Both the position numbers and the translations under genes were made by a program. From Moraxella ovis (lineage in GTDB: Bacteria > Pseudomonadota > Gammaproteobacteria > Pseudomonadales > Moraxellaceae), in the NCBI RefSeq assembly GCF_900453105.1, contig NZ_UGPW01000001.1, positions 248,001 through 312,000 of the forward strand: a DNA stretch of 64,000 nt. Reading direction: 5' to 3'. Below, in pieces: positions 1 through 64,000 of the stretch; the stretch's first letter is position 1; each line of letters begins with the position of its first letter. The notes under the pieces were generated by a model. It made no database searches. It saw nothing but the letters and a program-made list of their open reading frames with translations, and had not been told where the DNA came from.

Positions 1-2508
1 TTCCTATGCTCTGATGTTGATATTCTGATTCTTGCTGATGACCTTAATTCACACACCAAAGGGATTGAGCAATTCGTGGCAACTCTATGGGACATTGGCA
101 TCACTCCCGCCATCAGCGTGCGCGATGTGGCAGATACGGCGATTGCTGTGACCGATCATACGGTTGCGACTGCGCTTTTGGAGGCGCGCCTGATCGCAGG
201 CAACGATGCACTTCGCCATATTCCAACCGAATCGGTAAAAAACGCATGGAGTGCTAAGGCGTTTTTTATCGCCAAAACTGGAGAATCCAAGGCGCGCTAC
301 CTTAGCCATAACGCCACCGAATACAACTTAGAGCCAAACATCAAATCCGCCCCAGGAACATTAAGAGACTTGCACATTTTAGTGTGGTTGGCGAAGTTTT
401 ATTTTGATGATGTCAAAGAGTTTGGGGATTTATCAGGTGTGGGATTTTTGAGTCAAGACGAGCTTAACGCCCTACAAAGCGCCAAAAAATTCCTATGGTG
501 TATTCGCCATCATCTGCACGCCCTGACAGGCCGCTGCGAGGATAGGCTACTGTTCGACCATCAAAAAAACATCGCCAAACGGCTACATCTAATACAAGAT
601 GATGCTGATGCAGGCACGCTCACCGCCGCACTTGAGGCGATGATGCGTACCTATTATCGTCACGCGATACAGGTTGCGGCGTTGTCTGAGATGCTGTGCG
701 CCTACTATAACGAAAGTTATCTTGAGCCTGAATATGAAGCGGTCGAGATCGACGAGGATTTTCTCCAAATCACCCAAAACGAAACCCCCATCGATTCTAG
801 CCTACATGTGGACGGCGTGGCAGAAGAGGTTCAGATTCGAGATGGTAAAATCACTCGCCAAGATACTCAGATCTTCGCCAAAGACGACGATATTTTTATC
901 AAAAAACCTGAAAACTTATTACGCATTTTCTTGATTATGGGTCAGCACGGCATCAAAAAAATTGCCGCCAGCACTCTACGCGCATTATATCTGTCAAGTC
1001 ATTTGATTGATGATGCTTATCGCGCTAACCCTAAGCATCGCGCGCTATTTTTGGCAAATTTACAAGAAAATAACTACCTATATCAGCGCTTACGCATCAT
1101 GAAGAGATATGGCGTATTGGGAAATTATCTACCTGCCTTTGGGCAGATCATGGGGCTGATGCAGTACGATCTATTTCATCGTTATACGGTGGATGCGCAT
1201 ACGCTGCTACTGATCCGAATTTTGCACCGATTTGGAGATACGACGAATGCAGAATACAGTCAAAAATTCGATTTGGTCAGTGAAGTCTATCAAAAAATCA
1301 ACCGCAAAGATTTGCTGGTCGTCGCGGCATTATTCCATGACATCGCCAAAGGGCGAGGTGGAGACCATAGCCAGCTTGGTGCACAAGATGTGTATGAATT
1401 TGGGCGTTCGCATGGGTTGGAGGATGAAGATGTCGAGTTCGTGGCGTGGCTTGTGCGCGAACATCTCACCATGTCGCTAACCGCCCAAAAACAAGATATT
1501 TTTGACCCTGAAATCATCGCAAGCTTTGCTGAATTTACAGGCACCATCGCACATCTAAATCATCTGTATGTGCTTACTGTCGCTGACATGAACGCCACGA
1601 ACAGCCAGCTGTGGAATACGTGGCGCGCCAGTCTTTTAAAGCAGCTGTACATCAGCACGCACCGAGTTCTTAGTCTGGGTGCATCTGCTGCCGAAATGAA
1701 TGCGGTCATCGCCAATCGCAAGGACAAAGCCAAGCAATTACTCACGGCTATCTCTACTGCTGATATCGATGCGTTATGGCAAGATTTTGGTGATGATTTT
1801 TTCTTAAAGCAAAAACACCATGACATCGCATGGCAGACCTCTGAGATACTCGCCAATAAGTCCACATTGGCTGATAACAAGCCCGTCATCGCTCTGCGCG
1901 CGCATTCCGACCTTGCGCTGAACGCTGTGCAATTATTCATCTGTACCTACGACCAAGACGACCTGTTTGCCGCGACTGTGGGCGTGCTTGATCACATGGG
2001 GCTGTCCGTATTGGATGCGACCATCTTGACTGCTGACATCGATGGCAAGGCTGCGGCGCTAGACTCGTATGTCGTCATCGATCGCTACGCCATCCAAGGT
2101 GCTGAACGTGATGACATCTTGACCAATGACATCAGGCGGCAGACACTCACCGCCAGGCTCATGCACGCCTTAAAGAGCGGTGAGAGCCAAATCTCTGCAC
2201 GCAATTTCACCCTAGATGGCCAGCTTAAGCACTTCACTGTGCCCACGCAGGTGCAGTTTAGCGAGGCGACTTCGGTGGTGCGCACAGGTCATCACATGAT
2301 GTCCTTGATCACCAAGGATAGACCGGCGTTATTGGCGCGCCTTGGGTTGATATTTAGCCGTCTGGGCATCGAGGTGCATGGCGCGCGCATCACCACCTTA
2401 GGAGAGCGTGCCGAAGACGTGTTTTATTTGAGTGATAAAGACGGTCAAACGCTAAGCGCTGACAAATTAAATACATTAAAAATTGCTGTGATCGAAGCTT
2501 TGGCATGA
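1..2508 (+). CDS. glnD: Bifunctional uridylyltransferase/uridylyl-removing enzyme GlnD (5' end outside window)
   Basis: GlnD adds UMP to, and removes it from, PII signalling protein according to glutamine level, so it controls nitrogen assimilation. The reading frame is open from base 1, and its first codons give the nucleotidyltransferase motif CSDVDILIL, so the gene starts upstream of the window. The HD hydrolase motif FHDIAKGRGGDH lies near visible residue 445. Two C-terminal ACT domains follow, around visible residues 630-690 and 765-833 (second one begins TKDRPALLARLGLIFSRLGI). The order NT - HD - ACT - ACT is the family order. About 835 residues are visible, of roughly 900 in the family. 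Identification is firm. Confidence 0.97.
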   Translation, partial: FLCSDVDILILADDLNSHTKGIEQFVATLWDIGITPAISVRDVADTAIAVTDHTVATALLEARLIAGNDALRHIPTESVKNAWSAKAFFIAKTGESKARYLSHNATEYNLEPNIKSAPGTLRDLHILVWLAKFYFDDVKEFGDLSGVGFLSQDELNALQSAKKFLWCIRHHLHALTGRCEDRLLFDHQKNIAKRLHLIQDDADAGTLTAALEAMMRTYYRHAIQVAALSEMLCAYYNESYLEPEYEAVEIDEDFLQITQNETPIDSSLHVDGVAEEVQIRDGKITRQDTQIFAKDDDIFIKKPENLLRIFLIMGQHGIKKIAASTLRALYLSSHLIDDAYRANPKHRALFLANLQENNYLYQRLRIMKRYGVLGNYLPAFGQIMGLMQYDLFHRYTVDAHTLLLIRILHRFGDTTNAEYSQKFDLVSEVYQKINRKDLLVVAALFHDIAKGRGGDHSQLGAQDVYEFGRSHGLEDEDVEFVAWLVREHLTMSLTAQKQDIFDPEIIASFAEFTGTIAHLNHLYVLTVADMNATNSQLWNTWRASLLKQLYISTHRVLSLGASAAEMNAVIANRKDKAKQLLTAISTADIDALWQDFGDDFFLKQKHHDIAWQTSEILANKSTLADNKPVIALRAHSDLALNAVQLFICTYDQDDLFAATVGVLDHMGLSVLDATILTADIDGKAAALDSYVVIDRYAIQGAERDDILTNDIRRQTLTARLMHALKSGESQISARNFTLDGQLKHFTVPTQVQFSEATSVVRTGHHMMSLITKDRPALLARLGLIFSRLGIEVHGARITTLGERAEDVFYLSDKDGQTLSADKLNTLKIAVIEALA

Positions 2509-2547
2509 TACAATAGTTAGATTTTTGGTTATTTTGTTCAATTTATC

Positions 2548-3321
2548 ATGAAGTTAGCATACATTCCTTGTCTCATCGCGCTGTGCTGTAAGGCTGCGAT
2601 CGCCCAAGACGCGAAAACCTTCGACCTAACAGAAGAGTTTGTTTCTTGTGAAAGCAGAATCAGCTTGCCAGAAGGTTATCATTTCGCCAAAGAGAGCGAA
2701 GACTGCCAATACAACGAAAACCTAACCGTCGTCACCAAAGATGGCAAATATGGCTATGCCAACACCCACGGCAAAATCATCATCGAGCCAATGTTCGATA
2801 TGGCGGAGAATTTCGATGATGGCATGGCACTCATCAAGCAAGGCAAGCGATACGGCTACATCAATCCCAAGGGTAGAATCGTCATTAAGCCGCAGTTCAC
2901 TGGCGCTTGGGGGTTTTGGGAAGGTCGAGCCAAGATTGAAAGCAATGGCAAATACGGCTTCATCGACAAAAAAGGTAAAGTTGTCATCAAGCCCATCTAT
3001 ACCGATACAGGCGACTGGTTCGAGGGTGGTCTGGTGCGCATAAAAGTAGATGACAAATGGGGCTTTATCGATAAGAATGGTCAGCAGGTCATCGGACCAA
3101 TTTATGATATCGCTGAAGACTTCTCTGAGGGGTTGGCATCCGTTGGCATCAAAGGCGACGACGGCTATAAATATGGCTACATCAACCCCAGAGGTGATCT
3201 GGTCATCCAAGCCATCTACGACACACCTGCCAACTTTATTGAGGGAATCGCCTACGTCATCCATGATGACCACGCGCATTACATCGACAAAAATGGCAAA
3301 GAAGTAGCCTTTCGCCACTGA
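2548..3321 (+). CDS. Secreted WG-repeat protein
   Basis: A 257-residue protein with an N-terminal signal peptide (hydrophobic segment to about residue 20, probable cut after AIA). The rest consists of about six WG (KWG) repeats of about 33 residues, each with a core such as KYGFIDKKGKVVIKPIY or KWGFIDKNGQQVIGPIY. WG repeats form beta-rich scaffolds with no assigned enzymatic role. The protein is probably periplasmic or surface exposed. It lies 39 bases after glnD with no clear terminator between. Function is unknown; the signal peptide and repeats are seen directly. Confidence 0.85.
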   Translation: MKLAYIPCLIALCCKAAIAQDAKTFDLTEEFVSCESRISLPEGYHFAKESEDCQYNENLTVVTKDGKYGYANTHGKIIIEPMFDMAENFDDGMALIKQGKRYGYINPKGRIVIKPQFTGAWGFWEGRAKIESNGKYGFIDKKGKVVIKPIYTDTGDWFEGGLVRIKVDDKWGFIDKNGQQVIGPIYDIAEDFSEGLASVGIKGDDGYKYGYINPRGDLVIQAIYDTPANFIEGIAYVIHDDHAHYIDKNGKEVAFRH

Positions 3322-3403
3322 TGAACAAGCAAAACATGGATACAAAATATAACATTGCATGCATTGCGGTTGATGGTGTTATTTGTTACAATGTTGTCAT
3401 CTA

Positions 3404-3762
3404 GGGGATGTTCTGGCTTCGACGCTGGTGATGAAACCTAATGATGCACGTCAAGAGCGTATGCCTCTTGTAAATCAACATACATTTAAAATAGTCGCAA
3501 ACGACGAAACTTACGCACTAGCAGCCTAAGGGCTACTTGGGTCGGCACAGATTGCCTTTGGTCTGGTTGCTCACCCCGATGCGAACGCACAAAGGATAGC
3601 ATCTGTTAGCGTTGCGATGACAGGTGCGAAACTCTTAGCAAATCGTCCAATCCACCCTGACTGTCGGGTCGGTGCGGATTAAAGCCAAAGACAGACTCTA
3701 AGCGTGTAGAGTCATGGGCGTAGTGCTGGCGGACGCGGGTTCAACTCCCGCCATCTCCACCA
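3404..3762 (+). ncRNA. ssrA: tmRNA
   Basis: This is transfer-messenger RNA, which rescues stalled ribosomes and tags the nascent peptide for proteolysis. The 5' end GGGGATG pairs with the 3' end CATCTCC before ACCA, and the T-arm GGGTTCAACTCCC is present. The tag-coding frame at 3497-3529 gives ANDETYALAA then stop, a tag of the type used in Acinetobacter and Moraxella relatives. The length of 359 nt is normal. The gene stays intact because the prophage regenerates the 3' end on integration. Confidence 0.97.
3749..3762 (+). other. attL: attL core, inside the ssrA 3' end
   Basis: The sequence cgccatctccacca forms the 3' end of tmRNA including CCA. It is repeated exactly at 45927-45940. Flanking bases differ on both sides, so the visible identity is 14 bp. 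tmRNA 3' ends are common targets of tyrosine integrases. Confidence 0.9.
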
Positions 3763-3814
3763 TCTATTAAAATCACTAAAAATCATCAAGTATTTTTAAG
3801 TGTCATAAACCATC

Positions 3815-3845
3815 AAAAAAGCCTTGTAAATCAAGGCTTTTTTAT
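3815..3845 (+). terminator. Prophage-borne terminator behind ssrA
   Basis: The stem gccttg/caaggc (3821-3826 and 3832-3837) is followed by a T run and preceded by an A run. It lies on the prophage side of attL. In the lysogen it can replace the host ssrA terminator, which now sits behind attR at 45967-45994. Confidence 0.8.
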
Positions 3846-3952
3846 TGTCTTGTTGTATCTCATAAAGTCATCGTGTATCATAGTAAATCAACGAACATCA
3901 AACGATTTTACACACACGGCGACACACAGCCACACACGAGATACACACACCA

Positions 3953-5071
3953 ATGCTCACCGATAACAAAATCAAAGGGCTAAAACCCACCGAAAAACGC
4001 TACTCGCTATCAGCAGGCGAAGGCTTATCCATTGATGTCATGCCAACAGGTCGTAAGTCTTGGGTGCTAGAATACACCGCCCTTGGCAAACGAAAACGCA
4101 AAAAACTTGGTGAATACCCAGCCGTCAGTCTAAAACAAGCCCGAGAGCTTGCCAATAAAATCAAAAACAACGCAGGATTAACACCCATCACGGTCAGCGA
4201 ACTCATTCATGAATGGATAGAGCTGCACAGCAAGCAATGGACAAGTGAGAAGTACAAATACACCGTCATCTACCGCCTAACCTACATCACCAACGATTTT
4301 AAGGACATGGCGGTGGCAGATGTCAGCCGTGCAATGGTCTCAAAAGCCGTCAGTAACATGGTCGCACAAGGCACATACGAGACCGCCAAACGCTCATTAC
4401 GCCTACTGTCTCAAGTATTCAACTACGCCATCGCCCACGAATACGCCCAGAACAACCCCTGCACGCTGGTTGATAACATCATACCTACCCACACCGTGCA
4501 AAATATGGCAACATTATCCGCCGATGAGATGGCAGGTTTTTGGCACACCATCAGAAAAACACCCACCATCGGACTTGCCCCTGTCGCTCTATCGCTGGCA
4601 AATTATTTGGCGGTGCGACCCAGCGAGCTGTGCAAGGCGACATGGGACGAATTTGACCTAGATAAAGGCGTGTGGATTATCCCTGCCTATCGCATGAAAA
4701 CACGGCTTGAACACGCCGTCCCGCTTGCCAGTCAGCCGTTAAAGATTTTAAAGGATTTGCACGCTTCACGCCTTGATGATGGCTTTGTGTTTAAACATCA
4801 CAGCAACCCCACCAAGCCCATGCCGATTGAAAGTGTGTTGGCGGTCATCAAGCGAGCAGGATTTGGCGGTCGTATGACCACGCACGGCTTTCGTTCGCTA
4901 TTTTCTACGGTAGCAAATGACAGCGGGCTATGGCGTGCTGATGCGATTGAAAGACAGCTTGCCCACACCAAAAAAGATGTCCGCCATGTCTATAACCGTG
5001 CTGAATACTGGGACGAGCGTGTGGCACTCATGAGCTGGTGGGCGGATATTGTGGCAGACTGGCAGGCATAA
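3953..5071 (+). CDS. int: Tyrosine-type site-specific integrase
   Basis: A 372-residue phage integrase of the P4-like type. The N-terminus has a DUF4102-like arm-binding region (LTDNKIKGLKPTEKRYSLSA, ending near residue 75), followed by a core-binding SAM-like domain. Catalytic residues visible are Arg222 (VRPSEL), His311 and Arg314 (HGFR), and Tyr347 (HVYNR). The gene lies 190 bp inside attL and reads inward. It should recombine the phage att site with the ssrA 3' end. A strong terminator follows its stop codon directly. Confidence 0.96.
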   Translation: MLTDNKIKGLKPTEKRYSLSAGEGLSIDVMPTGRKSWVLEYTALGKRKRKKLGEYPAVSLKQARELANKIKNNAGLTPITVSELIHEWIELHSKQWTSEKYKYTVIYRLTYITNDFKDMAVADVSRAMVSKAVSNMVAQGTYETAKRSLRLLSQVFNYAIAHEYAQNNPCTLVDNIIPTHTVQNMATLSADEMAGFWHTIRKTPTIGLAPVALSLANYLAVRPSELCKATWDEFDLDKGVWIIPAYRMKTRLEHAVPLASQPLKILKDLHASRLDDGFVFKHHSNPTKPMPIESVLAVIKRAGFGGRMTTHGFRSLFSTVANDSGLWRADAIERQLAHTKKDVRHVYNRAEYWDERVALMSWWADIVADWQA

Positions 5072-5073
5072 AA

Positions 5074-5106
5074 AAGGGGCGTTACGCCCCTTGTATTAGA
5101 TTTTTT
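5074..5106. terminator. Bidirectional terminator between int and the excisionase-like gene
   Basis: The stem aaggggcg/cgcccctt around TTA (5074-5092) has an A run before it, giving a T run on the minus strand, and T7 at 5100-5107 for the plus strand. It separates the convergent int and the leftward early operon. Confidence 0.8.
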
Positions 5107-5297
5107 TATGATACGGTCGTGCCATTAATTTCTTGTTCAATGCGAATGGCATTTTCCAGCGTCCAATATACCTTATTGCCACGCTGGGCGTTGGGTGGGT
5201 ATTTCGGACGATAGTAAGCCTTAAAGGTATTGACGCACACGCCCAGTCGTTTCGCCATGTCTTTTTGGGTGAGCCATGTGATTGAGTTCATCATCAT
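5106..5297 (-). CDS. AlpA/excisionase-like small HTH protein
   Basis: A 63-residue protein with an N-terminal helix-turn-helix (TQKDMAKRLGVCVNTFKAYY). This is the layout of MerR-like AlpA/Xis proteins that bind att DNA and favour excision. A good ribosome site (GGAG, 5 nt spacing) precedes the first ATG. Three ATG codons lie in a row, so the exact start is uncertain. It is the last gene of the leftward early operon and faces int. The role as excisionase is inferred from size, fold and position. Confidence 0.65.
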   Translation of the reverse strand: MMMNSITWLTQKDMAKRLGVCVNTFKAYYRPKYPPNAQRGNKVYWTLENAIRIEQEINGTTVS

Positions 5298-5307
5298 TTA
5301 TACTCCA

Positions 5308-5691
5308 TTATCTCACATCCACATCTGGCACAATCACAGATGGCTTAAAAGTTACACGATAAAAATGACTGCTTGCTTTGTTCGGCTCAATTTGTTCAAC
5401 AAACGCAGTAACATTGTCAGATAAAACAAGCGTGTGGCGCTTAAATTCCTGTTCGCCAGTTTTACAAATCACATTAAAAGCTGTTTGCGTGTCATTCAAA
5501 TTAAAAGAACACCGACCCTCGATTTCTAGGATGTAGTTATCAGTAATGCCATTGTAAAATACGATTCGCCTGTTAATCTCAAAATTATCAGCAGCTTTCT
5601 TGGCATTGTGTGTTGCGACCTGAGCATCGTCAATGCAGCCAGTCGCTAATACTGCAGCCAAACCTAATGCTACAAATTTAAACAATTTCAT
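5308..5691 (-). CDS. Small phage lipoprotein
   Basis: A 127-residue protein with a lipoprotein signal: MKLFKFVALGLAAVLATGC with lipobox LATGC. The mature part is predicted to be beta-rich. A strong ribosome site (GGAGGG) precedes ATG, and the start overlaps the stop of the upstream gene (ATGA), so the two are translationally coupled. Similar small lipoproteins occur in Acinetobacter-type prophages by recollection only. A role in superinfection exclusion is possible but not shown. Confidence 0.75.
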   Translation of the reverse strand: MKLFKFVALGLAAVLATGCIDDAQVATHNAKKAADNFEINRRIVFYNGITDNYILEIEGRCSFNLNDTQTAFNVICKTGEQEFKRHTLVLSDNVTAFVEQIEPNKASSHFYRVTFKPSVIVPDVDVR

Positions 5692-6086
5692 AATTTCCCT
5701 CCTGATAATTCAATCAATGCTTTGGCGTGAGCGACGGCATTTTCTTTACTTTTGTGTAAAATCCCTCTACTTAAAGCCAACTTATCCAATTTATCGCCCA
5801 CCCACTGACTTGCTAATGCGTAGTGGATGACTGTTAGGTCAGCCACCCAATACTTATCGCCATCTTTCAATGGCTCACTCTCAGGCTTAGGAAAACTCAC
5901 ATCACCAGCGGTAATCATTTCTTGAGCTGGGCGAAAAATAAAGCGCCTCACAAGTACATCTCCAATAGTTACTCCGTTATCTGGTGGGCTGAAAATACGC
6001 CAATCTTTCTCCTTATTGAATTTGTACTCTAATTTCTCGCCGTCAGCGATGGCTTGTAGCGCTTCTTGTGTTGTTAATGCTTTCAT
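5688..6086 (-). CDS. Phage protein of unknown function
   Basis: A 132-residue soluble protein. It starts with a helix-forming segment (MKALTTQEALQAIADGEKL) and has several aromatic residues (WRIFSPPDNGV). This N-terminus resembles phage proteins often seen in early operons, but no function is known to me. The ribosome site TTAGGAGAG fits the ATG at 6086. It is co-transcribed with its neighbours in the leftward operon. Confidence 0.75.
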   Translation of the reverse strand: MKALTTQEALQAIADGEKLEYKFNKEKDWRIFSPPDNGVTIGDVLVRRFIFRPAQEMITAGDVSFPKPESEPLKDGDKYWVADLTVIHYALASQWVGDKLDKLALSRGILHKSKENAVAHAKALIELSGGKL

Positions 6087-6095
6087 AATTCTCTC

Positions 6096-6167
6096 CTAAA
6101 TTGCTAATGCTAACTGTGCTTTGTAAAGCTCATCGACACGACGCGGATAACGTTTAAAATTAATCAT
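6096..6167 (-). CDS. Possible 23-residue micropeptide in the early operon
   Basis: A short frame starting MINFKRYPRRVDELYKAQ, 23 residues in all. Its ATG overlaps the stop of the upstream gene (ATGA at 6164-6167) and has a good ribosome site (GAGGGTG, 6 nt before). It ends 9 bases before the next gene's start. The tight packing favours a real coding gene. There is no homology claim. Confidence 0.45.
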   Translation of the reverse strand: MINFKRYPRRVDELYKAQLALAI

Positions 6168-6592
6168 GTTTTCACCCTCACAAAACTTCTCCAGCCGTCA
6201 ATCTGGATATGCGGATTTTCCGCTTGGACTTCTTTTACGTGCTGACTAATAGCAGCTGAAAGGTCCATAAACTCGCATGTCATCTCAAGATCGGTTAGGT
6301 CTAGCTGACGATCTTTGGCTTTATCTGCCGCGCTATACAGAAACATACTAACGATAAATTTACGCTCACCTTCTGGCGGATTACGTACATCCCAGTCACC
6401 GTACCAGCTACTACGTTGGTACATCTGGGCGGCAGTGTGGCCGTCAAGCGGAGACTGCCAATAGCCATACAGCTCCGTGCCAAGCTCTTGTTGGATTTTC
6501 AGCTCGTGCAATCTCTTTCGCTCGATGGCCTGCAATTCATTGTTGCGCTTGACAATCTTGCGCTTCTTGCGTTTTGCGTTAATGTATGTCAT
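6164..6592 (-). CDS. Phage protein of unknown function, basic N-terminus
   Basis: A 142-residue protein with a very basic start (INAKRKKRKIVKRNN) followed by helical segments and a tryptophan/tyrosine-rich centre (YGYWQSPLDGHTAAQMYQRSSWYGDWDV is within residues 42-70). The basic region may bind nucleic acid. It lies directly after the helicase in the leftward operon. I do not recognise the family. Confidence 0.75.
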   Translation of the reverse strand: MTYINAKRKKRKIVKRNNELQAIERKRLHELKIQQELGTELYGYWQSPLDGHTAAQMYQRSSWYGDWDVRNPPEGERKFIVSMFLYSAADKAKDRQLDLTDLEMTCEFMDLSAAISQHVKEVQAENPHIQIDGWRSFVRVKT

Positions 6593-6609
6593 TTAAAGCT
6601 CCAAATTAT

Positions 6610-8319
6610 TCAAAAAGGGAGGTCGTTATCGGTTATCACCGGTGGCGTAACTGCTTGCACTTGTTGTATCAGCATGCCTGGCACACTGTCGAAAAACTTG
6701 GCTTTGTCTTTAATTTGCCAATATCTGCCGCCAGACTCTTTTGCGCATAAAATCTTGCGCGGCATCTTGTGTGATGTTTGGTTAAGCGCGACAATCACAT
6801 CATCAACGCTAAAGGGCACGCTACCGCCAATCGTGCTATCCCACCACTCACATGCTTTCTGCAGGGCGAACCCTGAGTGCTCAAAGCATTTCCATTCGCT
6901 CACTGGGTAGAGCTCGCCAATGTCATAATCAATTCGCAATGTTGGTGGTTTATCGCCTTTTTGATGCTTGTGATAGCTTACATCTAGCACGTCCATCCAT
7001 TGCTCAACTGGTGGCTCATATCCTGCCAGTGGGGCATTATCGCCAGCAACAGTGCCATGAGTGCGCGGTGCGCGAGCAGGGAATATCCAGCCACATTCTG
7101 CACATTCGGTGGCGTGCACCTTGTTGGCATTACCACATTCGTCACAGTACTTCACCGGTGCGCTGGTGCTACTGCTTGAGCGTGATTTATTGCGACCCTT
7201 AATGCGATTGACTGCGCCCAATACTTCGGTAGTGTCAGTGTAGTCCAACCATAGACAATCCTTTTTACCGTCTGCGATGCGCATGCCACGTCCTGCAATT
7301 TGAACATACAGCACGGGCGAGCGAGTGGGACGAAGCAGCACAATACAGTCAGTCTCAGGAGCGTCAAACCCCGTGGTCAGTGTGCCAATGGACACCAAAG
7401 CATTGATGGCATCAGGATCACCCTTGGGTAGCTTGTAACAGCTTAGAGTCTTATCACGTTCACCCTTTGGTGTATCAGCAGTAATGATGGCGGGATTTAG
7501 ACCCATAAAGCTTTGTAATGCTTCTAAGACTTTGTAGGCGTGCTCTTTATTCACACAATAAAATAAAAACTTATTGCGCGTGGTAAATCCACTGATATAA
7601 AAATCGTCCATCACAGCCTTAATCAGGTCGTCATTGATGGCAACATGGGCTAGGTCTTTGACAACAAAGTCGCCGCCGGACATCTTGACGTTCGATACAT
7701 CCATCTTTGGCTTATCGCCCTTATCCACGACAAGCGGGGCAAGATAGCCTTGCTCTAACAGCTCATCCATCGTGATACGACAAGCCGTCCCTGCAAATAA
7801 AGGGTCTTCGCCTTGCCATAGCCAAATGCCATCGCCCCGATAAGGCGTGCCTGTAAAGCCAATCACGCATAATGACGGATTGCCAAAGCGTTTGATGTCA
7901 TTAATCAGCGTGCGGTACATACCTGTATCTTTGCTATTGACATTGTGGCATTCGTCAATGAGCATGATGTCCACTTTGCCAAGTTTATCGGCGTGATTGG
8001 CGATAGAGCCGATGGTGGCAAAGATGATTTGGCTCTCCAAATCCTTCGCCCCCAAAGACGCACTGCATACGCCAGCAGGGGCGTCCGCCCATACCGCCAA
8101 AAGTTTATCCAAATTTTGGCGACACAATTCACGGCTTGCCACACACATGACAATGCGGGCGGTGGGTTGCATGGCAATCACACGTCGGCACAGCTCGGCG
8201 ATGATGACCGACTTGCCAGCCCCCACCGTTGCTTCTACGATGGGGTTGCCTGTGGGGTGTCGCCCCAGCCAATCAAATAGGTCGTTAATACACTTTTCTT
8301 GATAGGGTCGAAGTTTCAT
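6610..8319 (-). CDS. Superfamily 2 DEAD/DEAH-box helicase with zinc-binding region
   Basis: A 569-residue SF2 helicase. Motif I is GAGKS at residues 33-37, motif II is DECH at 122-125, motif III is GFTGTP, and motif VI is AGRGMR. The C-terminal part carries a CxxC...CxxC zinc ribbon (CDECG ... CAECGWIF), near residues 395-416. Such phage helicases remodel branched DNA in replication or recombination. The gene starts 3 bases after its upstream neighbour's stop, in one operon with the Gp157-like, DUF669 and ATPase genes. Confidence 0.93.
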   Translation of the reverse strand: MKLRPYQEKCINDLFDWLGRHPTGNPIVEATVGAGKSVIIAELCRRVIAMQPTARIVMCVASRELCRQNLDKLLAVWADAPAGVCSASLGAKDLESQIIFATIGSIANHADKLGKVDIMLIDECHNVNSKDTGMYRTLINDIKRFGNPSLCVIGFTGTPYRGDGIWLWQGEDPLFAGTACRITMDELLEQGYLAPLVVDKGDKPKMDVSNVKMSGGDFVVKDLAHVAINDDLIKAVMDDFYISGFTTRNKFLFYCVNKEHAYKVLEALQSFMGLNPAIITADTPKGERDKTLSCYKLPKGDPDAINALVSIGTLTTGFDAPETDCIVLLRPTRSPVLYVQIAGRGMRIADGKKDCLWLDYTDTTEVLGAVNRIKGRNKSRSSSSTSAPVKYCDECGNANKVHATECAECGWIFPARAPRTHGTVAGDNAPLAGYEPPVEQWMDVLDVSYHKHQKGDKPPTLRIDYDIGELYPVSEWKCFEHSGFALQKACEWWDSTIGGSVPFSVDDVIVALNQTSHKMPRKILCAKESGGRYWQIKDKAKFFDSVPGMLIQQVQAVTPPVITDNDLPF

Positions 8320-8322
8320 AGC

Positions 8323-8820
8323 TTATCCGATTCTGATGTGTTTGCCTTTTTCTACACGCACGCCATCGATGATTTCGCCTGCTTTGATGGCTTGTTCTAG
8401 GGCGGTTTTGTTGGCTTCTACTTTGATGTTTTGAAATTGGCTGGGTAATGACGCCACATCATCAACCAGCACGCTTGCCTTGCCGTTCGTTTGCACACGA
8501 ATGGGCATGATGGGGTCGGCAATTTTATCTATATTGTGATTGAGCATGGCGCTAAGCATGTTTGCTTTGATGAGGTCGGTGCGTTTTTGCAGAGATTGTT
8601 TTTTGGCGGTTAGGCGTTTGATTTCGCCATCCAGCCCATCAATGTCCACTTGGGCATTTTTGATGAATTTACCGCAGTTGATGAGCTTGTTTTCCAAATC
8701 ATCTTGCAAGTCTAGGCATTCATCGATGAATTCTTGGCTTGGCGTTTCGCCGTTATCGAGCATCTCGCCCAGCTCAATCATACGCACGGCAAGTGTGGTG
8801 TCTATTTCATACAAATTCAT
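8323..8820 (-). CDS. Siphovirus Gp157-like protein
   Basis: A 165-residue protein that matches the Gp157 family (PF05565): MNLYEIDTTL at the start, a long coiled coil (residues about 40-105, IDGLDGEIKRLTAKKQSLQKR), and a compact end (GEIIDGVRVEKGKHIRI). The family was linked to phage resistance and early functions in Streptococcus phages; its biochemical role is unsettled. The ATG at 8820 is chosen because AAGGAG lies 6 nt upstream. The ATG at 8823 is also possible. Confidence 0.85.
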   Translation of the reverse strand: MNLYEIDTTLAVRMIELGEMLDNGETPSQEFIDECLDLQDDLENKLINCGKFIKNAQVDIDGLDGEIKRLTAKKQSLQKRTDLIKANMLSAMLNHNIDKIADPIMPIRVQTNGKASVLVDDVASLPSQFQNIKVEANKTALEQAIKAGEIIDGVRVEKGKHIRIG

Positions 8821-8830
8821 CATATGCTCC

Positions 8831-9031
8831 TTATTCGTATTTGGCGATTTGTTTGAGTTTGGCATTTTCTACCTGCAAGGCAGCGATGGTGGAAAACAGC
8901 TCTTCGACTTGTGATTCTAAGGCTCGCTTTTCGTCTCGGAGCGTCTGCATCATGCGGTCAAAGGCAGCACGATCGCCCAGAGCTTCTGACAGCTGGTGGG
9001 CAAGTTTGGCGTATTGTTCGGTGGTGTACAT
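8831..9031 (-). CDS. Small coiled-coil protein
   Basis: A 66-residue protein beginning MYTTEQYAKLAHQLSEALGD. Most of it is predicted helix with a leucine/heptad pattern (RALESQVEELFSTIAALQVENAKLKQ). The ribosome site AAGGAG lies 7 nt before ATG. The start overlaps by one base the stop of the upstream 52-residue membrane protein gene (TAATG). It is an early-operon accessory protein of unknown function. Confidence 0.7.
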   Translation of the reverse strand: MYTTEQYAKLAHQLSEALGDRAAFDRMMQTLRDEKRALESQVEELFSTIAALQVENAKLKQIAKYE

Positions 9032-9189
9032 TAAGGTTCTCCTTGGGTGTGTTGGTGTGCCCAGTCGGGCGATTGGTAGCCTGTGCCGTCTTCGGCACAG
9101 CCTTTGACGGCAAAAAAGATAAAAACAAAGGTCAAAATCCAGACCATCACGGCAATCATGGCGGTGCATAAGGAAGTGTCATTGTTCAT
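9031..9189 (-). CDS. 52-residue single-pass membrane protein
   Basis: A short frame starting MNNDTSLCTAMIAVMVWILT. It has one clear transmembrane helix (residues about 9-28) and a short polar tail. The ribosome site AAGGAT lies 6 nt before ATG, and a promoter-like TTGCAT-17-TGTATA lies just upstream. The stop overlaps the next start (TAATG). It is the first gene behind that promoter. A phage-encoded envelope function is possible; nothing more can be said. Confidence 0.65.
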   Translation of the reverse strand: MNNDTSLCTAMIAVMVWILTFVFIFFAVKGCAEDGTGYQSPDWAHQHTQGEP

Positions 9190-9215
9190 CGTTTATCCTT
9201 AAAATGGCAAATATA

Positions 9216-9244
9216 TATACAAAGTAAGTACAAATAGGATGCAA
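9216..9244 (-). promoter_or_regulatory. Promoter candidate for the leftward block starting at 9189
   Basis: On the minus strand TTGCAT (9239-9244), a 17-bp spacer and TGTATA (9216-9221) lie 27 bases upstream of the 52-residue gene. It partly overlaps the terminator of the BRO gene, so the block from 9189 to 5106 may be transcribed on its own as well as from pL. Confidence 0.45.
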
Positions 9245-9290
9245 AAAAGCCCCTATCCGTGCCATAGGGCAAGGATAAATCGGATAGGGG
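9243..9290 (-). terminator. Terminator behind the BRO antirepressor gene
   Basis: A perfect 10-bp inverted repeat (cccctatccg at 9250-9259 and cggatagggg at 9281-9290) with a 21-nt loop is followed on the minus strand by a T run (9243-9248). It closes the antirepressor transcript. Confidence 0.75.
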
Positions 9291-9298
9291 AGTTTAGA

Positions 9299-10027
9299 TT
9301 AGGTTAAATCAGCCAGACTGTCGGCAAAGAACGCAGGCAGCGTCTTTTGTTTTTGGCTGTGGTGGTATTCGCAGGACTGTGCGATGTCGGCTAACAGCTT
9401 GGCTGTGATGTCCTTGTCATCGCATTTTAGGACTTGGCGAATGAATGTCTGTTCGGCAAGATGTACCGCCGCTGTGTACTGCTCGCAGGCGGTAAATATC
9501 TCGCTAAGCTCACGCCCCAAGATGGGCAGATGCTCGGTAGTAAATGGCTGTCCTGATGGCACGCCTGACACACGACGCAGACGATGCCATATGGCATGAG
9601 AAGCCGACTCGGATTTAAAAAACTTCATCTTGCACAGATGTACCAAATGAGCCAAGGCGACTTGCTGTTTGTTCGTCAGGGCGTTGGTGGGCTTTTGGCG
9701 ATATGAGCCTGTTTTGCGGATTGTGGGCAGGACTTCATCAAAGACCCAGTTTTGGAATTTGACCGCTTCGGCTTTGTTAGAACGGAAAATCACACGGTAT
9801 AGGTTGGGTTCGGAGATGAAAGTGATTTGTTGAACTCCGCCTTTGGTAGGGGTGGAAAGTTTTGCTACCCCTTTTGGGTCAAGATTGAAAGTGCTTACGG
9901 GGCGATTTTGCAAAGCCAAAATAGCTGACACATCAGCAAGGCAAAAATAGGGCTCATCACCTTTTAGAGCGGTGCGGACTTGATAAGATTTGTCAAAATT
10001 GAAAATTTGAATGTTTGACATAGTCAT
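9299..10027 (-). CDS. BRO-N family phage antirepressor
   Basis: A 242-residue protein. The N-terminal BRO domain covers residues 1-110 (FNFDKSYQVRTALKGDEPYF, FISEPNLYRVIFRS, FQNWVFDEVLPTIRKTGSY). A helical C-terminal domain follows (from about residue 118), similar in layout to ORF6C-type domains. Such proteins bind DNA or inactivate phage repressors. It has its own leader of almost 390 bases that includes a C4-like RNA unit and switching stems. The start is ATG at 10027, with ATG at 10021 as an alternative; the Shine-Dalgarno lies in CGTTAGGA at 10030-10037. Confidence 0.9.
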   Translation of the reverse strand: MTMSNIQIFNFDKSYQVRTALKGDEPYFCLADVSAILALQNRPVSTFNLDPKGVAKLSTPTKGGVQQITFISEPNLYRVIFRSNKAEAVKFQNWVFDEVLPTIRKTGSYRQKPTNALTNKQQVALAHLVHLCKMKFFKSESASHAIWHRLRRVSGVPSGQPFTTEHLPILGRELSEIFTACEQYTAAVHLAEQTFIRQVLKCDDKDITAKLLADIAQSCEYHHSQKQKTLPAFFADSLADLT

Positions 10028-10215
10028 TTTCCTAACGATAAGAGTTTAAAAATCCTACCACAGAAAAACGCCAAGTTTAGGGTGGTAGGGGTTACAGGAT
10101 TGGCGTACTGTTCGTTAGGTAACAGCGTATCTTGCGATACTCCCATAACCCCTACCATAATGGGGGTGTACATTTTGCGTACACCCTTTTAGGAAAGGGT
10201 TATAATTTTATTATA
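10028..10215 (-). promoter_or_regulatory. Structured leader of the antirepressor mRNA
   Basis: A -10 box TATAAT lies at 10210-10215 on the minus strand, without a good -35. The leader then forms several stems: gggtgtac/gtacaccc, GTATC-GCAA-GATAC, and an 11-bp long-range stem between 10146-10156 and 10084-10094. Segment 10082-10089 can instead pair with 10054-10061, so two folds exclude each other. Segment 10099-10120 is complementary to the C4-like RNA. The same segment is complementary to 10068-10074 and to the Shine-Dalgarno region 10031-10037. A translation switch is inferred. Confidence 0.6.
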
Positions 10216-10243
10216 CCCCTTTATTTGGGGTAATTAGTGCAAT

Positions 10244-10324
10244 AAAAAAACCGCCTTTGGGGCGGCTGCATTGCAACCTAACGAAATTCAGAACGCCAAT
10301 TCTGACATCGGATTTTGCCGATGT
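10244..10324 (-). ncRNA. C4-like antisense RNA upstream of the antirepressor
   Basis: A complete small transcription unit on the minus strand. The predicted start is near 10324, then stem-loop acatcgg/ccgatgt (10305-10324), stem-loop cagaa/ttctg with loop uuggcg (10289-10304), a single-stranded block uucguuaggu (10276-10285), and terminator hairpin ccgcc/ggcgg (10251-10265) with T7. The length is about 81 nt. The loop block and the single-stranded block are complementary to 10099-10105 and 10111-10120 of the downstream leader. P1 C4 RNA has the same size, place and two-block pairing with ant mRNA. Family membership is inferred. Confidence 0.7.
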
Positions 10325-10330
10325 GGGTAT

Positions 10331-10359
10331 ATCATACCCCACTAATTGCCCCTTGTCAA
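10331..10359 (-). promoter_or_regulatory. Strong sigma70 promoter for the C4-like RNA
   Basis: On the minus strand TTGACA (10354-10359), a 17-bp spacer and TATGAT (10331-10336). It is close to consensus and is the best promoter in the prophage by eye. The start would fall at about 10324, the first base of the first hairpin. Confidence 0.75.
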
Positions 10360-10369
10360 TCCCCCAATA

Positions 10370-10404
10370 AAAAATCCACGCGGTGAAGTGGCGTGGACTT
10401 TTTT
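10370..10404. terminator. Bidirectional terminator behind the DUF2335-like gene
   Basis: The stem tccacg.../...cgtgga (10375-10397) is flanked by A6 on the left and T8 on the right. It lies 10 bases beyond the stop of the gene at 10415 and can end transcription in both directions. Confidence 0.7.
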
Positions 10405-10414
10405 TTGATTTTTT

Positions 10415-10867
10415 TTACGGATTGGGTGGGGGATTTTTAGGCTGTTGTCTTAGCACATAGACAATTAAAATACCAATAATCGCTGTAATAGCAACACCAG
10501 CAACCCAACCATTATCATAATACAATGCCAATCCTGCAATCGCAAGCAGACCCATACCAAGTGCCAAACCAAACCACTGTCCACGCCCCATCAAAGACAG
10601 GTTCGTTTTATCCATTTCTATCAAGGCGGTATTGACACGCTGTGCTTCGGCTATTTGGCTGTCTTGTATCTTATGGCGTTGCTCTTGTTCGGCTTTTGCC
10701 ATTTGCATAACTTGCTCAACATATTTTGGGTCAATTTTGTTGAGTTCGTGTAAAAATTCCGCAGGCGGATAAGGCGAATACTCCTCCACCTGCTCAAACT
10801 GTGCTTGTAGTCCACGCTCATCTTGGGTGGCACTTACTCGTGTGCCTTTACGCTGTTTTTGGTTCAT
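10415..10867 (-). CDS. DUF2335-like membrane protein
   Basis: A 150-residue protein. The soluble N-terminal part is helical (about residues 35-95, DPKYVEQVMQMAKAEQEQRH), then two transmembrane helices separated by a short DNGW turn, and a proline-rich end. This layout matches DUF2335 phage proteins. The ATG at 10867 is chosen; the longer frame lacks a better site. It overlaps the upstream gene by 20 bases. It forms a small unit with its own promoter, palindromic operator and terminator, which looks like a moron. Confidence 0.75.
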   Translation of the reverse strand: MNQKQRKGTRVSATQDERGLQAQFEQVEEYSPYPPAEFLHELNKIDPKYVEQVMQMAKAEQEQRHKIQDSQIAEAQRVNTALIEMDKTNLSLMGRGQWFGLALGMGLLAIAGLALYYDNGWVAGVAITAIIGILIVYVLRQQPKNPPPNP

Positions 10868-11069
10868 AGCGTACCATTCCAAGTGAACTGCCAACCTTTT
10901 TGCTGGCATTAGACATATCCACACCGACTGCTTGCCAATCTTGTGCAATACCGCTTGGCTGCACTTCTACATTGGTTGGGCGAATGTAGCGTGGTTCTGC
11001 TGATACTGTACTTGGTAATAACATCATTGCTGACATCACGCCCTCCAAAAATGGAGACAGTTTATTCAT
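10848..11069 (-). CDS. Small exported protein with signal peptide
   Basis: A 73-residue protein with a signal peptide (MNKLSPFLEGVMSAMMLLPS, probable cut after VSA). The mature part is short and polar. The ATG at 11069 is chosen because AAAGGCG lies 6 nt upstream; a start at 11093 is less likely. It overlaps the DUF2335-like gene. Function is unknown. Confidence 0.6.
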   Translation of the reverse strand: MNKLSPFLEGVMSAMMLLPSTVSAEPRYIRPTNVEVQPSGIAQDWQAVGVDMSNASKKVGSSLGMVRYEPKTA

Positions 11070-11098
11070 AATTACGCCTTTAATTAACTTCATAAGTT

Positions 11099-11152
11099 GT
11101 TTACTTAAGTAAACCTTTTGTTTATTATAACCGCAACTATGAGCAAATACAA
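11099..11152 (-). promoter_or_regulatory. Promoter and perfect palindrome in front of the small exported-protein gene
   Basis: On the minus strand TTGTAT (11147-11152), a 17-bp spacer and TATAAT (11124-11129). A perfect 16-bp palindrome GTTTACTTAAGTAAAC lies at 11099-11114, about where transcription starts. This is a likely operator. It differs from the pL/pR operator, though both contain GTTTA. Confidence 0.6.
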
Positions 11153-11285
11153 CCTTTGGTGTTATTTTGCTTGCTTGGGTGAAGTATCAAGTTCATTGGA
11201 CTAGGGCATAAACCCCAATCCACTAACCCTTTTTAAGTTTTTAAAGAGTTGCCCTGTAGGTCGTCCCTATGGGGCTTTTTGGTGT

Positions 11286-11825
11286 TTAGCCCTGTCTTGC
11301 CCACGGATTGCCCTGTGCTTGTGGCTGTGGGGCAGGTTGTGGGGCTTGGGGTTGTGCATAGCCTTGTGGAGCTACTTGGGCAGGCGTGCCAAATTGTGGG
11401 GCGGACTGCAAGGGGCTGTTTAAGGGGAAAAACTTCTTAACCGAGTTGCGTGGCTCATATTGTCCGCTTTTGTCGGTTTCAATGGCGACACGAATGCCGA
11501 TAGGCTTGCCGTGCAACTGCTCGCTGTCTTGTAGGCTTAAAATCCCACACGCCCCAGCCAGCTGTGCCATCTGCTCTCGTCCGATGGTTTGGGCGGTGGC
11601 ATTGGCATTGGTCAGTGTGATGTTTTGGAAAATTAAGCGACCAGCGAAATCGCCTTCAAGCACTTTGAGTGATAGGCTAAGGTAAGAGCCACGACCGTCT
11701 TTGGTTTGTTTAATTTCTGAGCGGTTTACTTCAGCAGTGTAGTTGCCTGCTGGAATTGGTGCGAAGTTGTCGCTCTGTGCTTCTTTTACTTCGTCTTGGG
11801 TGAAGCTTAGGTTTAATAGTGCCAT
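11286..11825 (-). CDS. DUF669 family phage protein
   Basis: A 179-residue protein. Residues 1-130 match the DUF669 pattern (PIPAGNYTAEVNRSEIKQTK, YLSLSLKVLEGDFAGRLIF). The C-terminal 45 residues are Pro/Gln-rich and disordered and end in NPWARQG. DUF669 proteins occur beside phage recombination ATPases and are thought to bind DNA. The ATG has a GGAG site upstream. It lies 43 bases after the ATPase gene in the leftward operon. Confidence 0.85.
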   Translation of the reverse strand: MALLNLSFTQDEVKEAQSDNFAPIPAGNYTAEVNRSEIKQTKDGRGSYLSLSLKVLEGDFAGRLIFQNITLTNANATAQTIGREQMAQLAGACGILSLQDSEQLHGKPIGIRVAIETDKSGQYEPRNSVKKFFPLNSPLQSAPQFGTPAQVAPQGYAQPQAPQPAPQPQAQGNPWARQG

Positions 11826-11868
11826 GGGTTTCTCCTGTTTGGCGGTTGTGTTGTGTTCGTTGTGTTCG

Positions 11869-12564
11869 TCAGCCTAGAATCTTTTGCTGAATGTGGGCAA
11901 GGTTGGCCACTTCTCGCTCAGCTAATCGCCCTGAGCGGTCTTTGGCGTGGTACTTGATGTCTGGTACCGTCTGCAAGTAGCGAATGCTGTTACCTTCGGT
12001 GTCCTTTTCTACACGCAAAAAGAACACTTCATCAAAGAAGTAGGGAAGGGCTTGACCGAGCTTCTTGCCAGGTAGGGCAGGTTGATAACGTACCACGCCA
12101 GTATCATCTTGATAGGATTCAAGCTTGGCGGTAAAGTACACGTTGCGAGGCAGGTCGCGAAATGCCCGAATCATGTCCTCAACCTTTTCTTGCATCTCAC
12201 CATAGGCTTGGCGTGGGTCTTTGACTGCTTTCTTGGCGGCAGATAGGATAACTTCGCCCATCTCACTCACGCTATCCAAGCAAATCCATTCGTATGACTG
12301 TCCCTGTTCAGTGGTAGTGAGCCATTGATAGGCTCTCATTAGGTCGTCAATTGACTTGATTTCAATCACGGCAATATCGGCGCCTGCAATAGATAAAAGC
12401 CCCGCCTCTGCTGATAGGATGATGGTGCGAGTATGATCGGGCGTGGTGGCGCATAGGCACGTCTTACCAGCGCCTGCCTGTCCATATACCAGCACCTTGA
12501 TCCCTCTTGCGTTGGCTAGGGCTGACACGGTGGTGAGATTGATACTATTAATTGGTGCGCTCAT
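11869..12564 (-). CDS. RecA-like phage nucleotide-binding ATPase (AAA_24, Sak4-like)
   Basis: A 231-residue ATPase with Walker A GQAGAGKT near residues 28-35 and a Walker B-like WICLDSV near residues 95-101. This fits the AAA_24/phage nucleotide-binding family, whose Sak4 members promote single-strand annealing. Its neighbours DUF669 and helicase support a role in recombination. The ATG at 12564 is chosen because of GAGG 8 nt upstream; it overlaps the stop of the preceding small gene by one base. Confidence 0.85.
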   Translation of the reverse strand: MSAPINSINLTTVSALANARGIKVLVYGQAGAGKTCLCATTPDHTRTIILSAEAGLLSIAGADIAVIEIKSIDDLMRAYQWLTTTEQGQSYEWICLDSVSEMGEVILSAAKKAVKDPRQAYGEMQEKVEDMIRAFRDLPRNVYFTAKLESYQDDTGVVRYQPALPGKKLGQALPYFFDEVFFLRVEKDTEGNSIRYLQTVPDIKYHAKDRSGRLAEREVANLAHIQQKILG

Positions 12565-12731
12565 TAATAATCCTCTTGTTGGTTGGCTTTTAGCCATTCT
12601 TTGTGCGCGTTGATGAATTCTTGATAGCCTTGCTCTTGTCTGTCATAGGCTTGAATGGTTAGGGTTGTACAGCCCTTGAGCAAGGCGAACCCAAACACAA
12701 CAATGACTGCTGCCAGTAGTGCTTGTTTCAT
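12564..12731 (-). CDS. 55-residue membrane or lipoprotein-like peptide
   Basis: A short frame starting MKQALLAAVIVVFGFALLKG, with a Cys at residue 21. The sequence LLKGC resembles a lipobox but Lys before GC is unusual, so it may be only membrane anchored. The tail is polar (YDRQEQGYQEFINAHKEW). The ribosome site GGAG lies 8 nt before ATG, and the stop overlaps the next start (TAATG). It is the first gene of the pL operon. Confidence 0.65.
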   Translation of the reverse strand: MKQALLAAVIVVFGFALLKGCTTLTIQAYDRQEQGYQEFINAHKEWLKANQQEDY

Positions 12732-12997
12732 GGTTAGTCTCCTAAAGTTAATCCGTGATTGGCAACTTGTAAGTATGACTTACCAGTTGCCAATAGCCGA
12801 TCAACTGTTTCCAAAATGGAACAGGTTCACCCCGTTATCTGCCACGGTGGTGTGGGCTTTGTTTAGCTGATTTTAGTTTTTGACAATCTAATTAGTTTTT
12901 GAAAATCTAATCCAATCTAAACTCTACATTGTTCCCTTGTAGTAGGGCTTCCTGATTTTTAGATAGTGTTCAAGGCATCGTCTACGTTGATGATGTT
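12732..12997 (-). promoter_or_regulatory. Untranslated pL leader with hairpin and tandem repeat
   Basis: About 265 bases lie between pL and the first gene, with no convincing gene. A 10-bp perfect inverted repeat attggcaact/agttgccaat spans 12758-12794, with a further inner TAAG/CTTA pairing. A 19-bp tandem direct repeat with one mismatch (ttagtttttgacaatctaa) lies at 12873-12891 and 12892-12910. These could be antitermination or attenuation signals. No function is shown. Confidence 0.45.
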
Positions 12998-13049
12998 ATT
13001 AAACCATAGGTTTCATAAAATGTAAACCATTAATTTAAACTTTAGGTTT
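12998..13049 (-). promoter_or_regulatory. pL-like early promoter with operators OL
   Basis: On the minus strand TTTACA (13021-13026), a 17-bp spacer and TTTAAT (12998-13003). Operator AAACCATAGGTTT (13001-13013) covers the -10 region. A second operator AAACTTTAGGTTT lies at 13037-13049, and a partial one starts at 13024. The same motif is found in the repressor/Cro gap at 15292-15413. Repressor binding should shut off the left operon. Confidence 0.7.
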
Positions 13050-13090
13050 AAAAAGTTTACAAACCAATGATTTTTCACAAAATTTGGGCG

Positions 13091-13115
13091 AAAAAAAACC
13101 ACCCCAAAGGGTGGT
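13091..13115 (-). terminator. Terminator behind the DUF3037 gene
   Basis: The stem accaccc/gggtggt (13098-13104, 13109-13115) is followed on the minus strand by T8. It ends the repressor-kinase-DUF3037 transcript before pL. Confidence 0.8.
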
Positions 13116-13133
13116 CTAGATTAAAATTCTAGT

Positions 13134-14006
13134 TTAACAAGCCATTTCTAAGGTTGTAGTTAGGCACTTATCAAGTGTTGGTTCCACATGAATATGAATA
13201 TCATAGTCCTGCTTGCGCAGCACTTCAAGTCTGTGTAGACATTTATCCAGTCTTTCGTCCCTTTGGGCTTGTTCAGCTTGACTTTCCAAAGGTGGATGAT
13301 AAATGCTAATGCCTGCTTTTATGGTTCTGCCCAAGATCTCGCAGCAGTTTGCAAGGTTGGTAACGCCAACATGCTCAACATTATGGGTGAAATATACATC
13401 ATCTAAATAGTCGGCCGATACAACCGTGCCATAAAAAGACTTTTCAAAATATTTATGCACCAAAGGCAGATCCAGGCTCATCTGATTGGCTCCTTGCCCA
13501 ACCAGAATAGGAGTGTCTCTCAAATAGTTATCATAGACATCTGGTAGTTGACCTTTGATGTAACTAGTTACTCTCTTTCTTAAATCTTTGGTATTGATGT
13601 TTTGCCGTTTTTTGTCTACTGTTTCAGCAGGTGACTCTAGCAAAGAAATCATGGAGCGGTATAGGTCTGACAGTATCTCATCAATGCTATCACCCTGTGC
13701 TGTTTGGCGTGGACCATAACTAATGTGAGATGATGGGCTGACATTATAATGATTTTCGGCCAAGGTCTCTGCAACAACCGTAAGTAAGAACTTAATGTTT
13801 GCCACACCAAGGGTGCCAAAAAGACGCTCAAAAACAGAGGTGCTTTCAAGTAATTTGGCGTGACATTTTTTATCTTTGTCAATAAATACGACGCCTACAT
13901 TGAACAACTCGCCTGTGGTTTTATCAGGACTAAAACGCACACAAAACCACTCACCTGTTACGGTGGCGGTTTGCTCTTGGGTTAGTAGGTGTTGCCAGTT
14001 ATTCAT
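13134..14006 (-). CDS. DUF3037 domain protein
   Basis: A 290-residue protein. Residues 19-60 carry the DUF3037 signature (EWFCVRFSPDKTTGELFNVG). The remaining 200 residues are mixed helix and strand without a known motif. The family has no established biochemical role. Its ATG overlaps the stop of the HipA-like kinase gene (14003-14006), so the two products are probably made together and may act together. It is the last gene of the repressor transcript, so it should be expressed in the lysogen. A role in phage defence or in controlling the kinase is inferred only. Confidence 0.75.
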   Translation of the reverse strand: MNNWQHLLTQEQTATVTGEWFCVRFSPDKTTGELFNVGVVFIDKDKKCHAKLLESTSVFERLFGTLGVANIKFLLTVVAETLAENHYNVSPSSHISYGPRQTAQGDSIDEILSDLYRSMISLLESPAETVDKKRQNINTKDLRKRVTSYIKGQLPDVYDNYLRDTPILVGQGANQMSLDLPLVHKYFEKSFYGTVVSADYLDDVYFTHNVEHVGVTNLANCCEILGRTIKAGISIYHPPLESQAEQAQRDERLDKCLHRLEVLRKQDYDIHIHVEPTLDKCLTTTLEMAC

Positions 14007-14860
14007 GTTAATAGATGTAGTCTTTGAGCGTGGTAATGTTCGCTATCACCTGTTCTTTTGCAAAGAAAATCGGTAAAATTATTATAGTCCATTTCCTGCC
14101 CTTGATAAAGAGACTTTATCCAAAAATTTATCTCTTCTAGGCATGAATTGACCGCATTGGCATGGTTGGCACAGACGTGTAAGATGTTACTAGAAATGGT
14201 TTTCCAAGACTTTTGCATAGATGATTCGCTAAATGTCCAAAGTTTGTTGGAATAAACTTTACTAGAATCTAGGTTGGTTGGCTGCCAAGGAGTGCCGTCT
14301 TCGGTCGCCAATCTGCCATTATCAATAACGTGATAAGTTTGTCTGCCTGTTCTTAGTATATTGTTTAGGTGGCGGTCGGTATGAGCTATCGTATTATCCA
14401 TTGCCAAAGTGTCGGGCAGATACTTCCATTTTGACATCTCATTGATCAAAGAAGGTGTCCAGCCATGAAAATCAAAGGCGGTTTGACTCTTATCAATCTT
14501 GGCAGTGCAAAAAACAGGATAGTATTGCTCTTTTTTTAACAGTAAAACCAACTCATTAGGCAACTGGTTGTCAACATTATTGTTGAGAATATGATTGATG
14601 TCCATTAGGGTAATATAGGCATGGGTTGGCTGTGGTACGCCCAAAGCATTGGCGACAAGGTAGCCAACAATCTCATTAAATAAGGAGCGGTCATCGGTGG
14701 TAAATGGGTATATTTTGCAATAAACATCTTGCAAAACTTGCTTTTTGCCATTGTTAATTTGCATGCTAGCAACAAAAACAGGGTTTATGTTGCCATGAGA
14801 TACCCATCCTTTAAAAGTGCGAAAAGAGTTGGGTTGCAACAGTTTTATGACTTTATTCAT
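14003..14860 (-). CDS. HipA-like Ser/Thr kinase (HipA_2 type)
   Basis: A 285-residue compact kinase. Visible elements are the ATP-binding Lys49 (VYCKIYPF), a Glu63 partner (FNEIVGYLVANALGV), a catalytic loop HTDRHLNN with Asp162 and Asn166/167, and a metal-binding Asp180 in VIDNGR. This is the HipA_2 layout, shorter than classic HipA (about 440 residues) and lacking its N-subdomain 1. All key residues are present, so it may be active. It overlaps the repressor gene by 8 bases and the DUF3037 gene by 4. The target is unknown. Confidence 0.85.
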   Translation of the reverse strand: MNKVIKLLQPNSFRTFKGWVSHGNINPVFVASMQINNGKKQVLQDVYCKIYPFTTDDRSLFNEIVGYLVANALGVPQPTHAYITLMDINHILNNNVDNQLPNELVLLLKKEQYYPVFCTAKIDKSQTAFDFHGWTPSLINEMSKWKYLPDTLAMDNTIAHTDRHLNNILRTGRQTYHVIDNGRLATEDGTPWQPTNLDSSKVYSNKLWTFSESSMQKSWKTISSNILHVCANHANAVNSCLEEINFWIKSLYQGQEMDYNNFTDFLCKRTGDSEHYHAQRLHLLT

Positions 14861-15266
14861 TTGGCGACTCCACCAAATGAGCTACGCTCAATTTTTTCCC
14901 CGATGCACTTTTTACGGTGTCTAAGGTGGCATTCAATAACCCAACTAATTGAGGTGTTAATTCTCCATTTCTTTCCATTTCTTTTAAAGTCTCTACTAAT
15001 TCTACTGTACTAGTACTTGGCTCATAGTCTGCAAGAGCCCCCTTATAGGCGACCTGAGTGCCAATCATCTCTCCCTCACCAGTGGCGAGCCAGCCATAAT
15101 TGACGCCTAGGAACCTTGCTAAATCTTGCAAAGTCTCTTTACCGATTTGACCCTTCTTCCATTTCGTGGCCGCTTGAGCTGACAAGTTGATGCTTGTCGC
15201 AGCTTTCGACCAAGAAACACCTTTATGATCAAGGGCGGCTTGTATTCTTTCTGGAATGGTGGTCAT
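14853..15266 (-). CDS. Phage repressor with HTH domain, no visible peptidase domain
   Basis: A 137-residue protein. Residues 5-65 form an HTH_3 domain (IPERIQAALDHKGVSWSKAA). The C-terminal half is a short helical region with no S24/LexA Ser-Lys peptidase motif. It lies opposite a Cro-like gene, with operators in between, so it is the CI-type repressor by position. The ATG at 15266 is chosen because AGGTGA lies 5 nt upstream. Without autocleavage, induction probably depends on antirepressors. It could also act as a HipB-like partner for the kinase behind it. Confidence 0.85.
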   Translation of the reverse strand: MTTIPERIQAALDHKGVSWSKAATSINLSAQAATKWKKGQIGKETLQDLARFLGVNYGWLATGEGEMIGTQVAYKGALADYEPSTSTVELVETLKEMERNGELTPQLVGLLNATLDTVKSASGKKLSVAHLVESPNE

Positions 15267-15291
15267 GGTATCACCTATGTATCTTTCTTTT

Positions 15292-15333
15292 AACCTATGG
15301 TTACATGATACGCCTTTTCGGTATAAAAATAAA
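15292..15333 (-). promoter_or_regulatory. pRM-like promoter for the repressor operon
   Basis: On the minus strand TTTATT (15328-15333), a 17-bp spacer and TATCAT (15305-15310). Operator AACCTATGGTT (15292-15302) lies at the expected start site, which suggests autoregulation. Confidence 0.5.
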
Positions 15334-15335
15334 GC

Positions 15336-15413
15336 AACCAAAAGTTTAAAATTTTATTGCTTATTTTAGCAACTTATGGTTTAATAAGGTTTATTTTTTT
15401 GGCAAATAGGTTT
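15336..15413 (+). promoter_or_regulatory. pR-like promoter with operators OR
   Basis: TTGCTT (15357-15362), a 17-bp spacer and TTTAAT (15380-15385). Operator-like sites are aaccaaaagttt (15336-15347), aacttatggttt (15371-15382, over the spacer and -10) and a half-site aaataggttt (15404-15413). The words TATGGTTTAAT occur at pL as well, so both early promoters share design. Confidence 0.65.
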
Positions 15414-15418
15414 AAAAT

Positions 15419-15643
15419 ATGACACATGAAAGAACACCAGTTGATAAGGTCGTTGAGTTTTTTGGCAGAGCCAAAGTTGCTGAGATTACAGGTGTTAGTC
15501 GTGTAGCAGTCGGCAAATGGGAGCGCAATGGGCATTTCCCTCATACCGACTACTCAGGAAAGACCAATCACGCTCACAAGCTAGCACAAGCTAGCAACGG
15601 ACATTTCAGCATTGATGACTTATTGCCGCAGGTATCACAATGA
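15419..15643 (+). CDS. Cro-like regulator
   Basis: A 74-residue HTH protein of the YdaS/Cro type (VEFFGRAKVAEITGVSRVAV, then GKWERNGHFPH). It is the first gene from pR, divergent from the repressor. Its stop overlaps the ATG of the primase gene (15640-15643). It should repress pRM and the early promoters after induction. Confidence 0.85.
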   Translation: MTHERTPVDKVVEFFGRAKVAEITGVSRVAVGKWERNGHFPHTDYSGKTNHAHKLAQASNGHFSIDDLLPQVSQ

Positions 15644-18045
15644 CCCTGCTAACCCACCTTGGCGACTCATTCACGTTTCAGACGTTCGATGACAACGCCG
15701 ACCGTAAAGACTCCAAGCTTGCCCATGTCTATCATGGCACGCTAGATATGCACGCCAATACTTTACACGCTCTAAATGCGCAAGGCGCAGGCGTGTATGT
15801 AACGGTCAATGCCACAGATGGCAAAGGTCGCACAGCAAAAAACATCACCGCCGTGCGTGCCTTGTTTGTCGATTTTGACAGCGTGGACGAGAGCCGTCCT
15901 GCACGCTTGCAAAATCTACCTGTACCACCCACCGTGATTGTAGAGAGTAGTCAAGGAAAACATCACGCCTATTGGGTTGTTGATGGAGTAGCACTTGACG
16001 AGTTCAGAACCTACCAAAAACGATTGATCAGCTACTTTGACAATTTGGGCGAATCGCCAGATAAAGCGGTGCATGACTTACCTCGTGTCATGCGACTAGA
16101 CGGCTTCATCCATGCCAAGGTTAAAGATGGCGTGGCAAGCGCACCATTTAAGAGCCGTGTAATTTTTGAGGGGACAAAAGTTGCCTTGGTGAATATGATG
16201 ACATGGCTTGACAGTATGGGGGACGCAGAACAAGCCCCGCTATTGACTGCCCCAGCGGTATCAAAAAGCTCAACAGCTCACGCGATTGATAATAGCGCCT
16301 CTGCCTACGTTCGACAAAAGGCGCAAGGCGCATGGCAATACGTGTTATCACGCTTGGGCTATCACGTTTCGGGCAATCACGAGCCTTGCCCACACTGTGG
16401 CGGTAAAGACCGTTTCCGTTTTGACAATCACAACCTGGTCGCAGGCGATGGTGGTTGGGTATGCAGTCAAGGCAATGGCGCAACGGTGGGCGGTGATGGC
16501 TTATCATTCCTGATCGACCATGTGGGCATGAGCGCATCAGAAGCAGTGCAAAAAGTGGCGGACGTGCTTAATATCGACCTACCTAACAATGAACTGGTGG
16601 CGAGTGGCGACATTAGCGGATTTATCCAGAAGATAGAAAAACAAAACGCCCCGATGGCGGTCGGAGCGTTTGAGCGTTCAAATGACATTAAACTTGCTAA
16701 ACTTGCCAAACATAATAACACAACAGACGTACCAGCGCAACTGCTATCGTTTCCTGTGCCTGTGCTCAATGATATTTTAACTTGGTTCGAGGGCTTTAGC
16801 CGTCAGCCACAGCGTCAAATCAGCGTGCAGGGCGTGATAGCCTTGGCAAGCGTACTGTGCGGTCGCATTTATCAATCCACCGAGTCAAACACATCAAGCC
16901 TATATCTTATGGTGCTTGGTGAGACTGGTGTCGGCAAAAACTACGTCAAAACCGCCATTCAAGCATTCTTAACCCAAAGCGACCTTTTGCCCCTACTGTC
17001 TGGTAGCGGTAACACGTCAAGCGGTGCGGTGTATTCAGCACTCATGGAATCGCCTTGTCACATCCAAATCATGGACGAAATTGGCAAACAGTTACAGACT
17101 GCCAGAAAACAGCAAAACGGACAAATGGCGGAGAGCTTCACCACCTTGGTTGAGGCATACTCTGCGACTACGTCCCTTATGCTACCCAAAAACTACTCAA
17201 ACATGGGCAGACGTAAGCACGACCAGATTAGCAAACAAGAACAGATGGTGCATTGTCCTGCCATTACCTTGCTTGGTCTTGCCACGCCTGCACAGATGTA
17301 CGACAACCTATCCACGGTGGATGTAGAGGATGGTTTTCTGAATCGTCTGATCTGCGTAGATATCAGCCTGCCTGTTGGCGAGAAAGTGCGCCGTCAAAGC
17401 GTGCCATTGTCGAGCCACTTGGTGGAGTGGGCGCGAGATGTGCGCAATCCTGTTGGTGAGTCTCGCACTGATTTGACGGGTAAAGACACTGCACACAATA
17501 TCGCACCATCTGCTCGCATGGTTGAGTTTGATGACGAGGCGCTTGACCTGTTTGATGATACGGCTGATCTACTTGCCCAAAAAGAACAAGATGGCGAATT
17601 TAAACTGCCAGACATGACCCGCCGATGGGTGGAGAACAGTATGAAGCTTGCCACCATGCTAGCCATCTGTGCGGACAATAATAAGCCTGTGATTACCGCC
17701 GATCTGGCAGGGTGGGCGTTATCCTACGTCCTGCATTATGGGCAGGACTTTATGGATAAAGTGGCAACCAAGGTCGCTGACAGTGATTTCCATCGCCTGT
17801 ACCTTAAGATTCTTGAGTTGGTGGAACGCTCTGGTAAGGATGGCATGACTGAGCGCGACTTGGCAACATTTAGCCGTCTATTTGCAGCGAGCACGCCTGT
17901 CCAACGTGAGATGGCGCTAAAAGCACTACTTGCTGAAGAGCGTATTGTTGCGGTGGCAATCGACACCCTAAGCGGACGCGGTCGCAAGCGTGCATGTTTT
18001 ATTTTACCAAAGTACTTCAACGAAAAAACGATGGAGATGATTTAA
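15640..18045 (+). CDS. Phage primase-helicase (AEP primase, zinc ribbon, helicase domain)
   Basis: An 801-residue replication protein. Residues about 50-190 form an archaeo-eukaryotic-type primase domain: the metal pair in LFVDFDS, SSQGKHHAYW, and the DLPRVMRLDGF segment. A primase zinc ribbon follows (CPHCGGKDRFRF ... GGWVCSQG, around residues 250-280). The C-terminal half is a P-loop helicase of DUF3987 type with Walker A LGETGVGKN (about 426-434) and Walker B IQIMDEIG. It should prime and unwind DNA at the phage origin. The start overlaps the cro-like gene. Confidence 0.9.
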   Translation: MTLLTHLGDSFTFQTFDDNADRKDSKLAHVYHGTLDMHANTLHALNAQGAGVYVTVNATDGKGRTAKNITAVRALFVDFDSVDESRPARLQNLPVPPTVIVESSQGKHHAYWVVDGVALDEFRTYQKRLISYFDNLGESPDKAVHDLPRVMRLDGFIHAKVKDGVASAPFKSRVIFEGTKVALVNMMTWLDSMGDAEQAPLLTAPAVSKSSTAHAIDNSASAYVRQKAQGAWQYVLSRLGYHVSGNHEPCPHCGGKDRFRFDNHNLVAGDGGWVCSQGNGATVGGDGLSFLIDHVGMSASEAVQKVADVLNIDLPNNELVASGDISGFIQKIEKQNAPMAVGAFERSNDIKLAKLAKHNNTTDVPAQLLSFPVPVLNDILTWFEGFSRQPQRQISVQGVIALASVLCGRIYQSTESNTSSLYLMVLGETGVGKNYVKTAIQAFLTQSDLLPLLSGSGNTSSGAVYSALMESPCHIQIMDEIGKQLQTARKQQNGQMAESFTTLVEAYSATTSLMLPKNYSNMGRRKHDQISKQEQMVHCPAITLLGLATPAQMYDNLSTVDVEDGFLNRLICVDISLPVGEKVRRQSVPLSSHLVEWARDVRNPVGESRTDLTGKDTAHNIAPSARMVEFDDEALDLFDDTADLLAQKEQDGEFKLPDMTRRWVENSMKLATMLAICADNNKPVITADLAGWALSYVLHYGQDFMDKVATKVADSDFHRLYLKILELVERSGKDGMTERDLATFSRLFAASTPVQREMALKALLAEERIVAVAIDTLSGRGRKRACFILPKYFNEKTMEMI

Positions 18046-18291
18046 AATGCGCATTGTTGCAGACAGCGTGTCTGCACTTATAACCCTTATGGGTAAAGGC
18101 TTTAAGCCATTGTTGCAGACAAAAGACAGGGGGTATACACACCCCCGAATTGGGGTGGTGGGGGTGGGTATGTCTGCAACAATAGTATAACCCTTTATTT
18201 ATAAGGCTTATAAGTGCAGACAGGAGTGTCGCATTTAACTGCAACAATACATCATAAAAATTTTTATGATTAGTTTTTTAAAAGGTAAAAA
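18046..18291. repeat. Repeat-rich gap behind the primase gene (origin or regulatory RNA candidate)
   Basis: The word attgttgcag occurs four times in 200 bases: twice direct (18053-18062, 18109-18118, as part of 14-bp copies cattgttgcagaca) and twice inverted (18174-18183, 18239-18248). A perfect 15-bp inverted repeat (18069-18083/18208-18222) encloses a perfect 13-bp one (18109-18121/18171-18183), which in turn encloses the G/C-rich stretch 18129-18168. No gene fits here. Nested and direct repeats next to a primase suggest a replication origin; a structured RNA is the alternative. Confidence 0.6.
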
Positions 18292-18636
18292 ATGAGCAAG
18301 TTTAATAACAAGAAAGTGTTTTTTGATGGCATGACTTTTGACAGCAAAAAAGAATGTGAGCGATATAAGACATTGAAGTCATGGCAAGAACAAGGGCTTA
18401 TCAATGGCCTAACGTGTCAAGAGAGCTTTGTTTTGGTTGATGGAGTTAAGATAGCAGGCGAGAGTCGTAAGCGTCCTAGCGTGCGTTATATCGCTGATTT
18501 CGTCTATCTGGACAAGCGCACTGGCGAGCAGGTGGTTGAAGACGTCAAAAGTGTAATCACACGTAAAGATAAAGTGTATCGAATCAAAAAACATCTAATG
18601 AAAATCATCCATGATATTGATGTGGTGGAAGTATGA
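18292..18636 (+). CDS. DUF1064 family protein (nuclease-like)
   Basis: A 114-residue protein that matches DUF1064: KVFFDGMTFDSKKECERYK at the start, IADFVYLDKRTGEQVVEDVK in the second half. The D...E-D-V-K pattern resembles a PD-(D/E)XK nuclease core, so it may process DNA in replication or recombination. A GGTAAAA site precedes ATG. Its stop overlaps the next start (ATGA). Confidence 0.85.
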   Translation: MSKFNNKKVFFDGMTFDSKKECERYKTLKSWQEQGLINGLTCQESFVLVDGVKIAGESRKRPSVRYIADFVYLDKRTGEQVVEDVKSVITRKDKVYRIKKHLMKIIHDIDVVEV

Positions 18637-18896
18637 GATTTGAGATACCTGCAATCAAATGGTCAGCACAAAATGAGACATGCTTTGACGGCCATGCCAG
18701 AGAGACTCACATCAGCAAGAATACTTTTTGTGAATATGCCATACAGGTCGAAAAGCATTTGTTCTATTGCTACTACGGCAATGGTCGATTCAAACAATTT
18801 AGCAGTCTGAGCGATGCAAAAGAATGGGTTGAGACAGTGCATTATCCAAGTCAGGTTCAAAAGTATTTCAAGATAATTGATAGGGCTGGTGATTGA
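18633..18896 (+). CDS. Small phage protein of unknown function
   Basis: An 87-residue protein rich in aromatic residues (EKHLFYCYYGNGRFKQFSSL). There is no recognised domain. It is translationally coupled to the DUF1064 gene by a 4-base overlap and lies 3 bases before the next gene. Confidence 0.7.
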   Translation: MRFEIPAIKWSAQNETCFDGHARETHISKNTFCEYAIQVEKHLFYCYYGNGRFKQFSSLSDAKEWVETVHYPSQVQKYFKIIDRAGD

Positions 18897-18899
18897 ATA

Positions 18900-19181
18900 A
18901 TGAGCAACGGACAAAAACACGACCAAGCCAAGCCACGATTTAGCCTTGTCCCACATCAAGCACTTTGGCAAGTGGTGGCGGTCTTAGAATTTGGGGCGAA
19001 CAAATATGGTGCGGATAATTGGCGTAATGTGCCAAATGCCCGTGAGCGTTATTTTAATGCGTGCCATCGCCATTTGCATGCGTGGTGGGCAGGCGAGCGG
19101 GTAGATGGCGAGAGTGGATTGCCACACCTTGCCCACGCTGTTTGTTGTTTGTTGTTTATGATGAGCTTGGGGGATAAATGA
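18900..19181 (+). CDS. dATP/dGTP diphosphohydrolase-like protein
   Basis: A 93-residue all-helical protein that fits the DUF5664/dGTP_diPhyd_N pattern: KHDQAKPRFSLVPHQAL at the start, FGANKYGADNWR in the middle, and a metal-binding-like end (HLHAWWAGERVDGESGLPHL). Such proteins hydrolyse dNTPs and may adjust the phage nucleotide pool. No dZTP synthetase (PurZ) is nearby, so a modified genome is not implied. It overlaps the next gene by 4 bases. Confidence 0.75.
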   Translation: MSNGQKHDQAKPRFSLVPHQALWQVVAVLEFGANKYGADNWRNVPNARERYFNACHRHLHAWWAGERVDGESGLPHLAHAVCCLLFMMSLGDK

Positions 19182-19579
19182 AAAACCTTGTCAAAGAATG
19201 GGGCATATGGTCAAGGCATAACGGCTATGATAAGCACAACACGCCCCTGCTTGCCTTTATGCGTGCCAATGGTGCAGTAAGCTATGGCAGCTACAATGAG
19301 CCGAACATCACAGACGAAGAAGCCTTGGCGGTGGATAGAGCGGTCGGTAAGCTTAGGGCGGAGTATGGCGTGCTGTATTTTGTCCTAGTTTCGCATTATG
19401 TTTGGGGCTGGTCATACCGCCAGATATCAAGGCGGTATCTGACCCCGCTTGAATACCCACATCAGGTGAATATGGATGATGCAGACAGCAGAAAGCGGTT
19501 TGTACACCCACAAATTGTTAAAAGAATGCTTGAGCAGGCGGAGCGCATAGTTTATAAAAAAATGCAAAAAAACCCTTGA
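19178..19579 (+). CDS. Q-like late antiterminator
   Basis: A 133-residue protein with a tryptophan-rich start (LVKEWGIWSRHNGYD) and a C-terminal HTH-like segment (VSHYVWGWSYRQISRRYLTP). This matches small phage antitermination Q proteins. Position supports it: last gene of the right early operon, followed by two intrinsic terminators, then the late genes. Confidence 0.7.
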   Translation: MKNLVKEWGIWSRHNGYDKHNTPLLAFMRANGAVSYGSYNEPNITDEEALAVDRAVGKLRAEYGVLYFVLVSHYVWGWSYRQISRRYLTPLEYPHQVNMDDADSRKRFVHPQIVKRMLEQAERIVYKKMQKNP

Positions 19580-19620
19580 TTTTTGTGACAGCAGGGGTTA
19601 GAATTATGGCATACTTGAAA

Positions 19621-19651
19621 AAGCTACAACCTAAACGGTTGTGGCTTTTTT
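19621..19651 (+). terminator. First terminator between the early and late regions
   Basis: The stem gctacaacc/ggttgtggc (19623-19631, 19637-19645) is followed by T6. Together with the next one it forms a tandem barrier that a Q protein would have to overcome. Confidence 0.8.
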
Positions 19652-19659
19652 GTTTATCC

Positions 19660-19686
19660 AGCCCTTGCATATCGCAGGGGCTTTTT
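19660..19686 (+). terminator. Second terminator between the early and late regions
   Basis: The stem agcccttgc/gcaggggct (19660-19668, 19674-19682) is followed by a short T run, 15 bases before the HNH gene. Confidence 0.7.
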
Positions 19687-19700
19687 AGTGGACATAAAAC

Positions 19701-20075
19701 ATGCCAAAGACACCTTGCCGAGCAAGCGGATGTAAGAACCTTGTCAATCGTCAAGATAAGGGCTACTGTGAGACACACGCACGCATGCGCTATGGTTGGG
19801 CTAAGACGCAGGCGGTCAAGGGCAATACGACACAGCGTGGTTATGGTAGCGCATGGCGCAAGCTGCGCAGTGCAATCATGGAGCGCGATGGTTATTTGTG
19901 CCAAGTCTGTCTACAAGCTGGTAGATTAACGCCAGCGCATGCAGTCGATCACATTATCAACAAGGCAAGCGGTGGCACAGATGACCCAAGCAACCTACAA
20001 GCAATCTGTCACGCCTGCCATGCAACAAAAACACAAAATGAGAGCCGAAGGGGTGGGGTGGGTAAAAAGTTTTGA
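19701..20075 (+). CDS. HNH endonuclease beside the terminase
   Basis: A 124-residue HNH protein. An N-terminal Cys pair region (CRASGCKNLVNRQDKGYC) may bind zinc. The core is RDGYLCQVC ... AHAVDHIINKASGG ... NLQAICHACH, which holds the HNH residues and CxxC zinc ligands. In HK97-like phages the HNH protein works with the terminase in cos cleavage, and the position before terS fits this. Confidence 0.92.
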   Translation: MPKTPCRASGCKNLVNRQDKGYCETHARMRYGWAKTQAVKGNTTQRGYGSAWRKLRSAIMERDGYLCQVCLQAGRLTPAHAVDHIINKASGGTDDPSNLQAICHACHATKTQNESRRGGVGKKF

Positions 20076-20151
20076 GCCTTTTGTGGAATGACCGCCCCCT
20101 GAGTCTTTTTTTTACGACCGCGAAATTAAAAGTTTAGGCAAGGGGGACAAA
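20076..20151 (+). other. Candidate cos region
   Basis: The gap between the HNH and terminase small-subunit genes holds a C-rich block (accgccccctgagtc, 20090-20104), a T8 run and a tacgaccgcg motif. The HNH-TerS-TerL order is typical of cos phages and the cos site often lies here. Sequence alone does not prove it. Confidence 0.3.
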
Positions 20152-20634
20152 ATGGGCGGAATTGCGACAGTCGCAGGACGTGGGCGAAAACCGAAACCAA
20201 CCAAATTAAAAGAGCTAAACGGCAACGCTGGCAAGCGCGGATTAAACAAGAACGAGCCGAAATTTAAGCAAGTCACGAATATCGAACCGCCCGAATGGCT
20301 AGAACCTTTGGCGGTGGAAATGTGGCAAAGGGTCGTCCCCGAATTGCTTGCCAACGATTTATTAACTTTGGGCGACATGCATAACGTTGAAGCGTTTTGT
20401 ATGGCTTATGCGATGTGGCGTGAAGCACAAGAGCACATCAAACTACATGGCGTGGTGCTAACCAACCCAGAGAGCGGAGCGGTATTAAAGAACCCTGCTG
20501 TTACGGTGGTCAATGAGACAGCGCGCCAGCTTGTACAGTTCGGCTCACTATTGGGGCTTGACCCAAGCAGTCGATCAAGGCTGACGGGTTCAGCTCAAAA
20601 AGAAACCATCGCCAACCCATTTGCTGACCTATGA
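20152..20634 (+). CDS. terS: Terminase small subunit (P27 family)
   Basis: A 160-residue protein with the P27-type start (GRGRKPKPTKLKELNGNAGK), helical core (PPEWLEPLAVEMWQRVVPEL) and end (LGLDPSSRSRLTG). It recognises the packaging site and hands the DNA to the large subunit. Its stop overlaps the terL ATG by 4 bases. Confidence 0.93.
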   Translation: MGGIATVAGRGRKPKPTKLKELNGNAGKRGLNKNEPKFKQVTNIEPPEWLEPLAVEMWQRVVPELLANDLLTLGDMHNVEAFCMAYAMWREAQEHIKLHGVVLTNPESGAVLKNPAVTVVNETARQLVQFGSLLGLDPSSRSRLTGSAQKETIANPFADL

Positions 20635-22322
20635 GTTATCCGAACGTAAAACGCGCTGAACAGTATGCCAAAGACGTGATCAGCGGCAAGATTATCGCCA
20701 ATAAGTGGATAAAATTGGCTTGCGAGCGCCATTTTGCTGATAAAAAGGCGAGTAAAAACAAGGATTATCCATACAAATTCGACCCTGCCAAAGCTGAAAA
20801 AGTGGCTAAATTCATCCAGCTTTTGCCGCACACAAAGGGTAAATGGGCGGCAAAAAGTGAGAAAATCACGCTTGAACCGTGGCAGTTGTTCGCCTGTTGC
20901 ATCCCTTTTGGCTGGATCAAGAAAAAGACAGGTTTTAGGCGATTTACCAAGATTTTAATTTTTGTTTGTCGTAAAAATGGCAAATCAGCCATCGCGGCAG
21001 GCATGGCGAATTATATGTTCTGCGCTGATGGCGAGTTTGGTGCCGAAGTGTACAGCGGTGCGACCAGTGAGAAGCAGGCGTGGGAAGTGTTTCGACCCGC
21101 TAAAATCATGGTTGAGCGCACGCCACAGCTAAAAGATTACTTTGGTATTGAAGTTAACGCATCAAACATGAACCGCATCGCAGACGGTTCGCGCTTTGAG
21201 CCTGTCATCGGTAAGCCTGGCGACGGTTCAAGCCCATCATGCGCCATTGTCGATGAGTATCACGAACACAAAGATGATACGCTATACGACACCATGGAAA
21301 CAGGTATGGGTGCGCGAGAACAGCCGATCATGCTTGTCATCACTACCGCAGGCAGTAACATCGGTGGTCCGTGCTATCTGATGGTGCGCGACGCTGAGAA
21401 GATGCTCGATGGTGTGATGGATATTCCCGACCTTTGGGCAATCCTTTACGGCAAAGATAAAGATGATGACTGGACAAGTGACATCGCCCTTGCCAAGGCG
21501 AACCCAAATTATGATATTTCAGTATCTGGTGAGTTCTTGAAGGCGCGCCAACGTGATGCCATGGCATCATCAGCCAAGCAGACGATATTTCGCACCAAGC
21601 ATCTTAATGAGTGGGTGGGTGCGAAGAATGCTTGGATGAACATGGCGAAATGGGCAGATGCACCACCAAGAAAGTCGCTATCAGAGCTTGAGAATAGAGC
21701 GTGTTACATTGGTCTTGACCTTGCCACCAAAATTGACATGGTGGCGCTGGTGCTGCTATTCCCACCACACGGCGATGATGTGCATTATCACGTGCATGGG
21801 CGCTATTATCTGCCTGATGTGCGCGTGCTTGAAGATCTGGATGTCAATAGCGAGCGTTACCGCGCTTGGGATAATGATGGCTTAATCACGCTCACGATGG
21901 GCGAAGTGATTGATTTTGAAGTCATCAAAGACGATCTTAGGGAGTTTATGGGTCGCTTTGATGTTCAGCAGGTCGCCTATGACCCATGGCAAGCGACACA
22001 ACTGGCCCAAGAGCTTGAGAAAGAAGGCGTAACCATGGTTGAGCTGCGCCACACGGTGCAGAACATGAGCGAGCCAATGAAAGAGCTTGAAGCCATCGTG
22101 CTGCAAAAACGACTTGCCCATGGTGACGACCCTGTCATGACGTGGATGATGAGTAACGTCGTCGCGCAGCTGGACAAGAAAGATAACATCTATCCGAACA
22201 AGGAGCGCGCCGAGAATAAGATTGACGGCGTGGTCGCTCTGATCATGGCGATGAGTCGCGCCATATACCACGACCAAGGCGGCAACATTGATGATTATCT
22301 GGACAACATGGTGATTGCCTAA
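20631..22322 (+). CDS. terL: Terminase large subunit
   Basis: A 563-residue packaging motor. The ATPase Walker A-like motif is CRKNGKS (about residues 113-119) and Walker B is CAIVDEYHEH (about 204-213). The C-terminal nuclease domain begins near residue 360 (CYIGLDLATKIDMVALVLL), with acidic residues, and ends with a conserved NKIDGVVALIMAM. It cuts concatemers and pumps DNA into the prohead. Confidence 0.95.
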   Translation: MSYPNVKRAEQYAKDVISGKIIANKWIKLACERHFADKKASKNKDYPYKFDPAKAEKVAKFIQLLPHTKGKWAAKSEKITLEPWQLFACCIPFGWIKKKTGFRRFTKILIFVCRKNGKSAIAAGMANYMFCADGEFGAEVYSGATSEKQAWEVFRPAKIMVERTPQLKDYFGIEVNASNMNRIADGSRFEPVIGKPGDGSSPSCAIVDEYHEHKDDTLYDTMETGMGAREQPIMLVITTAGSNIGGPCYLMVRDAEKMLDGVMDIPDLWAILYGKDKDDDWTSDIALAKANPNYDISVSGEFLKARQRDAMASSAKQTIFRTKHLNEWVGAKNAWMNMAKWADAPPRKSLSELENRACYIGLDLATKIDMVALVLLFPPHGDDVHYHVHGRYYLPDVRVLEDLDVNSERYRAWDNDGLITLTMGEVIDFEVIKDDLREFMGRFDVQQVAYDPWQATQLAQELEKEGVTMVELRHTVQNMSEPMKELEAIVLQKRLAHGDDPVMTWMMSNVVAQLDKKDNIYPNKERAENKIDGVVALIMAMSRAIYHDQGGNIDDYLDNMVIA

Positions 22323-22329
22323 TTTTACT

Positions 22330-22357
22330 TTAACCGTCCGAAAGGGCGGTTTTTTTA
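22330..22357 (+). terminator. Terminator between terL and portal
   Basis: The stem accgtcc/gggcggt with loop GAAA is followed by T7. It may tune relative levels of terminase and head genes. Confidence 0.65.
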
Positions 22358-22367
22358 TGGAGTTTTT

Positions 22368-23567
22368 ATGAACTTTTTCGGTTGGCTTGGCTTAATGTTT
22401 GGGCGTTCGCGCCTAGAGAAGGGTCAAACGTCCGACCCTTTTATTGGCACAAGTACCGCCAGCGGTAACGCCATCAATGCTGACACCGCCCTGAAACTGT
22501 CAGCGGTGTGGGCGTGCGTACGTCTGCGCAGTCAAGTAATTGGTTCGTTGCCCTTGCACTTATACGGCAGCGACAAAAAGACGGCAAACAATCATCCCAT
22601 CTATCGACTGCTACATGACAGCCCTAATGCTGACATGACAGCGTGCGAGTTCTGGGAAGCGATGGTGGCGAGCCTTGACTTGTGGGGCAATGCTTACGCG
22701 CTGATTGTGCGCCACAAGAGCACGCACCACGTCATCGCCTTAGATGTTTTGAACCCTGAGCGCATGAAAGTGGACAGGGGCAAAGATGGGCTAATTACCT
22801 ATATCCACCAAGAGAATAACAGATACACGCGCTACACCGCTGATGAGATTCTGCATGTCAAGGGCTTTAGCCTTGATGGCTTGGTAGGGCTATCGCCCAT
22901 CAGTTACCAGTCGTCAGTCATGGGCTTTCAGATCGATGCGAACAATGCCGCCAATCAAGAGTTTAAAAACTCACTCAAGGCCGGCGGATTCCTGAAAGCT
23001 GGCGAAAAGACACTAACCGACCAACAGCGTGAGGGTCTAAGACGTAATTTGGCAGAGTTTGGCAAGCCTGAAAACGCTGGCAAGTATATGGTGTTAGAAG
23101 CTGGCATGGACGTGGCAGGCGCAGGCGTGCGCATCAATCCACAAGACGCACAGCTGTTAGAGTCGCGATACTTTGGCATTGAAGAGATTTGTCGTGCGTT
23201 TGGTGTGCCGCCACAGCTGATCTATCACACTGATAAGGCAAGTTCTTGGGCGAGCAGTCTTGAAAACATGAACCTTGGGTTCTTGATGTATTCACTTCGC
23301 CCTGTGCTTGTCAAGATCGAACAAGCTGTCGTTAAAAAGCTACTCATGCCCACAGAGCGACAACAGTACAAGCCACGCTGGAGTGTAGAAGGGCTTTTAC
23401 GGGCGGACAGCCAAGGGCGATCGCAGTTTTACACATCTGCCTTACAGAATGGCTGGATGACACGTAATGAAGTGCGCGAGCTGGAAGATATGCCGCCGCT
23501 TGATGGTGGTGATACGCTGACAGTGCAGACCAATTTAACCCACTTACAAGACTTGGGGAAAACATGA
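22368..23567 (+). CDS. Portal protein (HK97 family)
   Basis: A 399-residue portal protein. Typical segments are LKLSAVWACVRLRSQVIGSL near residues 43-62, a GNAYALIVR strand, and the conserved AFGVPPQLIY near residue 285. It forms the dodecameric DNA entry ring at one capsid vertex. The stop overlaps the protease start (ATGA). Confidence 0.95.
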   Translation: MNFFGWLGLMFGRSRLEKGQTSDPFIGTSTASGNAINADTALKLSAVWACVRLRSQVIGSLPLHLYGSDKKTANNHPIYRLLHDSPNADMTACEFWEAMVASLDLWGNAYALIVRHKSTHHVIALDVLNPERMKVDRGKDGLITYIHQENNRYTRYTADEILHVKGFSLDGLVGLSPISYQSSVMGFQIDANNAANQEFKNSLKAGGFLKAGEKTLTDQQREGLRRNLAEFGKPENAGKYMVLEAGMDVAGAGVRINPQDAQLLESRYFGIEEICRAFGVPPQLIYHTDKASSWASSLENMNLGFLMYSLRPVLVKIEQAVVKKLLMPTERQQYKPRWSVEGLLRADSQGRSQFYTSALQNGWMTRNEVRELEDMPPLDGGDTLTVQTNLTHLQDLGKT

Positions 23568-24097
23568 ACTTAGAAACTAAATCCATGGCGTTCAAGGCTG
23601 ACAATCTTGCCGAAGATGGCACGTTCAGTGGTTATTGCAATGTCTTTGATGTCAAAGACAGCTATGACGAGATTGTCAAAAAGGGCGCTTTTATCAACTC
23701 ATTGAACGAATGGCAAGCCAAGGGCAAGATGCCACCCGTATTGTGGCAACACAGCCGTTCGGATGTCATCGGTGTATGGACCAAGCTTTACGAGGATGAG
23801 CACGGTCTATATGGCGAAGGCAGATTACTGATTGATGACGTGGCGAAAGCTCGCGAAGCTTACGCTCTCGTCAAAAATGGTGCGATTGATGGCTTGTCTA
23901 TCGGCTATCGCACGAACAAGTGGGCGTGGAACGAAGATGAGAGCGCGCTGGAATTGTTGGAATTGGACCTAAAGGAAGTCTCAATCGTGACTTTCCCGGC
24001 CAACACCGACAGCACGGTCTCGAACATGAAAGCCGAAGCCATGAAACAAAAAGACGTAAAAAGTGCGTTGAATATCCTTAATAACCTTAAACTGTAA
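23564..24097 (+). CDS. Prohead protease (HK97 family)
   Basis: A 177-residue serine protease of the U35 family. It shows GYCNVFDVKDSYDEIVKKGA, the catalytic His in VLWQHS (near residue 66) and the Ser in DGLSIGY (near residue 110). It removes the scaffold delta-domain from the capsid protein. The gene lies between portal and capsid genes, as in HK97. Confidence 0.94.
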   Translation: MNLETKSMAFKADNLAEDGTFSGYCNVFDVKDSYDEIVKKGAFINSLNEWQAKGKMPPVLWQHSRSDVIGVWTKLYEDEHGLYGEGRLLIDDVAKAREAYALVKNGAIDGLSIGYRTNKWAWNEDESALELLELDLKEVSIVTFPANTDSTVSNMKAEAMKQKDVKSALNILNNLKL

Positions 24098-24107
24098 AGG
24101 AGCCATT

Positions 24108-25295
24108 ATGAGCAATCCAAATGAATTAACCGAATTGGCGATCAAGTTCGCCGCCGCGACCGACCAAGTCAAAGAAGTTGCAGAAGAAATGAAAGGCAAG
24201 ATGGCAAAAGGCGAACAGCTAAGCCAAGCCGCCATCGACAAGGCGGATGAAGCCCTTGTTGTGATGAATGAAATGAAGCTGCGCATTGACGAGCTGGAGC
24301 AAAAAGACGCTCGCCGTCCATCGGGTGATGAAGGTCATCGCACCCTTGGTGAGAAGTTCGTACACTCTGATGAGTACAAAAGCCTAGTTTCCGACCAAGG
24401 CAACGGCAAAAAAGCCAAAATTGAAATCAAAGCCAATATCACGTCAGCCACCACAGACGCTGACGGCTCAGCAGGCGTGCTAATCCCACAACATCGCCTA
24501 GGCGGTATCATTGCCCCACCTAACCGCCGTCTGACGGTGCGCGATCTACTGATGGCAGGTGCAACCGACAGTAATACCATCGTCTATATGCGCGAGACTG
24601 GATTCACCAACTCTGCCGCCCCACAAAATGGCGAAGGTGAGAAACTGGCTCAATCGTCAATCAAATTCGATGAGCAAAGCGTGGGTGTAAAAACACTTGG
24701 GCACTTTGTCAAGCTTTCTAGCCAAGTGCTGGAAGATGCAAGCCAGTTGTCAAGCCACATCAATGGACGACTTGTCTATGGCTTGGCATTGGTGGAAGAG
24801 CAGCAAATCCTCAATGGTGACGGTGCGACCAACAACCTAAAAGGCATTATCCCCCAAGCTAGTTCCTTTGACGACAAGGCGACGATGGCGAAGTACACCA
24901 TCATCGATCAGCTACGTCTTGCCATGTTGCAAGCGGTATTGGCTGAATACCCTGCAAGCGCTCACGTGCTTAACCCGATTGACTGGGCGAAAATTGAACT
25001 TGCCAAAGATGACAGCGCACGCTACATCATCGGTAATCCGCAAGGCACGCTAAGTCCGACATTATGGGGTATTCCTGTGGTGGCAACTCAGTCAATGGAA
25101 GCGGGCAAGTTTTTGACGGGTGCGTTTGACATTGGTGCTCAACTGTTTGACCGCCGCCAAGGGTCGGTAGAGGTTGGCTTTGAGAACGACGACTTCACCC
25201 GTATGCTACTGACAATCCGAGCGACCGAACGCTTGGCGTTGGCGGTGTACCGTCCTGAAGCCTTTATCTATGGTACGCTCGCCGATAAAGTGTAA
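24108..25295 (+). CDS. Major capsid protein (HK97 fold)
   Basis: A 395-residue capsid precursor. Residues 1-85 form the charged coiled-coil delta-domain (VKEVAEEMKGKMAKGEQLSQ). The shell domain follows from about residue 110 (GSAGVLIPQHRLGGIIAPP) with typical segments VKLSSQVLEDASQLSSHI and LNGDGATNNLKGI. It is preceded by a strong AAAGGAG site. A terminator follows. Confidence 0.95.
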   Translation: MSNPNELTELAIKFAAATDQVKEVAEEMKGKMAKGEQLSQAAIDKADEALVVMNEMKLRIDELEQKDARRPSGDEGHRTLGEKFVHSDEYKSLVSDQGNGKKAKIEIKANITSATTDADGSAGVLIPQHRLGGIIAPPNRRLTVRDLLMAGATDSNTIVYMRETGFTNSAAPQNGEGEKLAQSSIKFDEQSVGVKTLGHFVKLSSQVLEDASQLSSHINGRLVYGLALVEEQQILNGDGATNNLKGIIPQASSFDDKATMAKYTIIDQLRLAMLQAVLAEYPASAHVLNPIDWAKIELAKDDSARYIIGNPQGTLSPTLWGIPVVATQSMEAGKFLTGAFDIGAQLFDRRQGSVEVGFENDDFTRMLLTIRATERLALAVYRPEAFIYGTLADKV

Positions 25296-25316
25296 CCAAT
25301 CAATAAGCAACAACAA

Positions 25317-25349
25317 AACCCCAAAAGACGGCAATCTTTTGGGGTTTTC
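25317..25349 (+). terminator. Terminator behind the capsid gene
   Basis: The stem aaccccaaaaga/tcttttggggtt (25317-25328, 25335-25346), 12 bp, is followed by TTT. It may give high capsid expression relative to the genes behind it. Confidence 0.8.
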
Positions 25350-25364
25350 AATAGCACAAGAGAA

Positions 25365-25586
25365 ATGACGATGAAGTATAACGTTTTAGTGCAGCATTTT
25401 GGCGACCGTCAATATTACTCAGGCGAGAGCCGTGAAGTGACCAATGAGCATGATGCCAAGATTCTGATTGATATGGGCTTGATCGAACCAATCGACGGCG
25501 AAAAAGCCAAAGACGCACCAAAGAATAAGGCTAAGCCAAAGCCGCAAAATAAAGCTGAAGGCGACTTGGACAACAAAGATGGATAA
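25365..25586 (+). CDS. Small protein behind the capsid gene
   Basis: A 73-residue protein. The N-terminal 40 residues are ordered (YNVLVQHFGDRQYYSGESRE); the C-terminal 30 residues are rich in Lys, Pro and Asn. It overlaps the connector gene by 8 bases. Similar small proteins with a basic tail occur at this place in HK97-like phages. A role in head completion is possible. Confidence 0.7.
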   Translation: MTMKYNVLVQHFGDRQYYSGESREVTNEHDAKILIDMGLIEPIDGEKAKDAPKNKAKPKPQNKAEGDLDNKDG

Positions 25587-25899
25587 AATCACCCTTGAAC
25601 AAGTTAAACATCAATGTCGCATCGACCAGGATGATTACCTCGATCACGAGCTGTTAGAGGGCTACATCGATGCGGCATATAACTATGCGCAGAACTTCAC
25701 AGGTCGAATGCTATTTGAGTTTGTCGTGCCTGATGATGTTGAGAACGGCATGATCATCACGCCAAGCGTTAATCATGCGTGCCTGATGCTCGTTTCTTAC
25801 TGGTATAGCAGCCGTGAGGCGGTGTCAGACGTGAAGACAGCTGAGCTGCCATTGGGCGTGCATCATCTGCTGCAGCCTTATCGAATTATGGGGGTGTAA
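25579..25899 (+). CDS. Head-tail connector (HK97 gp6-like)
   Basis: A 106-residue all-helical protein with the Phage_gp6 pattern (ITLEQVKHQCRIDQDDYLDH ... YIDAAYNYAQNFTGR ... ACLMLVSYWYSSRE). It forms the ring below the portal. Confidence 0.88.
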   Translation: MDKITLEQVKHQCRIDQDDYLDHELLEGYIDAAYNYAQNFTGRMLFEFVVPDDVENGMIITPSVNHACLMLVSYWYSSREAVSDVKTAELPLGVHHLLQPYRIMGV

Positions 25900-25900
25900 G

Positions 25901-26230
25901 ATGCTACAAGCAGGGCGGTTAAGACATCGCGTCAAGCTACACCGCAAGACATCGAGTCGATCACCCACAGGCGCGGTCAAAGTCGCCCAATGGGAACATG
26001 TGCTGACGCTATGGGCTGAATTCACACCCCTATCGGTCAAGGACATTATCGCAGGACAAGCCCAAAACAGCCAAATCACCGCAAGAGCCACCATTCGCCA
26101 TCGCACCGACATTAACGGCACAATGCGAGTGCAATACGCAGGGCGAATGTATGAAATCGTGGGCGAACCTTTGGCGGATAATAATACAGGGCGTGAGTAT
26201 CTGACGCTTATGTTGAGAGGTGTGACATGA
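25901..26230 (+). CDS. Head closure protein (SPP1 gp16/HK97 gp7-like)
   Basis: A 109-residue beta-rich protein that starts MLQAGRLRHRVKLHRKTSSR and contains a typical WAEFTPLS and GQAQNSQITARATIRHR. It closes the head and prevents DNA leakage. It starts 1 base after the connector gene and overlaps the next gene by 4. Confidence 0.88.
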   Translation: MLQAGRLRHRVKLHRKTSSRSPTGAVKVAQWEHVLTLWAEFTPLSVKDIIAGQAQNSQITARATIRHRTDINGTMRVQYAGRMYEIVGEPLADNNTGREYLTLMLRGVT

Positions 26231-26769
26231 AAGCCACAGTAAAAGTTGAAGGATTAAAAGAGCTGGATCAAGCCTTAGGTGAGTTGGATCGTGATTTGCG
26301 TGGGCGTGCGATGTATCAAGCACTCAATTTCGCCACCAATCCCATTGTCAAAGAAGCCAAAGCTCGTGCTCCTGCCACCGAAGCTGCTTATCGCCGCTAT
26401 ATGTCATCAGGGCAAGGTGAGAAAACCACCGTTTTTACCAAAAACGGTAAAGCTAGAAAGGGCAAATCTAAGCGTGCCAAACGAGGCGAGGGTCGCTATG
26501 TCATGCAGCAAGCTGGGCTATTGCGTAAATCCATCCGTCGGCAACGCCTGACCAAAAACAGCCGTGAGCGTCATCGTGCCGCCGTGGGTATCGGTATCCA
26601 TCTAAAAGGCAAGACGGGCGAAACCGCCTTTTATTGGCACATGGTGGAGCGTGGCACGGTGAATATGCCAGCTGTGCCATTTTTGCGACCTGCTTTTGAC
26701 CACAACAAAGACGAAGCGGTGGCGCGATTTAAAAAGAAATTGGGAGAGCGGATTGATAAATTCAAGTAA
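26227..26769 (+). CDS. HK97 gp10-like tail-completion protein
   Basis: A 180-residue protein with the gp10 pattern: VKVEGLKELDQALGELDRDL, ARAPA near residue 55, and a C-terminal WHMVERGTVNMPAVPFLRPA. A basic insertion (KNGKARKGKSKRAKRGEG) lies in the middle. It acts at the head-tail joint. Confidence 0.9.
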   Translation: MKATVKVEGLKELDQALGELDRDLRGRAMYQALNFATNPIVKEAKARAPATEAAYRRYMSSGQGEKTTVFTKNGKARKGKSKRAKRGEGRYVMQQAGLLRKSIRRQRLTKNSRERHRAAVGIGIHLKGKTGETAFYWHMVERGTVNMPAVPFLRPAFDHNKDEAVARFKKKLGERIDKFK

Positions 26770-26792
26770 GTTTTTTTTAAAAGGTTGAGCCA

Positions 26793-27161
26793 ATGAACGC
26801 AAGCACCCTGATCTACACCGCCTTATCACCGCTGGTCGCTGGGCGAGTCTATCCGCATCTGATCCCAGAGGCGGCAGACGACACACCGCCTTATATCATC
26901 TACCAAATCATCTCCACGCTGCCCATCACCACGCTGGACGGCATCACGCATCATGAGCGGGTGCGTGTGCAGATAGACGCTTATCATGACGATTATGATG
27001 AGCTGCTTGCCTTGTATGGCGAGATTTTAGATAGATTTGATGAGCTGCCCATGAGTGAACATGACGGCACTCATTTTAGTCATGATGATGGTCTGTATCG
27101 TGCCAGCATCGATGTCTTTTTTAACCACCAAACCAAACCCAATCAGCCAAACGAGGAGTAA
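26793..27161 (+). CDS. DUF3168 tail-completion protein
   Basis: A 122-residue protein with the DUF3168/gp17-like pattern: IYTALSPLVAGRVYPHLIPE, then PPYIIYQIIST and RVRVQIDAYHDDYDELLALY. It should cap the tail tube on the head side. Confidence 0.88.
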   Translation: MNASTLIYTALSPLVAGRVYPHLIPEAADDTPPYIIYQIISTLPITTLDGITHHERVRVQIDAYHDDYDELLALYGEILDRFDELPMSEHDGTHFSHDDGLYRASIDVFFNHQTKPNQPNEE

Positions 27162-27164
27162 TAT

Positions 27165-27593
27165 ATGGCTAAAAATGTTGCCAATCTGCTTGACAGTTTT
27201 TACACGCTGTCTGTATCAAACACTGAAGATGATTTCAAAAAAGTCGAGCATCTACAAAAATGCGGTGTCCCCACCGAAGAAAAGGTGATGGATGAAGTGA
27301 CCGCTACCGACGACAAACGCACCGTCAAGGCGGTGGTGGATTTTAAAGAAGAGTCGGAGATTGAGTTTGAGTTTGTCCACGAACCCAACGACGAAGGACA
27401 AAAAATCATCAACGCCGCTTTCGAGTCAGGGGCGGAGCTGACCTTTAAGCTTGAATTTACCAAAGCCACCAGCGAGGGACGCAAGTTTAAAGGCATCATC
27501 TCTAAGCTATCTATTGATAATGAAGACACCAAGAAAAAACTTCGTAAAACAGGCACCATCTCCATCACAGGCGATGTCGGCAAAATCGGCTAA
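27165..27593 (+). CDS. Tail tube protein
   Basis: A 142-residue acidic beta-rich protein located directly between the tail terminator and the assembly chaperones, where the major tail tube protein gene lies in this phage class. It ends with TGTISITGDVGKIG. It forms the stacked hexameric tube. The call depends mainly on position and composition. Confidence 0.8.
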   Translation: MAKNVANLLDSFYTLSVSNTEDDFKKVEHLQKCGVPTEEKVMDEVTATDDKRTVKAVVDFKEESEIEFEFVHEPNDEGQKIINAAFESGAELTFKLEFTKATSEGRKFKGIISKLSIDNEDTKKKLRKTGTISITGDVGKIG

Positions 27594-27628
27594 CTCAAAC
27601 AGTTCATTCAGACAAAAAGGAAAACCCA

Positions 27629-27952
27629 ATGAAAAAATCTACTTTACTTAATAAAATCAAATCTCTAAGCAAACCAACGCAGGTAAGCATTGATGGCATT
27701 GATGAACCGTTGTTTATCCGCCGAATTTCTGTGGCAGAGCAAAGCAAACTTGCCAAATTAGCAGACGACCAAACAGCGGCTGCTGTGGCATTGGTGCTGT
27801 ATGGCGTGTGCGATGAAAAAGGTGAGCGTCTGTTTGAGGATGACGATGCCAAAGACATTGAAGATTTGGACTCAAAAACTGTCGGACACATCGTTGAAGC
27901 CGTCAGTCGAGTCAACTTTGGCACGGTGGAGATGGCAGAAAAAAACTCATAA
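27629..27952 (+). CDS. Tail assembly chaperone, G product
   Basis: A 107-residue protein (SIDGIDEPLFIRRISVAEQS, then acidic helices). It is the short product of a G/GT pair. Near its end the in-frame heptamer A AAA AAC (27940-27946) lets a fraction of ribosomes slip back by one base into the T frame. The G product alone coats the tape measure protein during tail assembly. Confidence 0.9.
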   Translation: MKKSTLLNKIKSLSKPTQVSIDGIDEPLFIRRISVAEQSKLAKLADDQTAAAVALVLYGVCDEKGERLFEDDDAKDIEDLDSKTVGHIVEAVSRVNFGTVEMAEKNS

Positions 27953-27971
27953 CCGACCATGAGCGTCGGTT
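27940..27971 (+). promoter_or_regulatory. Programmed -1 ribosomal frameshift site
   Basis: The slippery heptamer A AAA AAC at 27940-27946 is in the G frame. A 7-bp stem-loop (aaccgac/gtcggtt, 27951-27957 and 27965-27971) starts 4 bases behind it. The -1 frame is open from the slip point into the T region. All elements of lambda/HK97-type G-GT frameshifting are present. Confidence 0.9.
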
Positions 27972-28290
27972 TTTGTTTAAACTTGCCTTAGCACTGGGGC
28001 GGACGGTGGGCGAGCTAGAACACAGCTTATCTTATGAAGAGCTTATCTGCTGGCAAGCCTACGACCGCCTAGACCCCTTCGGCGGCTTTCGGCAAGACAT
28101 TCAGACCGCCCATCTTTTGTATGCCAAAGCTGGCAGCTCTGATTGCACCGTTGCTGACTTTTTGCCCATTGACCCAAATCCCATGACTGATGAGATGCGT
28201 GAAGAGTACGAGCAGTTCAAAAAAGAGCAGGAGCTACAAAGGCACAGCGAAGCCTTAATGCGTATGTTTGATCGGCTTGAAAAGGCGTAA
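27946..28290 (+). CDS. Tail assembly chaperone, T extension (made as GT fusion)
   Basis: The frame enters by a -1 shift at 27946 and continues LITDHERRFLFKLALALGRT to 28290, adding 114 residues to 106 residues of G (fusion of about 220). The T part has the usual FGGFRQDIQTAHLLY-like helix for tail tube contact. There is no good independent start: TTG at 27973 has no ribosome site. Confidence 0.88.
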   Translation, partial: LITDHERRFLFKLALALGRTVGELEHSLSYEELICWQAYDRLDPFGGFRQDIQTAHLLYAKAGSSDCTVADFLPIDPNPMTDEMREEYEQFKKEQELQRHSEALMRMFDRLEKA

Positions 28291-28334
28291 GGATTAGGGT
28301 ATGATGAGATGAGCGTTTGTGATGTGGAGTTCCC

Positions 28335-28736
28335 ATGCGGTTACAATTCGTTACCTCTGATGATTTTGATAAAAAAAGCCCTTTATATTATATGCTGGGT
28401 GGTTTTTCCTTAAAGTGTATTCACACTGGCAAAAATATCGTACTGCGTCAAGAAAACCTTGCTCATGTCAATGAAATCATCACTCAAGATGGCGATTATC
28501 AACCATCAATGATAGATGGTGCGTTACTTGGTGGTGCACTGGCAATCGCTACCGAGAGTATGTTTGCTGGTATGGCAGGTGCTGTGGTTGGCTCATTATT
28601 GGGTGTCAACAAAATGCACTTATTGCAGCTTATTTTTGATGATGGACGCAGTTTAATTGTTAAAGCCAGCAGTAAAGATACCCAAAAAATCAAGCATCAC
28701 GCCAAAAGCACAGACTACCTAACTTTGGGTGGATAA
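28335..28736 (+). CDS. Glycine-rich membrane-associated protein of unknown function
   Basis: A 133-residue protein with a central hydrophobic Gly/Ala-rich segment (residues about 62-90, GALLGGALAIATESMFAGMA), which may insert into a membrane. The ribosome site GGAG lies 6 nt before ATG. It sits between the chaperone and tape measure genes, where lambda has none, so it may be a moron. Confidence 0.7.
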   Translation: MRLQFVTSDDFDKKSPLYYMLGGFSLKCIHTGKNIVLRQENLAHVNEIITQDGDYQPSMIDGALLGGALAIATESMFAGMAGAVVGSLLGVNKMHLLQLIFDDGRSLIVKASSKDTQKIKHHAKSTDYLTLGG

Positions 28737-28755
28737 TGCCGATAAAATCAACGCA

Positions 28756-28780
28756 AAGCACTCGTCATGAGTGCTTTTTT
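28756..28780 (+). terminator. Terminator in front of the tape measure gene
   Basis: The stem agcact/agtgct (28757-28762, 28770-28775) is followed by T6, just before the Shine-Dalgarno of the tape measure gene. Confidence 0.7.
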
Positions 28781-28793
28781 ATTGGAGAAATTC

Positions 28794-31700
28794 ATGTCAT
28801 TGGGCATCGAGATTCATGTGGCGGCAAACACCGCTCAATTTACCAGAAATATCAGCAAAGTCGGCAAGCAATCAAGGCAAGCCGCCCAGCAGATGCAATC
28901 TTCCATCACTCATGCCACAAGCCAGGCATCTAAAGGCATGAATAACTTAACACAGCACACCCAAAAAGCCACTTTGGGACTTGATAGGCTGTCTAAGATG
29001 GGTGGTATTATTGCCAAAGGAATTGCAGCTGCTACAGGTGTATTTGCTTCTGTTAGTAGCATGGTGTCTGTACGCCGTGAGTTTGATGTTTTAAATGCAA
29101 GCCTGATCACCGCCACAGGTTCGGCACAATCAGCGTCCGAGCAAATGGACAAGCTTAAAGACTTTGCCCAGACCACACCATATGACTTGGCACAAGCGGT
29201 CGATGGGTTTGCCAAGCTTAAAAACTTAGGTCTTGACCCATCGATTGACAGCCTAAACAGCTTTGGCAATACAGCGTCTGCAATGGGCAAAGACTTAAGC
29301 CAAATGATTGAGGCGGTCGCTGATGCCACAACTTTTGAATTTGAACGCCTAAAAGAGTTTGGCATCAAGGCAAGCCAGCAAAAAGACAAGGTTGCTTTTA
29401 CCTTTCAAGGCATCACCACAACCGTGGGTAAAAACGCCAAAGACATTCAAAAATACCTGCTTGACATCGGCAATGTCAACTTTGCTGGGGCGATGGCAGA
29501 GCGAATGAATACCCTAGATGGGGCGATTGCCAATCTTGAAGGCAGCTACAAAAACCTGCTGCTTGCCATCGGCGATGCCAAAATCATCGGTGACACCAGT
29601 TTTATGGATTTACTCAAACAGGCTGCGTTTGGCTTATCCACTGCCTTAGACTGGGTCAGCAAACATATCCAAGTGGTCATGGCATCAGCACTTGTGGCGG
29701 TGCTGGCGTTTTCTCGTGGAGCGATTGCCAGCGTTGTGCGTCTTGGCGTCTCATGGGCATCAAACAACGCTGGCATCATCGCAAGCAATGTGGCTGCCTC
29801 CACCAGCACCCAGCGACTTGGTGATGCTTTAATGTCTGTATTATCAGGCACAACATCCACACAAATTCGCATACATCATCTGACCGTCGCCATCAAAGCA
29901 AAAACAGCGGCAAGTTTAGAATTTATTCGCCAAACACCCGCACACATTGCCGCGCTAAAAGCATCAGGCACACAAGCACTTGCCACCGCTCGCAATTTTA
30001 GCGTGATGACTGCCACCAAAAAAGCAGGCATTGCATCAGTAACCCTGCTGGGTCGAGGTGTAATGGGTGTTGGCACCGCCTTAACCTCACTAGGTCGCAT
30101 CCTCCTAAGACATCCTTTGATGGTGATTGCTGGCGTCATCACTGCCATCATCGTGCGTACGATGGGACTACAAAAGGCGATGGATAGCCTGTCTGAGGCG
30201 ACGGCGGTACTGGGCGAATTGCTTGGGCAAATGGTGGATGCTGGCATTCGCGGCTTTAAATGGCTTGGCGATGTTACGCTGGATTTTTTTAGCCGTTTTA
30301 GATCAGATGGCAAACAGTCCACCAATCAGGTCTTGGGCTTTTTTGGTGGGCTGTTTAAAGGCACTCGTGGTGGCTTTGTGGGGGTCTTGCAAGTCATCGC
30401 TCGGGTGTTTGATTTGGCATCAGCGACCATCAAGACTTTTTGTCAATATGCCTTTAAAAACATCAAATCACTAGGCACGGCCATCAGTAATGTCTTCAAA
30501 GGCATTGGCAACTTTGCCACCTCGGTCTTTGAAGGCTTAGTCAACCACATCAGCAAAAAAATCAACTTTCTCATCGATGGCATGAATGCGGTGTCTGATT
30601 TTTTTGGTGGTGGGCAAATCAAGCGATTAGATTCGGTGTCCTTTGGGCGATTGAGCTATGGCAGCATAGACTTTGGCGTGGCTGGATTTTTTGATGCAGT
30701 CAAATCAAACAATAACCAGTATCTTGAAGGCAAATTACTTGCCGCCCACGACAAAATAACAGATGCCGCCAACCAATCCAAAGACGCTCACGATGATTTG
30801 GCTGGTTCACTGGATGCCACCAGCAAGGCGAGCGAAAACGCTGCCGATAAAGCCAAGAAAAACGAAAACGCCCAAAAGTCTTTGACCGATGCCATCAAAG
30901 AACAACACCTATCATGGCAAAAGCTACGCCATGAGATGGCACACCCCTTAAACCTTGAAATCGACAAGGTGAACTGGGAGATTGACCATGGCAAGTTTAA
31001 GGGCATTGATAAGGCACTAAAAAAACAGCTGCAAGATGCCGCACGAGCGATGGACATTGACATCATTCATGATGAACTGGACAAGCTGGTACAGCAGACC
31101 GCCATAGAAGGCATGAATCTTGGGCGTGAAGGCAAGACCGCTGAACTGTTAGGACACCTTGACAATTCACGCCATAAGTTCTCCTTACTCAAAGATGAGG
31201 TGATCGAGTTTAACGAACAAGGCGAACGCATCATCAAGACCACAGGCAAGCTGGGCTTTGCCATATCGCAGATGGCGTTGGCAGATTGGATGGCGTATGC
31301 TTATGCGTCCAATCAGAGCATCGGTGAGCTTGACAAGCAAATCGAGCTGGTCAAGGCTAAGGGGGATTTTAGTAAAGAGCTGCTTGCGTTTGAGCATGAA
31401 TACCAAGCCACCTTGGATAAATATGCCCACTTAGCAGAGCTTGATGATACCGAAGCATACACACTCATCAAAAATCAAGCCGAACAGCTCAAGCTACGCC
31501 AAACGATGCTTGCCACACAGACCGCTTATCAAGACATACTTGATGGCTTGCAAGATGAAGAGAGCAAAAAACTTGAAACCTTGCAAAACCAGCTTGATGT
31601 CATCGCCAAGCAGCACAAGCTCATGCAAGACATGCCACAGATAAGTAGTGCCATCGACCCGCTCGATGCCAGCTTTGGCGTACTCAAACAAGCCCTTGAT

Positions 31701-32444
31701 TTGCCAAGCGTACCGATGAATGCTATGGAGCAACTAGAATCAGAGCATCAAAGCAGGCTTGATATGATTAAGGGTTTTTTGGATCAGCAAAAACAGCTGT
31801 ACAAAGACAACGAAGAAGCCTTGACACGCATCACCGAGCAAGGCGAACAGGCACGAGCGGCGGCAAAACAGCACTACGAGGAGGCCAAAAACAAGCTCAT
31901 ACTGACAGAGTCTGAAAGTCTGTTTGGCTCACTTACCAGCATCGCCAAAGACGGACTGGGCAAGCAGTCGAAAGTCTACCGTGCGATGTTCGCCATGCAG
32001 CAGGGCTTTGCCATTGCCCAAGCAGGCATTGCCATGCAACAAGCCATCTCACAAGGCTTAGCCAAGGGCTTCCCTGCAGGCTTACCTGACATGGCAATGG
32101 CGGTGTCGCATGGGGCGAAAATCATCAGTGCCATCAAGTCGGTGGTCATGCCAGTCGGTCAAGCCCACGACGGCATCATGTCCGTCCCCAAAAGCGGCAC
32201 TTGGAACTTAGAAAAAGGCGAGCGAGTACTGCCACGGCACACCGCCAAAGCCTTAGATGACAAATTAAACAGCATGGGCAATGGTGGTCAAGTGGTCAAT
32301 ATCTCTGTAACGGTCAATAGCGATGGTGGCGATGTGCAAAGCTCGCACGAGATGGGCAAAAGTCTGGGCAATGCGATTAAATTAGCCGTCCAGTCCGAAC
32401 TACAAAAAGAACGCCGTCAAGGGGGACTACTCTATGGCAGATAA
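28794..32444 (+). CDS. Tail tape measure protein
   Basis: A 1216-residue protein that sets tail length. The N-terminal third holds the conserved tape measure core (FDVLNASLITATGSAQSASE, FAQTTPYDLAQAVDGFAKL). The middle has hydrophobic segments (about residues 280-470), and the rest has long coiled coils. The C-terminal part ends with a lambda H-like SLTSIAKDGLGKQSKVYRAM and GQAHDGIMSVPKSGTW. The ATG at 28794 is chosen because GGAG lies 7 nt upstream. It overlaps the M gene by 11 bases. Confidence 0.95.
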   Translation: MSLGIEIHVAANTAQFTRNISKVGKQSRQAAQQMQSSITHATSQASKGMNNLTQHTQKATLGLDRLSKMGGIIAKGIAAATGVFASVSSMVSVRREFDVLNASLITATGSAQSASEQMDKLKDFAQTTPYDLAQAVDGFAKLKNLGLDPSIDSLNSFGNTASAMGKDLSQMIEAVADATTFEFERLKEFGIKASQQKDKVAFTFQGITTTVGKNAKDIQKYLLDIGNVNFAGAMAERMNTLDGAIANLEGSYKNLLLAIGDAKIIGDTSFMDLLKQAAFGLSTALDWVSKHIQVVMASALVAVLAFSRGAIASVVRLGVSWASNNAGIIASNVAASTSTQRLGDALMSVLSGTTSTQIRIHHLTVAIKAKTAASLEFIRQTPAHIAALKASGTQALATARNFSVMTATKKAGIASVTLLGRGVMGVGTALTSLGRILLRHPLMVIAGVITAIIVRTMGLQKAMDSLSEATAVLGELLGQMVDAGIRGFKWLGDVTLDFFSRFRSDGKQSTNQVLGFFGGLFKGTRGGFVGVLQVIARVFDLASATIKTFCQYAFKNIKSLGTAISNVFKGIGNFATSVFEGLVNHISKKINFLIDGMNAVSDFFGGGQIKRLDSVSFGRLSYGSIDFGVAGFFDAVKSNNNQYLEGKLLAAHDKITDAANQSKDAHDDLAGSLDATSKASENAADKAKKNENAQKSLTDAIKEQHLSWQKLRHEMAHPLNLEIDKVNWEIDHGKFKGIDKALKKQLQDAARAMDIDIIHDELDKLVQQTAIEGMNLGREGKTAELLGHLDNSRHKFSLLKDEVIEFNEQGERIIKTTGKLGFAISQMALADWMAYAYASNQSIGELDKQIELVKAKGDFSKELLAFEHEYQATLDKYAHLAELDDTEAYTLIKNQAEQLKLRQTMLATQTAYQDILDGLQDEESKKLETLQNQLDVIAKQHKLMQDMPQISSAIDPLDASFGVLKQALDLPSVPMNAMEQLESEHQSRLDMIKGFLDQQKQLYKDNEEALTRITEQGEQARAAAKQHYEEAKNKLILTESESLFGSLTSIAKDGLGKQSKVYRAMFAMQQGFAIAQAGIAMQQAISQGLAKGFPAGLPDMAMAVSHGAKIISAIKSVVMPVGQAHDGIMSVPKSGTWNLEKGERVLPRHTAKALDDKLNSMGNGGQVVNISVTVNSDGGDVQSSHEMGKSLGNAIKLAVQSELQKERRQGGLLYGR

Positions 32445-32775
32445 TTTGAAAACCTTCACTTGGAAAATGAACATGGGAGCGTCTGCCAACACTCGCCATG
32501 CGGTCAGTAAGACGCAGTTTGGCGATGGCTATGCCCAGCGTGTGAGTTTTGGTATTAATAACAAACGCACCGATTGGAGTGGTGGCAAAACTGGCGACTG
32601 GGCGACCGTCATCAAGCCCATTATCGCATTTCTTGATGATCATAAGGGCGTAGTGCCGTTTTTGTGGACAGACCCACATGGGCAAACCAACAAGTATGTC
32701 TGCCAAGACTATGAAGTCAGCCAACGCAAAGGCAACTTTTGGCAGATATCTTTGAAATTTGAACAAGTCTTTTAA
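32434..32775 (+). CDS. Minor tail protein M
   Basis: A 113-residue protein of the phage_min_tail family: FTWKMNMGASANTRHAVSKT, FGDGYAQRVSFGIN, and FLWTDPHGQTNKYVCQDYEV. It is a distal tail component between tape measure and L. Confidence 0.93.
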   Translation: MADNLKTFTWKMNMGASANTRHAVSKTQFGDGYAQRVSFGINNKRTDWSGGKTGDWATVIKPIIAFLDDHKGVVPFLWTDPHGQTNKYVCQDYEVSQRKGNFWQISLKFEQVF

Positions 32776-32781
32776 CCACAC

Positions 32782-32806
32782 GCCCCACAAAGGGGCTTTA
32801 TTTTTA
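32782..32806 (+). terminator. Terminator-like hairpin behind M
   Basis: The stem gcccc/ggggc around acaaa (32782-32797) is followed by a T-rich run, before the ribosome site of the next gene. Confidence 0.55.
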
Positions 32807-32815
32807 GGAGCAATC

Positions 32816-33205
32816 ATGAAAACCTTAACCCATCTTGAACTTGACCTATTGAGTCAATTTGTCCATCAAAGACACTATATGTCACATGACCATGCGGATG
32901 CTATCCAATCAATCAGTCTAGACTATTCAGCCGAAGACGGTTATGAGATTAAAACAAATAAATCCAAAGGCAAAAGAACCAGTTTGGTCGAGGCGAACCT
33001 TTTGAGTTGGCTTAGCTCTACCATCAGCTACGCCCAGTCTACGCACAAGATGACCATTGATAAGCTTGTCATTGCTTATGAAGACGAGACTTACAAAATT
33101 GAGCTTGCCACATCGCCACGAACTGATGAGATAGAAGATGACCTTGGCGATGAAGATACAGATGATGGCGAGCCAACCGACGAACTGGCAGGCGAAGAAG
33201 CATAA
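32816..33205 (+). CDS. Acidic protein of unknown function between M and L
   Basis: A 129-residue protein with a very acidic end (residues about 105-129, DDLGDEDTDDGEPTDELAGE). The ATG at 32816 is chosen because AGGAG lies 6 nt upstream. It has its own flanking terminator hairpins on both sides. It lies between M and L, where lambda has no gene, so it may be an extra gene. Confidence 0.7.
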   Translation: MKTLTHLELDLLSQFVHQRHYMSHDHADAIQSISLDYSAEDGYEIKTNKSKGKRTSLVEANLLSWLSSTISYAQSTHKMTIDKLVIAYEDETYKIELATSPRTDEIEDDLGDEDTDDGEPTDELAGEEA

Positions 33206-33216
33206 CACAAGCAAAG

Positions 33217-33243
33217 ACGGAAAAATTTACTTTTCCGTTTTTT
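33217..33243 (+). terminator. Terminator in front of L
   Basis: The stem acggaaaa/ttttccgt (33217-33224, 33231-33238) is followed by T5-6, directly before the L gene leader. Confidence 0.75.
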
Positions 33244-33256
33244 ATTTGGAGGGCTT

Positions 33257-33967
33257 ATGCCATTAAACAGCGACTTTCAAAAATTATCCGTCGATGGCGT
33301 GGTAACGCTCTTTGAGCTGGATGCAAGCCGTCTTGGAGCGGGTATTTTACGCTTTCACGGACACAATCACGACAAAAACGATGGTGTAATTACCTTCCGT
33401 GGCAAAGAGTACAACCCCCAAGCCCTAAATGTCACAGGGCTTGAAATGCGGTCAGACGGCAGGGCAAGCACCCCCACGCTGACCCTCGCCAATAACATCG
33501 CAGGGGTACAAGGTGCGGTGTCGGCGTATTGCTTGCAGTTTAGCGACTTTGCCACCGCCCAGCTTAGGGTTATTACCACCCTTGCCAAATACCTAGATGC
33601 GGTTAATTTTGACGGTGGCAACCCTACCGCTTCCGATGAATGCAAAGAGCAGATTTGGTTTGTGGAGCAAAAAACATCAGAAAACGCAAAGCAAGTTACC
33701 TTTGAATTATCCAACCCCATTGACCTTGAGGGCTTAAAAATCCCCGTCAGAGAGATTACCAATTATTGCCACTGGGCGGTCGTGGGTAAGTATCGTGGCG
33801 AAGAATGCGGTTATACAGGTGTGGCCATGTTTGATGAACACGACAACCCTACTGACAACCCCATCATGGATAAATGCGGCGGGCGTATGAAATCGTGCGT
33901 GTGCCGATTTGGAAAAAATAAGCCCTTGCCCTTTGGTGGCTGTCCTGCCAGTAGTTTGGTGGGGTGA
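33257..33967 (+). CDS. Minor tail protein L (Fe-S protein-like)
   Basis: A 236-residue protein of the lambda gpL family. The C-terminal part has cysteines spaced as in gpL (NYCHW, GEECGY, DKCGGRMKSCVCRF, FGGCPAS). In lambda such cysteines hold a 4Fe-4S cluster. It is part of the tail tip complex with M and I/J. Confidence 0.92.
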   Translation: MPLNSDFQKLSVDGVVTLFELDASRLGAGILRFHGHNHDKNDGVITFRGKEYNPQALNVTGLEMRSDGRASTPTLTLANNIAGVQGAVSAYCLQFSDFATAQLRVITTLAKYLDAVNFDGGNPTASDECKEQIWFVEQKTSENAKQVTFELSNPIDLEGLKIPVREITNYCHWAVVGKYRGEECGYTGVAMFDEHDNPTDNPIMDKCGGRMKSCVCRFGKNKPLPFGGCPASSLVG

Positions 33968-33993
33968 AAAAACCGCTAATCAAGCGGTTTTTT
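33967..33993. terminator. Bidirectional terminator between L and the Arc-like gene
   Basis: The stem aaccgct/agcggtt with A6 before and T7 after. It separates L from the convergent Arc-like gene. Confidence 0.75.
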
Positions 33994-34206
33994 TAATGAT
34001 TGGATTTCTTTCATAATGTCCGTTAATGCGTCTGTAATATCTATGTATTGGGTTGGGGGTTTTTGCTGGCGGTTTTCTAAGCCAACTTGCAACAAATGAA
34101 CCGCCTGTGCATTAACAGAGCGTCCGTCATCTTTGGCGGACTTTTCTATTTGGTCTTTTAAATCTTGGGGAATGCGTAAGTTAAACTGGGGGTCTGAACG
34201 AGCCAT
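33976..34206 (-). CDS. Arc-like ribbon-helix-helix repressor
   Basis: A 76-residue protein with the Arc pattern: SDPQFNLRIPQDLKDQIEKS, then GRSVNAQAVHLLQVGL. It should bind the divergent operator at 34265-34294 and repress the antirepressor genes, as P22 Arc does with ant. The ribosome site AAGGTG lies 7 nt upstream. It is inserted between tail genes L and K on the opposite strand. Confidence 0.9.
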   Translation of the reverse strand: MARSDPQFNLRIPQDLKDQIEKSAKDDGRSVNAQAVHLLQVGLENRQQKPPTQYIDITDALTDIMKEIQSLKKPLD

Positions 34207-34235
34207 GCAAGCACCTTTTGAAAAAATTTACAAAT

Positions 34236-34264
34236 ATTTTAACAAAAATACTTGACTTAATCAA
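34236..34264 (-). promoter_or_regulatory. Promoter of the Arc-like gene
   Basis: On the minus strand TTGATT (34259-34264), a 17-bp spacer and TAAAAT (34236-34241). Its -35 box is beside that of the divergent antirepressor promoter. Confidence 0.6.
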
Positions 34265-34294
34265 TAGTACAGTGCTATCATTAGCACCGTACTA
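34252..34294 (+). promoter_or_regulatory. Antirepressor promoter with Arc-type operator
   Basis: TTGACT (34252-34257), an 18-bp spacer and TATCAT (34276-34281). A 13-bp inverted repeat with one mismatch (tagtacagtgcta at 34265-34277, tagcaccgtacta at 34282-34294) covers the -10 region. This is the expected place for an Arc operator. Confidence 0.7.
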
Positions 34295-34307
34295 ATACGG
34301 TACTCAA

Positions 34308-34347
34308 TAAAAAGCCCCTTGCAGACCGTCAAATCAAACAAGGGGCT
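34308..34347 (-). terminator. Minus-strand terminator inside the antirepressor leader
   Basis: The stem agccccttg/caaggggct (34313-34321, 34339-34347) has on the minus strand a following T run (34308-34313). It points against the antirepressor genes, which suggests a short antisense transcript like P22 sar. Confidence 0.6.
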
Positions 34348-34379
34348 AGAATACTAACCACTGATAAGGAAAATATCCT

Positions 34380-34790
34380 ATGAGTAATTTACCACAAAAA
34401 CCCCTTGAAAATCAAGGGCAATTTGTCGCTGTGTTTCACGGTCAAATCAACCAAAATACAGAAATGCTGTGCAATGCCCGTGAATTGCATAAATTTTTGG
34501 GTGTAAAGTTTAACGCTCGCCAAAATTGGCGAGCGTTAAATTTAGAAAAAATTCTTGACAATAATTTTTGTTTATTGCATAATAATCGCAAAGGTGCTTC
34601 AAAACACCCAATAACTAACAGCGTCATCGCTACGCCTAGCGATTTTTTGTTGCCTATGCTTTCTGTTATGGGCAAGATGAACCTATCCGTGAGGACGGTT
34701 GCACGACTGTTAGCGTGTTTTGAACATCTTGTCCACCCTACTTCAAATAGGGTTAAATCTCAACTAACAGGAGTATTAGCCAATGTCTAA
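34380..34790 (+). CDS. AntA-type antirepressor, first copy
   Basis: A 136-residue protein related at the N-terminus to its neighbour (FVAVFHGQINQNTEMLCNAR, ELHKFLGV). From residue about 44 it departs from the AntA pattern where a 32-nt perfect hairpin occurs in the DNA (34509-34540). The C-terminal part is unlike the second copy. It may be a divergent or altered paralogue. Its last 8 bases overlap the second copy. Confidence 0.75.
   Translation: MSNLPQKPLENQGQFVAVFHGQINQNTEMLCNARELHKFLGVKFNARQNWRALNLEKILDNNFCLLHNNRKGASKHPITNSVIATPSDFLLPMLSVMGKMNLSVRTVARLLACFEHLVHPTSNRVKSQLTGVLANV
34509..34540 (+). repeat. Perfect 15-bp inverted repeat with 2-nt loop inside the first antirepressor gene
   Basis: The arms run 34509-34523 and 34526-34540. 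The arm sequence is tttaacgctcgccaa. The hairpin is strong enough to affect transcription or translation. It is followed by TTTAG, not by a T run. Confidence 0.7.
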
Positions 34791-35328
34791 TCAACTTCCC
34801 CTTACTCAATCCCAAAAGATTGATAATTCCTTTGTTAATGTGTTTCACGCACAGATTGATGAAACTTCCCAATTAGCAGTAAATGCCCGTGATTTGCACA
34901 ATTTTCTACAAGTTGGGCGTGATTTCAACAACTGGGTTAAAGACCGCATTAAACAATATCAATTTGTTGAAGGTCAGGATTTTCTTATCATTGTTTCCAA
35001 AACTGGGAAGCGTAAAAATGTAATCAAAAAAGATTATCATTTAACCCTAGATATGGCAAAAGAATTGGCAATGATTGAAAATAACGAACAGGGTCGCAAA
35101 GTCCGCCGTTATTTTATTGACTGTGAGAAAAAAGCCAATTCCTTAACTGCACAAATTACCGAAACCACCATTTTGCTTAAAAGTATTGACGGTAATTTGT
35201 CAGAGGCAGGGCGGTATTTGGCAATTCACGGCAAACAAACTAAGCCCACCTTAAAAGGCAGATTGTCTGAACTTCTACAAAAAGCACAACCATACCTACC
35301 CTTTGTTGAGTTTGGAGGTGTAAAATGA
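34783..35328 (+). CDS. AntA/AntB antirepressor, second copy
   Basis: A 181-residue protein. The AntA/AntB domain covers residues about 15-110 (LAVNARDLHNFLQVGRDFNN, then WVKDRIKQYQFVEGQDF and DYHLTLDMAKELAMIENN). A C-terminal helical part follows. Such proteins bind and block phage repressors. It is under the Arc-type operator. Overlaps link it to the genes on both sides. Confidence 0.9.
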   Translation: MSNQLPLTQSQKIDNSFVNVFHAQIDETSQLAVNARDLHNFLQVGRDFNNWVKDRIKQYQFVEGQDFLIIVSKTGKRKNVIKKDYHLTLDMAKELAMIENNEQGRKVRRYFIDCEKKANSLTAQITETTILLKSIDGNLSEAGRYLAIHGKQTKPTLKGRLSELLQKAQPYLPFVEFGGVK

Positions 35329-35510
35329 GACAAGTTGACAAGATGGATTTATACGATGCCTACACGCTAGCTTCTGGCTACTTGGATTGGATTGCCACTT
35401 TGATTAGTCAAGCCAAATCTAGCGGTAATGATACTTTGCTTGATATTGCCCATTATTTGGCAGACAGTCAGTCGGTAGAATTCGCCGAAAATGCCAAGCA
35501 ATTTGAATAA
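35325..35510 (+). CDS. Small protein behind the antirepressors
   Basis: A 61-residue helical acidic protein (MDLYDAYTLASGYLDWIATL). A GGAGGTG site fits the ATG, and the start overlaps the antirepressor stop (ATGA). There is no recognised family. It is probably part of the same regulatory island. Confidence 0.7.
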   Translation: MRQVDKMDLYDAYTLASGYLDWIATLISQAKSSGNDTLLDIAHYLADSQSVEFAENAKQFE

Positions 35511-35529
35511 CATTTAATTTACTAAGCAC

Positions 35530-35562
35530 AAAAACCGTCTATTTGTTTAGGCGGTTTTTTTG
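35530..35562 (+). terminator. Terminator closing the Arc/Ant island
   Basis: The stem accgtct/aggcggt is followed by T7 (to 35562), directly before the K gene. Confidence 0.75.
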
Positions 35563-35570
35563 GATAAATT

Positions 35571-36362
35571 ATGCGACTCACCAAACCCCTTAAAAGCCAA
35601 ATCACCACCCACGCCCTTGACTGCTATCCTGCTGAGTGCTGTGGCGTGATTGTGAATAACAAATACATTGCCTGCACCAACACCGCCCATGACAATGAGC
35701 AATTTACTCTTTGCCCCAAAGATTTTGCCCGTGCTGAAAGTTTGGGCGAGATACAGGCGATTGTGCATAGCCATCCTGACAGCGGTGTGTTGCCGTCTGA
35801 TTTAGATAAATTACAGATTGAGCTGCATGGCGTGCCGTGGGTCATTGTCGCGGTGTCCAAGCAAGAATACGGCGATGAGCCGTCATTTGGCGTATATGAG
35901 CCATGTGGGTATAGACCGCCCTTATTAGGGCGTGCTTATATCCACGGGATGCAGGACTGTTATGCCATTGTGCGTGATTTTTATCGCCGTGAGTTTGGCA
36001 TTGATTTACCAGACTTTGAGCGTGCGGACGCTTGGTGGGAAGATCCCAATCACACCCCACTGTATGAGCAGAACTTTGAAAAAGCAGGCTTTGTAGAAGT
36101 AGACAAAGACAACTTGCAATACGGCGATGTCCTGCTTTGCCGTGTCGGACGCACGCACCATGTTAATCATGCGGTGATTTGGCTCGGCAACAATGACGCA
36201 CTCAAAAGCGAAGTCACACCGCCTTGTGTGGGCAACACTCTAATCCTGCACCACCCCTACGGACGGCAGTCGGTGCGTGAGATTTATGGCAAGGGGTGGG
36301 CGGATAGAATGGTGCTGGTGGTACGTCATCATTCGCTCATAAAGTCTGCCCCCACGATTTGA
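35571..36362 (+). CDS. Tail assembly protein K (JAMM and NlpC/P60 domains)
   Basis: A 263-residue protein with two domains. Residues 1-110 form a JAMM metallo-isopeptidase-like domain (CYPAECCGVIV, HSHPDSGVLPSDLD). Residues about 125-255 form an NlpC/P60 peptidase with Cys in MQDCYAIVRDF and His in HHVNHAVIW. This is the lambda gpK architecture for tail tip assembly and possibly murein cutting. Confidence 0.94.
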   Translation: MRLTKPLKSQITTHALDCYPAECCGVIVNNKYIACTNTAHDNEQFTLCPKDFARAESLGEIQAIVHSHPDSGVLPSDLDKLQIELHGVPWVIVAVSKQEYGDEPSFGVYEPCGYRPPLLGRAYIHGMQDCYAIVRDFYRREFGIDLPDFERADAWWEDPNHTPLYEQNFEKAGFVEVDKDNLQYGDVLLCRVGRTHHVNHAVIWLGNNDALKSEVTPPCVGNTLILHHPYGRQSVREIYGKGWADRMVLVVRHHSLIKSAPTI

Positions 36363-36534
36363 CAGCTTGCATGATAATGGCAGAGCGTGAAAGTCCTGTT
36401 TTTTCAGATAAAGCGGTCAGCTCGTCAATAAATTCGGTGGGAAACTTATAGCTTGCCACCTTTACGCCACGTTTGGCATCAGAGTCAGCTTGAATTTGAG
36501 CTTTGGTTTTTGGAGTTTTGACAGTTTTAGGCAT
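36337..36534 (-). CDS. Small ribbon-helix-helix protein
   Basis: A 65-residue protein: a basic N-terminus (MPKTVKTPKTKAQIQ) then an RHH-type core (VASYKFPTEFIDELTALSEK, TGLSRSAIIMQAVKSW). It overlaps the K gene end by 26 bases, convergently. It lies downstream of a 21-residue hydrophobic peptide gene on the same strand. It could regulate that unit. Confidence 0.75.
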   Translation of the reverse strand: MPKTVKTPKTKAQIQADSDAKRGVKVASYKFPTEFIDELTALSEKTGLSRSAIIMQAVKSWGQTL

Positions 36535-36641
36535 GATGCTTGACCTTTGTTTTAAATTATCTTATGATAATAGGTAAGGAGTGGCTAGGCGTTTCCACCT
36601 AACCTGCCTTGGCGACTGGTACTCGCTTTAGGCTTTTACTG

Positions 36642-36707
36642 TTAGTAAACTGGATAGCTTAGCAACAGCAGAGCGATGATTACGAGGATTTCAAGGGTCG
36701 TTTTCAT
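36642..36707 (-). CDS. 21-residue hydrophobic peptide
   Basis: A tiny frame, MKTTLEILVIIALLLL..., 21 residues, essentially one membrane helix. GGAG lies 7 nt before ATG. A strong promoter and a leader with two hairpins precede it. This is the form of type I toxins or small membrane regulators. No antisense RNA was proved. Confidence 0.55.
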   Translation of the reverse strand: MKTTLEILVIIALLLLSYPVY

Positions 36708-36781
36708 CGTTTTACTCCTTGTTATGATGGTAACGATGGCTACCATCTTACCAATCAAGCAACCCTTGCTTGATGTGTTAT

Positions 36782-36810
36782 ATTATAGTAAATACTACAT
36801 TAAAAGTCAA
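36782..36810 (-). promoter_or_regulatory. Strong promoter for the hydrophobic peptide / RHH unit
   Basis: On the minus strand TTGACT (36805-36810), a 17-bp spacer and TATAAT (36782-36787). The leader then has stems atcaagca/tgcttgat and gatggta/taccatc before the ribosome site. Confidence 0.7.
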
Positions 36811-36894
36811 GTAATTTATACACTTTTTTTGCAAAAATGTTAAAAAATGTATGGGTTATTTGGCTTTTTTGTTGTGCAAAATAACAGATTTTTT

Positions 36895-36929
36895 AACCGC
36901 TCATGATTCATCGTGGGCGGTTTTTTATT
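36895..36929 (+). terminator. Terminator in front of tail gene I
   Basis: The stem aaccgctca.../...tgggcggtt is followed by T6, just before the ribosome site of the I gene. Confidence 0.65.
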
Positions 36930-36943
36930 GGGAAAAATCAGCC

Positions 36944-37528
36944 ATGAAAACCATCTACTTACACGGCATTTTAGCCAAAAAATTCGGCAAATCTTTTAAC
37001 TTAGCAGTGGACAGTACAAAAGAAGCCATGCGTGCTTTGTGCGTGCAGTTGGCTGGCTTTGAAGCATTTATGATGAACGCTCATAGGCAGAGGCTACGCT
37101 TTGCCGTGTTTCATGATAGGCACAATGTGGGCGAGAGCGAGCTTGAGATGACCCACACCGCCAAGATTATCCGTGTTGTGCCAGTGGTAGAAGGCTCAAA
37201 AAAAGCAGGTTTGCTTGAAACCGTCCTTGGAGCGGTCATGGTCGTGGCAGGTGTCGTGGTTACTGGCATGACCTTTGGGGGTGCTGGTGCGGTCGGTGCA
37301 GGATTGATTGGAGCGGGTATTGGCTTAATGGCAGGCGGTATTTCTCAGATGCTCATGCCAAAGGTAGATACGCAGGACAATAACCAAGACGGTAATAAAG
37401 CCAACAAAGGCTTTGGCAGTGCGGTTACGACGGTCGCACAAGGCAATCCCATTCCGATTTTGTATGGCGAGCGAGAAATCGGCGGATTCATCCTGTCGGC
37501 AAGCCAGCTACCAGAAGATATGTTGTGA
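36944..37528 (+). CDS. Tail assembly protein I
   Basis: A 194-residue protein of the lambda gpI family. The N-terminal ubiquitin-like part is MKTIYLHGILAKKFGKSFNL. A Gly-rich hydrophobic middle follows (residues about 88-130), and the end has the typical PIPILYGEREIGGFILSA. The ATG at 36944 is chosen by homology to family starts. Confidence 0.92.
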   Translation: MKTIYLHGILAKKFGKSFNLAVDSTKEAMRALCVQLAGFEAFMMNAHRQRLRFAVFHDRHNVGESELEMTHTAKIIRVVPVVEGSKKAGLLETVLGAVMVVAGVVVTGMTFGGAGAVGAGLIGAGIGLMAGGISQMLMPKVDTQDNNQDGNKANKGFGSAVTTVAQGNPIPILYGEREIGGFILSASQLPEDML

Positions 37529-37557
37529 TTGTATTTTTAAATTTATAGGATAAAACA

Positions 37558-40500
37558 ATGCAAATCTACGGCTCTAAAAAAGGTCAAGGCAAACAAAGAC
37601 AGCCTGTTATTGCCCCCGACTCTGCTCAGTCCAAAGCTTTTGTCAGTATCATGTATGGCTTGGGCGAAGGCGAGATTGCAGGTTTGGCCAATGGCTATAA
37701 ATCCGTCTATTTGGAAGACACGCCCCTGCAAAATGACAACGGCGAGTTTAACTTTCCCAATGTCAAAGTGGATTTTCGCACAGGCACGAACGACCAAGAG
37801 TACATTGATGGCTTTCCTGATGTCGCCAGTGAAACGGCGGTTAATGTCGAGCTAAAACACGGCACGCCTTACATCAAAGCCTTTAATAATCTTGATCTGG
37901 ATGCTCTGCGGGTGCGTCTAAAATGGGGGGCTTTGCGTCAGCAAAACCGTGAAAATGGCGATGTGTCAGGCGTAAAGATTGATTATGCCATCGATGTCAA
38001 AACCGACAACGGTGGCTGGGTCGAAGCCCTAAATACATCCATCAATGCCAAAACATCGAACGCTTACGAGCGTAGCCACCGTATTGATTTGCCAAAAGCT
38101 GGGGCAGGCTGGCAGCTGCGTGTTCGCCGTATCACACCGAACAGCACCAGTGATTTTGTCTCTGATAAGATGTATGTGTCAGCCATCACAGAAGTCATTG
38201 ATTTAAAACTTCGTTATCCTAACACCGCTCTTTTAGGGCTGCGTTATGATGCGTCAAGCTTTGGTAGCATCGCCAAGATGTCGGCTCGTTGTCGTGGTCT
38301 CATCATCAAAGTACCAACGAACTACGACCCCATTTCACGCACTTATGATGGCTTATGGAATGGCGAATTTAAGCTTGCCTACTGTAATAACCCTGCGTGG
38401 GTCTATTACGACCTATGCACCGCCGAACGCTACGGACTGGGTGGTCGCCTAACAGGCAGCATGATTGATAAATGGTCACTGTATCGTCTCGCCCAATACT
38501 GTGATGAAATGGTGGACGATGGCATGGGCGGACAAGAGCCACGCTTTACGGTCAATGTCTATATTCAGTCAGCGGACGGCGCGTTTGAGCTGCTATCTAG
38601 ACTTGCAGGCGTATTTCGGGCAATTTCCTACTGGGACGGCAGCAGCATTGTACTAGATGCAGACATTCCCCAAGACAGCATTTATTCATTCAGTCGTGCC
38701 AATGTCATTGATGGCATGTTTGAATACACAGGCACACGCTCTCGTGACCGCCGCACCGTGGCAAAGGTAGCGTGGGATAATCCCGCCAATCATTTTAAGA
38801 CCGAATATGAATATGTCAGAGATGAAGCAGCGATTGCCAAGTTTGGCGTGCGTGTGGCGGACATTTCTGCGTGGGGCTGTACTTCTCGTGGGCAAGCCCA
38901 GCGTGCAGGACTTTGGGCATTAAAATCCGAACAGCTCGAAACTCGCATGGTAACTTTCAAAGTTGGGCTTGATGGGCTTATCCCTGCCCCTGCCAAAGTG
39001 ATTGAAATTAGTGATGAGCTGTTTGCAGGGCGTGCCACGGGCGGTCGTGTGCTTGCAATTAACAAAACCAAAACTGTGATTACCCTAGACCGCGCCATTA
39101 CTGCCAAAGCTGGCGATACCCTTGTCATCAATGGCGATGATGGGGTCAGCCAAAGACGGCAAATCCGCTCGGTCAGTGGCGACAAAATCACGGTAACAAA
39201 AGCCTTTGGCAACATCAGTGTGGAAAATGTCTGGGTGCTGGATAGTCAAGACCTTGCCACGATGAAATTTCGTGTGCTGTCGGTAACGGCTGACGATAAC
39301 CACACTTTTACCATCACTGCCGTGCAGTATAACGGAGCCAAATACGATGCCATCGACCACGGTGCGTACACCCCCGAGCGTCCGATTAGCGTTGTGAGTC
39401 CGACCGTGCAAGCCCCCACCAAATCGGTCAATCTGTCAAGCTATCACACGGTCAATCAAGGCGTGAGCATGACCACCCTTGTCATCGGCTGGGAGCAAGT
39501 AGCAGGTGCAGTCAAATATCAAGTGGAATGGCGAAAAGACAACGGCAACTGGCAAGCTCTACCACCGACAGGCACAAACTCCATTGAAATCTCTGGTGTC
39601 TATGCAGGGCAATACGAAGCACGAGTAACGGCTATTTCTGCCTTTGGACAGGCAAGCCTTGCCACTCATTCTAATTTGACACAGATACAGGGCAAAGTTG
39701 GCAAACCGCCACGATTGGCACGCCTAACCGCCACAGGTAAGCTATTTGGTATGGATCTGGCTTGGAATTTTAATGCAGGTTCGGCAGATACCAACTACAC
39801 AGAAATACAGGTCAGCCCTGACGGCCGCACAAACATCACAACCCTTGGCACGTTTGCTTATCCCACCAACAAGCATGAAATCACAGGGCTACAAGGCAAT
39901 CTGACCCAGTATTATCGTGCGCGCATTGTGGATAAGTTGGGCAATGCGAGCGACTGGACAGACTGGATGGGCGGCACGACAAGTGCGGACGCCGCCAAAG
40001 TGCTGGACTTAATCAGCGGGCATATCACAGAGTCGCACTTAGACCGTGCGCTTCGAGAGCCAATCGCTAAGATTGCAGACTTTGATGATAAGTTTGCAGG
40101 ATTTGACGGACGAATCAACCAATTCGCATCAAGATTTAACAGTAAAATACCAACGATTGAACAAGCGGTGCAACAAGTCAACGCACGATTACCCCAGCTT
40201 AATCGCAGTATTGATGACTTGATGAGCGACAAGAATGCCAAAAGTCAAGAGATTGTCAACATCAAGCAGACATTGGGTAATACCACTACCCAAGTCAGAG
40301 ATGTTGCCACCAGCACAAGCAACCTAACAAGACGATTTGGCGAAATGGCGGTCAGTCAGCAACGCAATCAAGATGCCTTGAGCGCAAGAATGCAGACTGT
40401 GCAAGACAGCATTGTCAGCAATGAGCAAGCGTTATCAAGACGCATTAACCAGTTAGATGCAGAATACAAATCCGCAGACAGACAGACTAGTGCTAAGATT

Positions 40501-41829
40501 GGACGAGTTGAGCAATCGTTGTCTGATAAAGAGCAAGCGTTATCAGAACGAATTGGTCGGTTGGATAGTGCTTACAAACAAGCTGGTAGAACAGCAGCGG
40601 CAAATCTTAGCACACTTGAACGCACACTCACAAAAGCTGACAGTGCCTTGTCAGAGCGTATCTCTCAGATTGACACAGCGTACAAGTCTGCTGATAGGCA
40701 GACTAGTGCTAAGATTGGACGGTTGGAGCAGTCCATCAGCAACAAAGATCAAGCCATCAATCAGATGCGTGAGACGATCGACGCCAAGTTCGCCAGTCTA
40801 AGCGACAACCTGCTTGTTGGTGGCGATCAGACGAAAGTATCAACCGATTGGGGTATCAGCTACCCCATCAAAGAGCAATTGTCCGCAGGGCAAAAGGTAA
40901 AAATCACCTTAAAAAATGCCCAAAACCTCACATCTGTTGCTGTCTATAACTCAGGCGCATCAGGCTCAGCAAAAATCGGAGACTTACGCAAGGTGGGCGA
41001 TGAATGGGTGGGTGAATTCGCTTGGAGGATTTACGGCTCTAACAATGAGCTGATACTCTACCGCCAGCCACGACGCTCAAGGCAATCTGTCCAAGCCGTA
41101 CTCGCCAAGCATACCGACACCACGGCATTGATTGATGAGGTAAAACAATCCATCGCAACCAAAGAGCAAGCCTTGTCTGAGCGTATCAGTCAGCTATCTG
41201 CTCGGATGAATCAGCCAAACGGCAAGTACGCTACTGCTCATGCACTCGATGAGGTCAAAAGCAATGTCGAGAGCATGAATGGCAGGCTGACCAGTGAGGC
41301 AAGCCGCACCTCCACCTTGCAGACCACCCTAAACGGTCAGACCGCAAGCATCCGAAATGTGGAGCGGTCAGTCAATGGCGTGCGTGCGATTAAGGCGGTA
41401 ACGGTAGACAATAACGGCGTCATCAGCGGTTATGGTCTCATGAGTGAGCTGGCAAACGGTCGTGTGAATAGCCAGTTCGGCATTAACGCTGATAGTTTTT
41501 ATATCGGAAGCCCAAGAGATAACAAAAAGCCGTTCGCCACCTACACCCGACCTACGGTAGTCAATGGCGTGCGTATTCCTGCTGGTACTTACATCAACAG
41601 TGCTTTTATCGCCAACGCCAGCATCACAATGGCGAAGATTAGCGATAGCATACAGTCTGATAACTATGTGGCAGGGCGGAGCGGTTGGCGACTTTTCAAA
41701 GATGGTAGATTTGAATTGAACAGTACCTTTGGTGACGGTTCAAGTCTTGAGCTTAACTCAAAAGGCTTGATTGTTTGGTATAACAAAGCACAAGGCAAAA
41801 AAGCGGTAGAGTTGGGGATATTTACATGA
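37558..41829 (+). CDS. Central tail tip / host-specificity protein J
   Basis: A 1423-residue protein. The N-terminal 600 residues match the J core (ALRVRLKWGALRQQNRENGD, GLWNGEFKLAYCNNPAWVYY, ERYGLGGRL). Two fibronectin III-like domains follow (about residues 620-720 and 725-820). Then comes a long coiled-coil section with repeated heptads (about 840-1080), and a distal domain that may touch the receptor. Repeats at 40430-40760 encode SADRQTSAKIGR twice. Its stop overlaps the next start. Confidence 0.93.
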   Translation: MQIYGSKKGQGKQRQPVIAPDSAQSKAFVSIMYGLGEGEIAGLANGYKSVYLEDTPLQNDNGEFNFPNVKVDFRTGTNDQEYIDGFPDVASETAVNVELKHGTPYIKAFNNLDLDALRVRLKWGALRQQNRENGDVSGVKIDYAIDVKTDNGGWVEALNTSINAKTSNAYERSHRIDLPKAGAGWQLRVRRITPNSTSDFVSDKMYVSAITEVIDLKLRYPNTALLGLRYDASSFGSIAKMSARCRGLIIKVPTNYDPISRTYDGLWNGEFKLAYCNNPAWVYYDLCTAERYGLGGRLTGSMIDKWSLYRLAQYCDEMVDDGMGGQEPRFTVNVYIQSADGAFELLSRLAGVFRAISYWDGSSIVLDADIPQDSIYSFSRANVIDGMFEYTGTRSRDRRTVAKVAWDNPANHFKTEYEYVRDEAAIAKFGVRVADISAWGCTSRGQAQRAGLWALKSEQLETRMVTFKVGLDGLIPAPAKVIEISDELFAGRATGGRVLAINKTKTVITLDRAITAKAGDTLVINGDDGVSQRRQIRSVSGDKITVTKAFGNISVENVWVLDSQDLATMKFRVLSVTADDNHTFTITAVQYNGAKYDAIDHGAYTPERPISVVSPTVQAPTKSVNLSSYHTVNQGVSMTTLVIGWEQVAGAVKYQVEWRKDNGNWQALPPTGTNSIEISGVYAGQYEARVTAISAFGQASLATHSNLTQIQGKVGKPPRLARLTATGKLFGMDLAWNFNAGSADTNYTEIQVSPDGRTNITTLGTFAYPTNKHEITGLQGNLTQYYRARIVDKLGNASDWTDWMGGTTSADAAKVLDLISGHITESHLDRALREPIAKIADFDDKFAGFDGRINQFASRFNSKIPTIEQAVQQVNARLPQLNRSIDDLMSDKNAKSQEIVNIKQTLGNTTTQVRDVATSTSNLTRRFGEMAVSQQRNQDALSARMQTVQDSIVSNEQALSRRINQLDAEYKSADRQTSAKIGRVEQSLSDKEQALSERIGRLDSAYKQAGRTAAANLSTLERTLTKADSALSERISQIDTAYKSADRQTSAKIGRLEQSISNKDQAINQMRETIDAKFASLSDNLLVGGDQTKVSTDWGISYPIKEQLSAGQKVKITLKNAQNLTSVAVYNSGASGSAKIGDLRKVGDEWVGEFAWRIYGSNNELILYRQPRRSRQSVQAVLAKHTDTTALIDEVKQSIATKEQALSERISQLSARMNQPNGKYATAHALDEVKSNVESMNGRLTSEASRTSTLQTTLNGQTASIRNVERSVNGVRAIKAVTVDNNGVISGYGLMSELANGRVNSQFGINADSFYIGSPRDNKKPFATYTRPTVVNGVRIPAGTYINSAFIANASITMAKISDSIQSDNYVAGRSGWRLFKDGRFELNSTFGDGSSLELNSKGLIVWYNKAQGKKAVELGIFT

Positions 41830-42185
41830 TAGCAGGTCTTAGAGTATGGGACAGACAGGGGCGTGAGATTAGCAACATCACAGGTCGTTACCCTAAGTTC
41901 ATTGGCAGTGGCATCATCACCACCGCTGAAAAAGCGAGCATCAATTACACCATCCCACAAGGCACGACACGCATTGCCGTGCCTGTGTATTTATCTCGTA
42001 ATGATACTTTATTAGTTCCACCTGATGCTAAGGATGTTGATGAAAACTATCGTTACACCAACAATTACAATCTTTGGAGTGTAGACATCAAACACACAAA
42101 TACAGGATTTGAGTATGATACAACACATACAGATAATGCCAATAAACAAAAACCACCTATTAAAATCTACTGGGGGTATGTATGA
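41826..42185 (+). CDS. Tail-tip accessory protein, smaller
   Basis: A 119-residue protein beginning MIAGLRVWDRQGREISNITG. It follows J with a 4-base overlap and overlaps the next gene the same way. The DRQG segment recurs in the neighbour (MNLYDRQGNVTFSSRSMP), so the two may be related. A role in host recognition is inferred from position. Confidence 0.7.
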   Translation: MIAGLRVWDRQGREISNITGRYPKFIGSGIITTAEKASINYTIPQGTTRIAVPVYLSRNDTLLVPPDAKDVDENYRYTNNYNLWSVDIKHTNTGFEYDTTHTDNANKQKPPIKIYWGYV

Positions 42186-43225
42186 GTTTTAGAACTTATA
42201 ACAATCAAGGACATAAGCTATTAGACAGTAATGAGGCGGTATTTAGCTTTGTTAAATCTGGCAGATTAACCAGATTACTTGACACGCCTTTTGAAAAAAA
42301 TAAGAGAAAATACTGGTATAGAGCCAAGCGACTAATCATTAACTCTAGATTACGTGAAGGGAAGGCTAACATTTACACACCTGAATACTGTATGTACTAT
42401 ATTGACCTGCCCAATGCCATTAGTCCCATTGCAGGGGTGTATTATGATGGGCTTGCCAAAGATTGTAATCCTGTTGTTTATCTCAATACAGGCTATTTTG
42501 ATGGCATAGCACGGCTGATGTTTTATTCAAATGGCAGGTTATCAGATGCTGAGCTTGCCAAATTTCACATTTACATTTTTGATGTTAATGTGATTAAAGA
42601 AACAGCTGTAGGCATGAATCTGTATGATAGACAAGGCAATGTGACTTTTAGTAGTCGGAGTATGCCAATGTCTCTACAGAGTAAAACCACACGACAAAGT
42701 ATCCCCAATAATATTAAATTACTATCGAGTGATGAAGCTAAACTGTTGAATCGCCATATTGAGCATTATTACGACCTTGGCGTGGATTATTATAACAATC
42801 AGACGGGCAGCGACCAAGCAATGATTGACAAAAGAAAGAATTATGGTGTACCGTTGTCTGGGTTGTTGCCAGCACGTATTACCAAACGCTGTGCTGGTAT
42901 ATTAAGCCCAAAGCTATCAGTCGGGTACTATCCTTATGATACCACCGAGCTGACAAGTGCGATTGGTGACCATGACGGGCACTATTCATTGAAATTTTCG
43001 GCAGGTGAGACCTACCCCCATTTCACAGAATCTGTTGTTCTTGCGTGTGTAGGCTGTATTGATGGCAATCATATTAAGACTGTACCACCATTTGATAGGA
43101 TTAATCAAAACGGTACTGTGAAAGCCATGAAACAGGAGTTGACAACAAGAAATCTGATATTTAACCACGATGTGGTGAGTATTTATTTTTCTGATATTGA
43201 CAATCTACCCCTCCCCTATAACTGA
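42182..43225 (+). CDS. Tail-tip accessory protein, larger
   Basis: A 347-residue protein, more A+T-rich than its neighbours, which suggests transfer. It has no recognised domain. It contains MNLYDRQGNVTFSSRSMP near residue 140, similar to the smaller protein before it. Several Cys residues are present (CVGCID near residue 290). The position behind J suggests a receptor-related variable protein. Confidence 0.7.
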   Translation: MSFRTYNNQGHKLLDSNEAVFSFVKSGRLTRLLDTPFEKNKRKYWYRAKRLIINSRLREGKANIYTPEYCMYYIDLPNAISPIAGVYYDGLAKDCNPVVYLNTGYFDGIARLMFYSNGRLSDAELAKFHIYIFDVNVIKETAVGMNLYDRQGNVTFSSRSMPMSLQSKTTRQSIPNNIKLLSSDEAKLLNRHIEHYYDLGVDYYNNQTGSDQAMIDKRKNYGVPLSGLLPARITKRCAGILSPKLSVGYYPYDTTELTSAIGDHDGHYSLKFSAGETYPHFTESVVLACVGCIDGNHIKTVPPFDRINQNGTVKAMKQELTTRNLIFNHDVVSIYFSDIDNLPLPYN

Positions 43226-43235
43226 TAACTGATTC

Positions 43236-43260
43236 ACACCGCCAATCAAGGCGGTTTTTT
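43236..43260 (+). terminator. Terminator behind the tail-tip genes
   Basis: The stem accgcc/ggcggt (43238-43243, 43250-43255) is followed by T6. Confidence 0.75.
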
Positions 43261-43274
43261 ATTTGGAGGCAATA

Positions 43275-43643
43275 ATGCCTGAAAATCTATCCAACTTGCC
43301 GCTGGTCGTAAAAATCATCGGCGTAATCATCGGCGCAGTCTTTGCGCTCACATTGACGGGTGACATCGACACTGACGGCAAGCTTAAGCTAAGCTTGGGC
43401 GTGCTTATCAAAATCGCGTTTAGTGCGTATTTTGGCTTCTTGGCAGGCGCATGGCTCATTGAGTATATGGGCTGGGGTCATTGGTCGCACGCAAGCCACG
43501 GCTTTATTATGATGCTGTGTAGTGTGTTCGGCATGACATTAGTCGGCGCAATCTATCAAGCGATTAAACTGTCAACGACCAATAAGACGCCAAGCGAGAT
43601 TGTCACTGAGATCAAAGACACATTTAAAGCGATTTTCAAATAA
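43275..43643 (+). CDS. Three-helix membrane protein, holin candidate
   Basis: A 122-residue protein with about three transmembrane helices (residues about 8-27, 40-62, 72-95). Such proteins close to the endolysin gene may be holins or antiholins. The ATG at 43275 is chosen because GGAGG lies 6 nt upstream. A second holin-like gene lies at 44897. Confidence 0.65.
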   Translation: MPENLSNLPLVVKIIGVIIGAVFALTLTGDIDTDGKLKLSLGVLIKIAFSAYFGFLAGAWLIEYMGWGHWSHASHGFIMMLCSVFGMTLVGAIYQAIKLSTTNKTPSEIVTEIKDTFKAIFK

Positions 43644-43741
43644 CCAAACGCACCGCCTGACAGCTCTAAGCAGTGGCGGTGGATTGATAACACTTGGACA
43701 CAGGAGACCATCATGACATAACACACCCCATAACCACCACC

Positions 43742-43769
43742 GCCCCATCTCAACCATGGGGCTTTTTTA
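43742..43769 (+). terminator. Terminator behind the membrane protein gene
   Basis: The stem gccccat/atggggc (43742-43748, 43756-43762) is followed by T6. Confidence 0.75.
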
Positions 43770-43784
43770 TTATCAGGAGAAAAA

Positions 43785-44111
43785 ATGAAACAAAATATCA
43801 AACTTATTCGTGGCGATGGCACCTGCTTTGAGGTGGTGGCTGTCATGGGCGAGCAAGCGTACGATTTATCAGTGATTGATCGAGCTGACTTACATGTCAA
43901 GCACAAGCACAAGACGGTCATCCGCCTATCCACGACAGACGGCAGCATCGTCGTCGACGAAGGCAAAATGTATCTTAATTTCGCCTCTGATGCCACACAG
44001 GGGCTGAACTTTAAGCTTGCCGATTATGACCTGCAGATCATTAAAGACGGCAAAATCAAAACCATCATGTACGGCATGGTGGAGCTACAACACGACATCA
44101 CCATCATTTAA
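43785..44111 (+). CDS. Beta-rich phage protein of unknown function
   Basis: A 108-residue protein (IKLIRGDGTCFEVVAVMGEQ) with a pattern of alternating strands, like the N-terminal domain of baseplate/fibre proteins such as BppU-type. That link is weak. It is followed closely by a coiled-coil gene, and both may build one distal tail structure. Confidence 0.65.
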   Translation: MKQNIKLIRGDGTCFEVVAVMGEQAYDLSVIDRADLHVKHKHKTVIRLSTTDGSIVVDEGKMYLNFASDATQGLNFKLADYDLQIIKDGKIKTIMYGMVELQHDITII

Positions 44112-44120
44112 GGAGTTAAT

Positions 44121-44894
44121 GTGAAAACACAACCTACCGACACCATCACCGTCAATATCCAAGAGGTCAACATCGTCAAAGTTGGCAAAGCCAAACACGA
44201 CGAGCTAACCCAAAAGGTTGAGAACAAAGCCGACCGAGCCGAACTTGTGGCTGTGCAAAAGACACTCGCCGCACATCAAAACACGCTCACCGACCACGCC
44301 GAACGCCTTGACACCAAGCTTGATGAAACGCAGGTCAAGGCGCTTATCGCAGAAGCTGAGCTGGATGACTTGACCTTGGAGCAAGTACAACAAGAAGTCA
44401 TCAGACAGGTCGCGGACAAGGCAAGTACGCAAGCGGTAACCGAGGTCAGCCAAGCCCAAGACGCCAAGATAGACACCCTCACCAAGCAGCTTGAACAAAA
44501 GCAAGCTGAAGTGGTAGAGCTTGATTGGGATGAGGAGGCATTGTTGGTAGATCAGACCAATGTAGCCGCCTGGCAGAACCAGTCAAAGCGATACTTAAAG
44601 ATTGGCGATTATTATGTGCCTTTTTTTGCCAAAGAACCTTTTAGAGTCAAAAAAGAGGTCTTCGATGTCATCGTAACACAGGGCGAGCCCAAGACGCTTG
44701 CAGTTGATGAGTTGATCGATTTTGGGGGTCGATATCCGCCTTATGTCGAATTCATCTCCAGCGATGATCGAGTAACAGCAGACCTCAGCAGTGTAACCAT
44801 CACCACTGATGAGGCGTTAGTCGCCACCATTACCAGTCGTCATCTGGATAAGCCCATCACGCTCAACATCACAGTGGGCGAAACGGAGGAATAG
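44121..44894 (+). CDS. Coiled-coil structural protein, tail fibre candidate
   Basis: A 257-residue protein. Residues about 20-140 form a long coiled coil (LTQKVENKADRAELVAVQKT); the C-terminal 110 residues are beta-rich (FDVIVTQGEPKTLAVDELID), with an Ig-like look. A GTG start at 44121 with AGGAG upstream fits best. It may be a side fibre or tail accessory. Confidence 0.7.
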   Translation: MKTQPTDTITVNIQEVNIVKVGKAKHDELTQKVENKADRAELVAVQKTLAAHQNTLTDHAERLDTKLDETQVKALIAEAELDDLTLEQVQQEVIRQVADKASTQAVTEVSQAQDAKIDTLTKQLEQKQAEVVELDWDEEALLVDQTNVAAWQNQSKRYLKIGDYYVPFFAKEPFRVKKEVFDVIVTQGEPKTLAVDELIDFGGRYPPYVEFISSDDRVTADLSSVTITTDEALVATITSRHLDKPITLNITVGETEE

Positions 44895-44896
44895 TG

Positions 44897-45214
44897 ATGC
44901 CCGAGAAAGACCCAACCACCTACACCGCCATCACCTACCTATGGGTGGGACTGCTGGCGATGGCAGGTGGCTTGGTGGCGTTCATTCGCAGGCTCAACCG
45001 CCAAAGAAAGCCTGAGCGGCTGTCCGTGGTATTCATCAAGCTCATCGGAGAGATGGCGGTGTCAGCATTCGCTGGCGTCGTCACATTCTACCTATGCGAA
45101 TACCTAGAGACCGAGCCGCTATTGACAGCGGTGGCGGTCGCCATCAGCGGTCACTTGGGCGGTAACGCCATCGATGCCATCGGCAAAAAAATCAATCATC
45201 TATTTAGCCCCTGA
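44897..45214 (+). CDS. Holin-like protein
   Basis: A 105-residue protein with a transmembrane helix at about 14-30, a basic loop (RRLNRQRKPER), another helix about 48-68, and a third about 74-90. This matches the small phage holin layout (superfamily III type). It is directly upstream of the endolysin gene. The ATG at 44897 follows a GGAGG site; a GTG 3 bases earlier is possible. Confidence 0.8.
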   Translation: MPEKDPTTYTAITYLWVGLLAMAGGLVAFIRRLNRQRKPERLSVVFIKLIGEMAVSAFAGVVTFYLCEYLETEPLLTAVAVAISGHLGGNAIDAIGKKINHLFSP

Positions 45215-45227
45215 TGGGGCTTTTTTA
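45205..45227 (+). terminator. Terminator overlapping the holin stop codon
   Basis: The stem agcccc/ggggct (45206-45211, 45216-45221) is followed by T6. The stop codon lies in the loop. Confidence 0.75.
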
Positions 45228-45241
45228 TTGGAGTACCAAAA

Positions 45242-45781
45242 ATGGAAAATGAATTAAAATGGGTGCAAATCGCCCGCCAGTACATCGGACAACAAGAAAT
45301 CAAGGGGGTCAAGCACAACCCCATTGTCTTAGACTTGTGGAAAACCGCATTCGACGCGAAGAATCTACCGACACCATCCGTGTTCAAGAACGACGAAACC
45401 CCTTGGTGCGGTGGCTTTGTCGCTGGTGTACTTGCTAAGTCAGACCTTGCCAAGCACATTCCTAATGGCTTTGCCATGGCCAGAAACTGGCTAAAAGTAG
45501 GCACCAAGCTTAACAATCCTGCTTATGGCTGTATTGTTGTTTTCTGGCGTGGCAATCCAAAATCGGCAAGTGGTCATGTGGGCTTTGTCGTGGGTCGTGA
45601 TAAGGCAGGTAATTTGATGGTACTGGGTGGCAATCAAGCGGATGCTGTCAATATCAAGCCATTTGCCCCAAGCCGTGTGCTGGGTTATCGTTGGTGTGGT
45701 ACACAGTCTATGCCTGCGACGCACCGATTTGCGTTGCCTGTTTTTGCGAGTAACGGTAAAGTCAGCACGAACGAAGCTTGA
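45242..45781 (+). CDS. CHAP-like endolysin (TIGR02594 type)
   Basis: A 179-residue cell wall hydrolase candidate. The catalytic Cys is in PWCGGFVAG near residue 56 and the His in ASGHVGFVVG near residue 116. The first helix is WVQIARQYIGQQEIKGV. It should cut peptidoglycan cross-links at lysis. It has no signal peptide, so it needs a holin. Confidence 0.9.
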   Translation: MENELKWVQIARQYIGQQEIKGVKHNPIVLDLWKTAFDAKNLPTPSVFKNDETPWCGGFVAGVLAKSDLAKHIPNGFAMARNWLKVGTKLNNPAYGCIVVFWRGNPKSASGHVGFVVGRDKAGNLMVLGGNQADAVNIKPFAPSRVLGYRWCGTQSMPATHRFALPVFASNGKVSTNEA

Positions 45782-45926
45782 AATATTTGTCAATCCCTGT
45801 TTTACTTGCTATAATAGCAGTCATATAGTTTAGTGATTGATGGCAACCACACAAAGTCCACACAAAAACAGATGATTTTTAAAAATATCTATAAAAATCA
45901 ATGATTTGTGTAAAATAATCGGTGGT

Positions 45927-45940
45927 CGCCATCTCCACCA
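45927..45940 (+). other. attR: attR core
   Basis: An exact second copy of cgccatctccacca. It lies inside an inverted repeat ggtgg/ccacc (45921-45925, 45935-45939). Host sequence starts right behind it with the displaced ssrA terminator. Confidence 0.88.
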
Positions 45941-45966
45941 ATTTTATTATAAAAATTTCAAGAAAG

Positions 45967-45994
45967 CCAATCACTTAGGTGATTGGTTTTTTTT
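45967..45994 (+). terminator. Original host ssrA terminator, displaced by the prophage
   Basis: The stem ccaatcac/gtgattgg (45967-45974, 45979-45986) is followed by T8. It lies 26 bases behind the core, as a terminator of ssrA would before integration. Confidence 0.8.
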
Positions 45995-46010
45995 ATTCAT
46001 GGGGTGTATT

Positions 46011-46631
46011 ATGGACACGATCAGTCAGTGGGTGCTCGTCATGATGGACAAGCTGGGTCTGTTTGGTGTGACGTTAATGATGTTCTTGGAGAATGTATTT
46101 CCACCCATTCCCAGCGAGCTCATCATGCCTGCTGCCGGTTTTGCTGCTGCCATGGAACAAATGCATCTCATCGCTGTCATCATCGCAGGCACGTTGGGGT
46201 CGGTGCTGGGTGCGCTGCCTTTGTATTATCTGGGCACGATCTTGGATGAGAGACGTCTATATCACTTTGCTGAGAAATACGGCAAATATTTTTTGATAAA
46301 GCCTGAAGACGTTACCAGCGCACAGCGATGGTTTGATAAATATGGCAAATCTGTGATTTTCTTTGGGCGTATGATCCCCGCCATTCGCTCACTCATCTCC
46401 ATCCCTGCTGGCATGGCACGCATGCCAATATTGCCATTTTTGACGCTTACTGCCTTAGGTTCTGCAATCTGGACGACGCTACTGGCGTATGCTGGCTATG
46501 CGCTGGGCGCCAATTATGAAGCAGTGGCTACATTCATCGAGCCTATCAGTAAAATTGTGGTCATCGTTGTGCTAGTGATTGCGGTAATCGTGATAGCTAT
46601 GCGTGTCAAAAAGGTATTTTTTGCGAAATAA
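46011..46631 (+). CDS. DedA family membrane protein
   Basis: A 206-residue inner membrane protein with several transmembrane helices. It carries the family signatures FLENVFPPIPSELIMPAAGF and GRMIPAIRSLISIPAGMARM. DedA/SNARE-associated proteins act as phospholipid transporters or in envelope homeostasis. The ATG at 46011 is preceded by GGGGTG; an ATG at 45999 is an alternative. Confidence 0.92.
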   Translation: MDTISQWVLVMMDKLGLFGVTLMMFLENVFPPIPSELIMPAAGFAAAMEQMHLIAVIIAGTLGSVLGALPLYYLGTILDERRLYHFAEKYGKYFLIKPEDVTSAQRWFDKYGKSVIFFGRMIPAIRSLISIPAGMARMPILPFLTLTALGSAIWTTLLAYAGYALGANYEAVATFIEPISKIVVIVVLVIAVIVIAMRVKKVFFAK

Positions 46632-46684
46632 TTTTGAATAAAATTTAGGACAAAATCCGAAAGTTTTGTTATAATAGAAAAATT

Positions 46685-46775
46685 GGAGACGTGGCTGAGT
46701 GGTCGAAAGCGCACGCCTGGAAAGTGTGTATACGTTAATAGCGTATCGAGGGTTCGAATCCCTCCGTCTCCGCCA
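46685..46775 (+). tRNA. tRNA-Ser (GGA)
   Basis: The acceptor stem ggagacg/cgtctcc, D-arm gctgagtggtcgaaagc, anticodon loop CTGGAAA, long variable arm and T-arm GGGTTCGAATCCC are all present. It ends in encoded CCA. The length of 91 nt and the long variable arm are typical of class II serine tRNA. Confidence 0.96.
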
Positions 46776-46780
46776 GCTTA

Positions 46781-46815
46781 ATAACCCTTTGAATCATCAA
46801 GGGGTTATTTTATTG
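46781..46815 (+). terminator. Terminator behind tRNA-Ser
   Basis: The stem ataaccctttga/tcaaggggttat with a short AT loop is followed by TTTATT. Confidence 0.7.
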
Positions 46816-47021
46816 GTCAAATGTTTTATTAAGAACGACCGATATTTTTTAATCGAAAATCATTAAAATCCCTCCAGGTCTCAGAGTCTCATGGCTCTTA
46901 ATCTCCATCAAATCCGACAATCATGTGTGATTTTGCCATAAATACGCCCGTAATGTGGCGATTCCCATCTGTATCTAATAACTTGCTTGCTGTTCATGGC
47001 ACTTTAACTATATACCAATAG

Positions 47022-47303
47022 AATGGTAGATTCATTAACACCCATTTGAAGTTCAATAAGCCTACCTGCACAGAAGCTGAAAAATCAGCAATAAGCATCC
47101 ACGTCCAAGGACATACCGCAGATCCTGCACATAGAATCATCGGTCTTAACGCACCAACAGGCGGTGCAACCAAGCCAGATAAAGCCCTAGGCGGTATCAA
47201 GGAAGCTGTCAATTCTGTGCTTGGTAAAGAAACCAGTGCTCATAATTGTTATGGGGTGGGAACCGATCAGTGTGCTAAAGCAGACTTACTTGAAAGCAAG
47301 TAG
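47022..47303 (+). pseudogene. Gene fragment, toxin-like C-terminal remnant
   Basis: An open stretch of 93 codons without ATG or ribosome site; the only start-like codon is TTG at 47046. The sequence has a Gly/Ala-rich centre (GLNAPTGGATKPDKALGGIK) and ends HNCYGVGTDQCAKADLLESK. Coding-like composition without a start suggests the 3' end of a larger lost gene. With a small lipoprotein behind it, a remnant of a polymorphic toxin or haemagglutinin is possible. No family is recognised. Confidence 0.4.
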
Positions 47304-47306
47304 CCA

Positions 47307-47384
47307 ATGAAATGGACACCTGTCTACAAACTAGAAAAAATAAGCAACCCTGACACAAAAAACGCTCACAGGAGTAAACCGTGA
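47307..47384 (+). CDS. Possible 25-residue frame before the lipoprotein gene
   Basis: A short frame starting MKWTPVYKLEKISNPDTKNA. It begins 3 bases after the fragment's stop and its TGA overlaps the GTG of the lipoprotein gene. No ribosome site is visible. It may be translated by coupling or may be a remnant. Confidence 0.25.
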   Translation: MKWTPVYKLEKISNPDTKNAHRSKP

Positions 47385-47686
47385 AAAAGTTGATAATACT
47401 AGCAAATGTTTTATTAATGACGGGATGTTTACATGCACCGCCCGAAGCTTATGAAGTTTACCACAGGCATCACACCAATGATGAGCAAACTAAAGAGGAT
47501 ATGAAAGCGTGTGGCTTTCCTGATGTTCGTAACACTGACCATTACTTCGTTCACTATGAAAATGACTATGTAATATCCTCTCTTTGCATGGAACAAAAGG
47601 GATGTAGGGATAAAGCCATACGAGGTAGAGGTGGGATTTGTAGTGCCAATCTTCTCAAAAACACCGAAGCCTACCGAACACCTTAG
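47381..47686 (+). CDS. Small lipoprotein
   Basis: A 101-residue protein with a lipoprotein signal (MKKLIILANVLLMTGC). The mature part has five more Cys, probably disulfide bonded. A GTG start with GGAG 6 nt upstream fits well. It could be an immunity lipoprotein of the decayed locus in front, but this is a guess from position. Confidence 0.7.
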   Translation: MKKLIILANVLLMTGCLHAPPEAYEVYHRHHTNDEQTKEDMKACGFPDVRNTDHYFVHYENDYVISSLCMEQKGCRDKAIRGRGGICSANLLKNTEAYRTP

Positions 47687-47772
47687 CCAAAAGCAAATCA
47701 GTAAAAATCAAAGATAAGTTCTTGCATTATATGCAGAACCATTTAAAAACAATAATTTAATAAATTTAATAA

Positions 47773-47803
47773 AAAAAGGACAGTCATTATCTGTCCTTTT
47801 GTG
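47773..47803. terminator. Terminator between the lipoprotein gene and map
   Basis: The stem aaaggacag/ctgtccttt with A runs before and T after can serve both strands. The map stop codon lies just beyond. Confidence 0.7.
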
Positions 47804-47811
47804 TATCGTGG

Positions 47812-48603
47812 TTAGTTGTTTAAAAAACTTAAATCTTCACCTTCTCGCTGAGTGGTGACGATGCAGCCATCATCAGTAACGATGAGCGTGTGCTCCCATT
47901 GGGCGGAGAGCTTACGATCCTTGGTGATGGCAGTCCAGCCGTCTTTCATGATTTTGGTTTGCCAGACGCCTTGATTGATCATGGGTTCGATGGTGATTGC
48001 CATGCCTGTTTTTAGTTGAACGCCGGTGCCTTTTTTGCCGTAGTGTAGTACCTGTGGTTCGCAGTGGAATTCTTTGCCCAGTCCGTGCCCACAGAATTCG
48101 CGCACGATGCTAAAGCGCTCAGGCTCGACCACTTCTTGGATGGCGGCACCGATGTCACCAAGATAAGCACCGCCTTTGACGACTTTCATGCCAGCGTATA
48201 GGGCTTTTTGGGCGACGTCACAGATGCGATTTGCCATTACAGAACCTTCACCAACGACCCACATGCGAGAGGTGTCGCCATAATAGCCGTCTTTGATGAC
48301 GGTTACGTCAATGTTGATGATGTCTCCGTCTTTTAGTAGGCGTTCATGGTCGGGAATGCCGTGGCACACGACATGGTTAATCGAGGTGCAGATGGATTTT
48401 GGAAAGCCGTGATAGTTTAGGCTGGCGGGCGTGGCATCTTGGACTTCGGTGATGTATTTATGCGCCAGATCGTCCAATTCGCCCGTGCTAACCCCAACCT
48501 TAACATGCTCATCGAGCATCTCTAGAACTTCAGCCGCCAGGCGACCTGCGATTTTCATTTTTTCGATGTCTTCAGCGTTTAGGATGGGAATATTCTTGCT
48601 CAT
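47812..48603 (-). CDS. map: Methionine aminopeptidase type I
   Basis: A 263-residue enzyme that removes the initiator methionine. Metal ligands are visible in NIDVTVIKDGYYGDTSRM, CGHGLGKEFHCEPQV and ITIEPMI, with the last Glu region in WEHTLIVTDDG. The substrate-site segment is GFPKSICTSINHVVCHGIP. Length is normal for type Ia. Confidence 0.97.
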   Translation of the reverse strand: MSKNIPILNAEDIEKMKIAGRLAAEVLEMLDEHVKVGVSTGELDDLAHKYITEVQDATPASLNYHGFPKSICTSINHVVCHGIPDHERLLKDGDIINIDVTVIKDGYYGDTSRMWVVGEGSVMANRICDVAQKALYAGMKVVKGGAYLGDIGAAIQEVVEPERFSIVREFCGHGLGKEFHCEPQVLHYGKKGTGVQLKTGMAITIEPMINQGVWQTKIMKDGWTAITKDRKLSAQWEHTLIVTDDGCIVTTQREGEDLSFLNN

Positions 48604-48691
48604 GGTATGCCTTCATTGTGATTATATAAAAAAATAGGTGCTTAATTAATGACACCTATTTTACTAAAAATCAATCAAATTCGCACGGTTT

Positions 48692-49042
48692 TTATTCTTC
48701 ATCAAGCAGATCTTGTTCGCGTGCAGCTTGTAAAATCACGCTCGAGCGGTTGCCAGTGCGGCAAAAAATGTGCAATGGGCGCTCTGTTTGATTATAAAAA
48801 TCAGCGAATTCTTGAACGTGATTCATGTCAAGCATGCCCGATGAGAAGGCGATTTGCTTATAGATGATGCTGTGTTCAGTGCAGGCAGTTTTGATCTCAT
48901 CTGAGGTTGGTTGCCCTGGCTCTTCGCCATCTGGGCGATTATTAACGATGGTTTTTACGCCTTGTTTGGCAAGTTCTGCCACATCAGCAGGGGTGATTTG
49001 ACCTGATAGTGTGATGCGAAATTCAGGAGCGACGTCGTGCAT
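48692..49042 (-). CDS. Beta-lactamase-hydrolase-like phosphatase (TIGR01244/BLH type)
   Basis: A 116-residue protein with the DSP-like fold signature: LSGQITPADVAELAKQGVKT, IVNNRPDGEEPGQP and the Cys loop FCRTGNRSS. Stand-alone members have been linked to sulfide metabolism or phosphatase activity; the substrate is unknown. It sits alone between map and a divergent oxidoreductase gene. Confidence 0.88.
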   Translation of the reverse strand: MHDVAPEFRITLSGQITPADVAELAKQGVKTIVNNRPDGEEPGQPTSDEIKTACTEHSIIYKQIAFSSGMLDMNHVQEFADFYNQTERPLHIFCRTGNRSSVILQAAREQDLLDEE

Positions 49043-49236
49043 GAGTGAATCCTTAAAATATTATTGAATAATGGTGTGACTAGCTTACTCGGTTTTTGTA
49101 GTTTTGGCAAATTTAATTGGTCAAATATAAGGTTTTGGCGCATCAATGACCATGCAGTCAAGATGTCAAAAATGTTAAATCCTATATCAAGGCTTATGAT
49201 AAAATTAAAAAACAGCAAGCCATCGCAAGCTTATAA

Positions 49237-51396
<2,160 letters not shown>

Positions 51397-51426
51397 TGGA
51401 TGTATTGATACGATAACCACAAAATA

Positions 51427-51452
51427 AGCCCGATAAAGGGCTTATTTTTATC
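51427..51452. terminator. Terminator between the oxidoreductase and lipocalin genes
   Basis: The stem aagccc/gggctt around gataaa is followed by ATTTTT; it lies between convergent genes. Confidence 0.6.
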
Positions 51453-51465
51453 AGTGAATGGACCG

Positions 51466-51996
51466 TTATTGTGTGGTTTTGGTGAAATTGGTTAGGTCGT
51501 AGCCGTTTTGTTTGGCGATACCAAGATAGCGATCATAGGTAGTGGAATCCAAGGTCTTGTCTCGTGATAGGATCCATAGATATTTATTATTTGGTGTGCC
51601 GACGAGTGCTGATTGGTATTTGCCATTTTGCTTTTCGCCCAATGCCAGCACCCAGTAGTCAGCCTGTCCAAAGGGGAGTTTTTTTAGGATAGAAGGCAGA
51701 AATGATACCTTTAATTTGCTGTTGGTCTGATCGATGGCATAAGCCTCGCCGGTTGCATCCATCATTTTGCCTGACTGAGTTTTGCATTCGTTTTTGATGG
51801 TGATTTTACCATTTGATTTTAGGGTATAGGTGGCTTTGACGTCAGAGGCGCATTTATTTTGAAATGACATCGGTAGTCGCCCAATCTCGTACCATGTGCC
51901 AAGATAGCTGTTCAAATCTACCTGCGGCACGGTAGTGGGTGCAGCGTGAACGATACTGCCGAATGCTAGGGTGGTGGCGAGAAGATATTTTTTCAT
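51466..51996 (-). CDS. blc: Lipocalin (Blc-like)
   Basis: A 176-residue protein. A signal peptide (MKKYLLATTLAFGSIVHAA) without lipobox Cys is followed by the lipocalin motif DLNSYLGTWYEIGRLPMSFQ, and later DYWVLALGE and YLWILSRDKTL. The usual bacterial Blc is an outer membrane lipoprotein; this one looks periplasmic. The ATG at 51996 has AAGGA 7 nt upstream. It binds lipids, perhaps lysophospholipids. Confidence 0.92.
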   Translation of the reverse strand: MKKYLLATTLAFGSIVHAAPTTVPQVDLNSYLGTWYEIGRLPMSFQNKCASDVKATYTLKSNGKITIKNECKTQSGKMMDATGEAYAIDQTNSKLKVSFLPSILKKLPFGQADYWVLALGEKQNGKYQSALVGTPNNKYLWILSRDKTLDSTTYDRYLGIAKQNGYDLTNFTKTTQ

Positions 51997-52180
51997 GGTA
52001 TGTCCTTGTGTGGTGTTAGGTGGAATGATTGGCAATGAAGCTTGTTTATTTTATCTAAAATCTACATCTGAGCAATTCATCAAAGATCGCTCGCTTCTAA
52101 TGTATCGCATTATCGCCCAAAAAGATGTGCAGATTTTGTATCTGAATATGCCCAATCTTTCGGATTGTTAGTTTGACCCA

Positions 52181-52217
52181 ATAAAAAAGCCACACTGAAT
52201 TCGGCGTGGCTTTTTTA
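52181..52217. terminator. Bidirectional terminator behind glyA
   Basis: The stem aaaaaagccac/gtggctttttt around a loop with gaattc. It serves glyA on the minus strand. Confidence 0.75.
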
Positions 52218-52235
52218 TTGGATTGAGTTTAGTGA

Positions 52236-53618
52236 TTAAGCCTTGTTGATTTTTTGCATGGCTTTTTCGCATAGGTCGCCGAGTTTTTCTTTGGCGGTGT
52301 GTACGAATTCATGATCGGCTTGCTCGTCGATCATTGAGCCGATTTTGGTGAACAGCTCTTTGGTTTTTGATTTTTGGTACACAGGTAGGCGTTTGCATAC
52401 TTCTACGACTTTCTCGCGAACTTCTGCCAATACTTTCTCGTCACCTTTGGCATCTAGGATGTCGCAGATCCAACCTGCCAGCTCAACGCACTCAGCTTCT
52501 TTGAAGCCGCGCGAAGTAACAGCAGGCGTGCCTAGACGGATGCCTGAGGTCACGAATGGTGATTTAGGGTCGTTTGGCACAGAGTTTTTGTTCACGGTGA
52601 TGTGAGCATCGCCAAGCCATTTGTCCGCTTCTTTGCCTGTGATGCCTTGCTTGATTAGGCTGATCAGCATTAGGTGGTTTTGGGTGCCGCCTGATACCAC
52701 GTCATAGCCACGATCGATGATGGTCTGCGCCATGGCTTGTGCGTTTTTGACGACTTGCTGTTGGTATTCTTTGAACTCTGGTGACATCGCTTCTTTGAAG
52801 CAGACAGCTTTTGCGGCGATGGCGTGCATGAGTGGACCGCCTTGCGAGCCAGGGAATACCGCTGAGTTTAGTTTCTTTTCGATCTCTTCGTTGGCTTTGG
52901 CCAGGATTAGACCTGAACGCGGACCGCGTAGGGTCTTATGGGTTGTGGTAGTGACGACGTCAGCGATTTGAACGGGGCTTGGATATACACCAGCGGCTAC
53001 CAGGCCTGCCACGTGTGCCATGTCAACGAATAGGTATGCACCTACTTCGTCTGCGATGTCGCGGAATTTTTGCCAATCCATGACTTGTGAATAAGCTGAG
53101 AAGCCTGCGATGATCATCTTTGGCTTATGCTCACGAGCCAGACGCGCCACTTCATCATAATCGATCAAGCCATTATCATCGATGCCATAATGCACCGCGT
53201 TATAGGTCTTGCCTGAGAATGATACGCTGGCACCGTGAGTTAGGTGACCACCGTGAGCCAGGCTCATGCCAAGAACGGTATCGCCTGCTTGTAGTAGTGC
53301 AAGATATACCGCAGCGTTCGCGCTAGAGCCCGCGTGAGGCTGTACATTTGCGTAGTCTGCACCGAACAGCTCTTTGGCGCGGTCGATGGCGATCTGCTCA
53401 ATCACGTCCACGTGTTCACATCCGCCGTAGTAGCGCTTACCTGGGTAGCCTTCGGCGTATTTGTTGGTCAGTGATGAACCTTGAGCCTCCATGACAGCAG
53501 GAGAGCAGTAGTTTTCTGATGCGATCAGCTCAATGTGATCTTCTTGGCGCTGACTTTCAGCATCGATGGCAGCGGCAAGTTCTGGGTCGTAAGCGTGTAG
53601 CGAGATGTCTTTAAACAT
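52236..53618 (-). CDS. glyA: Serine hydroxymethyltransferase with C-terminal extension
   Basis: GlyA converts serine and tetrahydrofolate to glycine and methylene-THF. The PLP-binding Lys is in [14 protein letters not shown]. Signatures [18 protein letters not shown] and [10 protein letters not shown] are present. The protein has 460 residues, where the family usually has about 417-420. The typical end ([11 protein letters not shown]) is followed by about 43 extra mostly helical residues ([20 protein letters not shown]...). The extension is continuous and in frame. Confidence 0.97.
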
Positions 53619-53797
53619 GGATATACCTTTTAAAGTGTGGGGGATAAAGAATCCCCATTAGTGTATCATAATTTGCCAAAAATAACACAGCCGTTTATCG
53701 CTTTTGAGCATCAATCTAGCGATAAAATTTATACCATATTGGCGATATCGGTATCATAAATTTGCATATCAATCAGCAGCAAATAGACTTTGTGTTT

Positions 53798-54250
53798 TTA
53801 TTGATGAAATGCATCCAAAAAACGCTCTTCGATTAATAGCTTTCGACCGTGCCAGTCATAGACGGTTGCCCGACCATACTGCCCATCATGACAAAAAATA
53901 TGCCGATCATAGGGTAGTTTGCGGTTCTTTTTGAACATCACATAGCCGATGGGGGTGCGTTTTAGGTGGCGTAAGCGCTTGGCATCACCAACCAGGCTAT
54001 CCATAGGAAAGACGCTCTTGGCGCGTACCCATGCAGATTCGCTGCTGCCGAATAACAGCACTTCACGCACCCAAGCCAAGGCAGGGCGATGAGAAGGTAA
54101 GTTTAGTAATTTTTTATGATATAAATCAATGGCTTGATAGCCTTCTTTGATGACTTGCACACGCAAATGCTGCCCTGACTTTGCTTCTAGCAGGGCGGTC
54201 AATGAACCTTCGGCGGTCAAATAGGGTATCAAATAATCTGGCGGATTCAT
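53798..54250 (-). CDS. ubiC: Chorismate lyase
   Basis: A 150-residue protein that fits UbiC: LTAEGSLTALLEAKSGQHLR, LAWVREVLLFGSSESAWVRA, the KSVFP segment, RTPIGYVMF and a C-terminal LLIEERFLDAF. It makes 4-hydroxybenzoate from chorismate, the first step of ubiquinone synthesis. The usual UbiA neighbour is not here. Confidence 0.88.
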   Translation of the reverse strand: MNPPDYLIPYLTAEGSLTALLEAKSGQHLRVQVIKEGYQAIDLYHKKLLNLPSHRPALAWVREVLLFGSSESAWVRAKSVFPMDSLVGDAKRLRHLKRTPIGYVMFKKNRKLPYDRHIFCHDGQYGRATVYDWHGRKLLIEERFLDAFHQ

Positions 54251-54692
54251 TTATAAAACAGATCAAAAACATGCAAAAATTTTAGCATAAAAGTGGATTT
54301 TTTGGCAGAAATGGCGATTTTTTAAGATAAATTGTTACAAATTTAGGTTAATTTGGGGTTAATTTCTTAAAAATTTTAGGGAATATTTTGATGGTTTTTG
54401 TGGATTTTCACATAACTGACACATGAGAAATTTTGATAAATATTTTGAATTTTCATGAAGTTACACAAAAGTACGATTGAATAATCATCATTTGATGTAA
54501 TGAAAATTGGTCCATCATTTATTTTTAAAATACCGAACATTATGGTCGCCTATTGGATAAACGCAAAACTTTTGGGTATTCTGTATCTCAAGAATCGCAG
54601 GCAACTAATTACCCATCGGTATAGGCAGTGATTTGGTTAGTGCAGCGGGCGCTGTACTGATGACAATCCACCATGGAATCTAGGAGACTATC
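54251..54692 (+). promoter_or_regulatory. A+T-rich region upstream of aceA
   Basis: About 440 bases without a gene. The first 300 are very A+T-rich; the end has a ribosome site TAGGAGACTATC before the aceA ATG. A long leader is likely. I could not fix a single promoter with confidence, nor any known operator. Confidence 0.4.
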
Positions 54693-56291
54693 ATGACTTA
54701 TCAATCAGCTTTAGAACACGTTCGCAGTGTTAAAGAAAAATTGGGTGGCACTTGGGATGCTATCCGTCCAGAAGACGCTGCTCGTATGATTGTTCAAAAC
54801 CGCTTCAAAACAGGTCTTGACATTGCTAAATACACTGCTGCCATCATGCGTCGTGACATGGCAGAGTACGATGCTGACAACACCAAATACACTCAATCAC
54901 TAGGCTGCTGGCACGGTTTCATCGCTCAGCAAAAAATGATTGCTAACAAAAAATACTTCGGCACTACCAACAAGCGTTACATCTACCTATCAGGCTGGAT
55001 GGTTGCTGCACTTCGTTCAGAATTCGGTCCACTACCTGACCAATCTATGCACGAAAAAACCGCTGTGCCTAAGCTAATCGAAGAGATCTACACTTTCCTA
55101 CGTCAAGCTGACGCAAAAGAGCTAAACGATCTATTCCGCGCTCTTCAAAAAGCTGAAGAAGCTGGCGACAGCGCAAAAGTTAAAGAAATCGAAAGCCAAA
55201 TCGACAACTTCGAAACTCACGTTGTGCCAATCATCGCTGACATCGACGCAGGTTTTGGTAACGAAGAAGCGACTTACCTACTAACCAAGCAAATGATCGA
55301 AGCGGGTGCATGTGCAATCCAAATCGAAAACCAAGTATCTGACGCTAAGCAGTGTGGTCACCAAGCTGGTAAAGTAACTGTGCCACACGAAGACTTCCTA
55401 GCTAAGATCAACGCAGTACGTTACGCGTTCCTAGAACTAGGCGTTGACGAAGGTGTTATCGTAGCACGTACTGACTCAGAAGGTGCTGACCTAACTCAAA
55501 AAATCCCAGTATCTCGTGAGCCAGGCGACCTAGCTTCTAAGTACATCAGCTACCTAGAAACTACTGAAATCGACATCGCTGACGCGAAAGAAGACGAAAT
55601 CCTAATCAAGCGTGACGGCAAGCTACACCGCCCAACTCGCCTAGCCTCTGGTCTATATCAGTTCCGCGAAGGCACTCAGCACGACCGCGTTGTACTTGAC
55701 TGCGTAACTTCGCTACAAAACGGCGCTGACATGATCTGGATCGAAACTCCAACGCCAGACGTAGCAGGTATCGCAAGCTTTGTAAACGACATCAAAAAAC
55801 AAGTTCCAGATGCAAAATTGGTGTACAACAACTCACCATCATTCAACTGGACCATCAACTTCCGTCAACAAGCGTACGATCGCTGGGTTGCTGAAGGTAA
55901 AGATGTATCAGGCTACGACCGTGCTAAGCTAATGGACGCACAGTACGACGATTCAGAGTTGGCTCGTGACGCTGACGAAAAAATCCGTACTTTCCAAGCA
56001 GACGCAGCTCGTGAAGCAGGTGTATTCCACCACTTAATCACACTACCAACTTACCACACTGCAGCTCTATCTACTCACGAGCTAGCACAAGGTTACTTCG
56101 GTGATGAAGGCATGTTGGCATACGTAGCCGGCGTACAACGTAAAGAAATCCGCGGCGGTATCGCTTGCGTGAAACACCAAGCAATGGCTGGTTCTGACAT
56201 CGGCGACGACCACAAAGAGATCTTCTCTGGTGAGAATGCTCTTAAAGCTGGCGATGCGAGCAAGAACACCATGAACCAATTTGGCGGCTAA
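54693..56291 (+). CDS. aceA: Isocitrate lyase, long form
   Basis: A 532-residue enzyme that splits isocitrate into glyoxylate and succinate. Active site KQCGHQAGK lies near residue 218; PIIADIDAGFGNEEATYLLT and YNNSPSFNW are further signatures. The length matches the long form of Acinetobacter and Pseudomonas, with an insert near residues 140-180. It is followed at 93 bases by glcB, which completes the glyoxylate shunt. Codon choice is regular and suggests high expression. Confidence 0.96.
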   Translation: MTYQSALEHVRSVKEKLGGTWDAIRPEDAARMIVQNRFKTGLDIAKYTAAIMRRDMAEYDADNTKYTQSLGCWHGFIAQQKMIANKKYFGTTNKRYIYLSGWMVAALRSEFGPLPDQSMHEKTAVPKLIEEIYTFLRQADAKELNDLFRALQKAEEAGDSAKVKEIESQIDNFETHVVPIIADIDAGFGNEEATYLLTKQMIEAGACAIQIENQVSDAKQCGHQAGKVTVPHEDFLAKINAVRYAFLELGVDEGVIVARTDSEGADLTQKIPVSREPGDLASKYISYLETTEIDIADAKEDEILIKRDGKLHRPTRLASGLYQFREGTQHDRVVLDCVTSLQNGADMIWIETPTPDVAGIASFVNDIKKQVPDAKLVYNNSPSFNWTINFRQQAYDRWVAEGKDVSGYDRAKLMDAQYDDSELARDADEKIRTFQADAAREAGVFHHLITLPTYHTAALSTHELAQGYFGDEGMLAYVAGVQRKEIRGGIACVKHQAMAGSDIGDDHKEIFSGENALKAGDASKNTMNQFGG

Positions 56292-56383
56292 TCATTCGCT
56301 GTCTAAATGACTAATCCAAACGGTGTTCTGCTGTCAAGGTAGAATACCGTTTTTGTTTAAATTTTGATTTTAAGGATAAAATT

Positions 56384-58546
56384 ATGGCTACTACTCGTAT
56401 TACCAAAGGCGCTCTTGCCATCGATAAGATTCTATTTGATTTTATTGAGAATGAGGCTTTGCCAGCTGCTAAGCTTGACAGCGACACTTATTGGAAAAAC
56501 TTTGAACAAGTTGTTCTTGACCTAACCCCAAAAAACAAAGCACTACTTGCTCGCCGTGAAGAGCTACAAGCCAAGGTCGATGACTGGCACAAGAACAATG
56601 CCTATGAGCTTGGTGCCTATAAGAATTTCTTGACTGAGATTGGTTATCTTGAGCCTGAAGTTGCTGACTTTGAGATCACCACGCAGAATGTGGATGATGA
56701 GATTGCGACCATCGCAGGCGCTCAGCTTGTTGTGCCTGTGCGTAACGCACGTTATGCATTGAACGCTGCTAACGCTCGTTGGGGTAGCTTGTATGATGCT
56801 CTGTATGGCTTTGACGTGATTTCAGAAGAGAATGGCGCAGAAAAAGGCAAAGGCTACAACCCTGTGCGCGGCGCCAAAGTCGTTGAATTCGCTAAGAATT
56901 TCCTAGATGAGACATTCCCGCTACAAAGTGGCTCACACGCAGATGCGACCGCTTACACCATCAAAGATGGTCAGCTATCAGTATCATTAGGCGATACCGA
57001 GACCACATTAAAAGACAATAAACTTGCTGGTTTTAATGGTGCGACTGACAAGCCAACCGAAATTATCCTAAAAAATAACGGCCTACACGTCATCATCCAA
57101 ATCGATCCAAATAGCCCGATCGGTAAAGACGACAAAGCAGGTGTTAAGGATGTCGTTCTAGAATCAGCCGTTACCACGATTCAGGACTTAGAAGACTCAG
57201 TTGCCGCTGTCGATGCTGAAGAGAAAGTGGAAGGCTATCGCAACTGGCTAGGTCTAATGAAGGGTGATCTATCTGAAACTCTAGAAAAAAATGGCAAAAC
57301 CATCACTCGTACACTAAACGCTGATCGTACTTATACCGATTTGTCAGGCAACACTCAGACGCTACACGGTCGTTCGGTCATGTTGCTTCGTAACGTGGGT
57401 CACCTGATGACGAACCCTGCGATTTTGGTGAATGGCGAAGAGATTTTTGAGGGTATCATGGATGCGCTTGTCACGCCAATGCTGACTGCCGTGGACATCC
57501 GTGGTGAGAACACGCTGCGCAACTCTCGCACAGGTTCGATGTATATCGTGAAGCCAAAAATGCATGGCTCTGATGAAGTGGCATTTGCAGTAGAGCTGTT
57601 CGAGCGTGCCGAGCAAGCAATCGGCCTGCCTAAGAACAGTCTAAAAATGGGCATCATGGACGAAGAGCGTAGAACGTCTGCTAACCTTAAAAACTGTATC
57701 GAAAAAGCCAAAGAACGCACCATCTTTATTAACACAGGCTTCATGGATAGAACGGGCGATGAGATTCACACCGCCATGCATGCAGGCGCATTCGTGCGTA
57801 AGGGCGACGTAAAAGGTCAAACTTGGTTCGGTGCCTACGAAGAGCGCAACGTGTCTATCGGTCTAAAAGCAGGGCTTCGCGGCAAAGCGCAAATCGGTAA
57901 AGGCATGTGGCCAAAACCTGACGAGTTGGCTGACATGTACCGCGCTAAGATCGAACACCCACAAGCTGGCGCGAACTGTGCTTGGGTACCATCACCTAGC
58001 GGTGCGGTAATCCATGCTATCCATTACCATCGGTGTAATGTTATGAATCGTCAAGAAGAGCTTGCCAAACTTGCCACGCCAAGCCTTGATGATCTTCTGA
58101 CCATTCCACTTGCCACCGATACGAACTGGACAGCAGACGAGAAGCGTCGTGAGCTTGAGAATAACTGTCAAGGCATCTTGGGCTATGTTGTGCGCTGGGT
58201 TGATTTGGGTGTGGGCTGCTCAAAAGTGCCTGACATCAATAACGTCGGCCTGATGGAAGACCGTGCGACCTTGCGTATCTCGTCGCAGCACGTTGCCAAC
58301 TGGTTGGCTCACGGCGTCGTAACGTCTGATGAGGTGATGGAAGTGTTAAAACGCATGGCGAAAGTTGTGGATGAGCAAAACGCAAGCGATCCTGCGTACC
58401 ATCCGATGGCGGATGACTTTGATAATAACATCGCCTTTAATGCTGCTGCTGACCTAATCTTCAAAGGCGCGACACAGCCGTCTGGCTACACTGAGCCATT
58501 GCTGCATCAAGCAAGATTGAAACTTAAAGGCTATCAAGGCGACTGA
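56384..58546 (+). CDS. glcB: Malate synthase G
   Basis: A 720-residue monomeric malate synthase that condenses glyoxylate with acetyl-CoA. Signatures are [37 protein letters not shown] and [14 protein letters not shown]. The length is normal for the G isoform. It forms a functional pair with aceA for growth on acetate or fatty acids. Confidence 0.97.
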
Positions 58547-58571
58547 TATAAGTTACCTAAATAGCTAACAA

Positions 58572-58604
58572 AAACCCCAAACTTAGGTTTGGGGTTTTTG
58601 TTTT
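58572..58604 (+). terminator. Terminator behind glcB
   Basis: The stem aaaccccaaac/gtttggggttt around ttag is followed by a T run. Confidence 0.8.
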
Positions 58605-58640
58605 AAATGTAGGTTATTTCTCGTTAAGTAGTAAGCTTAC

Positions 58641-59291
58641 TCACAACCTTGCCAACCACAAATTCATCCCAAAACCAATAAATAAACACCCCACGCCAAA
58701 CATGGCGAGCGTCATAATGAACGGACGAGATCCGAATATGTCCGCCAGCTTTTTGCCGCTAAATACCAAAAGTAGCAAATACAAAAAGCTGACAAGTTGC
58801 AAAATCACTGCTAATACAAAAAACGTCAAAAACGGCTTATCGTAAGTCGGACTAACAAACTGTACAAAAAACGACAAGAAAAACAAAATCGCCTTAGGGT
58901 TGGTCAGGCTGAGCGACAACGAGCGGTAGAAGTGGTTTTGATTTGCTACTTTTGGTGGGTTAAAGCTTTGATTGGCGATGAGATGCCTGTTCTTAAATGT
59001 GTGATAAGCCCCGATGATTAGGCGTATCCCAAGGTATGCCAAATAACAGCCGCCAATAAGCTTGATGACATCAAACACGCGGGGGTAGAGCTTTAGTAGT
59101 GTTCCCGCTCCGAACACGGTCGCAAGTATCAGTATTGTATCACCCACCAAGATTCCTGCCATGGCCTGTCCGCCTGATCTTTTGCCACGAGATGCTGCCA
59201 CCGATAGGCAGTACAGGCTGTTGGGGCCAGGCAAGGTAATGATGATAATCACGCCGATGAGATAGGCGGTCAGGTCTGTGATGCCGAACAT
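58641..59291 (-). CDS. LysE/RhtB family exporter
   Basis: A 216-residue membrane protein with about six helices and the family start ITLPGPNSLYCLSVAASRGK. Such proteins export amino acids; the LeuE-like N-terminus suggests leucine or a related substrate, but this is not certain. It overlaps the ppaC end by 22 bases, and GGAA lies 6 nt before ATG. Confidence 0.88.
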   Translation of the reverse strand: MFGITDLTAYLIGVIIIITLPGPNSLYCLSVAASRGKRSGGQAMAGILVGDTILILATVFGAGTLLKLYPRVFDVIKLIGGCYLAYLGIRLIIGAYHTFKNRHLIANQSFNPPKVANQNHFYRSLSLSLTNPKAILFFLSFFVQFVSPTYDKPFLTFFVLAVILQLVSFLYLLLLVFSGKKLADIFGSRPFIMTLAMFGVGCLFIGFGMNLWLARL

Positions 59292-60280
59292 GGGTTTTCC
59301 GTTTGGTTGTGATATACCTCAAGAGCGGGGACGATTTGTTTTTTGCGGCTAACGATGCCTGTTAGGCTAAATAGACCGTCTTGGGCGGCGGTGTTAAATG
59401 CCTTGGATAAGATGGTATTTTGAGTATCATCGTAAGCGATGGCATAGCCTGTTCGCTGTGCGATGTCCACGATGGCAATCATCAGATGGTCAAGTTGTTT
59501 TTCTTGTTTTAGAGTTTGGGCGGTCGTGATGAGATCGTCCATTCGTCTGGTGATTTGAGGCAGATTCATGGTCTCTATCCCGGCGATGCCCCATTTGCTC
59601 GTGCCGAATTGATATTCTTTGTAATCCATCAGCAGGATGTCGCGGGCAGATAGATGGCTGACGTCACTTTTTGCTAAGAACATGGCTTGGGCGAAATCAT
59701 CCTTTTGCGATTCGCTCATGTTGGCGATAGCAAGTAGCTCTGCCACCACCATGCGATCATCATCGGTGGTGGTGGGGCTTTTTAAGTTTAGGGTGTCTGA
59801 TAGAATCGCAGACAGCATGAACGTCGCCAGCAAGGGTGTGATAGTGATGGACTTTTGGATGAACATCTCATACAGGATCGTGCAGGTGCAGCCCACAGGG
59901 TAGATGCGAACGTAGGTGGGTGTAGGCGTTGATATGCCTAGCTTATGATGATCAATGATGTATCTGATATCAAAGTCTGCCAAATTCGCAATTGATTGAG
60001 CAGGTTCATTATGATCGGTCAAGCCAATCAAGTCGCCCGGGCTTAATGTGCTTAAGGGCTGATTGGGATCTAAGTAAGGCAAAATCTCAGGTGTTAAACC
60101 AACTAATTCATCAGAATAATGCTGCCAAAGATAATCCAGCACGAACTTCGTCTCAAGGTTTGGCACGCCAAGTCGATAGGGTGTGGCGGCGATGTCTTGA
60201 GCATTTAACCAATGAGCGAACGCGAACGCAGAGGCGAACGCATCAGTATCAGGAGAAGTGTGACCAAAAATATGATGCAT
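59270..60280 (-). CDS. ppaC: Manganese-dependent inorganic pyrophosphatase (family II)
   Basis: A 336-residue DHH protein that hydrolyses pyrophosphate. Motifs are FGHTSPDTDAFASAFAF, GLTDHNEPAQS, IIDHHKLG and the C-terminal signature GIVSRKKQIVPAL. Family II enzymes are less usual in gamma-proteobacteria than family I. It lies 9 bases after nagZ's stop, so nagZ-ppaC-lysE form one unit. Confidence 0.95.
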   Translation of the reverse strand: MHHIFGHTSPDTDAFASAFAFAHWLNAQDIAATPYRLGVPNLETKFVLDYLWQHYSDELVGLTPEILPYLDPNQPLSTLSPGDLIGLTDHNEPAQSIANLADFDIRYIIDHHKLGISTPTPTYVRIYPVGCTCTILYEMFIQKSITITPLLATFMLSAILSDTLNLKSPTTTDDDRMVVAELLAIANMSESQKDDFAQAMFLAKSDVSHLSARDILLMDYKEYQFGTSKWGIAGIETMNLPQITRRMDDLITTAQTLKQEKQLDHLMIAIVDIAQRTGYAIAYDDTQNTILSKAFNTAAQDGLFSLTGIVSRKKQIVPALEVYHNQTENPCSASQT

Positions 60281-60289
60281 GATAAGCCT

Positions 60290-61366
60290 TTATGGATTCG
60301 TGCTGTAGTTGGTAGGGTCTTTACCATCTTTGGCGGTGATCGTCTCACTAAAGAACGTCTTCATGACGTTGTCTTTGGCGGTGTTGTAATGCGCGAAGGC
60401 TTGGCAGGTGCTGATGAGATCGCCTTGCCATGTTGGGATGATGCTTTTCATTTTGCTGAATCGGTTTACCACCTCAGGCATGGTCTTGGCAAATTCTACC
60501 GCGCGCATGGCATCATCACGGTTATTGCAGACCAGCACCATGTCGCAGCCCGCTTCGATGGCGGACTTGACGCGAGCGGTGACATCGCCTGCGACATGAG
60601 CAGCTTTCATTGATAGGTCGTCTGAGAATAGCACGCCATCATAGCCTAATTGCTGTCTTAGGATGTCTTGTAGCCAGACTTTTGAGAAGCCAGCTGGCTT
60701 GTCATCGATTTGGCTAAATATCACATGCGCAGGCATGAGTGCATCGAGTTTTGATAAGTTATTTTTGAAGGTAATGAGGTCGCAGGCCCATATTTCATCG
60801 AGGGTGCGCTCATCCACCGCGTCCGAGACGTGTGAGTCAGGGGCGATGGAGCCGTGACCCGGGAAGTGCTTGCCGGTGGCTTTCATGCCTGCATCATTCA
60901 TGCCATCGATAAAGCACGCTGATAGGGCGGTGACAACCTCTGGGTCGGCATGAAAGGCGCGATCACCAATAACCAGACTGCAACCATCAATGTCCATTAC
61001 AGGCGCAAAGCTGATATCCACGCCCACCGCGAGTACCTCGCACGCCATTAGATAGCCTGTATTATAGGCGAGCGATAAGGCAAGCTCTTGATTGTCATCA
61101 TAAATCTCTCCGAGTCGTCCCATCGCAGGCAGGGGTGTAAAACCATCGCGAAAGCGCGCCACTCGGCCGCCTTCTTGGTCGGCGCTGATGATAAGATTGG
61201 GATTGATGGCTCTCATGCTGTCAGTTAAGGCGCGCACCTGGGTAGGGTCTGCCACGTTACGCTTAAATAAAATCACGCCGCCCAATGCGTCATTTGCTAA
61301 GAAGTCCTTATCGTCGTCGGTTAGGGTCAGACCATCCACGTCCGCCATGATGATGCCAGCTGCCAT
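60290..61366 (-). CDS. nagZ: Beta-N-acetylhexosaminidase NagZ
   Basis: A 358-residue cytosolic glycoside hydrolase family 3 enzyme for peptidoglycan recycling. Motifs are LGGVILFKRNV, ISADQEGGRVARFRDGFTPL, KHFPGHGSIAPDSH with the catalytic His, and FSDDLSMKAAHV with the nucleophile Asp. AAGG lies 6 nt before ATG. Confidence 0.96.
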   Translation of the reverse strand: MAAGIIMADVDGLTLTDDDKDFLANDALGGVILFKRNVADPTQVRALTDSMRAINPNLIISADQEGGRVARFRDGFTPLPAMGRLGEIYDDNQELALSLAYNTGYLMACEVLAVGVDISFAPVMDIDGCSLVIGDRAFHADPEVVTALSACFIDGMNDAGMKATGKHFPGHGSIAPDSHVSDAVDERTLDEIWACDLITFKNNLSKLDALMPAHVIFSQIDDKPAGFSKVWLQDILRQQLGYDGVLFSDDLSMKAAHVAGDVTARVKSAIEAGCDMVLVCNNRDDAMRAVEFAKTMPEVVNRFSKMKSIIPTWQGDLISTCQAFAHYNTAKDNVMKTFFSETITAKDGKDPTNYSTNP

Positions 61367-61538
61367 AACTTACCTTAATGTAGTGAAATAAATTTGCTTA
61401 TTATACGATGAATTTGGGCAAATGTATCAATCGGTAGAAATTTACTCACAAAAACCATCACACAAGCAAGGTTGAGTATGGTAAGATAATGCGAATTTTT
61501 CTTAATTTCACCGATTGATAATAACATTGGAATATATT

Positions 61539-63710
61539 ATGAAACAGCAATTTTTATTGTCGGGTGTGGCGACCGCTGTGGTGGGTGTGCTGCTTGCTCA
61601 GAGCGTCAGCACTGTGGCGACAGCTTCGGACAAACAAGGCTTTGAGCCGAGTGTCGAACAAAAAGTCACCGCCCGTCAGGTGTCGTTGTTGCTTGATCGT
61701 GCGCACTATCTAGATCAGTCGCTAGACCGCGAAATGGGCAAAAAAATCCTTGAAACTTACTTTGATAATTTAGATGCATCACGCACTCTACTGCTACAGT
61801 CGGACGTGGATGAATTCATGGCAAAATACGGCGACACCTATGCTGAGCGCCTAAAACGTGGCGATCTGACAGCAGGTATTGAGATTTTTGAGCGTTATCG
61901 CACGCGCGCCAATGAATACTATGATACCGCCAAAGAGATGCTGGCAAAAGATGTTGACCTTCGCACGAATGAGTCCATCATTCTAGATCGCGAAGAAGCG
62001 CCACGTTTCGCCAGCAAAGAAGAGCAGCTACGCTATTGGCAAAATCAAACCACTTACGCACTGATTAACATCACCCTAAACCAAGAAGATGATAAAGCCA
62101 AGGATAAGGCATTTATTGATAATCCTGAACTGTCTCGTGGTCAGGATTTGGTTAAAGGTGAGAAGCGTACGCCGAACGAGATTTTATTAAATCGTATCAA
62201 TCGTCAGCAGCAGCAGTTGGCGCGCCTAAAAGATGATGAAATCATGGAAGGTGTGCTAAATGCGGCGATGATGGCATACGATCCGCACAGCAACTACTAC
62301 GCGCCAGTGCAGGCGAACGAGATGCAGATTCAGTCGAATCTACAGTTAGAGGGCATTGGTGTATCCATTCGCCCCGATCGTAAGAATCCTGATTACACGC
62401 GCATCATCAGCTTGGTCGATGGTGGCCCTGCCCAAAAAACAGGTCAGATCCGTGCCAATGATCTCATCCTAGGCGTGGCTCAAGATGGTGAAGAGATGGT
62501 GGATACCATTGGCTTTAGCACGCGTGAGATAGTGGCGCTCATCCGCGGCGCAAAAGGCACAACCGTCACCATTAAGGTCAAGCAGCCGAATACGCCTGAC
62601 AGCTCAGCGCGTAACGTCACCATCGTGCGTGATGTCGTCAAGCAAGATGAATCAGGGGTGCATCATCGTATCGTTGAGATGCCGTATGAGGGCGGCATTA
62701 AGCGCGTTGGCGTGTTAGAGATTCCAAGTTTTTATCTTAATTTTCAGGCGCGACGCAGTGGCCTAAGTGCTGATAATTATCGTTCGGTCAGCATCGATAC
62801 CGAAAAAGCCCTAAAAGCCTTAAATCAAGAGAACATCGATGGGCTCGTGGTTGATCTGCGCAACAACCCTGGCGGTTCACTGGATGAAGTTGCCAAGATG
62901 GTGGGCTTATTCATCAAAGAAGGCCCACTGGTGCAGATTCGAGATAACCGCGGTAACGTCCAGATCTACGCCGATAAAGACGGCGGTCGTCAGCTATATG
63001 CAGGCGATATGTCTGTGCTGATTAACCTAGGTTCAGCATCAGCGTCAGAGATTTTCTCCGCGGCGATCCAAGACTATGGACGCGGTCTGGTGGTGGGTAG
63101 CACCACCACAGGTAAGGGCTCAGCTCAGGCGCAGCGCGACGATCTGGCGCTTGGTACAGCAGTGATTACCCAGCGGAAATTCTACCGCATCAATGGCGGC
63201 AGTACTCAGAATAAAGGCGTCGTGCCAGACATTCCACTGGTGAATATCTATGAGGGCATTGAATTTGGCGAACGCGAATACAAGAACCCACTTGAGTGGG
63301 ATACCATTGCAACTACTCAATATACTCCTGAGGGTAAATACAGCCAAGCGTTAATTGAGCGCCTAACCAAAGAATCCAAGGTGCGCCAAGACCAAGACGT
63401 GCAGTTTAGATACCTAAGCGAGCTCAATGCCATCCGTGCACTTGATGATGACAAAAAATCTGTCGCTGTGAACATCGATAAGCGCCGAGCCAAAGCCAAA
63501 GAAATTGAAGCTTTGACATTAAGAGCTGAGAATGCGCGTCGTCAGGCAACGGGTGAGACGCCTTATACTGATTGGGCAACCTATCAAGCAAGCGTCGATG
63601 CCTTGGCTGAAGAGCGCGGCGCAATGAAAGAGCATGAGCGCCCAAAATTGCCTGAAGAAGAAGCTTATATCTTTGAGGCGGCGCGCTTAATGTTCGATGC
63701 CAAGAAATAA
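61539..63710 (+). CDS. prc: Carboxy-terminal processing protease Prc (Tsp)
   Basis: A 723-residue periplasmic protease of family S41. A signal peptide covers residues 1-30. The PDZ domain is near residues 255-345 (DGGPAQKTGQIRANDLILGV). The catalytic Ser is in GSASASEIFSAA and the Lys in TTTGKGSAQ. It degrades proteins with nonpolar C-termini, including ssrA-tagged ones in E. coli. The ATG at 61539 is chosen with TGGAA upstream; the 8-residue longer frame is less likely. Confidence 0.95.
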   Translation: MKQQFLLSGVATAVVGVLLAQSVSTVATASDKQGFEPSVEQKVTARQVSLLLDRAHYLDQSLDREMGKKILETYFDNLDASRTLLLQSDVDEFMAKYGDTYAERLKRGDLTAGIEIFERYRTRANEYYDTAKEMLAKDVDLRTNESIILDREEAPRFASKEEQLRYWQNQTTYALINITLNQEDDKAKDKAFIDNPELSRGQDLVKGEKRTPNEILLNRINRQQQQLARLKDDEIMEGVLNAAMMAYDPHSNYYAPVQANEMQIQSNLQLEGIGVSIRPDRKNPDYTRIISLVDGGPAQKTGQIRANDLILGVAQDGEEMVDTIGFSTREIVALIRGAKGTTVTIKVKQPNTPDSSARNVTIVRDVVKQDESGVHHRIVEMPYEGGIKRVGVLEIPSFYLNFQARRSGLSADNYRSVSIDTEKALKALNQENIDGLVVDLRNNPGGSLDEVAKMVGLFIKEGPLVQIRDNRGNVQIYADKDGGRQLYAGDMSVLINLGSASASEIFSAAIQDYGRGLVVGSTTTGKGSAQAQRDDLALGTAVITQRKFYRINGGSTQNKGVVPDIPLVNIYEGIEFGEREYKNPLEWDTIATTQYTPEGKYSQALIERLTKESKVRQDQDVQFRYLSELNAIRALDDDKKSVAVNIDKRRAKAKEIEALTLRAENARRQATGETPYTDWATYQASVDALAEERGAMKEHERPKLPEEEAYIFEAARLMFDAKK

Positions 63711-63726
63711 CACAAAGCAAAGAAAT

Positions 63727-63756
63727 AAAAAGCCATCATCGTGATGGCTTTTTATT
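63727..63756. terminator. Terminator between prc and the kinase gene
   Basis: The stem aaaaagccatca/tgatggcttttt lies between two convergent genes and serves both. Confidence 0.75.
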
Positions 63757-63772
63757 TGGGCTTGCAAATGAT

Positions 63773-64000
63773 TTATGACCTGGTTGTGTTCTGAGCGTCT
63801 TTTGTGGCATCTTTGCCTTTGATGGGCAGCACAACTAAGAATCGAGTCTTGCCTTGCCATGTGTCTGTGCTAATGTGTCCGCCATGAGCTTCTACAATTT
63901 GGGACACTAGGGATAGACCAAGACCTGAACCTTTTTTCTCCTGCTTTAGGCGCACAAAGGGGCTAAAGATGTCTTTGCGCTTATCTTCTGGAATGCCACC
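63773..64000 (-). CDS. Sensor histidine kinase, C-terminal part (5' end outside window)
   Basis: The frame is open to the window end. It shows the end of a HATPase domain: GGIPEDKRKDIFSPFVRLKQ (G1/F box) and KGSGLGLSLVSQIVEAHGG (G2 box), then a last strand RFLVVLPI. About 75 residues are visible. It is the ATP-binding end of a two-component kinase; the sensor and partner are not visible. Confidence 0.9.
   Translation of the reverse strand, partial: GGIPEDKRKDIFSPFVRLKQEKKGSGLGLSLVSQIVEAHGGHISTDTWQGKTRFLVVLPIKGKDATKDAQNTTRS

Follow-up and report, generated by a model that had tools for sequence, protein, structure and literature searches.

A prophage locus of Moraxella ovis with an isrK RNA and a C4 antisense RNA upstream of an antirepressor gene, and its likely kinship with Gifsy-1 and P1

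Organization of the isrK-C4-antirepressor locus

The window analysed here is a 64,000-nt stretch of the Moraxella ovis genome (contig NZ_UGPW01000001.1). On its reverse strand, upstream of a gene for a BRO-N antirepressor, two small RNA elements follow one another, the first belonging to the isrK family and the second to the C4 family (Table 1). Since both match their Rfam models above the gathering threshold, we assign to isrK the RNA of about 81 nt with two hairpins, a single-stranded block and a terminator that the first-pass annotation had proposed, and that fold and pattern scan recovered, and to C4 what had there been taken for a segment of the antirepressor leader. The leader does contain switches, as had been claimed, but the segment in question is itself the C4 RNA, which had been missed; the search with RF01695 suggested at the time was confined to positions 10230-10360 and would have passed it by. 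In the same way, the term "C4-like" for the small RNA is apt for the two-block, C4-type pairing at the antirepressor, but the RNA itself is an isrK that copies the C4 target.

The isrK element has its own promoter, the TTGACA-17-TATGAT site noted earlier, and an intrinsic terminator, both recognized as pattern matches, and is computed to pair with the downstream C4 region of its transcript; binding of Hfq by isrK is taken from the name of the Rfam family (RF01394). For C4, a three-helix fold with blocks a' and b' exposed is predicted (fold z -6.6), and these blocks are complementary to a2 and b2, of which b2 is the ribosome site of the antirepressor. Complementarity between the two RNAs takes the form of a perfect 10-nt inverted repeat (10111-10120 / 10276-10285) and a 16-nt repeat of 88% (10095-10110 / 10289-10304), and the alternative partners at 10074-10068 (TTGGCGT) and at 10038-10031 (TCGTTAGG, in the Shine-Dalgarno region) are also present. 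All pairing segments described in the first-pass annotation (10099-10105, 10111-10120, 10068-10074, 10031-10037 and 10082-10089) were found at those coordinates. Its proposal that the small RNA mimics the ribosome-site region stands as well, since a1 and b1 of isrK copy a2 and b2, and b2 is the Shine-Dalgarno region.

With the a1 and b1 targets upstream of C4, the window resembles the Rfam family c4-a1b1 (RF03163), although its score of 30.4 bits in the Rfam scan lies under the family cutoff of 46.7. A small icd gene of the P1 type between the C4 target and ant is absent from the window, where the 242-aa antirepressor itself lies at the target. The start of this gene is more likely at 10021 (MSN...) than at 10027, because a homologue aligns from the second methionine and because 8 nt instead of 2 nt then separate AGGA from the start; computations on the leader used 10027. 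The stretch 9900-10420 had no match in plasmid records.

Table 1. Features of the isrK-C4-antirepressor locus (positions within the window)
Feature	Position	Strand	Description	Score
isrK promoter	10331..10359	-	-35 TTGACA 10359-10354, spacer 17 nt, -10 TATGAT 10336-10331	pattern score 11/12
isrK RNA (RF01394)	10244..10324	-	about 81 nt	Rfam 61.4 bits, cutoff 50
Block a1 ATTGGCGT	10293..10300	-	in and beside loop of second isrK hairpin; complements C4 a'	
Block b1 TTCGTTAGGT	10276..10285	-	isrK block, mostly unpaired; complements C4 b'	
isrK intrinsic terminator	10244..10267	-	stem 10267-10249 and U-tract	
Short ORF through C4	10024..10173	-	49 aa; stop 2 nt before likely ant start 10021; counterpart of Gifsy-1 orf45	
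C4 antisense RNA (RF01695)	10078..10162	-		Rfam 68 bits, cutoff 45
C4 P1 stem	10157-10141 / 10099-10083	-	inverted repeat	
C4 block b' ACCTAACGAA	10111..10120	-	third-helix loop and two stem bases	
C4 block a' ACGCCAAT	10099..10106	-		
Target block a2 TTGGCGT	10068..10074	-	in antirepressor leader	
Repeat X GTGGTAGG	10054..10061	-	copy of C4 P1 5' strand, between a2 and b2; alternative partner of P1 3' strand 10089-10082	
Target block b2 TCGTTAGG	10031..10038	-	overlaps antirepressor Shine-Dalgarno	
Antirepressor gene (BRO-N)	9299..10027	-	242 aa; PHROG "anti-repressor Ant"	Bro-N 4.3e-17

Several other features were noted around the locus. An inverted 13-mer, GGGGYAATTAGTG, flanks isrK at 10227-10239 (+) and 10340-10352 (-), one copy lying between the -35 and -10 boxes; a third copy with at most one mismatch was not found in the window, and one with two mismatches occurs at 54603-54615. 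These copies are possibly operator sites. The segment 10325-10339, which overlaps the isrK -10 box, is the sole perfect match to GGGTATNATATACCC within the window. A gene for a DUF2335 membrane protein (PHROG moron category; 10415-10948, reverse strand) lies directly upstream of isrK. Farther away, a tmRNA (3404-3762) adjoins a phage integrase gene (3953-5071), and this junction is possibly the attachment site of the prophage.

Co-occurrence of isrK and C4 in the order and class

The search for isrK covered 57 relatives together with 293 genomes from the order and 369 from the class, sets which partly overlap in genomes, and gave matches in 13 of the relatives and in at least 45 and at least 25 genomes of the order and class sets, respectively. 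Seventy-five loci including that of the window, and in addition that of Salmonella prophage Gifsy-1, were scanned with Rfam. In 66 of these 76 isrK loci a C4 lies downstream on the same strand, 6-82 nt away; none was found at E 0.01 in the other ten (L012, L014, L015, L019, L025, L038, L070, L071, L072 and L074). By eye, L025 and L038 were judged to hold C4 remnants, and L074 (1578-1740) a C4-like element seemingly without its second helix and with a', b', a2 and b2 kept. Among the matches listed for the order set, 66 of 95 isrK matches adjoin a C4 match, as do 41 of the 43 scoring above 50 bits, and 66 of 133 C4 matches are preceded by an isrK match.

The comparisons below rest on 65 loci, one of the 66 (L054) having too little downstream sequence; counts concerning the ORF, the next gene start and the ribosome site are based on 63, two loci (L011, L028) being without the start of an ORF of at least 20 aa at +38 to +63. 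In 45/65 loci the end of a promoter-like site is 6-8 nt upstream of isrK (in 3.5% of shuffles one occurs anywhere in 50 nt), and a terminator-like hairpin follows b1 in 61/65. A second promoter before C4 was considered and dropped, a promoter-like site being present within 60 nt in 2/65 loci.

The first gene after the module varies among the 63 loci and encodes Bro-N (10), AntA (3), KilA-N (3), P22_AR_N (1) or ORF6N (1) proteins as well as others including RadC and SymE. Two tandem modules within about 1.5 kb were observed in L050 (1501-2625) and L069 (166-1684), and at least 13-14 C4 matches per genome in G179, G282 and G320 (also G202 and G242).

Locus-specific pairing and co-change of the two blocks

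For each C4 of the 65 loci, pairing with the isrK RNA and leader of the same locus was set against pairing with those of all other loci. The mean duplex energy of C4 with isrK is -30.8 for own and -19.6 for other partners (0/10,000 permutations; -19.5 with shuffled isrK), and that of C4 with the leader -27.0 and -20.3, respectively (0/10,000 permutations), statistics which ignore kinship among the loci: de-duplication at a k-mer similarity of 0.5 removed 0/65, and several loci share one genome. A control stretch gave equal values for own and other partners (4,314/10,000 permutations), and the P1 stem of C4, used as positive control, gave -30.0 for own and -18.3 for other strands. The own isrK is the best partner of C4 in 43/65 loci and the own leader in 20/65; in the window, the own isrK ranks first of 65 partners and the own leader only sixth of 65. 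Some foreign pairs equal own pairs in score in a cross table of six loci: the C4 of Moraxella phage Mcat4, for example, reaches -30.7 with Gifsy-1 isrK and -31.0 with its own, and the window C4 -23.2 with the Gifsy-1 leader and -21.9 with its own. Mean binding energies, computed without kissing loops, are -3.0 kcal/mol for C4 with isrK and -1.8 kcal/mol for C4 with the leader, the former being stronger in 45/65 loci.

At the level of blocks, exact complementarity to the own partner over 6 nt or more is found for a'/a1 in 65/65 loci, b'/b1 in 60/65, a'/a2 in 61/65 and b'/b2 in 58/65, compared with 14-18% for the partners of other loci, in a set of loci picked by family models that include part of block a. 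All four blocks reach at least 5 nt in 55/65 loci, and the (a,b) cores are different in each of the 65, some being short where a block is weak. Among the 57 loci whose b2 reaches 6 nt or more, overlap with the Shine-Dalgarno is seen in 52. An ATG occurs within 15 nt after b2 in 54/54 loci, a count that partly reflects the procedure, since b2 was looked for upstream of the chosen start, and after b1 in 6/54.

The first-pass annotation would have counted its proposal as refuted if homologous prophages had retained the antirepressor and lost the complementarity. Mcat4 (KR093628) has isrK (61.9 bits) and C4 (71.3 bits), together with an antirepressor related to that of the window (63% identity over 118 aa); block a is the same as in the window, whereas block b reads TACAAAGG in place of TCGTTAGG in both isrK and leader, with C4 changed to match. 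Partial losses are seen in two loci from this genus. L004 retains block a at the two sites, but the longest exact run of its block b is 4 nt with either partner, isrK or leader; L011 has isrK and C4 but neither b2 nor a gene start at that position. Three phage records with a related antirepressor stretch (Mcat15, Mcat17, S1249) yielded no C4 or isrK match at E 0.001; the phage records were found through antirepressor matches covering 10-15% of the query, and Mcat14 was left out of the RNA scan. In the Mcat4 record an annotated "hypothetical protein" (L079 1427-1552) overlaps isrK and C4 and may be a misannotated RNA gene.

Predicted folding of the long transcript

For the long transcript of the window, the predicted minimum-energy fold has isrK paired with C4 and the 3' strand of the C4 P1 stem paired with repeat X (10082-10089 with 10061-10054; z -8.7), in agreement with the second switch proposed earlier at 10082-10089; forcing the C4 fold costs 6.7 kcal/mol. 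Corresponding folds for the 65 loci have isrK and C4 paired in 35, the P1 stem kept in 24 and the P1 3' strand paired with X in 48. The energy of this last pairing is -17.0 for own, -14.1 for other and -10.5 for shuffled strands, and own and other differ by 0.7-0.8 in two control stretches. An outer stem across the U-tract of isrK was rejected: its own and other values (-8.8 and -8.1; 45/10,000 permutations) differ by no more than those of the controls (0.8 and 0.7).

The predicted effect on the ribosome site is less uniform. Its unpaired probability in the window is 0.12 with C4 folded and 0.46 in the long transcript, that of Gifsy-1 is 0.39 in both states, and the mean over 63 loci goes from 0.36 to 0.40. 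Part of the effect of the P1 3' strand on the ribosome site is generic (0.48 with the own strand, 0.42 with another locus's strand, 0.38 for the leader alone), the own strand exceeding the other-strand control in 36/63 loci. The modelled switch is thus well supported as a pairing and weakly so as control of the ribosome site.

Comparison with Gifsy-1, P1 and P4

The isrK-orf45-anrP locus of Gifsy-1 shares with the window the succession of an isrK with promoter and terminator, a C4 (in the orf45 region) and an antirepressor-like gene, as well as a short ORF that runs through C4 and ends at or just before the gene start. It differs in the gap between isrK and C4 (25 nt, compared with 81 nt in the window) and in block b, and the antirepressor of the window is of the BRO-N type. 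The published orf45 has 45 codons, starts inside C4 and overlaps the C4 RNA. When published positions are mapped, G28 and G31 fall in a1, C159 and C162 in a', and A107 at position 5 of C4, and the anrP leader contains a2 as GATTGGCGT and b2 as ATCACCG, adjoining the Shine-Dalgarno. The RNA STnc1160, of about 80 nt, is described in the text consulted of PMC4825925 as processed from the same transcript as isrK, which fits an identity with C4. In its main text that paper contains none of the terms "Citron", "phage P1", "RNase P" and "c4 repressor".

General conservation of the short ORF is not supported. Among 63 loci, only three (window, Gifsy-1 and L027) have no more than 4 nt between its stop and the following start, and 8/63 lack an ATG where C4 begins. 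Where such an ATG is present (55 loci), its frame is open through C4 in 38, compared with 27 and 33 for the other two frames, a weak excess (Fisher p 0.05 and 0.43). A role of the ORF in the window is possible, and as a feature kept across loci it was discarded.

Phage P1 (NC_005856), whose record annotates a1, b1, c4, a2, b2 and icd, has a1, b1, C4, a2 and b2 in the same order as the window; there, icd is at the start controlled by a2/b2 and ant comes after it, whereas in the window ant itself is at that start. Rfam scores in P1 are 68.8 bits for C4, 51.0 for c4-a1b1 and, below the cutoff of 50, 35.1 for isrK. A hairpin with arms ACCGCAG/TTGCGGT and a 10-nt loop follows b1 and is itself followed by ATTTTTGT; the simple terminator scan, limited to loops of at most 8, did not list it. 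The first-pass annotation had seen in the terminator of the small RNA a difference from P1. The terminator is indeed present in the window, but it does not clearly set the window apart, because P1 has an isrK-like terminator of its own at the end of a sub-threshold isrK match. According to the consulted part of PMC5320573, the C4 of P1 and P7 is processed by RNase P from a longer transcript and represses in trans.

Twenty C4 loci without an isrK match were sampled. An upstream a1 of at least 6 nt was found in 19 and b1 in 16, with 38% and 36% for foreign partners, a weaker contrast than at the 65 isrK-C4 loci; a2 was found in 18 and b2 in 17 (foreign about 20%). Our own scan detected a terminator-like hairpin in 7/20 and none in 13/20. 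The CI RNA of phage P4 is flanked by two copies of its target (seqA and seqC) and acts on transcription termination. It resembles the window in being an antisense RNA between two target copies and differs in acting on termination.

Proposed mechanism and alternatives

The families, their positions, the locus-specific pairing and the co-change of blocks are observed features of the module; expression, read-through, processing, and the sign and strength of control at the window locus are inferred. We consider it probable that the window holds an immunity module of a prophage working as follows. From one promoter, a transcript would mostly end at the isrK terminator, giving the short isrK, and would sometimes read through C4 into ant. 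In the long transcript C4 would fold, probably being cut out as in P1, and its blocks a' and b' would pair with a2 and b2 of the ant leader, covering the Shine-Dalgarno; with C4 folded, the leader would moreover be able to sequester its own ribosome site. The short isrK, which carries both blocks without a gene start, would in trans bind a' and b' of C4 as a decoy and open C4 in the long transcript, whereupon the 3' strand of P1 could pair with repeat X. As proposed, ant would therefore be translated and the phage repressor opposed.

The first-pass annotation left the sign of control open. In Gifsy-1, translation of anrP goes up from 3 to 417 units, or 139-fold, when isrK is supplied in trans (Hershko-Shalev 2016, PMC4825925, Table 1B, in the text consulted), and activation of ant by isrK is for this reason our best guess for the window, by analogy. 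In cis, however, the isrK mutations G28A and G31A likewise raise basal anrP translation (4 units without them, 93 and 218 with them), and the inactive fold is regained with complementary mutations (PMC4825925, same text). A pure decoy predicts the opposite of such an effect of mutations in a1; pairing in cis thus has an inhibitory role, which the proposed mechanism explains only partly.

The model published for Gifsy-1, in which isrK makes the ribosome site of the short ORF accessible and coupling then brings about the translation of ant, with no need for C4 in trans, is possible for the window, if somewhat doubtful. The 49-aa ORF through C4 stops 2 nt before the likely ant start much as orf45 does before anrP, the weak excess of open frames points the same way, and for Gifsy-1 itself coupling has been demonstrated, the authors holding orf45 translation to be required, as it is for full activation (PMC4825925, text consulted). 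Yet the abutting stop is confined to three of 63 loci and the ATG is absent from 8, whereas a2 and b2 are kept in most, and, according to the same text, mutation of the first or both orf45 start codons leaves a response to isrK of 20- to 23-fold (3 to 61-68 units), and a stop codon one of 8-fold. We consider it unlikely that C4, by binding nascent a1/b1, sets read-through at the isrK terminator in the manner of P4 CI and seqA, with isrK as a by-product. Such control would suit the terminator-like hairpin after b1 at nearly all isrK loci, and is discussed for STnc1160 by the Gifsy-1 authors; it agrees less well with the 13 sampled C4 loci that have no such hairpin, and constitutive STnc1160 strengthened, and did not weaken, IsrK-mediated arrest (PMC4825925, text consulted).

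The inhibitory effect of cis pairing between isrK and C4 in Gifsy-1 (PMC4825925, text consulted) might also suggest that isrK represses ant, stabilizing the inactive fold of the long transcript, and that no activation takes place in the phage of the window. This appears improbable, given that Gifsy-1 isrK activates when supplied in trans and that, in the window, the ant ribosome site is predicted to be more accessible in the isrK-paired fold than with C4 folded. The locus would hardly be a chance arrangement or a degenerate remnant without function: apparent remnants do occur elsewhere (L025 and L038, by eye), and neither RNA was found in the three phage records that share a related antirepressor stretch, but the window has an intact gene, intact copies of all four blocks and above-cutoff scores for both families.

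Relation to known RNA families and significance

Both isrK and C4 are known RNA families, to which the window locus adds a member, and together with c4-a1b1 they look like one co-evolving module. No publication joining isrK and C4 RNA as one system was found in the mostly open-access literature, as far as its text was available, nor was the link found in the parts consulted of PMC7067206 or PMC8198154. Judging from the portions consulted, a review (PMC12197685) handles C4 and isrK separately, a paper on Xylella (PMC12189769) lists C4 and isrK annotations side by side, one on Acinetobacter (PMC5320573) reports C4-like RNAs together with two RNAs that are antisense to these, and c4-a1b1 is listed by Weinberg 2010 (PMC2864571).

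On balance we lean towards the view that isrK, c4-a1b1 and C4 form one module which recurs through the order and class of the window. In it, the antisense RNA would stand between two copies of its target: the copy at the ribosome site of the first gene, and a second copy, often released as a small RNA by a terminator, that acts as anti-antisense. The two blocks would then be a co-evolving address that sets the immunity type, and orf45 of Gifsy-1 would owe its conservation to being C4 and not to being an ORF. C4 of P1 and P7 and IsrK of Salmonella Gifsy-1, which have been studied apart, appear to be the same system. This would give the target of IsrK a known identity, and it predicts a direct C4 site at the Shine-Dalgarno of anrP and a short isrK-like RNA in P1. 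The two-block code would also offer a way to assign many prophages to immunity groups and to test the assignment.
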